Shown here: positions 1 to 64,000 of the stretch, in pieces
Layout: each line of letters starts with the position of its first letter
Numbering within the stretch: position 1 is the first letter of the stretch
Assembly (NCBI GenBank): GCA_026413225.1
Contig: CM048557.1
Span: 16,532,871 to 16,596,870 of the forward strand
DNA: 64,000 nucleotides
From: Otis tarda
Taxonomy: Eukaryota > Chordata > Aves > Otidiformes > Otididae
Direction of reading: 5' to 3'
The notes under the pieces: generated by a model
Databases searched by the model: none
What the model saw: the letters and a program-made list of their open reading frames with translations, nothing else
Told to the model about the DNA's origin: nothing
Position numbers and translations under genes: made by a program

Positions 1-1970
1 GAATTCGTAACTTCACTTGATGTCTACAACACTGTATGGTGCTATAGAGCAATGGTCTTAAGAATGCATCCATAATACATAAGCACAGGTGATGGGTTAT
101 TTTGGTTTTGTTCAGAGATCTGCCCCAACCTTTTATTGTTTTCCTATTTATATTTACAACACCAGCACACACAGTGTTTACATTTATTTTAATATGGCCA
201 AAATGAGAGTTCCTCACCTCTCTGATGCCCTCTGCATGCAGCTTCACATAAGCTATACCCTAAGGATATCGTATCTTCATACGAATGTATTGTGCAGCCT
301 TTTTCACTGTACTGATGGCAAAATTACTCATTGCATAGCTGTAAAATATGGAAGAAATATCGTTAGAGTTCAAGTGCCTAAGAGGAGAGGGAAAATGTCT
401 GTCATTACTAATACAGTCTTTAGCTTCAGAAAAGCTTCTGTGGTTGTTTTACTCACCTGCTAAAACCCCAATTTTCCATAACCCACTCCTCGACTATCTC
501 TAGTTAAAGCAATCCAAGTCTATCACTGACAGAAGGGAACTACATAGTTATAGTGACCCCAGTGTACTCCATGACCAGATGAACTGGAGCAAGCTGTGAC
601 ATATTATTTCAATGCAATTTCCTGAGAGAGAGCTGATCTCCTTTTAAAGAAATAATGCGGAATTACCCATTTCGGTTTTATCACTCATGCTTTCTGGAGG
701 AGCTGCTCTTTTCTCAGAGCTTCAATTTTCATCCCTTCTGTCACCATAACCTAAATAACCTGTATTCCTTGTGCAACACATCGGTTCTAATGTCAGAAGT
801 GTGCTGAGCACTGTAATTCCAATGCCAATGCTCAGTGGGAGCTGGGGACTCTTGGCAGTTCTTGTCACAGGTCCATTATGCTGCCTAACATTTTGCTGTA
901 GTTTGTGAACTTCAGAGGCTTTTATGGATAGCAAAGCATTGTTAAACCTATAGGCATGTAGTCACTGTAGTGGTCCTTCAGTCCATGGGGAAGCAAATTC
1001 TCTGATCAAATGCCTTTAAACATTAAAAAAAAAAAAAACCTCTCATCTAATTTTAGTGTCATAAAACCTTCGACCTTGTCTGTAAGATGGACACTAGACA
1101 GCAATGTAACCACAAAGAGTTTAGGTCTGTTTCAGCTCAAAAAACTTTGATGTTCAAGTGTGTTGGACATCAAAAATACTAAAAAAAGGCAGTGGAAAAG
1201 GTAATAGGGAGATGGTTTTCCTTTCCTCTCTATATTTAGCCTTCCTAACCTTTAAAAATACAAAGTTCATCACTCCAAAATAGCAAATAAGGTGACAATC
1301 GCATCGTAATGTCACTGAAGATGGAGGCCTCTGGATCTAACGTAGAAAATGTAACAGCTCAAAATAAAAGAAATAACGCTCAGTTCTTCTCATCTAACTT
1401 AAGGTACCTTTGCCTGATGTCCCCCTTAAATTGGAAGAAGAGTCAGGCAGTCTCAGAGAGTAATTAACTCATTTATGATCTCAATTGCCCTCCGGAGGTG
1501 GCTTCTCCATAACTGATCTCCCGTGACTGCAGCTCTAACTTAAGATCCTCAGTTAATTGCTTCTACCTGCAGTGAGGTGGAAGCAATTTGGATCTATTCC
1601 TTGACCCCTGCTCCACATGGCATTTCTGCAATCTCATAGCTGTGGATCACATGCAAAGCAGAATTTATAACTAATATATTGTAAAACTTTGTTGTACAAT
1701 TATTCATCCGTCATTTCCTGTAGAGATACAATTGGTGGGTGTCACTTGTACTACGGTGCTTGTTTACTTTAGAATTTGGGTAAAAAATAACATCCTCTAT
1801 ACCAAGTCATTTGAAAACAAAGAAAAAGAGAGAGCTATGCATTCAAGCACAGTGCTTTGGGTTTCCCGCTTTTCTCTGGCACTATGTGAGACATTAAAAA
1901 AAAAAAATCTCCCCACACAGCTCTGCTGTGGCCTGGACACAGCAAGGAATGAGTGTGTGCAGGGACAGGA

Positions 1971-2005
1971 CAATTGCTGAAAAACAATTGCTGAAAAACA
2001 ATTGC
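1971..2005. repeat. 14-base tandem repeat, 2.5 copies
   Basis: The unit CAATTGCTGAAAAA occurs at 1971-1984 and again at 1985-1998, followed by a third partial copy ending at 2005. The copies are identical, so the duplication is probably recent or slippage-prone. It lies in KCNC1 intron 2 and has no visible function. Confidence 0.9.
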
Positions 2006-3478
2006 AGAGTTAAATAACAAATCTTGGACTTTTCATGCGTTAATAACCTAATGAGCACAAGGCACTTCTAGTGATGGGAAAATACAGATACCACAGCCAG
2101 ATAAGGCCAACCTGGGCCAATCCTCCAGCACAAAGCAGATGTAAATATGGCAAATACTCTTTCTCAAGCAAGTGCCTGCCACTGCAGCTCCCATAGCATC
2201 CAGTGCAGAATGTGTGACTGGGATACAAAAGAAGTACTCTTGGCCTCTCTGCCTTTTGCTGGACTGTGTATGACTGCTGTTTGCAGGACAGATACAATAA
2301 AAGGCACCTCTGTGCAAGAAATACATCTCTGCTGCAGCAGAACTAGCTAGACAGGATGACTTACCCATTAGTACAAAAGATGAGGGACAAAAGGGTCTAG
2401 GGTGTGAAGTCCCAGTTCTGTGCCCAGTCCACTTGAGTATATCCCTCTTATTGTGTACTTGCTGGAAATTTTCTCCAAGCCTTTTGGCTACTTGCTTGTC
2501 TGTTTATAAGCACAAAGCTGAAATAACAAGCAATCTACCATTCCTGCTGTCATTGTTCTTTGTATTCATCCATGCTCCATGTCTCAGACACCTTCCATAC
2601 TGTACAGATCATCATACTGTATTCCTCAGTCAGGGCGGTAATACAAGATAGTAGCATGACTCACCTGACTGCGTCTTCCTGCAACTTCTGTCTGACCTGT
2701 CAAGGACAGAATATGGTGATAGTGAGACTCTCAGAAGTTCAGGATGGGGATAAGTGAAACCCCAGAAGTGTCAGAGAAAGATCTGCAAGAGCTCTTCGCA
2801 ATGAAGCACTTCCAGGAGCACCAGTTCTCAGCACTGCATTAAGCACATATCCAATAATACCCATAATAGCAAAACGCACCTGATCTACTTAACTAGAACT
2901 CCTGTATTTCCTCTAGTGGTACCAATAGGTAGGCAGCCAACATACTGTCACCTCACTTCAAGAAGTAGTACCTCTCAAAGGTGATATTCTCTGGGAGTGA
3001 CGTTACTATGTTGGCCAATTAGTACTGGGAGAGACGGTCACCACTGTCACTGGAGTGCCTTTTCTGGGGGACACGGCTTCCTGGAGGGACCCAGGTCAAC
3101 ACGGTGGTGAGTAAATGTTGAAGAGGTAGGTTGGGTTGGAAGGATTCTGCGTATTCATGTAGCGTACTAAGTTCTGCTCTCATGCCAGTATAAAGTCCGT
3201 CAGTGTGATATCTACTAAGAAGAGCTTCATAGCAACTTTCAAAATATGCAGTAATATAAAAATCAGGAAACCTTAATAAAGATACCTAGAATAACAAAGA
3301 TTTTTATTTTAATGGCCTTAGAATATTGGGTTAACTAAAACTGAGTTGTTATATAGGAATCTTAATTCTTTTACATGTTCTTCACATTTTCTCTCTTTTT
3401 CTCTTTCTCTCTTTCGCTCTGTTTGTTAACATTTACTTGTTATTACTGTACGTTGCTTGCAACTTGTGTATGTTACAG

Positions 3479-3658
3479 ACTGTCACATTTTATTCTGTGA
3501 AGTTTTTCTCCAATTCCCATCAACCCGAGCTCCATGTTGGGCAGCCGAGGAGATTACAATACAGTTCTTTAATGCAAAAGAACAAGGAATGTCACAGACT
3601 ATAGGTAACTTCACTGAGGTTGTGACACAAAACCTGATGCGAGGTATTAATGCAAAGA
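3479..3658 (+). CDS. Candidate in-frame cassette exon in KCNC1 intron 2 (unproven)
   Basis: An acceptor (TGTTACAG ending at 3478) is preceded by about 120 bases with no AG and with a strong pyrimidine tract at 3381-3420. A GTAAGTA donor begins at 3659. The block between is 180 bases, open in one frame, and begins at codon position 2. KCNC1 exon 2 ends after codon position 1 and exon 3 begins at position 2, so the block would insert 60 residues without shifting frame. The peptide begins DCHILFCEV and includes FTEVVTQNLMRGINAK. I recognise no domain. A TGCATG (RBFOX-type) motif follows 63 bases after the exon end, at 3721. Against it, the last two exon bases are GA rather than AG, and no homologue is known to me. 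It may be a chance block. Confidence 0.3.
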
Positions 3659-6600
3659 GTAAGTACTTGATATGACAATAGAACTACTTAGTTAAATTAC
3701 CTTCTTTTTTTCAGATAGTCTGCATGGGAAAAATTAATTTTCATTACTCTCCAGCAGAAAAAATTCCCAAACGTACCAATTTAGGATTTTTTCACTGCCA
3801 TTTTGAAAACCAGCGATGCCCATGCTGACGCATCATTACTCATTTTCAAAGGTTTAAACTCCTATTTTCTATGCTGTTCTTCTCTATGCTGTACTTCTTT
3901 CCATACTCTCCAAGCCATAATTTCATCATTTCGTCATCCTTTGTCTGTGGTTTAATATATCTTCTCCATAATTCTTTCTCTAATTTAATATAGTTATATC
4001 CCTTTTACACTAAGCACCTGATTTAACAACAACAAAATGAGCTCCTACCCATGGGATCCATGTTTCTTAATCCTGCATGAGGCTCTGGAGCCTGTAAAAA
4101 AATTGATTTCTGTAGCCGAAGATGGTCTGGCACAGAAGCATAATTGTTATGTTGCTGAATCAGGTCCTGAGCAAAGTATTGCAATCTCCCCCAATTACCC
4201 CCAAACACTACTTTGAAAGAATGGCAAAAAATAGCTGATAGACATTTCGGATAATTTTCTAGAGGGACAGCATGAAATTTATTGCTACTGATCTAATTCT
4301 TAATTGTCAGTAAATTCTGTGTTAGCTCAGAAATCACTATAGCCATGTACTGACTCAAGAAAAGTGTATTTTTCTCAGTGTGCAATTCCTTTATTTCCTG
4401 ATTCACCGTTATGCTCTGACCCTTCCTTAATCAGTGAAGAAGCACAGCAGAGTTTAGACGGAATCTAGTATAAAAAAAAATAAAGCGATTTATACTGATG
4501 CAATTGATGAGTGGCCAATAAATATAAATGGGCAGTAAAAACTCTCCAGGCAACTAAAACAGAAACAACTTGCTAACAGGAGCGAAATTTGAATTAAAGA
4601 GACTCAAGAGAGTAGGGAATTGAACTGTAAATATTTCCTTTCCTTTCTGCAACATCTCAGAGAGAAATTTAGGGATATAAAGTTAATGGGTATTTTCAGA
4701 TGCTGAGCAGCTCTTAACCCCTCCACAAATCAGAGTAAATGTCTTTGGATACTTGGATTCATACTCTTAATTTCATCATAATCATTTGCTTAGCACAAGA
4801 AGTATCAGGCAAAAGTGATGCTGCAAAAATAGGGTGTAAGAAGGGATGCAAAATCTTGGTATTTTCTCTAGAATAAAGACAGTTGGGAAATTCAGTCCTC
4901 CAACAGCAACTACAGCAGCCTTACAGCTGCTCTACTGCCCACTTTCAGATAATATGCTTGTAGCTAAGGAAAGCTGGAGCACAGCAGTCCTCCACCCTCA
5001 CCTTGGCCATACCACCTCTGTTCCTGTGCCATTCGTTCACTAGCCCAAGAGCCAGGGAAAACCATCATAATACCAAGAGAATTTCCTGTTGCCAGCATAG
5101 TATGACACAAGTAATGTTTGCCATATTAACAGCCCTTCTATATCACTAGAAAAGTGTGAGAGGACTGAAAAACAGAAGAGTAATTAGCTCACCCAGTGGA
5201 CAATGTACCATTACTTTCTTCAGGGATCCAGTTGGATTAAAGGTCTCTGCTGTGAGGGACCTCATGGAGATCCTTCTTCATTAGAGACTTCAGGCAGCTA
5301 CTGTGCATGTTAGGGTTAGTGACAGGGGTTAAAAATGAGCAAATGAAAATGACCCTCAAGCTCTGAATAAGAACAAAAGGACGCTCTGAATTGGTCAGGA
5401 GTGGGACTATGCACAGACCACAATAATGGCAATCCCAAGCTTGAGATCAGGGCCACAAGAGCATAGTTGAGATCTAGACAAGCTGTAGATTCATTTTTAG
5501 ATGTATATAGGGTGGTGGTGTGGAATGTAACTTTAGTCACACGAGGTCTCCCCAGTAGAAAGATCTTCATCTTTCAAGCACCTTCCTTTCTCAGTTCTGG
5601 CCCTGTTTTGCACTCAGCTACTCCTACTTCCTTCCTGCTTTTCAACCCTTTTCCAAGTCCCCCAAGTCTTTGTGGAATGGCAAATGGCTGCTCAGGGAAG
5701 TTTTGGGTACTCAAGCTGGGTCCTTGTCTCTTTTAGTCCTTAAACAAGGGTAGCCAGGAAGAAGGCAGTCTGTGTCCTGGAAGAAAGTGCCAGTGACCTA
5801 ATGTGACCAAAGGAAACAGCCCTATGTCTCTTAATTGCTGTGTTTCTGATCTAGGGCTGAGAAGACCCCATCTCTTAAGCATAATTCAAAGAATCTGGCA
5901 TGGTTCATGTAGCCAGATACTGACTAATGGGTAAATACGCATAGATACCATGCTATGAATTGTGGGGTTTCTCTCAGCTCTGTTTCAGTTAAAGTGGTTA
6001 TGACCTACAGCAGTTCCTATAAGGACTGGAAAAGGCATTGGATTTCCAGTCCTGTAAGAACTGAAAATGGTCAGCCCTCAGAGTTCCTTTCAACTCATCC
6101 AGTCTTTGAGGTAAGTGACCACTTCACAGCTCTGTAGACACATAGGAGACAAAGGAGGAGGGCAGTTAAAATCCCAAGAGGAAGCAGTGTGAGCTGGGAC
6201 CATCCTTGGCCCACACACAATTTCTGAAGACATCTAAGGTAAGAAGCGTAGACCAGGAACTTGTTTCTTGGCAGCTGTTGGAGAATAGCAGTGTTTGCTT
6301 TAGAGAAGAGGACTGGGCTGACTTTCCCAGTTTAGGAACCGCTTCTGTACAAGTGCCATATTTCCAAGCACAGACTGAGGTCAATGAACACATCATACAA
6401 TTACGTCGACTGATACTCTCAATATAAGATGCAGTTCAAATAGGTGGATATTCAGTGCCAGATTCTAGCTTATAATCAAAACCAGCAGCACTGGTAAAGT
6501 CACTATGACAGTGTGCAACCATTTGTTATGACAAAAGAGATGATGAGCCATGCAGCAAGTACATGGGCAGTCTCTACTGTGCTTCTCCACAATAAGCAGA

Positions 6601-6924
6601 GTATGCTAATGCAAAATTCAGCACTTCTCCTAAGTTGTTTTTTTTTTCTTCAGAATCCCTCCCCCCCATTTTGAAATTCAGTGTTCGCTTGGAAACACTT
6701 GAGGCATTTTAATAATACTTTTCTGCAAATGGAGATAGATGAGACAGGAAAAAAAGGAAATGGAAACCACACAAATGAGGTAGTTATGAAACAAACTACT
6801 CACCTAGGAGATCTGCTCAATACTTTCTGTAGCCTCTCAGCTAAATCTCTGCAGGAGAATATTTCAAGCTGGTGCAGTTAACTAGACATCCACAGATAGG
6901 ACAATTATGGAGATAAGGTGCCAA

Positions 6925-7075
6925 GCTGAGAGTCAGAAGATTTTGTTGTAAATAACCTCTTACAGAGTAGTGGGCAAGTCACTTCACTGCATGGTAGTTT
7001 TACCCATCTGCAAAACAGATGATAACGACTTTTCTTCATGAAACAGAACCTAAAGAACAAAAAATGCTGTACAAG
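6925..7075 (+). repeat. Old MIR-like SINE fragment
   Basis: The stretch around 6972-7030 contains the MIR core pattern TGGGCAAGTCACTTCACTGC, followed by TTTTACCCATCTGCAAAACAG in the place where MIR has 'cagtttccccatctgtaaaatgg'. It then has a GATAACGAC stretch and a tail with CTGTACAAG. Divergence is high, as expected for an ancient amniote SINE. The ends are approximate. Confidence 0.7.
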
Positions 7076-10067
7076 CCTAATTCAGAGTCTGCCAGCAGGC
7101 ATGGAAAGACTCATATGAATTTTATAGTCCAGAATCAAGCCTTAGAAGCTTTAAGCACCTACACACAGTCATCATTGGTGTAAGTAGACTGGTAGTCACC
7201 AGACAGTAATGGTTTCAGAAGTATTGCGTTATCTGGAGTTCTCTTAAACCCAAGGTCAGTCTTGCAAAAAGCAAACATGCAAATTGAAACTTGAGAAATC
7301 AACCTAAATAACGTCATTTCATTCCATCTTTAGACCTCATTCCTGAAATTGTTCAGTGTGTAGATCTGCTAATGAAAACCATGGGAACCTCCAACTTTGG
7401 GCAGATGACATCAGTGATGTTTCCTTTATTCCCATAACAGACTAATCACATATTAAATACCACGCGATTGCTGAGTCCTACCCTCAGAGAATTAGGTGCT
7501 GCAGACAGTGGTTTGGAACACAACTACTCTACTTAACACTTACTTATACGCACCAGCACTAGATGCAGTCTTCTGTGCTGGTAATTCCTCTGTTTCCTAA
7601 ATATTTAGCAAAAATTGTCATTATAGATTAGCATTGCTATCCAGATTGTGATCCCTAAGGAATGCCTCATGCATAGAATATTCAAGGGATATTAGTAGGG
7701 CAGTTCAGCGATTTGTCCACGTCTCCGGCTACTCTGTTCTCTTCCTATTGAATAGAAATAAAATAACAAGGTTGTGGATTTTCAACAACAAGAATAGAGA
7801 AAAATTAATCAGTGCTAAGGGACCCTGAGGAGGCTGCAAGAGCAAGTTCCAGCTCAAGTTGCTAGGGATATATAATGCAATTTGAGAAATTAATTCCAAG
7901 AAGGTCAATTTTCCTGTCATTCAAGCACAACAGAGCCTGCAAGCTCCTTCCAAAAGGATCAATGGCTGTTACCAGTGAGCAGCCTGACTCACAACAACTC
8001 TGCTCAGAGGTGTTTGGAGCTCCAGAAATGGACCAGTGCCCCCTGCCTCCATCACTAACAGTTTAGTTTGCAAACCCAGGCTCAGGTGTAGCTGTGAGAG
8101 TCTCAGAGATTTCAATGCAGAGCTCTGCTGACACAGCTGCCTCCCTCACTTCAGGATTAGAGCCATCAGCTTGTAGCAGTCAAGGCTGATGGAGAAGCCT
8201 AGTTCTTTGCTTATCCTCATGAGGACAGGAGCTCTTCCCAAACACAGTTAAGTGATTTTATAAATCAACAGCTCGGTACCTACAATGTCACCGTTACTAT
8301 AGCAGCCTTCGCAGGTTTTTGTGCAGAGTGGTATTAAATAGCAGTGGGTATTGCGAACAGAAAGGAATTGCAATTAAGTGCAACCTTAAAACTTTAGGAT
8401 CCTGTTGAAATTAGTGTCTGCAAGTATAAAAATGCACCTATAGCTTTTGCCAGTTTTTAAATGTATTGAGAGACCTCATTAGTTCATTGCTCATGAACCA
8501 AAATGTTACTACCTCCCTCTTTGGGGAAATAATTGGCTAATTCTGCATGGAGAAGAAAGGAGGCAGAAGTGAGATCTGCAGAAAAGGGTGTTTATGTTGT
8601 GACAAACCAGTGACATTTAAATAAAAGTAAAGGCATAGAATACAATTACTGGAACATGGATAGATGCTTAGTATGTGTCATATACAGCTGCGTGTGTGTC
8701 CGTGCATGTGTGTGCAAAGCAACAAATATAACTTGAAAAGGCTTTTGCCTACTACTCATCTATGTTGTCCATCTGAAACCAGAGGATCAGAGTCGTATCT
8801 CCAAACCCTACCTAATCTATTTTTTCTTTTACGCTTGTTTTATTACTCGGCTTCAAAACCGTTGAAAAATAAGTGACAGTATCATGTAGCGTTCAGAACA
8901 AGCTAGTACACAAATCTGGAAGAGGTGCAGAATTAAGTCTATCTGTTGAGTTTGTCTTTCCTTAAAGACTTGCAGGACCACCCGTTGCCTTACGGTGCCT
9001 AGGTAATAAGCATTGTGCAACCGAGGTGTAGGATGCTGCCAATACCACTCAGTTAACATATCTCAGCGTTTGTGAAACTTCAGAAAGCACATTTTGACTG
9101 GTTTTTTCCTCCCTTCCACCAAAATACTCATATTGAGCTGTGCCATATTTCGAGTATATTCTCAGTACACTAATTTGCACTTTAAAACTCTAAAATAATT
9201 CTTACACTAAATAGCACTTTAAATTGTTTTATAAATGTCAAACAAGCCACACAGAGAAAACATACTATTCTCAGTCTATCCTCATGGGAATGTGTGAGGC
9301 AAAACGGGCAAATCTGACAACCTATTTTCATTATTTACAACTGAGAGTAAATTTTACTCTATTTTCCAAATTCATGGCCTGCTGTCGTGTTTTCTATATG
9401 TAGTGTCCTGTTCTGGCATTGCAAATACCATATGTGTTTCAGAGGAGAACATCAGAAAATGGATTGAATTTTTTAAAATCCACATTCTGCTGTCATATTT
9501 CCATACGTAATGTACTCTGTGTGTCTCAAATGTGTACAGCCGTTCTGCACGACCGATACCGGAAACGCTATAAAACAATCTGGGTAAATTCTGGGGAGGG
9601 GAAGAGCAGGAATTTTCCCCTCAGTACTACTGCACCCAGGTATAAATCAGCACAAACAGAATATACTCAAATACTACAACACAACTCACAGTCCGCTGCC
9701 TCTCCAAAGCTCTGAGCGACAGTAGGCTTCATGACAAACAAGTCATTCATGCACCATCCGATGTCATGCTAAAACATAACCTGATTTCTAACCGCAGTCT
9801 TCTGCTCACAGGACTAGGAACCAATGCATGCCCGTTTCTGAATCTGCCCCTCTATGTGGAAGTACAGGTGGCTGCTGTTACACCTAACGCGATCAAGTTT
9901 TTTTTTCTCCTCCCACTTAACAGACTATTTTATTTTGGTGCAGTGCGCACGAACGCAGTGTCTAGGACAGATGTGCTAACCTTTATAGTGTTGCTATAGA
10001 ACTCTTTAGCTGTGAACCCTTAATTTGCAGCTGGAACTCTAATAAACAGTGCATAGTGTTTCAATAG

Positions 10068-12268
<2,201 letters not shown>

Positions 12269-12405
12269 GTTACGAAATGTCACGGAGCCTTAACAGCATA
12301 GCTGGCATAAGTGGAAAAGCGATAGGATTATCCTCAGTGTCTGCGCCCTACAGCTCTCCTAGTCCAGTGAGACGTTCTTGGTCTCCCATCCCATCTATTT
12401 TGTAG
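12269..12405 (+). CDS. KCNC1: Alternative KCNC1 C-terminal exon resembling the Kv3.2 (KCNC2) tail
   Basis: A polypyrimidine stretch and AAATGAAG acceptor precede GTTACG. Joined to the final G of exon 3 it reads [13 protein letters not shown] and continues to [11 protein letters not shown] and a stop at 12403-12405, 45 residues in all. The KCNC2 protein has an isoform tail of, as I recall, the same length starting GYEKSRSLNNIAG and ending RRSRSPIPSIL, about two-thirds identical without gaps. The exon is therefore a paralogue retained since the Kv3 duplication, not a chance frame. The end S-I-L fits a class I PDZ ligand; the classical Kv3.1b end VRVT does not. Joining is phase 1, the same as the downstream exon, so the two are alternatives. 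No poly-A signal lies between the stop and the classical exon. Whether mammals keep this exon in KCNC1 I cannot say. Confidence 0.88.
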
Positions 12406-13079
12406 CATGGATCAGTAGCAGAGAATGGTCTAAAAAGCTTTATTTTCAATTAGCCTATGCTATGTTGCATATAATCCAGGTGACTAAGTCTGAAGATGCA
12501 ATGTCTCACAGTAGCACCTGCTGTGTTACTACTGATGCTGGGTGACAACACTCCTAAATAGCACTCAGATAACAATAGGCAGGCATTTGCATAGTACCGG
12601 TGGGCCATACGTGCTACGTGGTATCAGTACTTAGGATGAAGGGTAGATGCACCAGATAGTTTCCTTCCTGGTGCATCCTGCTAGAATATGCTTATTTTGG
12701 CTAATGGTGGATCTACTGGCTTTATATGGAATGGGCTAGGCATTTAGTCGATGCTGAAACATGCCAACGATGGAAGATTTTGCTTTTCTCAGGATATTTT
12801 TGAGCCATAGGAATCCTGCAGGAGTATGAGCAAACAAGCACAGTAGGATGAAACTTTGCATGGGCGCCTATTTTAAGCTGAAAGCAATACTCAGACACAC
12901 TGTAGAGAGGTCTCAGTCTGGCTGACTGCATGGAAAAAAAATCCTGTTGAAGAAGAATATGGCTGCCTCTGCATGTAGCTATTTCACCTTTTCCTCCTTC
13001 CTTTAAAACTAAGATGCCGAGCTTGATGTGAAAAGCGCAGGGAAGAAGCTCAAGTACTGATTGTATTCTTTACATGCAG
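12406..13079 (+). other. KCNC1: 3' UTR of the Kv3.2-like isoform and/or intron before the last exon
   Basis: No AATAAA or ATTAAA hexamer is present here on the + strand. A transcript ending with the Kv3.2-like exon must therefore run through the classical last exon to shared signals, or splice onward. In the second case its stop would lie upstream of an exon junction. Three TGCATG motifs (12857, 12927, 12970) lie here. The end of the interval has a pyrimidine stretch near 12986-13005 and the acceptor TACATGCAG. Confidence 0.7.
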
Positions 13080-13144
13080 ATCTTTGCAAAGAAAGTCCAG
13101 TCATTGCTAAATATATGCCAACAGAGGCAGTCAGAGTGACCTGA
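13080..13144 (+). CDS. KCNC1: KCNC1 last coding exon, classical Kv3.1b C-terminus
   Basis: After the acceptor AG at 13078-13079 the exon completes codon GAT with the last G of exon 3. It reads DLCKESPVIAKYMPTEAVRVT, then TGA at 13142-13144. This is, from memory, identical to the end of mammalian Kv3.1b. It gives the channel's cytoplasmic end. The exon is used as an alternative to the Kv3.2-like exon 0.7 kb upstream. An AATAAA occurs only about 31 bases after the stop (13176), giving an implausibly short UTR if used for this isoform. Confidence 0.97.
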
Positions 13145-14390
13145 CAAGGCAAGATGGAGATGAACATTGATGGCTAATAAACATCTGTATGGAACTGTGC
13201 AGGCATAGAAGACCTTCTCATTTGGACAAAGTTGACTTGCTCCATGCAGGTTTTATGGATGACTCTTCGTGGTTTTGGAGTTGTACTAGAGATGCAGGCT
13301 TTTTCTACGGCCAAAATGTAACAAAACTGTAGAAGATCCTTTTTTTTTTTTTTAATCTATTTTTTTGTTCCATAGCATGAATTGCATGAAGACAAAAATT
13401 ACAAAAACAAAAAACAAGAAACACTGCAAATGTATGATTAAGGAGGAAAAAAAAAGTTATATATTTTCTTTCAAAGCTCTTTACTTTTACATACATTGTT
13501 GTAGCCAAAATGTAAAACATTATAAAACTGTACATTTCTTTGCTACGGATCGCTTCTTTTTGTATACAAGATACAGAGTAATGGTTTTAAAAAGTGCAAT
13601 CAGGCAGTCATCGGTCATATTGACCATGCCTTCACAGTTCATCACACCGACATGGAAAACAAGAACTTTTAATCCAACTGGAAATGTATAAAAATAAGAA
13701 AAACTTATTCCTGTCTGTTTTTGTTGGCATGCTTGTGACACATGGGACCTTCCTTCGGACCTGACACTAACAGCTGGTCTAGATTTAATTTTCCAGCTCT
13801 GGTTATGTTGTATTTTATTGATGTATAGATCCAACGTAAAGACCCTTCATAAATTGTTCATAATAAGTAATCAGTATGAATTTTAAACAAAAGAGGTGTT
13901 ATTTTAAAACTGGGACTTATAGTACAAAATCAGGAAAATACTCAAGTATAAATGGTCTCAAAGTTTAAGAAACAAGACAACAGCATTGTATGCAATTTAG
14001 TACTGAATAAAATGCATGCACAATGTTATGCAAAACAATTCTAGCATGAAATAAATTTTGTATCATGGTTTCAGTGCCTGCTGTATAGTGTAAAGAGGAA
14101 TCCTTTTCTGAAGCGATCAGGGGTTTCCAGAGACTTGCTTCTAAAATCTTGAATAAATACAGTGTTCTCAACAGAAATGTAGGAGAAGAGCTTGGTATTG
14201 CTTTGGTTCTACAATGCTAATTTTGGTTAGTAGATAATAAATGAAGCCTGCAAACACTTGATACAACTGATGTCTGAAGAATTCACACCATTAGTAATTT
14301 TATGAGGGAAGATTAAAAATCCCTATAATTATCTAGGTATCTTCCTTTTCGCTCCCCAACAATAATAAAAGTTTGTCTTTTTAGCTGATT
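13145..14390 (+). other. KCNC1: Probable KCNC1 3' UTR
   Basis: This AT-rich stretch follows the Kv3.1b stop and lacks coding character. It holds T and A runs (13340-13353, 13449-13457), further TGCATG motifs at 13383 and 14013, and several AATAAA hexamers. The UTR extent is inferred from the last good hexamer at 14364. The real end could be earlier or later. Confidence 0.55.
14006..14369 (+). terminator. KCNC1: Series of candidate KCNC1 poly-A signals
   Basis: AATAAA occurs at 14006, 14050, 14152, 14236 and 14364, with an earlier copy at 13176. The copy at 14364 is followed directly by GTTTGTCTTTTTAG, a good U/GU-rich downstream element, so cleavage near 14385 is the best guess for the distal end. 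Which ones are used cannot be told from sequence. Confidence 0.5.
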
Positions 14391-17387
14391 AAAATAATTC
14401 AGTTTTTCTTACTTCTTTGGGCCCCGTCCTTCACTTGTTCTTCACTGAGCCACAGCAGTCCACCTGATACGAAAGTCTGAAAGAAATCCAGGTGTCTGAG
14501 TCACACTTTATTTGCCACACAAAACACGCGGCAGTAAGAACTGAGAAACACAATGGGATTAAATTTCATTTTAGATCCTACAAATGACAACTATGGACTA
14601 TGTGTCAACAGCATTCTAGCTGCTTGAACATTTTTGGTAAAGTACTTCTCTAAGGAAAAATACATCTTTACCATCATGTGAGGAACTTCAAAAGAGCTGG
14701 CAACCTTCTAGACAAGCTATGATACCTGCGACTGCTCATGAGAAAGGAAATGTAAAGGAACAGTATCCTTATGGTCTGGAGGAAGTAGAGATTAAACCCC
14801 CAAAAAACAGAAGAAACACTCATGGCTCTGGTAAGTGCTAAATTATAAAGAAAAAAAAAAAAACAACTGCAGCTGGACCTTGTCTTCACAAAACTCTACT
14901 CCAAAAGGAAAACCAAGGAAGACCTCAAGCTGTGTTTTAGGAATAGAAGAAAGGCTGATAATGTGAAATTGTACGTAGTTAGAAAACTCCTTTGTAGTCC
15001 TTTATGTAGCATTATGTACTTGATTTCTACTTCAGTTGACTATCCTTTCTCCCAAGAACTGTTTTTCTCCCATTGTTTCCATGCTGTTATTCTCAGCTGA
15101 TAAATGGGCAATTTCTTACCTCCAGAGGTAAGATCTAGGTTAATCCAGGATCCAAAAGTTGCCTAATGAACAGTTTGTCCTCTTATAACGTATTAAGAAT
15201 CCAGAATGAGATTATCTGCCCCATTAGTTATTTAACACTAACTCAAGGGACCAGTGTGAAGGCTGCTCAAATTCCCCATTACCCTAAGGAATACTAAAAA
15301 TTCAGCCCTGTAAATCCCACGCAGGTCTTCCCCTTCCACTGCACTTTACACATATATGAGCCTTAGCTAACAGGGTGGGTACACATGCCCTAAGGCAATT
15401 GTCTTTCTGTGCTTTAAATCTGCCAGTCCCATTTTCATTTAGGTACTCCTCTTGGCTTTTTCTCATTTGAGGTAACTATGTCTTTTGAGTGACTTCTAGA
15501 AACCCTTCAGAAACAGAACAGTGCTTCCCATCCACTGCCCTTCAGGAGATGCTCTAAAGCTTAAGGTCCACCTGACTGTAGAGTGCCCCTTGCATAACAA
15601 CGGCAGTTCTGACAACACAGGGAAAGAGGGAGACAACTGGAAAATTCCAAGAGCTGTTGCACCAAATCCTGACACTGAATCCTAGGAGAAATTTACCACA
15701 TCATCCAAGCTGCATTACATTTAAGTAGCTTTTGTTGGGATATTATGATTAAAACATTAATTCCTTCAAGCCTGCCCACTCCCACCACAGAAGGTATATA
15801 TCTTGATTGAAGCATTACAGCTATACATATCGCTAGATTTTGACGTCAGGCTTGCAATAATGCCACTGACTATTACTGACTTCACACCATCATAAACAGG
15901 AGCAGAAGCACATTCTGTAGTTCAGTTACCTCTAGTTCCCTGCTGGAAATGCACATTCGGGTTTCTTCTTCTGCAAACTCAGCTCTCGGCAATGGACTCC
16001 CAGCTATAGGACTCCGTGCTGGTCCTTCATCTGAACCCATTGGCAATTGGTTTATTACTTGATAACATTAAAAGCACAGCTCAAGCACACCTTCTACACA
16101 TACAGCTTTTCCTCTGTCTGCATGAAGGTATCAGTTTTTTCTGGATCAACCTGATGCGTGAAACTGTCTCCCCAACCACAATTCCAGACAGCAAGGATCT
16201 GAGAAACAGTTTCTGTTCTCTCACTCCAACAAAAAATCTAGCTAATACCACTGTGGTAACAGTCAAGTGCAGCAGTCATTAATCTGGATAAAGTGATTTT
16301 TCATATAAATTGCCTTCTCTCTCCTTAAAGTTTCAGGGCCAAAAAGAAAATACATCACTGAAATGAATAGCTGCTAGGACAAACGAACAGACTGAAATAC
16401 AGAAGAGAGCAAGCAGGGCTACGGCAAGGACATTCAGAAAGGAATTGAGCAGATTGCTGCTCACAAAAAAAAATTATCCTGAAGAAAAAACAAGTGCAGT
16501 TATTACCCTGCCACTCTGGATATCCTTTTCATAGGTTCAAAACAAGGCAGGCTACCTTTCTGCTTTCCACACATACCCTGGAAGTAACTTTGCCTCTGAG
16601 CTCACACACAAACTAACTTCACTTCTTGAAAAGGTGCTTAAATTATCACTCACTTATTTGAGTTTGGGCATAAAATACCTATCTGTTTCAGAAGTCCCAA
16701 AGCCCGTACACTCATCGAGGACTGTAGGTGCAACATTTCTCTCTTAGGGGAACACAAATGCTTATTTGCAGTCAAGAACAATATTTGCATCCAAAATTCA
16801 AGTTAGAAAATGCATCCAGAACTGCATCTCCTGACTTTCTTTCCTTATCTGACGAAACAAATGCTTTACAACGAAACATATTCACCTGCTTCCGTCGACA
16901 GATATATTCCCTGGTTCAGGCTGACAAAGCCAGGTTTTCAACTCTCAGCGTTCACTTGAGCATTTAAAAAACTTTATGCAAGCACATAGGTCTGAACATC
17001 TCCAGGTACTAAATATTAAGAGCACGTGCTCCAAGGCTTCCACTGGTTTCTCTACTGCCCACGGAGCACAGGTTAGAGATTCCTTAGTCAGCAAAAGGCA
17101 AAGTAATGCAGTTGTATTAGTTCAGATATCACTGCAAGATACCTGCACAACTTCTGGACCCAAAGCACTTCAGCAGGGACAACACAGCCCACGCAGAGGC
17201 TACTGACCATGAGTCACACCAGCACAACCCAGACATGCATGGCTTGAGCCCAAGCAAATACGCTCAGTTGGAGCCATGCTTTGCGGTGCTGCTGTCAGTA
17301 CAAGTGGGGGTGGACTGGAGAAGAGGCGGCAGTAGCACGAGAGGTGGGAAATGAGACGGACACAGAATGGGTCTGGAAAATGAGTGG

Positions 17388-17470
17388 ACATGCTGGGTTA
17401 CCTTGGTTGGGGCATTTCAATTTTTTGTGCCTCAGCTTCTGTTTCTGTGACATTATCCCCTTTTCAAAGT
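17388..17470 (+). repeat. Possible MIR-like SINE fragment
   Basis: The stretch CTGGGTTACCTTGGTTGGGG, followed by TTTTTTGTGCCTCAGCTTCT, matches the order of the MIR core ('gtgaccttgggcaagtcac', then 'ctgtgcctcagtttcc'). It is badly decayed and short, so the call is tentative. Confidence 0.4.
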
Positions 17471-17874
17471 GTTACGAGGCCAAAAGAGGAAAAGCAGCAT
17501 TTAAGCAGGAATACTTATTGTAATCTATTTACCCAGGCACCAGAGGAGAGAAGCATCTCTCCATTATCTAAAAGATGCCATGTTTCCCTGTCTGCAGAGG
17601 AGCACAATGCCTCTATAGGAATTCCTTTTCTTTTGTACTTTAAAGCAGAGGATTATTATGGAAAATGATTAAGCACCCACACAGTTAAAATGACAGAGCA
17701 TCTTCATTACTGATTGGCAAAACCTCTGCTGCCCTAATTTAGGTACCAGATGTCTTAATGCATTCAAATCAGTAAAAACAAAATAAAAGCTAAACTTATT
17801 TGACATTCGCAGTAAAAAAAAATAAAATAATGTCAGAACATTAAAAATCTCCCAATTCTTGGCCTCACTTCTAA

Positions 17875-17891
17875 ATATATATATATATATT
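17875..17891. repeat. AT dinucleotide microsatellite
   Basis: About eight AT units in a row lie in the intergenic interval. Similar AT runs occur at 20142-20159 and, interrupted, near 12080-12095. Confidence 0.9.
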
Positions 17892-20464
17892 CAGAGAAAA
17901 ATAAAAATGCAGAGTCTTAGAGCAAAGTATTCACATACACTTAAGAGATTATGATGATCAGAGAGTATTGGAATCATATTGAACTGAAATTCTGCAATTT
18001 TCACTGACAAAGTCTTGATCTCTAAACCCTGCAGATAGAATTCCCCACAAGATTGCATTGTCTCTGAATAATAAGGTGGTCCATAGGCAAAGCAGCCCGG
18101 AAATAGATGAGAAAGATGAAAATGAGTTGAGGCGAGCCAACACAGGAATTGGCCTCAGAACTGCCCCCCTCCCAGCTTGTCTGAAAATGAATCAATATCT
18201 GGCATGTCATAAAATAAGAATGCCTGAGGAAGTTTTGCAAAATAAACGTCATCTCACAATTTTCTCATCCCCACAGCCAGCTTTTATTCTGGAATAATTA
18301 TTTTGTTGCTTTTGTTTCTAATCAAGCTGAGAAATATGTTCTCCTAGTCCTCTAAATTTATGCTTCCTCTCTCTCCCACAAGGTAACACATGGTTTATCC
18401 AGGTCATAATTCAAATAGAGAGACCATTTTCATTGATAAGTATTTTCAGGCACACACTCTATTTCCATGTTCTACAGAGGCATTAATGAGTAAAAACTGC
18501 CTCTGCATTAAAAATAGGTGAATGCAGAGACAACTGATGGATGAATCTGAATGAGATGCACAAATAGCTAAAGAATGTGCCTTACTTAAGTCCCTTCAGC
18601 CTCTAACAGATTACAGAATAACAATGACTTTACACATGCAGTTTCTCCAAATTTAAGGCATATATGGTAAACACCTCATTTAGAGTTATTTTTTGAGACA
18701 TTTATCCAACAGAAGGCCATTTCCATACAATCGAAGCATTTTAATTCAAGGCTATTAAATCATTCTTTCCAACATGGAGCAAAACATCTAAGACCAGCAT
18801 TTATCAGGAATTAAGAATAGCACAAAAGCTAAAAGAAAAGAGCAAAGCATGTATTACCTCGTTTTGCATATAAATCAAGACATTGATATGTCAAAAGTTC
18901 CAAAGTTCAACTATTGTTGTGTCAGCTAGAGTTTTCAGTAAATTTGGTGTAAGCAGGCCTGATCTAAAGACTTCTGAATCCGAAAGATCAGGACAGATGT
19001 TGCTGTTCTAACTGAAGAGAACTGGAAATTTCAAGATGTGCTATGAATGAGAAAGAAAACCCACTGAGTACAATAATATTATATATTATTATCCACTCAG
19101 GTCAATTATATTATTAATAATAAACAGTGGGAGAGGGGGAACAATAACATCCAAGAAATAGAATAGCTTGTCCCTCATCTCACTCCCACCATACCAGCAG
19201 ACTGGAATGCTGCTATCCCTGTGTGATTATTCAGTCTTCAGGATGTGTATCTTGAACCTGTCTTCCCCCCCGCCCTCCTTTTCCCTTTTGCTTTAGCTGA
19301 CTATGTCAGACTCTCTACTGCTACTCATTTAAATGTTTTCCCATGGTCACCTTTCTCCCGTACATTCAAACTGATCTTCATCTGTTTTCCATCCTCATCT
19401 TTAAGTCTTATGACTCAAAAAATGTCATATAAAGCAAAATTAAATCACATTCTTCCCCTTCCCCTCAATTTCCCTCTGCTCAGTCATGTAGCCAAGCAAA
19501 ACCTCCTCTCACCCATGCAGAAGGGACCTTTATGACAGTTGCAGATGGCAAGAACTAGTCACCAACAGGACTGACAACATGCAGACAGGGGAGGGAAGCC
19601 AGTGTCATTTAAGAAGTGGTGACTGGACAAACAGGAAGAAAGGCAGGACTGAATTTTTCCTTCAAATGAACACACTTCAAATGCAGGGTCTGGCATTCTA
19701 AGCAGAAAAGCATGAAGTCATTCAGGAATGCTACATGAAGTTGAATAACATCAGTGACTGCCAAGCACCCTAAAAAATCCTCCAGGAGACAGAAACTTCC
19801 AACACAACACACACATCTTCCCACTGACAGTCCTTAAAATGGAATAGGAGCGTCTTGCACAGGTGCACATGAAGGTTGCATGAGTAACAACTGCAGATCT
19901 CCAAGGTCTTCAAACAATAGAAGTACTACACAACACCTCCCCTCCCTGCTCCACCGAAGAGCCTGAATGCTCTCTGGACTGAAGGTCAACAGTTCACAAC
20001 TTGTTCTCCAGCAAAGCTCTGATATTAAGTTCACTTTTCCCTCCTCACAAATGTCAGCTCATTAGTAGGTTTGCTTATTTTCAGAAAATAGGAGGGGAGA
20101 GCAGCTACACAGACACTTGCTTACCTTGTTCCAGTGCTTTTCATATATATATATATATTACAAACCTTGTCAGTTTATTTACATCTGAATATGAATGCAG
20201 AAGGCTTACGGAAAAGGCTTTCTTTGTCTAGCACTGAAGACCTGCATAAAGAAATCTGTCATTTGCATCCACTGCAGAAGCACTGGCACAGCACACTGGC
20301 TCTGCATTTTGCCTTGCAGAGCCTGTCTCCATCAGGACATCAACAGGCAACAGCCACTGAGCTCTGGACACCAGCAAGGGAGGGGGTTTCTTCACTTGAT
20401 CGGAGCTTTTCACTGTGTGCTCCCTTCCTTACAGTAGAAAGCCACAGCTGATTTTTTACACAGT

Positions 20465-21044
20465 TTTATTCTGCAAACAAAGCATACTGACATACAAAAC
20501 AAGGCATTCGTTTCTGAATGGATGAGCAACAACTTGTTTTTGACATTCAACCATGTAAGATCTACAATGAATTATTATTCACTCTTCATACTACAGCAGC
20601 ATCTAGACGTCCTGACGACAAAGCATTTAGTAATTCAAGCTCTCGAGACAAGTCATTACTTCCCAAAGTTTTCAATCTATATAGGCAAGACAAAAGAGAG
20701 AAAATGCCCTTTTCAAAGATGAAGAACAGATGCAGATATGAAACACACAGGACCAGGAACAAACCAAAGTACTCCTATCTTTCCTCCTTATCACTCCAAA
20801 TAATTATTTGCGTTTCCAAAAGTCTGTTCATGTTACAGATGTGAAAAAGCGAACAACATTTCAAATACACAAGTTGTATTTATTTGTTACATAATTTCTT
20901 GGATTCCTCCGAAAGGAACTGCAGCAACAGTATACACGGTCAAAAGTAATCCCTGTTTTACAGGGCACACATACTAGCTGTGAGTAATCAAGGAACAGAA
21001 TTATTTAGAGAGTAGGATTACTGAAACAAGATAATACATTTATT
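20465..21044 (-). terminator. SERGEF: Candidate SERGEF poly-A signals
   Basis: On the - strand AATAAA occurs at 21044-21039, 20884-20879 and 20470-20465. The middle one is followed by a GU-rich run (TTGTGTATTTGAAATGTTG), a good downstream element, so cleavage near 20860 is the best guess. The choice is inference. Confidence 0.4.
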
Positions 21045-22986
21045 CAGTACACAGATTTTGGAGGAAAACAAAGGTAGACACTTTGGACAGAACTCCCAAA
21101 AAAAGCATGAGAGACCTTTCAGTGCATACAATAGAGAGGCTGCTGTATCTAGAAAATTGTATTGAGGAGAGTCAATAAACAGCAACTTAGATAAGTAAAA
21201 AGTGCAAGAGAGCACAGCCCACAACAGAATATTGCCATGAAAAACCACAATCACCACATGGATTAAAAAAACACTTTACAATACAAGTTTCAATTCTGCG
21301 CTTTTTGCAGAGGACCTATTTGATTTTTCTTACTGAATTCTTTCGGTATCTGTAATACAGTTGTTATAATGAGCTTCATAGTTGGTTCAAGTTTCTCATC
21401 CATTGAATAAAAAAAGAAAATGCCTTTGAAAATTAGACCACAAACTATAACTGCTGTATAACCAAGGGGGATGAAAAAAAAACCCTTGCAGCCCATATTA
21501 CCACCGTAATTCCTTCCCCCTAATGTGTAAGCTGATACACCATTAGAAAATCTTTCTGTCCTATTTCCTAAGAATCCTTCTCTGAATATTTTGTAATTCT
21601 GTAAGGCTTCTTCCCTGGCAAGCCTACTTTAAAAATTAAACCACTGTTTAGCAACAGTAGGTCTCATTAAAAGGTGCATTTACCACACAGTAGTATTCTC
21701 TAGATTTAGAACTTGAAATACATCAAATACCACAGCAAATGTAACTATTGTGGGTGGTAAACATCCAATTTAATGGCATCCACTGTATTTGTGTAAAAAA
21801 CAGTTTTATAAATAGTTTCCAAAATTCTGTTCAACATATGCAGCTACTAATATCTGAAGATAATTTACACTTTTTCATTTCTGCTACCTCAACAAGCATT
21901 AGGCCTACATGGCCTGCCAAGCACTCACCTGGAACAAGTAGTGTAGGCATGTTCTGAACAGTAACTTAGCTGAGCTGCACAACAGATGTGAGAACTAACC
22001 TGAAATTATCAGGAGCATTCGGGTCTGCATTTTAGGCTGGAGAACTTGTAAAAACTTTCTGTTTAGATTTTGAGGTCTTGCTGTTCAAAGGCAGCTGAAA
22101 ACACAGGAGCTATCTATGTTGGATCAAACTATCCTCAACAGCTACAACTGACTTATGCCCTTTGATAAGAACTTTTCTATTGTTTCCAAGAGCTATTAGA
22201 AGTTTTTCTTGCCTGAGCAGTAGCTTCAGAAATGTCAGGTTTGGTTTGCAAGTTAACGACAATTCATGCAGGTCTGCATCTATAAATCTATAATAAACTC
22301 ATGTTTGGCACAGAAGATAATTCCTCAGAAATATTGCTCCTTTCACAGTTCAATGTATAGCTAGTTCAGAAGGTCTTCATATTCCCCTTTTGCCAGCCTT
22401 CTAAATTCTATCTCCTTTTTTTTTTTAATCCTAATCTTCTGTTTAAAATGTGTGTATGCATCTATGTTCATTGGCATTCCTCTGCGATGCAAACTGAATT
22501 TTCTAAGATACTGGGACCTCACAACTCCAGTAGAAGTTGGCAGGCACAACACATGCTCATTATGATGTAAAGATACAATAAGAAAAGACCAGAAGGGGTT
22601 CTATGTCTCCACCTTCTCAGACCATTTCCTCAGACTGAATTTATACACCAGTGATAAGTTATTAAGCAGTCTGTTTCTTCCTCAAAGACTTCTCAGAAGA
22701 ACAAGAAAAAAAAATCATTCTTTCTTCAATGGTATTGCATCAAGGCAAAATGTTTGTCATTCTTCCTGTGGATAAGAAAGTCAATTCCTTTGAAAATGAC
22801 CCACAAAAAATTTTTTTAAATATTGTAGTTTTCTATCCACACTAGTTCCTTTTAGTCTTAGAAAAAACTTCTGCACTTTCCAACTATTGTGTTAATCATG
22901 GGCAATGCCCTTGTAACACTTCTGAGTTACACAATCCAAAGATATCCAGCCACGTCCATGATGCTATGATTTCAGGTGTGCTGAGT
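20859..22986 (-). other. SERGEF: Probable SERGEF 3' UTR
   Basis: This is sequence following the SERGEF stop on the - strand to the best candidate poly-A site, about 2.1 kb. No further coding exon of SERGEF was found in it, and it is AT-rich with no recognised repeats. The extent is inferred from the poly-A signal alone. Confidence 0.45.
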
Positions 22987-23153
22987 CTAATGTGGAGTTT
23001 GACAAAGAGCCATGGAGTGTCCTGCCCCACACCCAATTAAGATCCGTTCTGCGTGACCAAGAGCTTTGACTGGCTTTGGGACATGAACATTTGCTTCTGT
23101 GCCATCACCACACATCCCATGTTCGTTCCATCCCCAAGAGAAGCACCAGCCAC
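22987..23153 (-). CDS. SERGEF: SERGEF last coding exon (RCC1-like repeat, C-terminus)
   Basis: SERGEF (DelGEF) is an RCC1-like beta-propeller protein reported to bind the exocyst subunit Sec5 and to influence secretion. On the - strand an acceptor CTCTTTTAG precedes GTGGCTGG, entered in phase 1. The exon reads WCFSWGWNEHGMCGDGTEAN, then VHVPKPVKAL, and ends GCGAGHSMALCQTPH with TAG at 22989-22987. ILIGCGAGHSMAL fits the RCC1 repeat signature (hydrophobic, two small, G, x2, H, small, hydrophobic, x, aliphatic). The blocks match the end of the human propeller closely. Human SERGEF continues, as I recall, some 50-60 residues past ALCQ, whereas here the frame stops three residues after it, so this form lacks that low-complexity tail. 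KCNC1 lies tail to tail, as in mammals. The ATG upstream at 23235 is intronic. Confidence 0.93.
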
Positions 23154-24232
23154 CTAAAAGAGAGTATACAAAATACAGAATAAAGATCACAGAAACACAA
23201 CAGCTTTGGTTAGTTTTGGGGAGCAGATTTGTCAAGTAACTTCTAATTAGGTTTTAAGAAATTCTGCTAAGGGGAAATGTTTTAGTTCTCTTGAATATGT
23301 AAATAAACCCAGATTCTCTATCTTGTTCCACATTGTTAACAACATAAGAGACATTAAAATAACAAAGAGATTTGAAAATCACTTAGTAAATGCATGGTTC
23401 AGTATTTATACAGAGCCCACAGAAATCTCTCCACATTTTAAGGACCTTCCCTGAAATGAAGTGGTACACCTGTCTTTCAAATTCCCCCTAGTAAGCAAAA
23501 TTATCACAAACCAAATCCAGTGACTTTAATCATTCACAGCATGATCTGTAGGACTGGGGAACACAGACTCCTAGGCAGTCACATTACATTTCATTCCTAC
23601 CTTTCAAGTTCACAACTCACCTTTTTCCTTTAAATACAAGTCTCTGACAACTTGCCTTACTCTTAATCATCCTACCTCTTCTGCTTGCTTTGACATAATT
23701 TCATTGCTTTTATTATCCTTATTTTCCCTCATTATTATTTATTTTTGTAACATCTACTCTTTTATATTGCAAATCATGATCCATGTATTCTTATTACCCC
23801 ATAGCATGCTTTCTTCAAGCACAATATGTAAATTTTCTTCTATAAATGGCTGGCATAATAAAACCCCATCAAAAAAACCTCTTCCTCTCAGCTACAAGAG
23901 ATAATTCTTCCCTATTTTCTTTTCTTTATTTGGCTGTCAGACTGTTGGCTGTGAATTTCTGTAATAAAAAAGAAAGCCATCCTGCAGTATAATCATGTTT
24001 CTCATGCCACTGCTCTTTTTGAAAAGCAGCAGGTATTAACAGCATGAAGTACCATTCTGGAGTTCAAATAATTAGAAGAAAAGTGTCAAAATTCACAAAA
24101 TCCAATCCCAATCATAATTCTAAAATAATTTTACTTTTCAAAATTCTGAAAGAGATTATTACAAAGCTAGCAGGACCATCTTTCTCTCCTGCAAATCCAG
24201 TAACATTTCATTGTCGACTGCTTTCTTTACAT

Positions 24233-24274
24233 ATTAGTATATTAGTATATTATTAGTATATATTAGTAATATTA
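24233..24274. repeat. Imperfect ATTAGTAT tandem repeat
   Basis: Successive ATTAGTATATT units with small length changes make up this AT-rich array. It lies in the inferred SERGEF intron and has no visible function. Confidence 0.85.
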
Positions 24275-26554
24275 CATCTTACTAAAGTCAGATGTAATTA
24301 AACAGTGACCTTTAATTTTCTTGACAATCTTTAAGGCAATGGAACAGAACAAAACACCAGTAGAATATCACAGTAGGCTAGATACCTCTCACCTAATACA
24401 ACAGTTCTGTTATTCTTCTTAGAAGGCACCAGATTTTCTCATGACTATGCATATGCAATACTGACAGCCCAACCCATACCACAAATGCACATACATGTGC
24501 TGCAGAAAAGTACTAAAAAGTAAATGTGCAACATATCCCATCTAAATATCAGCAGGTCTGAACATCTAAGAGGTTAGTTGGATTTTTTCTTTTGTAAAGT
24601 TCCAGGTAAAAATATTTATGTAAATATTAACAAGCAGAAAAAAAGACATCACAAACCAAGGCTAAAGACACATCACAGAACAGTTATTCAAAGGAAAAAT
24701 TCAAAGAAAGAAAAGCAGCTGCATGTAAGAAAAGGCATTCTTTTGTACAGTTAATACATGGAACCTGCAGAATAAGCCTACTTAGAGTGAGAAAACTTCC
24801 AAGTCTGATGAAAAGGGAATATAACATGCCCTTACGTTAATAAGATGACTGTGGCAAGCTTTCTGTTACTAGACCACTAACAATCAGTACAACAACTTGC
24901 ACGTTTGTATGGAGACTCACTATGTCTGACTAAAGGATTCTTTTTTTTTTTCACCCTGTCCCATCAGGACAAGAGAGAGGAAACCAGAAAATTTTTGATC
25001 GCCTTGAATTACAAACTGCTCAATGGAACATTAATGGCATAATAAATATTTAAAGAAACAGCACAGTAGGATATTAACCTCTCAAATTGATAAATATATC
25101 TAGTTAAATATCTTTTGAAAAAACCTCATAGAAAAATTCACAAGCTAGGAGAAACCCCCAGACAAGAACACCTCCCCTTAAATAAGGATCACTGAGTCTT
25201 TTCCAGCCTTTACTTCTCCAAGCATGTAGAAAGGCCACCAAACAGATGCTTCTACATGATGTCAGTGAGCTCCAAGGTTACTGAAATGGGCCGAGGGTGA
25301 AAGCTGGCAAAAGGAAAACAGAGAGTAACCAGGATTTATGAATGGTCTCATACAAAAATGCCTCGCACATATATGGAGATGCTGGCAGAAATCTGAAAGG
25401 ATCAAAGGGCAGCTGACAGATACAGAATGACAGGCCACAAAAATGATTCTCATCACCATCAAGTCAGAAGTCAGGAAAGCTAAAAGGCAGAGAATTAAAG
25501 TTGTGAAAATAAAAGGCGTACTCTACCACATCTGCCTGTAGAAGATTTAGAGAAAGGTTTGTACAAAAAAAAAAGCCAGATGCTAGATTTGTGTCAGAGA
25601 AAACAGAATTTGCAGAAAACACAGAGAGTCTTATTTTCTGGTAATAATATATGAACAAAACTCGGAGGAAGGCTGGGCAAAATGACTGCAGTGACACTGA
25701 CCAGGAGGGAACAAGAGCTGTGTGAATCACTGGCACAGAAGTCGAAGTCAGTGAAGATCTGAGATAATGAAGCACCTATTAAAAAAAGGAATATCTGCAG
25801 AGTTAAGGAAAGGCCTTCATTAAGGAGAACTAATGGCTAACCTCTGGACAAAGTGCACCATTTCATTTAAATTCTTTTTCCTTGCCCCACCTTTTTTCTT
25901 TTGTTTGTTTTCTTTTTGATTGCTTCTATTCACAGCTTATTGCTGATAAAAACCTCAACACAGCCCCAGCGGCCCTACATGCTTTCACAAGAAAATTCAA
26001 TTTTTATGCCTGTGCCAGACCTTCCCAGGACGAAAGACCATTAGAATTATGTGTACTAATACAGCTACAAATTGCTTCTAACTAAATTTAAAACAAGCAT
26101 TGTAGCATGTTCTCAAAACAAATGATTTGTGTTTGGTAAGGTGAGGAGGGAAAGCTGCTTCATGTCACTGGTTAAATGAAACTGCATAATATATCACATT
26201 CACCTTTTCCCTTCTAAAACATAAATACTCAAAGTACAAATGAAATCATAGAACTCACGTGACAACATATCATAATTCCAATTTCACTTGAGTTCACAGT
26301 CATCGTAATGAAAGTCTGGAGTAAGATTGTGCAGGATTTTTTTCCCCCCAAACATTAAATATACAAAAAGCAGGGGGGGAAAAAACCCTTACCAAATCAA
26401 TCTAGTTTGCTTACATAAAACAAGAAGGGGCTACTGCCCTCCTTCTATTTACAATGATTATCTAGGCTTTTTTCAAGGTAACTGAAGTGACAACTGTAAG
26501 CCATAGGCTGATTAAACTGGAGAAAAGTACTTCTAGGTAAAATAAAGCTGCAGT

Positions 26555-26680
26555 ACATTGGGTAGAGGACAGGATTCTGGGAAAGTAGAGGATTTAGACT
26601 CACTCCTCATTGCCAAGTACTCTGTTCTTCAGATGAGAAGAATCAATGTTAGCAAATAAGATGTTCTGAGTAAGATTCAC
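26555..26680 (+). repeat. Possible 5' (tRNA-related) part of a MIR-like SINE
   Basis: The order TTGGGTAGAGGACAGGATTC, then GGATTTAGACTCACTCCTCA, then TTGCCAAG recalls the MIR head ('gtggttagagcactggactctgg...ggttcaaatcccagctctgcc'). Similarity is weak and the core that should follow is not clear. Confidence 0.3.
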
Positions 26681-29600
26681 TACACTTAGCTTCAGCCACC
26701 ACAAAATCATGCAACTTAGCTATACATCGTTATCCTCTAGTTTTCCTCAAGGGCCAATGGAGTAATCTGCATCTTTCCAACAGGCAATTCACCTTATCCA
26801 AACACTGGTGTCAAAATCAGATCTGTCTCTCTGGTGACTATAGAGAGAGATCACGTGCCTTTGCCTAGACATATCACTTTTAAACAGCTGAAGACAGATT
26901 ATGATAAATCACATCCTTACAATCGGTCTGAAGGTAAAGCAAGGAAAACTGGAAACAAGGAAGCTATGATTGCTGCAGTCTAGTTTCAGATTACAAACAG
27001 TCACCTTCTAAACCAGCCTGTGCTCTGGAGGCTTATCACTGAAATCTTTAAAAGCTTGTCTCTCTTTTGCTTCTCTTCTTCTCTTCCAGCCACACAAACA
27101 AACTGAAGTTGGCTTTAAAGACAATCCAAGTATCTTGAAGCCAAGCTATTAATCAGACAGCTTCACGTTTTAAGGATCCATTAAAATGTTTTAGCACAGC
27201 TCTACTGTATAGGCTGTGTGCTCTTAGCAATGCTCCACAGTACCTCAATTATTTATTTTTTTTTAACCTTAAATTAGTGCTACTCTACAGATGGTTATAG
27301 ATAAAGTAGACAAGAGATCAGCTCAGGGCAAGTCAAATTACTTTAAACAGCACCAGGGCTGGACCACAAACACAACTCACGTGTCTCAGCCACCCCCCCT
27401 GACTATTTTAAAGCATTCAAAACTCCGAAGGAGCAATGCAACACTACACAGAAGGAGATTTAGACCATACATCTCCCAAGGATTTGTAAAACACAAGTGA
27501 ATAAGTCTTCCTGTGTTTTCAGGGTATCTAGTAATCCAGGGTGTCACATAAAATAAAAGGAAAGAAGTACCCCTCTAAACTTTTGCATTTTTGTTAGCAA
27601 CAATTCTGTCATTAGCACAAAAGATTTGCAATTTTAGAATGTAAGAAACAGGGTTGATATCAATTGTTTTGGCAGAAAAACACAGAAACGTATTAGTAAC
27701 TAAAAGAGAAGTCTAAGCATTCTGCAAAATCTTATTAAAGGCAAAGTTTAGTAAATGGAATATAAGATGAATGATCCCAAGACATTATATGGGAGCAGAA
27801 AAAGCAGAAAACAATGGAGAGACTCATATAGTGCCAGTTTTATTACGGAGCTACATTTATACCCACATTTTCAAGGAGCAAATTGTCATGCGCTCCAGGC
27901 GGCCCATCCAATTGCTGCTGGAGTTGCTCAGGAACACAACCCTCAGAAATGCGCATCTGACTTTACAGCAAGTAAGCCAGACACAAATCACAGGCATTGC
28001 AGTGCTAACACAACATGCAGACAAGAAACAACATACATTTTTGATACCGAGTACAAAGTCATGCTGATTTCAAAGTTAGCCCCCAGTCAACAATCTGTCC
28101 TCACTCCACCTTTACATCATTAGCAGCTCCCCCCAGGCAGCAGATCTAGATCACTCAGTCCCCTTCCCAGCAGTGGTTTTACACAAGTGAAAAATCAGAT
28201 GACTTTGGGTCATGTGCCTGTGCTCCATGCTGGTACCTGGAAAGAACAACTTCCAATGGTCTCAAACAGCTGCTCATAACAAATGCATGAAGCCTGCATG
28301 TTATGGACTTCTCTGACTTTGTGCTCTAAACTCACAACTTAGGTGAATTATTATTTTTTTACAACAGAAGCACTGTCTTGTACTTGTTGGACCTTCTCTC
28401 TGCCTGTACTTGTATATTGTGTAATATAGCAGGGCCCTCAAACTGGGTCAGGACCTCAAGGCAACTGTCAAAATATTCAGCTACAATATACAACTAACTA
28501 TTGAAAAGAGTCAGAAAATCAACTTGAGTGTGCAAGATGCCCAGTAAAGCCAGGGTGGTACATAGAGGACTGTAAAATGGAGCAATAAGGCTACACATCT
28601 TTGAAATTAACTTCATTTGTGAAAGTCTAATTTCCAGTTTCTCCTTCTTTATCAGTATCCTTCAAACGATAAGCAGAAGAGCAGTACAGAGCACACCTAA
28701 TGTTTTCTATCCTCATTTCTATAGCATAAAAATAGCCAAGAGTTACAAAATGGGAGGAGAATCATATTTATGACAATATAATTTCTGAGTGCACAGTAAA
28801 GGGCAATGTAGTACATCTGGCACAGACTAGAAACTGTATATGGGGAGCGAGTCCAACATACAGCCATGCAGAGAAGCAGGGAAAGATACAGTAAGAATGG
28901 CACTTACCACCAAAAGCCTCAGCAGGTTCATACAAATATGCTGTGCATTTCCCTATGCGTTGTTTTAAGCATCAAGCAAATAACTGAGCCCGTTCACTAG
29001 AGGTAGTGCTATCATGCTAATATACGACAATAGAAATTTTGTTCTCTTCTCACAGGGCACATCAAAGCAGGAGCTGAATGGCTCACTGCACAAATTAACA
29101 TGCATCTATTTAAAAGAATCATTCCACATTACATCAAAAAAGCCACAGTTCAGGTTACCATTCAGGCTAGTTTAAAATGGATTTTATTTTTTCCTTCTCA
29201 GTCATGCATTGCCATTTTGAAGACAAAAACATGAGGAAGAAATCCACAAAACTATATCGTAGGATTTAAAACCAGCATACTTGCAACTACAGACTTTTTG
29301 GGCTGCTGCACCTTTACAGTTTCGGTGGCAAAACTGAAGTCTTGTAGGATGGAGATGTTTGCTTTGCTGTGCACTGGTAACAAGGAGAGAAATCTATTGC
29401 AAGGATTAACTGTTCATACTTCTGTTTTCACAGGGAAATGCAAATGGTACTAATTATGTAATTATGACTAAAGCTCATGGGTGCTGCACAAGGTTTTCCT
29501 TTTGATTTTACTCAAACATGTCAATTCCTTCCCAACAGGAAAGCATCTCCAACTCAACACAGAACAAAACCTGGGCTCACGACTTTGTGCAAGACTGAAC

Positions 29601-31055
29601 GTATCGGGTCCACTGACAATACATGAGGATTATATCATACATGAAGCAGCTGCAGTGCAGAGAGGATTAAGCATTAAAGATGCTTTTTTTTACACCTGTA
29701 GAAGACAAGAAAATATTTAAATTTTGTTCTCTTAAGTACAGGACCAAAAACACCTGACAGAAATTACTTAATGGAGAGATAGGTCTTGAGGCTCTGCACA
29801 TGGCAGTAATGTCTGCTCCATCAGAATATCAGGCATGGCAGGGAGCGACATTCATTAAGAACTTACATCCCTGCCTCTCAAAATGACAGGCATTAAATGT
29901 GTCACAGTGCTTTAACTTCATATGACCAGAACTAGACAATCACGATCTCACCACAGAGCCAGAGACTGCAGTCTCATGACCCTCTGTATGAGGTGAAACA
30001 GAACATACAAGAAAATATCTTATACTAAGTGCTTAGTAAGAGGTCGTCCATGCAAAATAAAATGGACGAAGCAGTATGTCAAAGCACATCTAGAAGGGTG
30101 CGACTCATTCAAGTGTCCCTGGGGACCATACGGTGCCATGGCCTTTTGCACCCATGTAATTCTGGGTGTAAATCATTACTATTTCAAATTTGCATACATT
30201 TTAAACTGATATAAATGATTATACAATGAAAAGGAGGGGACAGTTGCAATTCATTCTGACCTAGAACATTACATCCAAGATCTAGAATTGAAGGCCATCT
30301 TCAGCACAGGCCTAGGAAAAATAACTGACAATAAAAAGTTCACTGATGAACGCAGAAGCAAGAATCTGACAAAACCCTCAAACGGCATTACAATACTACA
30401 TGTAGCTTTCAAAGCACTAAGCAAATCATAGAGCAGAAGGTACAGACGGCAAGATGAGCAGCAGCATGCAGGTGAAATGGTGCTTCCTCCTACTTTGTTG
30501 GCTGAAGTCAGAAACAAGAGACACCATTGGGCCCTCAGGAACTGTCTCCTCAAGAAACAGCAGCTGGTTTAGAAAAGAATAGTTTGGAAATGCTTTGGTG
30601 CTTAACACATTTTATACAGCAACTTTTTGTATCAGACATTGGCCTATTTACAAGTACATAGTTTTAAGGCAATCATGCAGACCAGGCTATATATATGGCT
30701 TATAAAAACCACTTATAATACAACAAAAGGTAAAACTATATTCCATATGGTCACATTTGCCTACAGTTTCTTCTTATGTGACTGCTATTCTCTTCCCCTG
30801 AAGGGCTGTCTGCACTGAACAAAAGCGAGTGTTTTGTTCTGGGGATTGTTTCTGAAGGTGTCCTTTTCCACAGAACTTGATTCTTTAACTCAGAATCAAG
30901 AAGTGAAATGTGTAAACTTTCCATATGGACATCTCTAAAATAGCTTTATGTTTAAATGGGCTTTAGTTTGGACTTTTCCCCTTTCATTTTCCATTATCAG
31001 TTGCAAGGCTGCAATTTTGGTCATTTCAACACACATGATATGAATGTGCATTATT

Positions 31056-32792
31056 GTTGAGTGAAGTCTAAAAAAACAGCTTGTTGATATTAATCAAGTG
31101 AGGGCTTTTTTTCCACGTGCTTAACAAGTAATCTGAAGTGCAGTCCAGAAGTCATATGCTAAAGTGTTAGAAATGCAAAGAGAAAAATCAAGGAAACAAG
31201 TGGTTACAGTTTCTCAGTTTCATTCTTACTGATTGAAATAGTAGATTTTCCTCACAGCTACACATTGCCTCAGAACAAAAGTAGTTGCAACTCAGCAGTG
31301 ACATTATTAGGATGCCTTACTTTGCAAAGTTTCAAGTTGTAATCTTAGCTTAACACAATGGCTCAGATGATGGCTCCCCTGCAAGTGTCACAGTGCAGTT
31401 TTAACAGTGACAGCACTGTAGTACATGTGTACCTGTGAGAGCTTTAAAATACCTGGCTTGATACAAGCTATAGCATAGCTGTAGTCAGAGAGAGTTCAGG
31501 ATGAAGTAACCCTCCCTTCTGGGCAGGATTTGTGGATTACGTTTACTCTGTGCTGCAATTGTTGTACTTGAGTTAACTTACTTGTATCTGGTTCAAGTGT
31601 GCCTATACCACACCGTACTGTAGTGCAAGTGCACATCCAATAAAACTCCTATGGGTCATAAGCCTTGTCTGCCTGTCTCAGTTTTTGCACCTGTTGTTAT
31701 AGGGAACCTTATACTTGCCACTGTGTTGGGGTCTAAATGGGTTAACTCAATATCTACTCAGATACAACAATGGCTGGGTCATTCAAGCACCTAGAAAAAG
31801 AGCAAAAAGTCAATGACTTGGTACCATCCCCGCTTTAGCACTGCTGCCACGTAAAACCACCATTCCCCTCCATCTCATTTAACATAGGCCTGTGAACTAA
31901 CGGCATCCCTTTCAAAGAAGAAAAGAGAGATAGTTGATAGAGCTGTGACAAAAGATGAAAGCAAGGAAAAAAAAATAATCATCCCACAATTCAGACTTCA
32001 CAGACAGAGCTTCAAGTGTGGGCACCAAAGGCAATTCACGTTTGCTCAAAGGGGCAGATGAAACACAACGTTTATATCTGGAGTTGACTCTGCAGGGTTG
32101 GGCTTGTGTTAATTTTCAATTGCAAGTGAAACAGCAGCTGAATATTGAAGAAAAATACTTAAAAAAAAATCAAACAAACTGCAAAGTAATACCACCACAT
32201 ACTGCACGCGCAGTCCCATCTACATGGCTAAGCCATTTCTCCAATTTCAGAGAGCTTTTTCAGGGTCTACTGTAAAGCAGAACCCAAGTGTTCTAGTTCT
32301 TCCCATTTCTTAAAGGGTTACAAAAAGATTGGAAACTTTAGCCATATCACCCAGTCAGGAAACTTATGCAATGTAATGAGTCAAATAATGTTTACCAGAG
32401 GGGAGAGACAAATTTCCTTTCCTTTCCCAGGTAACCGTTAGCTGGGAAGACCAGGACCTTAGGAATAACACCTCTAGTATTTTAGCTGTACTTTTAAAGC
32501 AATATATTATGTTTTAGTAAGTGTTCTGGAAAAAAAAATAAGCACACGGTCAATACTGGATATACAAGAAGTAATGGGAGAATAGGCTTGGTCAGGTATA
32601 ATTAAAAAATAAGCTTCACATCATAAGAATTAGAAACAATCAAGATAAGAATCAAAGCAGACGGCTTCAAAAAAAGAAGTGTCCAGAAGGCAGGATTGTA
32701 TCTGTTTCTCCAAATATCAGTTCAAAATCATATATGACTGTTGAGTAAAGTCTGGAGGAATTGCTTGTTGATATTAAGCAAAGGAAGAGTTC
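31056..32792 (+). repeat. Pair of diverged direct repeats of about 52 bases, 1.68 kb apart
   Basis: The segments at 31056-31107 and 32740-32791 align without gaps. Both start GTTGAGT and carry CTTGTTGATATTAA at the same offset of 24 bases. By eye about 39 of 52 positions agree. They may be two copies of one old dispersed element or an old local duplication; I cannot name a family. Confidence 0.5.
31650..31755 (+). repeat. MIR-like SINE tail fragment
   Basis: TGCCTGTCTCAGTTTTTGCA, followed by CTGTTGTTATAGGGAACCTT, then ACTTGCCACTGTGTTGGGG and GGGTTAACTCAAT, follows the MIR order ('cctcagtttccccatctgtaaaatagggataat...acttacctcacaggggtgttgtgagg...'). It is diverged, with approximate ends. Confidence 0.5.
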
Positions 32793-33895
32793 TGCCATCA
32801 ATATCTGTTAAAAGCAGTGACTAGTTTGCTTAGATAAAGACAAATTTTGACATACATACTTTTCTGGTGCAAAACAGAGATTCTGGGCAACGTGTAAAAC
32901 ACAGCTTGCTAACTTCTACCTTTCTATATCCACATGAACAAATTTCACCCTATTCTCCTTTACTTTTATTCACTGACCTAGTTAATTACAAACCCATAGT
33001 TCCTGTAAGAAAACAGTTGTTGAGTTTCAATACTGAGATGGCAAAAAACAAGCACTTCAAACAAAACAAAAAGAAACCCTAGCCCTGAAATGGAATGGAG
33101 TACGTACGGGTGTGCAAACACACCTTTAACAAACTCAGGTCTCGTAATCGGGGAACAACCCTACTGCAGCACAGCTTCTCCACATTTCTACCTTCAGTCT
33201 CCTTTGCTGGTTCGATGTCCGTACACTTACTCTTCACATCACTCCTGCCTAATCTTCCCTAGAAGTTTGGGATGCCACTGGGTGTCAAGTGACACCATCT
33301 GAGTTGTTCTGATTAAGAAAGGCAAACAACATCCCTGCTGCCTATGGTTTAAGGTACATTTTGGGGACACCTCACCACTTTGCTGTAAGATGCATTTAAA
33401 TTCTGAATTGAAGGCAGCTCCTTAAGTGGAGGGAATGTATCAAGTCAGTCCTTGGAAGAAGGCAAGCACAAAAGATCATCCGCAGGTGAAAATCTTCTGC
33501 AATTAATACAGCAGAGATGTTTTCTGAAAGTTTCTGCTCTAATACATGTTTCTGGACCCTGGCAAAATTGTCATAGTGAAAAAGCATTTATGCATCAGGT
33601 GCAGGGATCTGAGATTGGAAAGTAAAATCTGTCTTTGGCACAGCGACAGGAAGAACAGCTGATGGACAGAGGGATTCAGAGGCACCATGCCAGCTCCAGA
33701 AGGTCAGAGGAACAGGATGGACAATGCAAGCTGGGTCCCTGAGATGTCGTTTGGCACTATCCCATCTGATCCTCTGTATATACTCAGGGAGAAGAGGAAA
33801 CTAGCTGGAATCAAGACAGAAATATCTGGCACTATTTTGGAAGGACTGTATCTGCCAGACACCTGAGATAACAAAGTAGTCTTCAGAATGAAAAA

Positions 33896-33925
33896 GAAAC
33901 AAAACAAAACAAAACAAAAAACCCC
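33896..33925. repeat. AAAAC-type simple repeat
   Basis: Repeated AAAAC units lie between an A-rich start and a CCCCAAACC end. Similar A/C-rich runs occur at 40046-40085 and 51272-51290. I see no SINE body attached. Confidence 0.8.
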
Positions 33926-36900
33926 AAACCAAACCCACAACTCTGTCTCTGAAAGAATACTTGACTAATTTAAGAATTCAAAAGCTTTGTTCTCCTTGCT
34001 TTGGAGGAAATGGAAATAATGGAAATATGAGGTCTTCTTCATGCACTGGCCTCACTGTTCTTTGCTGTGTCCATGGAGAAAGCCAGCTTCTTCCATCTTA
34101 TAGTTGGCACTAGACTAATCACAGAGTAGGAGCAGCTATAGAAAGCAACCTAGACAGAAAGCTAGACAGAAAAGAATTAGTTAGAATTTAAGGCCACATT
34201 TGGCACTACGACAAATATTTATCATTACTCTCAAAGAAAAAGTAATAGCATGAAAGCCTGTTAAGTTATGGATAATATTACTGAGAAAGTAGTGTAAAAG
34301 ACTAAAACCAAATCAGCCCAAACTTATGGTGAAACAGCAAGCTTTAGTTTGCAGCAAGAAAAGCAATACACAATATGCATGCATGTCCACAGAATTATAT
34401 ATATAACATTGAAACAAATGAATGCTATACAAAGTAGTTCTAGCTAACCTGCAATATAAATATGAGAGAAGCTGAATTTATTCTTTAAATGGCTGGAAAA
34501 CAGAAAACCAAATATGAAGACAACAAAGTCAGATAATGTTGAGATGTTTCCTTAAATAACTTTAAAACGGTTTTTCTCTGACTCTGCTTCAAAGGTCTTG
34601 TGATATCGTAAAGCCTGCTGAATACCAATAATGAAAATATTTCTTGTACAGTACAGCCAAGAGATCTTTCGTCTTCAAGATCACTGACTAACAGAACTGT
34701 CTATTCATGGGTGAGCCAAAATGCCACTCTCTTGACTCTGGAGGCTTCTTAAATCTACCCAGGAATAGGTGAAGCAAGAATAAGAATTTTAAGTGTCCAA
34801 TCAACTTTGCAGAAGTGACTCATGTTCCCAAATCATTCAAACATTTAAAAATGCCATCTTTCCCCAAATGAGAGCCTCTTTTTTTTTTTTGTGATTATCA
34901 GCATTTTAAAGCTTTCTGTATAACTTTTGATACAGAAAGGTTAAAAATAAAGACCATAATCTTTATTTTAAAATACTACAAATGATATAAGAATCAATCA
35001 GGTCAAGGTATTTTAGGATGATCACAGTCAACAATTGTCTTTATCAATTTATTGTTCAGAAAAGAGAGTAAAAAGAATTACAACACAATTTACAATACTA
35101 CACTTGATGTTTGGGTTTGTACATTATTTGTATATGCTTGCATCTCACTCCATCACCCTTACAGCCAGTAATGCCCGCCTCAGGCCTAGCTAGCTTTTGC
35201 AGAACTCTCTGCTTAACAGATTTCATGCTTTTGGACCTTGCAGTAGTAGCAACACACAATGCGATTTCCTCTTCTGCACGCATCCCTCTGCAGACGATCA
35301 CATTGATTTGGAGTCCCTCAGTTTCTGGAAGTGGGATTCAATTTGTCTAAGCCCAAAACACCTATGGTGCATCTGCTTACATTTATGTACATATGTATAC
35401 AGGGATCCACCCTTCACCTAAGCACCTAACTAATTTCATACTCCAGAGACAAACAGGCACTTTCAGAGTGGAGTTCATATCATCCAAGGCAAATATCTGA
35501 AATCAAAATAATCCTTGTACCACCCTCTTACCCATCTTTTCCTCTCCATTGCCTATAGATACCTAACTAGCTCAGACATAGTTTAAAGTTAAAGCAGACA
35601 AATTTTGCCTTAGCTGCCCAGTCCAAGTTGCTTTACAAACTTGTTTTCAGAAGACATTGAGGTTTCTGAAAAATCAGATACTTCAAAGGCAAAATCAGAA
35701 ACCCACTGAGATTTCAAGTGCCCCCAAGATCTTTAAACATTTTGGAGAATTTAGATGTAAACTAATCTTCCAAAATGCCATGTATTCACAGACAACTTAT
35801 AATGTCGTTCAGTTAACAGAAACTTCTACAGCATGATGATGAGCACTGCATTAGGCGCCATTTCAGGAAACACCATGCTCTATAGTTTTACAGCGTCTTT
35901 GGTATCTAGTTGGTTCAAATACACACTATAGCAAATGAAAAGACACAAAGTCTTGATTCCAAGGCAGTTAAGTTGTGTATGATTAAATTCAAAGGGGATC
36001 ATAAGTTCATTCAGCTACTCGATGGATTAAGTTTGTTCCCAATTTTTGCATGATCATGCCTATTACTATGGAAGAAGAACATTACACTTCAGTAATTTCT
36101 TAGGAAAAAGGAATTATTTTTATGTCTAAGTAGTAACCCTTTATTATTTACAATGGTCTTTAAATCACTGTGTTGAAATATGGTTCCATTAATGTCAGCA
36201 GCTCCCATTTTCAACACCTTCTCTCCTAGCCAATGTGTCTTGCTGAAAGGTTGCTGATGGAACTTTTACTTTGCAGCATGAAAGGCTATCCTTTTCAGAA
36301 ATTTCTTAGGAGATCCTACTAATTAATTAGTCTACAGTTCCCATACCACTTTATTGTATTCTTTTTTTAATTAGCTTGGTGGGTGTTTTTTGTTTGGCTG
36401 AGTGTTTTTGTTTGTTTTACAAAGCTCCCAAAGCTCTTACAGGCAGAAATATTTCTTGCTCTCTCTGCAAGAGATGCTTTTTGGATGTTTTTGCTACTGA
36501 AATTTTTTCTTGGCTCTCCAGAGGACAATTAAACAACAACAACTTTGTATTCACTCCATAGCATAATTCTACTTTTGAAGATTTAATTTGACTAACCTAA
36601 TATTGACCACAACCTTTTATCCCCAAGGCAATATAAGTCAAGTTCAGCCTCATGTCAGCATGCACTGGCTACACCCAAGTCCCAAGAGGTGCAAAAACTA
36701 CTTAGCCAACAACGTGTTTAGGTAACCAGTTCTCCTTTAAGCTGCCTACATGGATGGATTACCAACTGGTAATGAGCAAAGGTCTTAACAGGATTTAAGC
36801 AGTGAAGGCAAGCTTTGATGGGAATGGCAATGGGACCAATTGCATCTCCTTGAAACGAGAAAAGAGGCCACGAGAAAAAAAGTTTGACTGTAGTTGAGAG

Positions 36901-37000
36901 CAAAAACTTAAGTCATGACTATTTCCTTCATTTCCAGCTATCAGTTTCCATTACTAGTGCTTTGCTCCTCTTAGTCCTGTGACTCTAAATCTTCTCATTA

Positions 37001-40000
37001 AAGAGGGAGAAATATCCCACACAAAGCTAAAATATAATCCTCCTTCCTGAGCTCTGAGGGATCTGGTCAGATCCTCCCTCTCAACAAATGGCTGAAACCA
37101 TCACAAGAAGAAGCAGGCAGCAGGGAACTAAGCCTCGGAGTGCTGCCTGCACTGGCCAAAGGCTACTCACAGACTCTGCTGCTTCTACATTTTCCCACCT
37201 TGTCTTGACTATTTTAGCTATTTATATTTTAATCTCTTTAGGCCAGAGAACATCCTTCACTGCCTCCCCTACTACATGGTCTGACCTCACCTTGAGTCCA
37301 TGGATGTTGTGTAATGAAAATACATAAGTTAAAAACTCTAAACATCTCTGTTTTATTTAACCATCCATGGGATTAGATTCACATTGCTCTGTAAGTCTGG
37401 AACTTAGGAAAAAAAAAGTGAAAAAACTCCCTGCAGTGAAGGCATTATTGGGTCCTGAAATTTTGGCTCATCTGTATATTTAGAACATACTTGAAAAATC
37501 AACATTCAAATTTAACATAAGATGAGACATCATGCACTTACTTAACTGTCCTTTCTCACATGGTGACTGATATGAAATAAACCCATCCTACTTTGTTCAG
37601 TCATAAAAAGAACCCAGGGAAGGGAATCGTGAGGGTAAGGACGACTTCTTATAGGCCTGCTTTACAGAGAGATTCCATAGGCAAATGCTACTCAGTGCTT
37701 TGTTTCCCTGTCTATAGACAAGAGACATTTGTCTATCCCAGAAAAGATTTTAAAAGTTATGTTAGTAGAATTTTATAGCAGTAATTCATATAAAATTCTT
37801 AAATTAATGGCCATATAGGAAAGAGAAAAGAAAATAATACGTAATGAAAGCAGAATTCAGTTAAGTAAGTTCAATACAGAGAGGCCATGTTAAAAGCCAT
37901 TTTAGGGTTCCTGAATGTATATGAAATCTGTTGAGAAAAAAACCTATTCCTAAGAGTCAGCGTTGATTTCAACATTTGTGCTCTACAGATCCTGAGGATT
38001 AACTTAAGCACTGAATTCTGGAGTCAGGAGGACAACAGCATTCTCTGAGCGGGACATTTCTGTCTGTATGGTGGGGTATGACTCAGGGCTTTAAAAGGTA
38101 ACTTAGTCCCTCTTTTCCTGGAGCTGAGAGATGCTATGAACCAAAATTCTTTTTAGTTCATTTTGGTACTTATTTCTTATCTCCCATTTTCTGCATTCAG
38201 TACCTTTTTTCTCCCCAAAATATGTCTTTTGTCTCCTTTCCATGCTGTACTCATCCACAAAGCATTTCTGCAGACCTCTGCATGAAGACAGCATTAGCTG
38301 CAAGGATATCAGAGCAACCTAGAATTTGCTCTGTACCTGCACACCAGTACTGTCTCTTTCAATCTTTCTCTGCCAATAAAGGATTTTATGGAATTGCAGG
38401 TGGTTTACTTTCTGTGCAGGAGGCTAAGAGCTGCACCATGTAACTATGGCAACAACTACTGTGAAAGCTCTCGATTTTTATTGACATGCCTCACATAACC
38501 TCATGGAAAAATTTATACAAATGGAGAAAAAGAAAATTAAGTACCTTGAAGACCGAAGGAAAACATTGCGGTGAGGTACATTTTCATGCATTGCCTAAAT
38601 ACTTGCCCCATAGCAATTTGCTTCTTTTATTGTATAGTGGTAAGATTAAAATAATATTTTAAAATGCACAGTTTAAACAGTAATTTAAGCCTCCACAACG
38701 CCAAAACAGAAGACATGCATGCAATCAGCTCAGAAAACACTGTAGCACATTGTTGTTTTTGACAAAGATTCATCACTGGGAAACTGACACTACACAAACA
38801 GAGAGAAGAAATAAAGTGCACACATTTTTTTCACAGAGAGTAATAAACATTTGCATGGGGATATACTGAATTATTTATCTCTTACAGACAAGACAAAAGA
38901 TGCATCTTTCTAAAAGATATTTCTTTATCCAAATGATACACTTCTAAAACGAGTTTCCTGTTCTCACAGCAGCTGAGAACTGTGTGAAAATAACACTGAG
39001 ATGCTCTGTCCAACTCTTAGGAATCTATGACTTGATAGACAAGTTTGACATTCCAAATCCAATAAAACAGTATCAAGCTTGCCACTGAATATGAATATGC
39101 TGCAGTCTGAAATGGCCTCAAGTATCCTGGAAAGCTACCAAATCACTTACGTGGAGCTTGAAAATGCCATCTCTAAATGTGCTTCCAAGGCCATGGTCCA
39201 CAGTGCTGGAAAACTGGTCCTTGCTAATGGTCACCATTTATAGCCTTAACCTTTACTACATTACTTCAGTTCTCTCCAATGGCTCAAACAATATGAAGCA
39301 AAAATAATTCCAAGGATTTTAACAATAACCAATAGACCAAGAACTATTCCTGCTAAAATCTTGACCTTATTGACAAAGTACATTTGCATGCTCACAGGAA
39401 TAGCCAGTTTTGCAGTCAATGAATCAGACAAAAACGCTTCACCCACGTAGCCAGTTATTTCCCACTTTCAGCTCTGCTGATATGATTTATTTCTCTAAAA
39501 AAAAGCACAATAATCCCAACCGCTTTTTTATTTTAATGCTCATCCAAACCCAAAAATATTTAATAGCAAGGTTTAGGGAAAACTACTGAGCTGTTAATAT
39601 AGCTCTTCTGAATCTAATATTCTTGCAGTACACAATGCAATCTAGGCTGGCTGGAAAGGATGGAAATGATGTGTTGCTATGGAAACAGGAAGGTACATGT
39701 TTGGGTTGCTCATCCTTGAAGAGCTGCCCCACCGATACCTTTAAAGTCTCCTAATAAAATTTTAATCAATAATCAGAATAAAGTGAATTTCACCTCCTGT
39801 TTGACACCAGAATCTTGCTTCAGACATTGTCAAGCTCTTTTAATGTTTCCTGCATCCAACTCTGCCCTACAACATTAAGAATGAATTTATGTACAAACAA
39901 AAATGTCAACATGTGCTTATCTAGTTCAGCTACTTAAAATTATTATTCCACCCAGCAATAGATACCAGCTTCCCAATTTAAAATCTTGTCCATGTAGGAA

Positions 40001-43000
40001 TCTGCTTTTTAATTCATCAATTGATGTGCTATACCTCCTCCTTCAAAAAAAACCCCAAAAAAACCAAACAACCCCACAAAACAAATCAACTGTTCTGTTA
40101 TTACCAGCTTAAGGCCATCAACCAGGGATATGCCCATTGAAAATGTGACAAACACCCCAGTACTGGAGTTATCACTCTCAAACGCCCCTAAACATCTGCT
40201 GTTTCCTAGAAATGATAGTTTCCACCTTACCATGATTTACCTGCAGGCAAATCTTCCAAAACACTGGTAAAAACATGCTTCCAGGAAGCCAAACAGAAAA
40301 CAGGCCAAATTATTTACTGGCAAAACTCCACTTGTTTCACTATTATAATAGCAGAGACTCTGGCTCCAAACATACAACCGTTAATTATCTGTACAGTGAA
40401 CTGAGTTGGTACACCTATTCGTTATTACACTGGAAAATCAATAAGCAAGACTTTGTTAACGCTATTTACCAATCTATTAACTTTTTCTTTATAAATAACT
40501 AAGTACAATGTTAAGAATATCAGAGTATGCTAATAAACGGGTAACAAGTTTTGTATTCTGTATCACAAAACAGTAAAGCAAAGCTGAAAGACAAGAAATC
40601 CATACTGTGGGAAAAAAAAAATCTGTGCGTAACAGATTTTTTTTTCTATGTAATCATACATTATAAATGATTCTTTTAAAAATTTCAGTTATTTCCCATT
40701 AATGCAGACAACATTTCTCTGTTTCAGTATTCTTGGCAGAAGGACTCCAGTGGTCCCTTCTGACAGGAAGAAAACGAATTCCCATACCTACCAACCACGA
40801 ATCTTTACTGCACTGAGATCATGAACCAGAATATTAGAAATGCCAGAAGAGCAACAGTGTCCTTGAAAGAAGACACCCTTAACTGGTTTTGGCTTCAGAG
40901 ATTTAGAGTAGGGGTGATTTTCCACACCAGCACTTTCAAGAATATGGCAGTCTCACTATCTGCTGGTATATTTGGGCTTGAAGTTTTCTAGAAAAACCCT
41001 GACACTAATTTCCTGTTCAACTGTACGAGATTTTTAAGGTGTTTGTCATTTTTAAATTAAACTTGAAATACACTGATTTCCTGAAAGAAGACCACCACCA
41101 CTCCCATTTCCTTTTCCTGGCTTTGTAATTAACATGAAGACAAAACAATTGCAGGCACAATCCTCCAAACCAGGATCCCGCTGTGTACGCATTACACAGT
41201 AGCTATATACATAGCTTCAGCTTGCAGCTGAAGTTGGAGATGTTTCTACTTTTCTTGAGAGCACTAAAGTATTTGAAACAATCCAAAACCTTTTAGGACC
41301 AGCATTTACAAAAAGATAAGTAATTGCACTTTGCCCACCTTGGGAATGCTTAGCACATTCAGAAATCCGTTCTGAATTTCTGTTTTGTTTTTATAACAGA
41401 ACATACAATACCAGATGAATGATAAGTTAGGACAATTTACCTGTACAAATCTTATTTAACCAAGGCTTATAAAAATGTATTCCACCAAAACTCTTCAGAA
41501 GAAACATTCAGTTCTTGATGGAATATATCTACCTAGAAACTTAAAGCAACTAAAATTGTTTTGATTTTCCATCCTAAATAGTTCTACTTTTGAATGTAGA
41601 CATATTTTTGATATATCACTAAAAAGTCAGCGTTTTTCAAGACAAGACAAAAATTACAAAAAAAATTTAAACATCTTGATTTTGATTTCTTTTAAAGGCT
41701 ACAATATTTTCCAGTTGCTTTCATTTTCAATGCACATGTTTCTTCCCCTACAGTATCCACTGTGATATTTTAAAGGATTTATTTGCTTACGGCTAAACAG
41801 ATTATATTTATTGACATTACAAAACTCCTGTCACAGGATGCTGGCATTATTTAACCACCTTCTCTTAGGAGACACCTTATCCTAGGGACAGCAGGTTGGG
41901 ACAGAGTCACGCACTGTCCAGAAAGGCTGACACACAGTACATCATATTGTTCCTTCTCCAATCATGCAAAAAAAAAAAATCCCAGAAACAATCATTATTC
42001 AGTTTTATCAACAGAATAAAATCCAATCAAAACTCTTGAGTATTTTGCTAAATAAGTATGTTAATGTACCCCTTCAGCAATAAAAAACAGGATCTCAGCA
42101 ATACAGTTCCCCTTGGCTCAGAGGGTTGATAGGACAGTGTTTCATTCCTGTCAGTTTTTAAGGGCTTGGCTGCTCCCTGGGCATCTGTGCCGGTTACCAA
42201 ACAATTTTCAAATGTCCTTCCATCCAGGCATTTCTCTCCTGAGCGTCAGTTACAGTTATGAATCACAAAATAATGCTTCAGATGCAACACTGCTAGCTCT
42301 GGCTTTCAACAGAAAATTCTGGAGACAAACAGCTTGCGGAAAACAGGGAATGACACAGTGACGTTTGGAGTAGAATGCCCCAGACTCTCTTGCTCAGGAA
42401 GGCTTCCTTTTAGTCATGATACTTTAGCTACCTCATATGGCTTTTACTGCCTAAAAGCCAGCATGTGGCTTCACGGTTCTCCTTTTTTTCCATATCTGTA
42501 TTTTAAACCCAACTTTTTGTTCAGACCTTTCAAGGATTCCAGACAGGAACAGCCTCAGGACATGGAATAATTCAGGCTGGACCTCTGAAGATTACCTGCT
42601 CCAGACCTCTACTTGAGTGCTTACCACTACACTGCTCCAATGCCTTGAAATTACTGCACTGCTGTGACACACTGCACCAGGCAGTGTATGCAGAGAAACG
42701 GCTGGGTGCAACTGGGTAATGTGTGGGCAGCTTAATGATTGCTTGTCTCAACCACATTTCCCATTTTTCCAAACTCATAGGATCTTGCTTTTCCTGCTCT
42801 AGCAATTCTCTGCAGACAACAATCCTCTTTATTTGCTGAGAAACTCAATGTGACTCTGCAAAAAATCCTATGCACTAGCCAGCTCCCAAACTGTATAATT
42901 TTCAGAAGGTTGGGTTTTCAGCTTTTTTTTTTTTTTTCATTTAAAAAGCACATACAAAGCTAATTTCTGCAGATGGAGTAAAGTGTACCACGTGAACCAG

Positions 43001-46000
43001 ACAGATTGGCTTTCTCATTGGACACTGAAGGGTTGCTATGATTCAGACATTATGCTTAAATATTTAAATTTTCACGAGCTACAGATATGCTGATATAAGA
43101 ACAAATGTCAGAAGGCTGATCTGTTCTGAGATCCATGTCAGAAGAAGGTCAACAACACACTTTAAAATCAGATTCTGTTTCTGTCTATTGGCATTTGACA
43201 GATTTCAGTCATTTGAGTATGAAAAGATTGCCAAGGAGGAATCCAACAGTACAGTGCATCTTTCAAACAATCCCGAGGAGAAATAACTATACTGTTATTT
43301 CCTTTGTCCTTGGTGGAAAATGTAAGAAATAGAAAATTGCTTTCTTTATACACACTGGGCTCCTTTGTGCTCATTTTTATTTTTAAAGTACTCTTTTTCT
43401 ACACAGATTCACATGTATTTACTGCTTGAATTTTGCAATAGTGCCACACCGCTTCACATCCATGAAATGTACTCTGTAGTGTTATTTTTGCCTTCTCTAA
43501 AATTTTACAGACCCAGCAAACAGGGAGATTTTACAAACTGCTCAGGGTATCAGAACCATGAGGCCTCAGTGTGCTTATTTTTGGGTGGTTATTTTTCCTT
43601 TCTTTCTTAAGGAAAGAAACCTTTATGCTGATCTTGGTTTTAAACACTGCATCCTGAACAGTGCGACAACTGGGGAAAACAAGATCTACAGTGTCAGCCA
43701 CTTACATGTGTTCTCACGTAGTCACCATCTGTCTGGTAGTCCCAGAAGTCAGCAGCTTGTATCACAAAAAGCACTGTCATATTAAACACCCTGCTGACAC
43801 AGAGACCACAGAGCAAGGGACCGAGCCCGCAGGTTGCTGAGCCATCAGGTGATGGCCTCAAAATGTACCAGCAAAGAACCACTAAGATAATACTTCAAGG
43901 TCTTTTCCTTCTCTTCCTTTTCCCAGTTACAGACTTCCCACTGATGATGAAACTGCTGCAGCTCACATTGTTTAAATTTGCTAAACAACTGCAATTTTAC
44001 AAACTTGCAAGACCACAAATGTCTCTTATTGCATGTGTTTGCAAGAATGAATTTATGTTGAGAGAAATTAAAAAAGCATAGAAACAAAGGCTAAACAGCT
44101 TGTCAAAATTACCCATTTGCCCTTTATTCAGTATAGCAACTAATTGTTAAGTGAGTCATATGGGACTTGGGAACCATTTTGAATGGCAGAAGGGATTGTC
44201 TCTTGGGTTCTCATAGAGGAACAATGTCAAACTTTGCTGTGTGGAGGATGCAGTTTGCTTTTTCCAGCTTAACTGGCCTACGCACATGTGAACGGGGAAG
44301 CTCTGGCCTCGGTACCTTGCCCATCCCTAAGGGCTTAAACCACAGAGTGGGCCCTTCACGACCATATTCCTCAAGCTCTGATCCTAAGAGAAAAAAAAAA
44401 TCTTCGATGACCAACCTGCCAGCACATGATCACAACATCTGTAGCCCCAGTGAAGGACTTGGGATGGGAACTTGAGAAACACAGTAACAAAAATTTCTGT
44501 TGTCTCAGATGGGAAGAAGAACAAGCTCAAAAGTGATAACTTGCTCACTCCTCTGTACATACACATTTCTACAAAATATATGTATAAGTTTAAATCAAAA
44601 CATGGATTTATCAAATCATTATTCCTTGACACAGCATCTTATTTACCTTAAAATAAACTAGAAATTCTTCACCTCTGCATTATTTATGACATTTTAGGCT
44701 GCTACTTGGGAATCTCATCACGTCAATTTGTTTCCCAGGAACAAGAGGGCCTGACAACCTCAAGCCTCATGCTTGGGTTGATCTTGCCAGCAGAGGAGAT
44801 GATGTAATATTTGCATTCCATAATTCCTTTCAGCAGATAAGCAGATTTTTGTTTTTACAGAAATATACCAATTATTTTTATGCTATGTATACATATGTCT
44901 TTTTTCTAAGGCTAGTTCTGGAGCACTTAAATCTGCTTATAAATATAGAATGAAAATTTTCCTAGGCATGCAGTTCCTTTTCTAGCAACTACTATTTGAC
45001 AGCTGAACTCTTCCCTTCTCCCTTTCCAGCCTTGTAAAAAGAGCCATGTAGTGCTCCATGCACATTGGAGGTATCACCAAATATAACTGTTTCACTAACA
45101 AGAATTTTGTTTCCCAAAAAAAGTAGCCCAGCAACTTGCAGAAGCATCAGCATGGAGACATAAGCAGAGAATCCTGGAAAAGGCTCCAAGATTGTTCTGC
45201 CAAGTTTTACATGTTGATCACTGAGCTCTTGGCTCCTAAGCAGACGACGATAGCAGACATCTCATGCAGTCTCATCTGACTGTGACCTAAAGATCCTACC
45301 AGAACAGTACTACTACTGTTTCTCTTTGAGTAGTATCGAAAGGACTCCTGCCAGGAATACCAGACACCGTCCTGCTCTGTGTTCCCAATACTCATCAGTA
45401 AAACATAACTGAATAACAATGGCAAAAGCTGATCACTAGTAATTCGGAATCCACTTCCACGTTAATACAACCAGAAAGCCACTGCACTTCATGCTGACAC
45501 AACAGATGCGTTGCCGGGGGGCTCAGACAAGGAGGAGACCACCACCAGTCAACAGTGTCTCATTTCTCCAGAGAGCTGCCATGTGCCCTGTGAGATCCTT
45601 CAATGCCTTCTGCACTGGCCTGCCCTCCAGGCACTGCTGTCATTCCCCCAACTTTCCTTTCTAGGGTAAATCTAATCCTTGATCTTGCTTTTGGGGCTAC
45701 ACAGAGAGCACAAAGAAAGATAATCTGAGATGGCCAAACTCAAAGGAGATAAGACAACCCAAGGGTAGGCAGACAAATACAGGCACTGAAGGCAGTCTGA
45801 GTAGCTTCACAATTAGACCTCCCTGGCTGGAGACAGACACGCACAGGACTAACAATGAGCAAGCAGAAGTTTAACAACATAATACCGGCTAAGAGCAGCG
45901 GCAGGAGATGAGCAGGCTTTCTTCACACTGCAGGGGATCAGAGATAATTCAGAAAAGAGAGACAGATTCAATTTGATATAGTAAATTAATGGGAAACCAA

Positions 46001-49000
46001 GAGAAAAATTGGGGTCAATCCGGTATGCACATGGCATTCTCATTGACAAACAATTAGACAACAAGATTTTTACATTTCAAAGGTCTGGAGAAATGAGCAG
46101 CACCCAGAAGCTCAGCAGATGGCCTTGAAAAAATGGCCTGTTCACTCCAGAGCCCCAGTAGGAGCTGAGCCCTTTCAAAATAACTGGAACAGTCTCTAGC
46201 TATGAAGCAACCACCAGCAAAAGAGGTGAATTTGCTTTCACTGCATTTCCTCTGGTTCATTCCAAGTTTTCTCTGCTCATTTGTGTATCTTCAATTAAAA
46301 TACCATTCTTTTTTTCCTAACTGGTCTTGCAGTTAGCAGCAGGGGAGGAAGAGAGTACAAACAAAAGCACTCAGTAATTCAGCTTCAGAAATATGTCTGA
46401 ATCTGCAGCTCCAGGGCTCTGACACAGCAGCACTGAAAAAGCCTGCTGCTTCCCTTAACGTTCAAGGACAGCAGGGTCCATCCGTCTGTGCATTTGTATT
46501 CCCTGCCACTGCACTGGCCTGGCCTTTCTCCTCACTGCCCCAAGCACAGACATCATCTCATCATTGGAGAGATGACCTGTGAGCAAATCGCACTGCAGCC
46601 TGCATTGCCTCGGAACTGAGCCCAAGGTGAGGGAAACAACATGTAACAGAGCTACACGAACAACAGACGTGTACAGCTTTGACACGCATGGATGTCAAGA
46701 CATATACACACTCTGCTGCGGTAAGGACCCACCAGCAGATGCATGATGTTGCTGCAATCTCCAGAAACACCCTTTGTCTCTGCTGTATATGCAGTACCAG
46801 AGTCCAGGCTCATTTACTTAAATAAAAAAAAAAAAAAAGAAGGGAGAGAAATGGATGTATTGGTAGCAAAATATTTTCCTGTGTCTCCTGCAAATCTGGT
46901 ATCTCTCTCTGACCACAAATACAGAAAAGAAAGTATCTGGGAGAGAGAAGACAAGGCTTTGCTAGCAGCCTAATTTTCATTTGGAAGTGAAGGGAGCCCT
47001 CATTGAGAAAAAAGGCAGAGGAGATAAAGATAAGATCAGAGATGGTGAAAAGGCATTCATAAAGGGCCAGAGGGAAAGGGGGAAGGAAATAAATCACAAG
47101 TACAGACAAGATCAAACAGCAGCATACCAGTAACAGCCATATTTCCTTGGGAAAAAAAAGCTGCAGGATGAAGAGGCAGCATGGCACCATGCTGTGAGGA
47201 GCACTGCTCTCCGCACCCACTGCACAGGAGAGAGTTGTTCTTTCTCCATAGCAACAGGATACTTAAAAGCCAATCTGAAGACTGAAGACCAGCTTAAAAA
47301 CAAAACACAACATGTATCGATTTATTATCCCTATTTTAAGCCTCAGCTGTGAAGTACACAGGATAGCATTTGTTTAGCTTGAGGAAGCATCTTCATGGAA
47401 AGCTCTCTCCTCCATTTATACCCCCCTGGCTCAGAACCAGCCCTTGGTGTGAAGCAAACTGTGGCACTCACATGTGCTCCCTGCTCTTAGGTAACAGCGA
47501 ATGCGTTGGGCACAAACACACCTTGCGGCAGCCTGAGGTGCTCCCAGCTGAAGCCTACCAGCTGCTGTCTTTTGCAGGGACTGCAGGAAGGCATCAATAC
47601 CTCCCAGCTCTTCTCACAGGGCTCAGGGAGGGCAGGAGGGAGTTGCAGCCTTTTCAGGGGAAAAAAAAAAAAAAAAATCATTAAATAATAAAAAGAGCCC
47701 CAAGCCCCAAAACTAGCTATTTAGTTACCAGCTATAGTCACTGTTTATAATGGCTCAGGATATGCTCATATCCTGTCCCTGAAGTCTGCTTATACCTGCT
47801 TGGAAACAGCTCTGCTCAGGTATCTGAATGACTTCAATAAAGCCATTACGCTGACTGCATTGGCACAGCTCTGGAAACATTACAGACCTTGTCTCCTCCT
47901 CAAAGGCACCAATGGAGCCTGCACAGCAAATTCCAGAATGCACCAGCAGCTCATCAAGTTGAGGGTGAACGGATTGTACTGAAAAAGCTGCAGAGCAGCT
48001 AGGGTTTCAGTCCTGGCCCTGGTTTAGCTTAGTTGCTGAGATTAGCTTCCTCATGGAAGGGGGCAATTAAAAAAATAACTCTCAAGTCACAGTTCCTTAA
48101 TCACAAATATCACAGCTATGCTTTGGTAGTTAATTATTCCAAACAGCTAAAATTGCATCCTTACATGCCAGGTCCAAACAAGAATCTTAATAAAACAACA
48201 AACCTTCCATTACACCCTCCTCGATTTTACTTCCGCAATAATGAAAAGAGCTGGAGCACAAAAGCATACTCAGAGTAATCACTGCCCAGCCCTGGTATCA
48301 CTCAGTTAACCTGAAGATTTGCTGATGGGAATTTCTACTGTTTTCCTGCAAAGAACAAGCGTGCAGCAGTATTAGAGTTATCTAGCACACACAGCTGAAC
48401 ACAGCACAGAGTAACACTGCCTGGACTCAGGTAGGCGTGCTTTCCAAACAGCCAGCCAGGCAGGGGTAGTGCAAACAAGGCACCTCTCATGTGGCGTCTC
48501 TCAGGGCATGGCCCTGCAGGCTGGGAGGGCAGATCGGTTCAGAGAGGTAAGGTGTTCACGCAGCACCTAAGCAGAGAAACTTGTGTCCAGTGGAAGAACA
48601 AAAAATATGCTGAGGGTTTGGAAATGTGAGCTAAAACTCCTACCTGGCACTGGATATTGAAGAACTGGTGGGAATTGGGTATGATGAGAAGCAAACAGAG
48701 CAAATGCAGGAAGTCATTGATTACATACAATCATGCTAAAAATACGGTACGCTGTGCCAATTTTGTTTGTTTTAAAGATTCCCTTCCACTGTAAAATGTT
48801 ATTTTACATGAACATCCAGAAAACTATGAGGAGGGAAGAAAAGCCTGTTTTAAGATTATCCAAAGAGATATTTCCAGTGTCTGCCATGAAAGTAATCTTT
48901 TGAATTTCATATAATATTAAACATAGTTCTAGCTTAGATTCACCCATGAGTCACAAGTTTAAAAAAAAAAAAAAAAAAAGCACTGTACTCAGCAACTTTG

Positions 49001-50000
49001 CCTTGGCTCAGCACTATAATCTTACAGACTTCATCTGTACATCTGCTAAATCAAGAACTTCAGAAAAATCTGATCCACATACACTAAATATACATCTGAC
49101 TAACAACTTCTTCTATGGCTAATGTATTTGAACTAATATTTTGGATTTAAAACACAGAAATTTTAAATCAGTCAATCCCTAGCCACTGTATTTATTAGCA
49201 AAAAAATTCTTATGGATCCTTGGTTTTCAATTCCTTGTGCAACATTTTATTCAAGAATAAAATATTAATTTTTAAGCTACTGACTCATTTTACTCTTACT
49301 TTTGAAAAAAATTACTTTACCTGACTAGAAAAGATTTCTAAAAGAGCTTCATAGAAAGGAAAAAAGTAATTTTCATCTGCCTAGATTATGAAGTATGTAA
49401 GAGAAGTATGAATCAGCTTGTCCTCATAAAAACACATTTGCTAACCAAAGTCTGTTTCCTATACAATTAGTTACAAATGACAAAATATTTCTTTTAATAA
49501 GTGATGTCAAAGGTTGCCAGGAGCAAATCTCTGTGGAATGCATACAAAGTTGTTCCATTTTCTTCTGTGTAGGTTACCTTACTGAACTCAAAATGGAGGT
49601 ATCCAAAGAGCTTTTTAGGAGCTTAAGAAGAACACAGCTAAAATACATGGCACGGGTTTTTTTTCTGACAAGTGGAGTGGAAAATAATTACATTTATCAG
49701 TCGTTAGCTCAGAGCTTATGGGAGCCCCAGAAAAGCACTGTTTCCCATGCAGCCAAGTTTTACCCCAGCTACAGAAACTGTCTTGCATCACAAAGACAGA
49801 GGCTTACCCCAGCTCCGATTCCTATGTTCTAAAGCAGGAACAGGCCTGAAGATAACACTTAACCCCTCAAATCCACTTCAAAATGTTGTGTGACTGCAAT
49901 GGAGAGAGCAGCAGACAACTCTGGTGAGCTACCCTGGAAGGGCTGCTATGCCGTTGGCAGCTCCTGTAGGTGGCCAAGTCCACACCCTGCTATGTCTCAC
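37001..50000 (-). other. SERGEF: SERGEF intron, middle part
   Basis: No recognised exon or RNA gene was found. Homopolymer runs lie at 42924-42938 (T), 46824-46838 (A), 47660-47677 (A) and 48961-48979 (A). The longest frame in the window (46810-47220, - strand, 136 codons) is very rich in L, F, S and P because it reads a purine-rich strand backwards, so I treat it as chance. Two short exon-like stretches on the - strand (44211-44414 and about 39153-39230) are noted among the findings and rejected items. Confidence 0.55.
48961..48979. repeat. Poly-A run of about 19 bases
   Basis: This is the longest A run in the window. No retrotransposed body is recognisable upstream of it, and no target-site duplication was found, so it is listed only as a simple repeat. 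Confidence 0.9.
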
Positions 50001-53000
50001 CATTTGCATTACAGCTGAAAGGTGACAAGAACATGAATGGCAGGACAGTCTCCTAAGCCGGCTGAGGGGGTCAGAGGATGTTGTTCCTGGGTGCTCCAAG
50101 GCAAAAAAACCTGCATCCACAAGGAATCGCAAAACACAGCTCATTACACACTGAAGTCGAATAAAAGAAGTCTGCAAGACTCTTCAGGATGCTTGTCTCT
50201 GGCAGTATCACCTTCAACTTGTGACGCTTCAGCCTCAGCCAACCCCACGTCTCTCCCACCACTGAGTCAGGTTGGCGGTCTCACTGTGATCAGACATGGC
50301 ATTTAGCAGTGTGCCCTCTCAATGCTGATATCACTCACGCAGGACTATCCAGCACAGAACAGAAAATCACAAGGCACAGGCAGTAAATCACAAGGGCTTA
50401 GTCGTTCCATCTTAGGAAGCTTAATTATCCTGATGATGTTATCTTAATTAAATGGTAGTTAATCTAAGTTTATATTTAAGCCTGAAATGTGAATATATTT
50501 TAAAAACTCCTGATGATAGCAAATCTTAGGAGACAGAGGAAGGAAAGGAAAAATACCAGAGAAAGTAGGGTTGTTTGAATTTGATAAATGCAACCATATT
50601 TCTGAATACAGGCAATCAAAGCTCAGGTGTTTCCTTGTTTACGGTTGTCTACGGTTGTCTAGATTTCTGAGGGGTAAATGAGAGAGTCTCCAAACAAAAC
50701 CAGAAAGCAGATAAGCAAAACATAAAAGGTAAAATTGACAGTAAGAGAAAAAAAAAACAACCAACCTGTCAAATCAGAGGTTAGCAGAGAAATCTTTGAA
50801 GAGTCCTGCTGTGTGCATAGTTATTTACACTTTTCTGACTCACAGGAAACAGTGGTGGTCTTGTTAAAAATTTACAGCAATCTAGCAAGGTGACATGCGC
50901 CCAAGCCAGAAGCCAGCTTGAGAGAGTTAATGGGGAATTATAACCTTTCCAAAGAAGGAAGGAAAAAAACTGACTAGCTGTTTAAGAAATTGTGTCTTGT
51001 TTCTTCAAGAGCAAGGGAAATTTAACATGGACAGCACAGAGAAAAATTGAAAATCAGTAATTACAGCTGTAACCCCTGTTAAGCAGGAGTTACAGCTCCA
51101 GCTGTCACCAAACAGAGAGGACTCTACTAAATGCAGATACCATCATCTCAGCATCTGAACAGTGAGAGCCAGTAGATGTCCTAGTCCTTCAACTTCACCC
51201 CACCCTGTCAACAGCTGGGAACCTCTCCGGGATTCTGGAGCACAAACCAGAACTCTGGGGATCTCCAGAAAAGAAAAACAAACAAACAAAAACACAGGAA
51301 GAAATTGCATTGACAGTGTTTGGTGTTACCAGGCATCTCTTTTATCCTATACCTCACCCTGACAATGCCTTTAAGTCCCCAGTATGGGGCACACCAGGAC
51401 TGCTTTCCACCCTTGCCTGCTCATCAGAGAGCACCTGGAGCATGGGCCCTGTGACCTACACGCTCACCACTCTGCGCAGCAGTTAACCAGCCCTGCGTGT
51501 GAGCAGACCTTCCCCTACCTTGCAGGGGAAGCCAGGGCCACACTCAGAAGTCCTGTATGTAAGCAGCACTGCTCTGGGGATAGCAGGCAATTAAGGCTGG
51601 CTGAAAAGGTCATGTAATTTGCTCAACTATCCTGACCTCTACGCCACAACACACTCCTGCCTCCAGGCCTCACGCTGCCCTCCCAGCAGCCAACGGACAG
51701 GAGCAGGAAGGACTTCCATACACCTGCATCACCATTCCCATTTGTTTCCTGCATGAGTCCCTTAAAATCATGAGATCTTTTCTCCTTCATATGTGAATGA
51801 TTTAGCTACAGTGATTACCATCAAATATTCTTTTAAGATGCAGTAAAATAGAACTATACTGCCCTCTTCCTGGCAGGCTGATTTCTACCTGAACAGCTAC
51901 ATTTTGCAATCAACACGCTGAACTTCAACTCCCCGCTTGCAGGTAGGCTGCTCGTGGGCTCCCTTCCTTCTGGGTAGAGCTAGGAAGACCCCATATCCTC
52001 ACATGCCTATCAGTAATCTGCACTAAGAGTTTTGCACAGTAACATCCTGCATCACTCTAAATTGAATTCCAGCCTTCCAATCGGAGAAGCATATGCACCT
52101 ATAACCTTTGCAAGCAATTAAATCTACTGCCCTTGCTAACTTTGGCAATTTCTCCAAGACTTCAATCTCAAGACTTTAGTAATTAGTTCTGTCGGTCTTT
52201 GTTCTGCCATGAGCTTGAGATGGCAAATTTCACTTTCAATGTGTGTCAGAATCAGTTACCAAAACAAGAAGTCTCCTTTAAGAAGAGGTTCAATAAAAAC
52301 AATCATGCTCCTGCTTTTTCCTTTCAGCAGTATAGAACAGTTCTTTCAAAACTAAGATCTGGCTTCTGTGACCTCCACACTGAGCCTTTTGCCTGTCTTG
52401 TTTGCTAGCTTCCTTATTCTCATTTTAGACAGGCTTGAGTTTGCCTTTGGATTTTAAGGAAAGTATTTCTTTACATACACAGATTATTTTCAAGTGGAAA
52501 ATTCTTTCCTTGAATCCAGACCAAAAAATTTTCTACAATGTTCCATATTTTTCAACAAACCAGTCACTCAGGAACTTCTTACCAACTCACAGCTGCTGGG
52601 TACACACAGAACTGTGATGAGGCCCACAGACAGTGCCCAAGATAACAAGGGACATATATTTTTCCTTGGATAAACTGCTTTGAATCTGAGCTAAAAAAGG
52701 TCACTACTAGTGTCTTTGAAAACAGAAATACCATAACACAAGAAAGGGAACTAGAATACAGTATGCTAGAAATGCTTAATTTCTAGTTTCAGATTCAAGA
52801 TTGGTAGGAAAATGAAGTGATACAGTTAAAATATTTAGGTTCACATAAACAAAATCAATTATGAGACTGAGTGCAATTACTAAGCAGACACTAATTATTG
52901 TTAATGCTCTGCAAGTGTTAGCTTGGGATATTTCATTATTACTACTCTGTGTTATATCTCGGATGTTGAGCATTTGTCAATTCAAAGACACATTGCTTAT

Positions 53001-55497
53001 TTCAGCTGACTTGAAGGCAATTCTCATCTCCCTCTCCTTTGTCCTCAATACACTTGCAGGACAGAGTGGAAGGCCACACTATGTTAGAACTTCATAATCC
53101 ATTGTAATTGCTGTTGGCAGCCACTATTCCATTTGATCAAGCTGACTGCATGGTGGAGGGATCAGCTCCTGTTCTTAAGTGAGCTAGTTGACTGTTCTGA
53201 CTCCAGAGTGGTGTCAATTGCTGCTTTACCATATGCAAATATTGGAGCATTGTGCTCCCAAACAAAACTTTGTTAGTACTGGGTGGTTGTTGCTAACTTA
53301 TCTGCAGCACCCTGAACAAGCCTTTGAGTGTTGACAGGATTCCTCATGGGAACCTATAACCTAGGTATTTGAAAGTGTGCTGCAGCCTAAATTTAAAAAC
53401 TATAAGCATGCAGGAGGACAGAGCGTTAACTGTTACACACTGGAGATGCAAGACAATAATGAATATCTGAAATTCAAAACAATATAGAACAAGTGGGCTT
53501 CCAGAGTGGGGACATACCATTGTTTGGCCTTACTTAAAGTAAGAAATTTGCAAACAAATTTCTTCTGGATTTTAAACCTGTTTGTACAGATGCAGAGACT
53601 CCCACAAGTGGTCACCACAAAGAGACTGTTTAGTAGTGTAGTCTTATTTTTCATGGTGCATTTGTCCTTGCACCCTGTAATTTTAACAATTAAAAATCTA
53701 AGGTAATTTTAGGTAATGGTCTCAACTCTTCCTTGTTCCTTGTCCCTTTGGTCCTCCTGTCACTCTGCTAAAGCTCCTGAGACGAAGCAAACTTTGCCCT
53801 GAGCTTTGCTAACACAAAATCAGACCGCATTTTCATCTCACTCTGTAGGCTGTCACCACCTGGACTTACCACTGAGCAGCCCTGGCTGTAATCCAGCCCT
53901 CCCGGAGCAGTCAGCATGGGAGTTGTGTGTTCCTACCTGCCTACAGAAGGAGGCATAGATCCTCGTGTCAGCAGTTTTCCTGGAGAGAAATCTGGTAACA
54001 GCAGCACATAGCCATCATAACATGTGGCTTGCCCAGGAACTTCCTTCTATTTGAATAAATGGAATATTGGAAGACAGGAACAGAAAGGGGAGCAGAAATG
54101 TGAGTTCTTTCTAAAATGTATCATCTTCAACATGGAGTAGCAGATTCTTGTTTGCTTGCTCTGTTTTTAAATAAAGAATACTAACTTATTTTGGACTGTA
54201 AAAATAGAGATCGTAGGAGAAACTTCAATTAAAAAAACCAAACAAATTCAAAACCCATGATATATCTGGCTTAGCTCCCACAAACACAAAGCAAACTGTT
54301 ATAAAGTTACCCCTCTGTGCGTAGGAATTGAAGTTGAGCTCGGTCTCTCTCCTTTTTTTCACACTGGATTAGGTGATAAGTTAGCCAGAAACAATTCAAA
54401 AGAGCTCCAAAACTTCTTTCTCCAAAACTGCCTGATATGACAGATATTTTTGAAAGCTCCATTCTGCCACCAATTTCAGCAGTTGTGAAGAGAATCTGTC
54501 CTATTTTTCCATATCATCTTTTTTCCTCACAGTGCACTGACTTTGAGGGGGTGCAGCTCTCCTGACATCATTACACACCCTGGAAGTCACGGCAGTATGC
54601 CAAGGCCTACGTCATTACCATTTCTGCAGTTCCCCTAGTATGACAGTATTAAGAAAAAAGCCTCATAAGCAGTCCAAAATTACAGACAGCTCACAACTGA
54701 ATAAATATTTTAAAAAGCGACTGACATCAAAAACTTCTCAATAGGATGGAAATGAATTTAGTGACATGCTGCAGTTGCAGTGAAGATGAGGAAATAACTA
54801 AATTTCTGCTGTCCTTAGTGCTGACTCCCCACGTTCCAGCTGCAGGATCCGAAATCCTTAAAGATGCTCAAGTTTCTGGAGATGTCTCTAATGCAGTCAA
54901 GTGTCTCACCACACAAATGTACTGACTAGAGCTGAGAAAAAAATCTGTGTTCTTGCGTCCTTAAGAAGGTGCCTGATACCCTTCAGGAGGTCAAGACAGC
55001 TATTAGGAGAAGAGTAGAAAATAACAGGCATTAAATAGGGCTTTTTGTTGCTAAGGGCAAGTGAGATCATATCAAGACTGAACTGCAGAAAATGATGAAT
55101 TTGTCCAACTTTCTCATCTTCTGTCTCCCCTGGACTGAAACCCATGTGCTCTTACGAGTATCCTTCTCCTTCACCCCAAACCAGCAATCAAACACTTCTC
55201 AGCAAACAAACAGCCAGAGGCCTGGGTAATGGATGCAGCAGCTGGGGAACAGCAGGGACATCTGCCCCTTGCTGCTACGTTCCAGCACTCCTCCCAGCCA
55301 GGGAGCTGGGAGCAACATATGAGGTCTGTCAAGGGGTGACAGAGACCTCCTATGTTGCAAGTAAGATCTCAGCTCAGGTTAGACACAGAAAAGACAGTCA
55401 GGAACAGCAGAATATTGAGCTATAATGAAGCCAAAAGAATACTAACAAAAAAAAATATGGCATCCTAGATCTCACGAATCTGAGCCTTCTTTATAGT

Positions 55498-55556
55498 ATG
55501 TGCATGTGTGCATCTGTGTTTGTAAGTTATACGCACGCACACGTATATACTCACAG
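55498..55556. repeat. TG/CA-rich alternating purine-pyrimidine stretch
   Basis: Interrupted GT and CA dinucleotides (GTGCATGTGTGCATC, later ACGCACGCACACGTATA) alternate purine and pyrimidine, a pattern able to adopt Z-DNA. It is probably a decayed microsatellite. Confidence 0.6.
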
Positions 55557-58500
55557 ACATGCTAAATACGTTCCCCAAAAGAAGCTTTTACATTTCCAGC
55601 CTTAATCCTCTCACTCAGAACAGACCAAATTTCACGATCTTCAAGGCCAACTGCTAGGCTCGTCTGCTGAAACTAACTTTTCATGATACATCTGTTTGCT
55701 GGGAGGACAATACTGGTTTGACTCAACCTCACTGTGATTAGCCCTACACCAGTGAGAGTCATTCCTGCCTCTGCTCAAATTAGTGTGCTTCTTAAATTAC
55801 GGAGTGAAGGTCACTTAACAGATCCTGGAGCGGGATGAAACCCTGGATAAAAATAGGATGGCACTGTCACTGTATTTATCAGCTAGGTTCAGATCAGTTT
55901 CATCCTTTATATCTTTGCCATGTTTTGCCATCTAAGTATACAAGCACCAAGATAAAGCTTATTTAACCTATCCGAAAAAGTTCAAACTACTACAAATCAT
56001 CAGATGAAGGCTTTAGAAACAAATTAATACACAAATCTCACCTTTTCTGCTACATGGTTTATTCTTCCACATAATAAACTATCCACAGACATTCACATAT
56101 ACAGCAATAATCATATTTCACTAGAGAGCTCTCTCTACAGGCAGTATCTGCAGAGTGACTGACACTATTATTCCAGTTTTGGATAGTACGGGTGAAGGAG
56201 AGTTTGACATTGCAGATATGTACCGGTAGGGTGAAAGCAGAGAAAAAATAAACTGTGTAAGAGGGATCACGAGAGATTAGTAATTACAACTTGCTGGCAT
56301 TGTATGGAACCAGGCCAGGTAGCAAGATCAATGCTTCCTAGCCAGGCCCATCACATCCATATGTTTATGAGAGTGTAAGAGTTACCTCATTCACCTTCTT
56401 TCCTCACAAGACCTTTTTTTTTGTATTACATAGGCAGAGATCGCTCTTACAGAAAACACATGAAGTAAGATTGGAAGTGTGAGAGCCCACAGGCAAGAAC
56501 AGTTTTGTCAAAATATCACAGTAGCCTCTTCTGCCACAAAGCTGACTTGGGGATTCACCCATCCTATCTGCTACACCATTACAGGATCAGGGGTCAGCAT
56601 AAGCCAAAATTGAGGGGGAAGAGAAGGGACGACATAGTCCTCACTCTGTAGTCTTTAACAGCTCTGCCTTCTACTTGCAGATACACAACCCGAAGATGTG
56701 GGCTAAGAAAGAAAAGGAAGCACATGAGAACTTCCCTACACTCTCTTTTCTTCTCACTTTTAGGAGCACACTTCAGAATGAAGTAAGTTGCTAATAGCTA
56801 TATCCTCACCACTGTTCTTACGAACCCAGAGCCCATACAGGGACTGCTGCCTTCTGGCTAGAAAGACCAGCAAGGCCACAGAGGTTCTGGCCCAGTGCCT
56901 TCCAGGAGATGGACCATACCCTGGAACAGCATCTTTAGCTGTACACAACAGTGGTATTAAATGCTTCTTTATGTGCTGCTTCTCCATGCAGCTGAAAGCA
57001 TAAAGATCCTTGAAGAGAGGAGTGTTTGCAGACCATACTGTTTGCAAGCTGTCCAGGAAATGAGTCTTTCCTATTAAAAAAATAAACAAACCAAACGTTC
57101 AAACTACAAGCCAAGATGTTTAGGATCCCTCCTAAGTCAACTGACTTTTTACAAATGTTATCTATCCTTACCCCTCACTGACCTGCATATCTAGATATCT
57201 CATTCTACAAATGTACTTACAATAGTGTTTGAATGTAAAGTGCTTTATATACATCTAAAGTGCTTCAGAAACAAGTCTCTGCCTCATTCTTCATTATCTA
57301 ATTAAAAAAGTTTTCTAGTTCCACACCACTTTTTTGAAAAACATAACACAAGTAATGAGCACATGCAGACAAAACCTAGATTATCGCAGCCTAAGTGAAT
57401 TTTTCTGCAGTTTGTAAAGCCATAGTATGAAAAATATCGATATAAAAAGGGGGGTTTAGCTTCCCTAACATTTTCATGTGTTTTAATTTTGGATGATAAG
57501 AGCAACCCTAGGAAAAGCTCATCCGGTAATGAAATCTGAAATGAAAAACGACCACCCAGAAGTAAAAGTAGTCATACACAATTAATGAATTCATTCAGCC
57601 AGCCAATAAATCAAATCAGCAAACCAGACTCTCTTAATCATGCAGAGAAACATTTTTCAGTTCTTTTTATATTGTACTTTGCTCAAGGCTTACATTACCA
57701 ATTGGTTGTTTCTTTAATTCTTAACCATTTACAATATAGTTTAATGTTTTTCAAAATTTAAGTGCCATTCAAGAATGTTTAAGAACATAGTGTTCTTTCC
57801 AAGTTTGTAATTCTGAATGAAATTAATATCAGATTCAGTTTATGGGTCAAAAAAGCCTGTGAGTATTCCGCAAGTTATTAATGCATGGATAACTAACTTT
57901 CCAGAAAGGGTCCTAGCTCTTCCCTTTGGGACTCAAACTTGGTACCAAGAGACACCAGACATTCAGAAAGTTATCACTGCTTGAAGCTCGCATACTTTCT
58001 TGCCATCAGGGACCCATCGGGCCCTTGGGTTACAGACTCAAGGATAACTTCTTAAAATTTTGTCAAAGACATTTTGAAAATTTTCACTTACTATTCAATA
58101 TTGTGTGAAACAATGGACTAAATTAAAAGAAACGGTAACACTGGAAAACCTCAAAGCAAGAGTCTATTGAAAAAAGAAACGGCAGCTTGACTGAAGGCTG
58201 AAAAACAGAGTCAAACTTCCTTTGCCTTTCAGTTGCAAGTGCCTTTTTCCCCAAAGCTCATCTACTATCCCCCAATAGTTCCCTCATCTTTCTCCAGTTT
58301 TCACAAAAAAAACTAGGAACAGCCAGAAACTGCTTCTGTTGAACTTTGCAACCGCATGCTTCAATGCAGGAGCTACGTGTGCTCTTCACAGAAACCCATA
58401 TTCAAATTCAGGCAGAAGATGCAAAAGCCAAGACTGTTCTCCTAGTAAGACTGGATTCTCTTCAAGCTCTGAACAATGCTCTCACTCAAAACTTTTGAAA

Positions 58501-59128
58501 TCTAGAGGACCACTGAAGGACAAAGCTGCCTGACACTCCCTGGCTGCCTTGTTTCTACCGTACTCCTTCTGCTGAAATCATGTTTACTGTTTTGGTTTTT
58601 TTCCCCTTTGGATACAACTTCTACACACCTGTGACCTAAACTAGCACCAACTGAGCACAAAGGACTGTGCTGATTCTCCAGGCCTTTTCCAACAGCAGGG
58701 TCTAGCTAGTGCCAATTTCTACTGCCAGCTTGGTAATGAAAGGTCACATGAATTCCTCTCTTCCAGATTTTCACTTTCTCAAACAGGGCAGTGAGGAGAG
58801 TCCCTACAAGGTGACTCATCATCAAAACCCTGCCTCCAATTACAATTATTGCAGCTATGATTCCTGGGTGAACTTATTAATTGAAGTCTCTGCACAGCAA
58901 GATCTTTAATTTGACATAAAACCTTTCCAGTCACCTCCAAACCTGGGAACAAAATCAATCTTCCTCCTCCTAAACAGTTTCAACAATAGCCAAAACCTTC
59001 CCTGCATGCAACAAAATGTACATGTACTCTCATTCGTAATTGATACAGCATTTCTGAGCCAAATTTTCAAAAGGTGGTTTTCGCCTGCATGCATACACTG
59101 CTGCAATCAAGTCTTTAGTCCACACTTA

Positions 59129-59265
59129 CCCAACATTTATTAGCACTGCATGCCAGCACCTACAAATCCAATCATGAACCAAGACCCTGCCATATTAGGC
59201 CCTGTACAAATACAGGAAAATAAATTCATGCTTTCTGCCCCAAGAAGCCCACAAATAGAACCTCA
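59129..59265 (-). repeat. MIR-type SINE tail (amniote type)
   Basis: Read on the - strand, CTTCTTGGGGCAGAAAGC, then TATTTGTACAGGGCCTAATA, then TGGTTCATGATTGGATTTGT and AGGTGCTGGCATGCAGTGCT, followed by AATAAATGTTG, follows a very common sauropsid repeat tail ('gctctttggggcaggga...tttgtacagcgcctagcacaatgggg...tctaggtgctactgtaatactaataaat'). The order and spacing agree well and only the bases have drifted. The family assignment is from memory. Confidence 0.65.
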
Positions 59266-60567
59266 ACTAGATAGGGGACATATCTTTACCTGAATATAAA
59301 ATCACGTGTAGCAGGTACACTCAGGGGTATGTGAATCTGAGCACCAAGCAAAATCAGGTCTAAATGCAAACACAGCACCCTGGTGCTTCTTTAAAAATCT
59401 TACATGCAGATTTTGAAACAAAAATTTTCTAAGTGTCTTAAAACAGATAAGTCAACAGACTCACAAGAAAAACCAGAAGTTAACTATACACATTAAACAG
59501 CAGCAAGGCAACTTTGCATACACTGGACAAATCCCTGATACTCATCAATTAACATGATGCACAAAAATAGCTTCTCTCTTTTCTAATTGAAACTTCTCCT
59601 GAGAGGATGGTGAATGGCAGCTTGGAGTGCTGTGCCTGGCTGCTGCTAGCTCTGTTTGGCCCTCCGGATGAGCAGGGCAGTAGGCAGAAGAGCAGGAAGA
59701 GGTCACAGAGCACAAAGTATTGCTTTTACTCAAAAAAAAAAGCCCTAATATCCTCAATTTATCTGGCTCTGTATCAGAACAGTAGGAATTAAAAGTGATG
59801 AAATATAATTGGGAGTGGGAGGAGGGAGGGAAACGCCCAACAATTAGTACTTTGTAAAATATTTTAAGTTAGGCAAGTCAATAAGTTTGCTGCTCCAGTG
59901 AATTTGCCCTGTATATTTTGACCCTAGCAATGGCTGCACAGTTGCAGACAGCCTGCTCCCCATGTAGTAGAGACAATGACCTGCCCTTATCCTAGGTGAA
60001 GCTGTTTTCCAAAATGACAAGTATAAGCAAATCCTCCTACATCTGCCTTGGAGTTCACTACAGAATTTCTTAGCTTAAACACAGCAAAAAACATCAGTTA
60101 TAAGGGTCCCCTCAGGACACTTATGCTTTGCTAGGAGGACATGGTCTGCTACCCCTTGCAGCCATACAATGCTGTTCATCTGTTTCTTAGGTAAGCTGCC
60201 TCCTTTAGGCAATACACCTAGGAATGACATGCAACACTAGAAACACTTACTTGCAGGCAGCACTTTGCCCTGAGAATAATCAGAGCCTAAAGGAAAACAG
60301 AGATACATTTTGTATTCTCCAGCTAGCATATTAATTATGCAGGTCCTGTCACGCTACCAGCAATGCTCAGAAGCCATCGCTTATGCCCCATTGTGGGGCT
60401 GTGCTTCCGCCCTCTGCTGAGAATCCACCTCCCTGTGACCATGGTATGATGGAGAGCGCCAGGACACAGACATCTTGGTGAACACAGGCGGTCGCTACAC
60501 AAAAGAGCTGAAAATGTAGCAATTACGGGAGAAGTAGAGGGACAAGTTTTATCTCTGACTTGACTGG

Positions 60568-60680
60568 AAACTCAGAGACACAGTTTCTATTCCTGGCATT
60601 CCTGCTGAACTACTAGTAGGTAACATGGGCAGATCTCATCCTATTTCTGTGCCTCAGCTTCCCCTCAGCTTCCTCAAATG
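60568..60680 (+). repeat. MIR-like SINE fragment
   Basis: CAGTTTCTATTCCTGGCATT, then CTGCTGAACTACTAGTAGGT, GGGCAGATCTCATCC, and TTTCTGTGCCTCAGCTTCCC fit the MIR core ('gggttctattcccggctctgcc...tgggcaagtcacttcacctctctgtgcctcagtttcccc'). Confidence 0.6.
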
Positions 60681-61090
60681 TGTGTGCATGCACATAAAAA
60701 GCAAAAGGAAACACTGGCTTTGAACATACCTAGTGTGAAAATCTTATGTTTCAACCGCTGGATTACAATCACATTGTTCAAGCAAACTTTGGAGCTCTGG
60801 GAAGTCTTTGAGCTGAAAGAGGCCTGGGATTTTTCAGAGTGATGACAAAAGTCTTATTTTTTTCCACTCTTAGCTTTTTGGCTAGAAAGAAGTCTAGAAT
60901 ACAGAAAGCCAGGATTTTCCTTTCCAACAGTGCAAAGTGACACCAAACAGCATGGCTCCTTTTGCACACCGCCAGGCCAAGGCCAGTCCAGACATTTCCC
61001 ATGAAAAAAAACCTTTGGAAAGATTAGATTAAAAGTTTGGAGTTGATGGATATTTATCCTTCCCCTTGAAGCCCCCAAAGGAGATCATGT

Positions 61091-61226
61091 ACCATTGTCT
61101 CCATTTTTCAGATGAAAAAGGGAGGGACACATGATGGAGGTCACTTGCCTCATGTCAACTAAAACAGTAGCGACAGCACCAGGAACAGGATCTGCTCCTT
61201 CCATATCTCAGCCTAGTGTTTATCCA
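61091..61226 (-). repeat. MIR-like SINE fragment, opposite orientation to the one 0.4 kb upstream
   Basis: Reading the + strand it shows the reverse MIR order: CATTGTCTCCATTTTTCAGA, GGTCACTTGCCTCATGTC, CAGGAACAGGATCTGCTCC and CCTAGTGTTTATCCA. These match 'cattttacagatggggaaactgagg...gtgacttgcccaaggtcacac...gggaatagaacccagg...ccagtgctctatccac'. Confidence 0.65.
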
Positions 61227-61329
61227 AGTGGAAGGGGATTGGTTTGTTTGTTTTAAACTACCCTTCTAAAGAGCCATATAACTCCACCACTGCTTCAGAC
61301 ACCCTCTCTTTCACCTCTTTTTGCTGCTG

Positions 61330-61650
61330 GTGCCTCAGAGTCTAACAGGGGTGGCTGCTGTGCAGAGCGGCCAGGTGGTTCCAGCTGGTTCCACGGTGGC
61401 CCACCACAGTGCCCTGCCCAGCCTGCCAGTGAAGCTGGAGGTGTCCCTGGAAAAACATTCTCCAGAAAGGGAACCACGCTGCACAGGCAGTGAGGGTCAA
61501 AGTGTGAGGAACAGCCCTGTCGCAGCCAGGCTGGAGGAGGAGGGACAGGGGCAGCAGGGATTCTCTGTCTCACTGCCCAGGAAGGTGTGAGGAGGAGGGA
61601 GGGTGGAGAGGGACCATCATGGCCAGTTGCAGCCTCAGCCACCATCACCC
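61330..61650. other. GC-richer patch of unknown nature
   Basis: This 0.3 kb block is clearly richer in G and C than its surroundings and has open frames on both strands (89 codons + and 117 codons -). CpG is still scarce, so it does not look like a CpG-island promoter. Neither frame shows a known domain; the minus-strand product is proline-rich. It could be part of an unrecognised exon, an old repeat, or chance. Confidence 0.3.
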
Positions 61651-64000
61651 TGCACCTCTCCGAGCAGAGGAGCTGAGAATGAAAGGGGAGAGGTGGTGTA
61701 GTTTTTGTCTTTGTTTCTCATCATCCAACTCAACTGGCAATAAATTACATTAATTTTCCCATTGCTCATTACAATAATTGGATAGTGATCTCCTCCTCTA
61801 TAACTCAACCCACAAGCTCTTTCATCTTATTTTCTCCCCTGTCCTGTTGAGGAGGGAGGCAGCGAGCAGCTGGGTGGGCAGCAGGCAGCCAGCCTGGGTC
61901 AGCCCACCACATCAGTTCCTCTGGTTTGCAGGCATGCATGTCAGGATTGAAGAAAAATACAAGAAAACCCCACCTCTGTCAAAGGCAGTCCCTTCTACGC
62001 TAGGCACAAAAAGCCCACTGCATAGCCAGTTTTGTTTTCTGTGTACAGGAACTGTAAGGCCAAGGAGATTATCTTAAAGCTCTACTTACACCTGTCTGTA
62101 AAGCAGAAAGAAGCTGGAATTACTCATAATCTGAAGAGACACTGAGCATTGTCACAGAATCACTGACTTTCCCACCAGATCTTCTACTGTCACATTGTCA
62201 GATTCTGCAGTTCATTTCTCCCCACCAGCCCCCATACCCCACAATAAAGACAAAATAAATTCCAGAGCAAGGCACACACGGCACACAACCAGACCAGTGA
62301 TACCTATACTAAACATCATCTCCCACTCGAAAAAGAAATCCAGCTTATTATTTTGGCACCAATTGTTTTTTGATTCACTCATGCTGAAAAAACAAAAGGA
62401 AATAAAGAAAAGCAAGAGTTCTCAAAAATTAATTAAATTAGTTCCTAATGGAGAACAAAAGCCTTCCTCTAAATTTAAAACCACCATTACATCCTAATAA
62501 CAAAAAGATGGCCCCAGTTATCTTTTGAGTGCAAGCTTTACATTTTATGGTGTTTAAGGAACACAGTATATAGCACATCAGATACTGGACAGGCCAGTAA
62601 TCTATAGGGTGGGAGGGTGGACTGTAGTGTTATAAACTCTTAAGAGAAGCTTCGAGTATTTGTGGATTTCTCCTTCTGCAGGCCTAATCAACGAGCTCCT
62701 GGCTCAGTGCGCTCTGCTCACTTAAGCTGGCTCACACGTGTGCCATCACATGTGGATGGACTGTGAATTGTCATGACGTCCCAAGTGCAGGACAGTGTAT
62801 TCTTACTAAAAGATGTCCCTTGGAAGCACATTAAATTACACTGACTATGGAACATTATCAAAAGTGCCCTCAAGTTTCTTAGACTGTTGCTGAGAATATC
62901 TCCACTGTATTGATCCCACTGGAAGTCTTTTTTTTTTTTTTTTAACATGCATTTCAAATATCAAGTGACATGGGTTTTTGCTGGTTGTCTGAGGTATGCA
63001 GTGCTTATTTACAATACAGACAGAGATCTCTGTAGAAAAATACAGAAATTAAAAATGCAAATTACTTAGCTATGAACCTTTTTTTATTCTAGAGGACAAT
63101 ACACAACTAACTTCTTAAAAAAGAAGGGCTAAAGACAGGCTAGGCTTCTAATTTTTATGCCAGTGATCAATGTTTAGCTTACTTTCCTTACAAATACGAT
63201 ATCAAAGATATGAAGGATTTTTAAGCACTATAAAAACTCTGCTAGACAGTACTTCGCCCTACTCAGAATATTAAACATGTTTTGCTAGAACGTGAGATGA
63301 AAGTAAGGGAAAGTTTAAGGGCATCTCTCCTCCATGTCATACAACATGCATAGCACAGCGTAAGGCAGGAATGGATAAATGACGCCAACACAGGCGGGTA
63401 CATTCATACAACATTAAGCAGCCCCTGAGAAGGTATCTGCTTAGTTCCAAAGCAGGAGAACTGGGCATCCCAGTGCATCTCACCAGGGCTCATTAACTCC
63501 TGGAGACAGCTTCAGCAACAGCCTGAGCATCCCACAACTGTACTTGTGTTACATGCTGTGATTCAGCTACAGCCAGCAGTGAAGATCACTTGCTTCCTGC
63601 TAAGCATTCTTTTTCCAGGCAAACAGGGCCAAAGCTACTGTTTTTCTGCTGTTTACATGGCATCAACATGCACTGCTCTGTGACTAGAGCTTAAAGGGAC
63701 TTAGCGGAAGTGCTAATTAACAACAGGATAGTTTATATCAGTGCACAAACTGGCAAAAGGTGTTTTCCAAGTTTGCTATGAAATGTAATTTCAGAGAAAC
63801 CAAAGCAGTGTGGAAATGCAAAAGTCAAGTAACATAATATGAAAAAGAGACTTGGACTGCTCTGTGTTACAAGAACTGGCTGAGCAGATCCTTCGCAAGC
63901 TTCCTCCAAGCACCCATAGACTCAAAGGAACAGAATAAAGCTGTGCTTCATCTTTGATGCCCTGAGAGGAAGACACTAGTGCTCATCTGCATAAATCACT

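Follow-up and report, generated by a model that had tools for sequence, protein, structure and literature searches.

KCNC1 and its distal C-terminal exons

The stretch analysed (64,000 nucleotides, C6:16532871-16596870, in the following simply the window) holds C-terminal exons of KCNC1, whose product Kv3.1 drives fast spiking. The genome searched was an assembly of 1,198,220,595 bases in 116 contigs; positions without a contig name are those of the window. The exon that encodes the S1-S6 core lies outside the window, at C6:16527470-16528432, about 5.4 to 4.4 kb upstream of it. When the core exon was compared to the PDB, three distinct sequences were found at E<=1e-100, all KCNC1 and each aligned over residues 1-321. 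The solved Kv3.1 chains used (7phh, 7pqt and 8f1c) were matched across all 321 residues searched, which confirms the gene as KCNC1, as the earlier note on this DNA had named it.

Read-through in the core exon (exon 2) gives the end NRAGRKPLRGMSI (RKPLRGMSI), read from the DNA, which we take to be the Kv3.1a end. A distal exon, identified by its sequence, has its coding part at 13080-13144 (+) with the stop TGA at 13142-13144, and its end is that of Kv3.1b. Both standard Kv3.1 ends, the a read-through and the b tail exon, are thus found in the DNA of this KCNC1.

Exon 3, encoding the proximal C-terminus, was located at 10090-10278 (+) by sequence and translation, has homologous exons in the genes on C1 and C27, and is in phase 1 at either end, with a GT donor at 10279-10280. 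Between exon 3 and the Kv3.1b exon, precisely where the earlier note had placed it, lies an alternative distal C-terminal exon at 12269-12405 (+), which we will refer to as the SIL exon. It consists of a split Gly and 44 codons ending in SPIPSIL. The Gly codon is made up of base 10278, where exon 3 ends, and the GT at 12269-12270; the full codons run from 12271 to 12402 and are followed by the stop TAG at 12403-12405. The coordinates given earlier proved to be exact, with an AG acceptor at 12267-12268 (+) and a phase 1 join to exon 3, and the length of 45 codons is correct if the split Gly is counted in. Among the 22 upstream bases scored, 73% are pyrimidines for the SIL exon, compared to 64% for the b exon and 68% for exon 3.

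The start of the SIL exon is 811 bases upstream of the start of the Kv3.1b tail exon. Downstream of the SIL stop and ahead of the b exon, the strongest donor-like GT is at 12480-12481 (+) and agrees with the consensus at 7/9 bases. No AATAAA or ATTAAA was found between the SIL stop and 13176; when six weaker poly(A) signal variants were considered, the earliest was at 13110. AATAAA/ATTAAA hexamers at 13176, 14006, 14050, 14152, 14236, 14312, 14364 and 14388 (13176-14393, +) are candidate shared poly(A) signals.

Homologous tail exons in the sister Kv3 genes

With the core exon as query, 23 places were found in the genome at E<=1e-20. Four of them, on C6, C27, C32 and C1, showed 81-100% identity and the other 19 showed 36-56%; genome search therefore gives four Kv3 genes. 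From sequence features and neighbouring Kv1-like genes, we take C1 to be KCNC2, C27 to be KCNC4 and C32 to be KCNC3. A fifth Kv3 copy (KCNC1L) was absent among the four core exons at 81-100% identity. Such an extra KCNC1L gene is described for several non-songbird birds and as absent in songbirds, in the available text of PMC10241522.

The 44-residue tail was then compared to the whole 1.198-Gb genome, and three places were obtained at E<=0.001, among six candidates scored. One is the SIL exon of KCNC1, and the other two are C1:41805674-41805805(-), in the KCNC2-like gene, with 70% identity over 44 residues (31/44, E 6e-12), and C27:6486261-6486392(+), in the KCNC4-like gene, with 50% over 44 residues (22/44, E 7e-6). 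The identity of about two-thirds to the Kv3.2-type tail given in the earlier note is thus borne out. Both copies lie downstream of their own exon 3, by 3.9 kb on C1 and by 5.8 kb on C27. A search with exon 3 of KCNC1 returned that exon and, in addition, C1:41809746-41809931(-) at 52% and C27:6480243-6480425(+) at 48%; the match on C1 includes one stop, which is upstream of the likely acceptor of that exon. Between KCNC1 and KCNC2, the tail is 70% identical, exon 3 only 52%. Overall, the homology of the tail exon, its phase, its length and the place of its stop agree with two of the three sister genes, KCNC2-like and KCNC4-like.

The copy on C1 as query, at E<=10, returned the same three places and a weak match on C2 (E 1.95). 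This latter match, at C2:160552888-160552992(-), covers residues 6-40 of the KCNC2-type tail at 37% identity and is probably due to chance. No PDB match was found for the tail at E<=10, and no Pfam family for either the SIL tail or exon 3. A profile of the three tails confirmed none of 193 pattern matches in a collection of genome contigs and 1 of 26 in viral contigs (50% over residues 6-40); the viral match was translated, judged by eye to be chance in a GC-rich stretch, and rejected.

The tail copy of the KCNC3-like gene on C32 was absent from the whole-genome tail searches, both at E<=0.001 and at E<=10, and surfaced in a targeted scan of 50 kb. There, at C32:165573-165692(-) and about 2.8 kb downstream of its exon 3, a tail stretch runs from YEKSRSLNSI, after an aag|GC acceptor, to RSPIPSIL and a stop. 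The beginning of this stretch is not in frame with its end, so the frame is broken in the assembly, and it is shorter than the other tails: counted from the Tyr codon through the final sense base, it measures 115 bases compared to 132. Exon 3 of this gene likewise shifts frame in the assembly. Both exons lie in very GC-rich sequence, and because six C in a row are found close to each frame break, the likely explanation from the sequence is a run-length error of the assembly, the alternative being real decay.

Constraint on the tail, its age and competing readings

Constraint was assessed on three pairs of paralogous tails (KCNC1, KCNC2 and KCNC4) from one genome, the C32 copy being excluded from the codon counts. 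The differences at codon positions 1, 2 and 3 were 11, 3 and 23 for KCNC1 versus KCNC2, 18, 10 and 25 for KCNC1 versus KCNC4, and 16, 9 and 21 for KCNC2 versus KCNC4. For the respective pairs, dS/dN values (Nei-Gojobori) were 1.21/0.19, 1.45/0.41 and 1.33/0.29, with Fisher p values on rounded counts of 3e-6, 7e-4 and 6e-5. The tail exon is consequently under coding constraint, with dS above dN in all three pairs. Compared without gaps, KCNC1 and KCNC2 have an identity of 0.72 within the exon, against 0.30 upstream, 0.45 across the final 20 bases of the intron and 0.30 over the 60 bases that follow the stop. Farther out than those 20 intron bases, the identity of the flanks is 0.20-0.30, and the remaining two pairs drop likewise.

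In simulations by substitution only and without selection (5000 runs per rate), a tail whose frame remained open and in which no fewer than 31 of the 44 residues were unchanged was never obtained at 1.2 or at 0.8 changes per site (0/5000 each); it was obtained in 4/5000 runs at 0.4 and in 816/5000 at 0.2. With KCNC4 as outgroup, five residues are unique to KCNC1 and two to KCNC2, which is too few to read.

Because sister genes carry homologues of the tail, conservation ends at the exon edges and synonymous sites show an excess of change, it is well supported that the SIL tail predates the split of KCNC1 and KCNC2. This had been proposed in the earlier note, and it is upheld by the homologous exon after exon 3 in the KCNC2-like gene. 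Given the counterparts of the tail in the KCNC4-like and KCNC3-like genes, the arrangement dates back further still, and the SIL tail is probably older than the four-gene Kv3 family. For the Kv3.1b tail, no other genome match was found at E<=10, in what is a weak search with a query of 20-21 residues, and comparison to the sister-gene stretches gave nothing of note (best other E 4.4 and 4.3). KCNC1 alone may have gained the b tail on top of a tail arrangement that already existed. The conserved third tail also points to a choice of tails that arose before the Kv3 genes split, with the textbook b tail perhaps the younger one.

The main mechanistic rival to use of the SIL exon as a tail comes from the donor-like site at 12480, which agrees with the consensus better than the exon 3 donor (7/9 versus 6/9, by the same count). 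Spliced through this site, the SIL exon would be a cassette acting as a poison exon, with its stop about 74 bases before the junction, so that the mRNA would be degraded and the output of Kv3.1 lowered; that no AATAAA or ATTAAA stands right after the SIL stop would suit such a use. However, a poison exon would require no conserved C-terminal sequence, whereas here the constraint at the protein level reaches the last residue, the stop has the same place in two sister genes and identity falls just past it (0.20-0.30). We regard this reading as improbable.

We give the same low weight to a relic, i.e. an ancestral tail exon that has gone out of use in the KCNC1 of this lineage and is intact since the loss was recent. 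It is in line with Kv3.1 papers giving a and b alone, and, as the 816 of 5000 runs at 0.2 changes per site indicate, a recent loss of use is compatible with the simulation. Nevertheless, the frame, the AG acceptor, the phase and the stop are all intact, and for zebrafish kcnc1a, too, a pair of distal C exons is listed, whose encoded tails are not specified in the available text of PMC2933717.

The open frame was dropped as evidence in itself, as in the region of about 10300-13000 phase-1 frames of at least 45 codons follow 22 of the 200 AG sites; it is the similarity to the sister-gene tails, not frame length, that excludes chance. A chance frame that happens to resemble a Kv3 tail, as those 22 sites might suggest, is refuted by the genome-wide match to the KCNC2-like copy at E 6e-12 and by the place, phase and length shared with the sister genes, and its probability is practically nil.

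A putative third Kv3.1 end and the known Kv3 tails

We consider it quite probable that the SIL exon is the KCNC1 copy of the alternative C-terminal exon of the Kv3 family, in which one donor and two acceptors would give rise to a differently targeted, SIL-ended subunit. The exon 3 donor (after 10278) would join either the near acceptor at 12269, giving the SIL tail, or the far one at 13080, giving the b tail, and read-through in exon 2 would lead to Kv3.1a. In the message from the near acceptor, the b exon would probably become 3'UTR, with the SIL stop in the last exon. Because no AATAAA or ATTAAA occurs before 13176, the SIL message probably continues through the b exon, and the SIL and b messages probably use the same poly(A) sites. 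Judged from the sequence, this KCNC1 can probably give rise to a third form of the channel that differs in its tail, and expression of a SIL-ended Kv3.1 isoform is likely.

The Kv3.1 subunit predicted from this splicing has a Ser/Pro-rich tail of 45 residues that ends in S-I-L. Class I PDZ ligands follow the rule of a C-terminal S/T-X-hydrophobic. The predicted C-terminus agrees with this pattern, its S and L being invariant in the three aligned tails, and it fits a putative class I PDZ ligand. A targeting role for Kv3 tails reportedly has a precedent, by its title, in Ponce et al. 1997. The SIL-ended subunit would probably gate as Kv3.1a and Kv3.1b do and differ in targeting or anchoring. Similar gating is expected because zebrafish Kv3.3 with a PSIL or a WIKP tail, the two being spliced alternatives of kcnc3a, is described as gating without significant difference in the available text of PMC2933717. 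A role in targeting is proposed because of Kv3 precedent in the accessible parts of PMC2933717 and PMC9287412: the latter describes Kv3.1 tails as setting the cellular destination of the channel, an axonal targeting motif of Kv3.1b as interacting with ankyrin G, and Kv3.1a as staying somatodendritic.

The earlier note had stated that standard descriptions of Kv3.1 list only the a and b ends. This stands for the papers on human Kv3.1, where a and b are the only forms named in the text available: two known isoforms are given in PMC9896932, and a and b forms in PMC9287412. It does not stand for predicted and listed gene structures in the parts seen of two further papers, as five transcripts with C-termini of varying length are predicted for zebra finch KCNC1 (PMC10241522), and zebrafish kcnc1a has two distal exons in the 2010 Table 1 of PMC2933717, 'Distal C' at 33,416,890 and 'Alt. 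C' at 33,417,909. According to the latter source, alternative splicing affects the C-terminus of every Kv3 gene in mammals, and the PSIL and WIKP forms of zebrafish kcnc3a were cloned and aligned with rat Kcnc3. The third end is accordingly less new than the earlier note had it. No description of a SIL-ended Kv3.1 was found in the literature searched, which covered few subscription papers, and the strings of the SIL tail occurred in the texts of only two papers, of unrelated subject. Thus, a SIL-ended Kv3.1 would be new or little described, next to the already published PSIL-ended Kv3.3. If the tail belongs to a real isoform, a third form of Kv3.1 would escape any probe or antibody directed at a or at b alone.

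A wider reading is that SIL is the ancestral Kv3 ending, retained by all four genes, that b is an addition in KCNC1 only, and that bird Kv3.1 has a third, PDZ-type end, missed by standard accounts, which directs some of the fast channels to different neuronal sites. For this reading as a whole we see the balance as even.

SIL-type C-termini are standard forms of Kv3.2 (KCNC2) and Kv3.4 (KCNC4). The SIL exon resembles these tails in 31/44 and 22/44 residues, in phase, length and place of the stop, and in following exon 3; it differs from them in being part of KCNC1, with a b tail exon 811 bases further downstream, and the KCNC4-like copy ends in S-V-L, unlike the S-I-L of KCNC1. With zebrafish Kv3.3 PSIL it shares the nature of an alternative distal C-terminus that ends in PSIL, and the KCNC3-like gene here retains both ends of the exon, although in the assembly this copy has a broken frame and a shorter length, unlike the cloned kcnc3a PSIL. 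In the available text of PMC2933717 the kcnc3a PSIL form is proven by RT-PCR, whereas the SIL end of Kv3.1 is here inferred from sequence. As in zebrafish kcnc1a, the proximal C exon is followed by two distal C exons, with a spacing between these two of about 1.0 kb there compared to 0.8 kb here, a likeness of exon arrangement, since the tails encoded are not specified in that source. Finally, the putative third end would share gene and core with Kv3.1a and Kv3.1b, but it resembles neither of their ends and carries an S-X-hydrophobic C-terminus.
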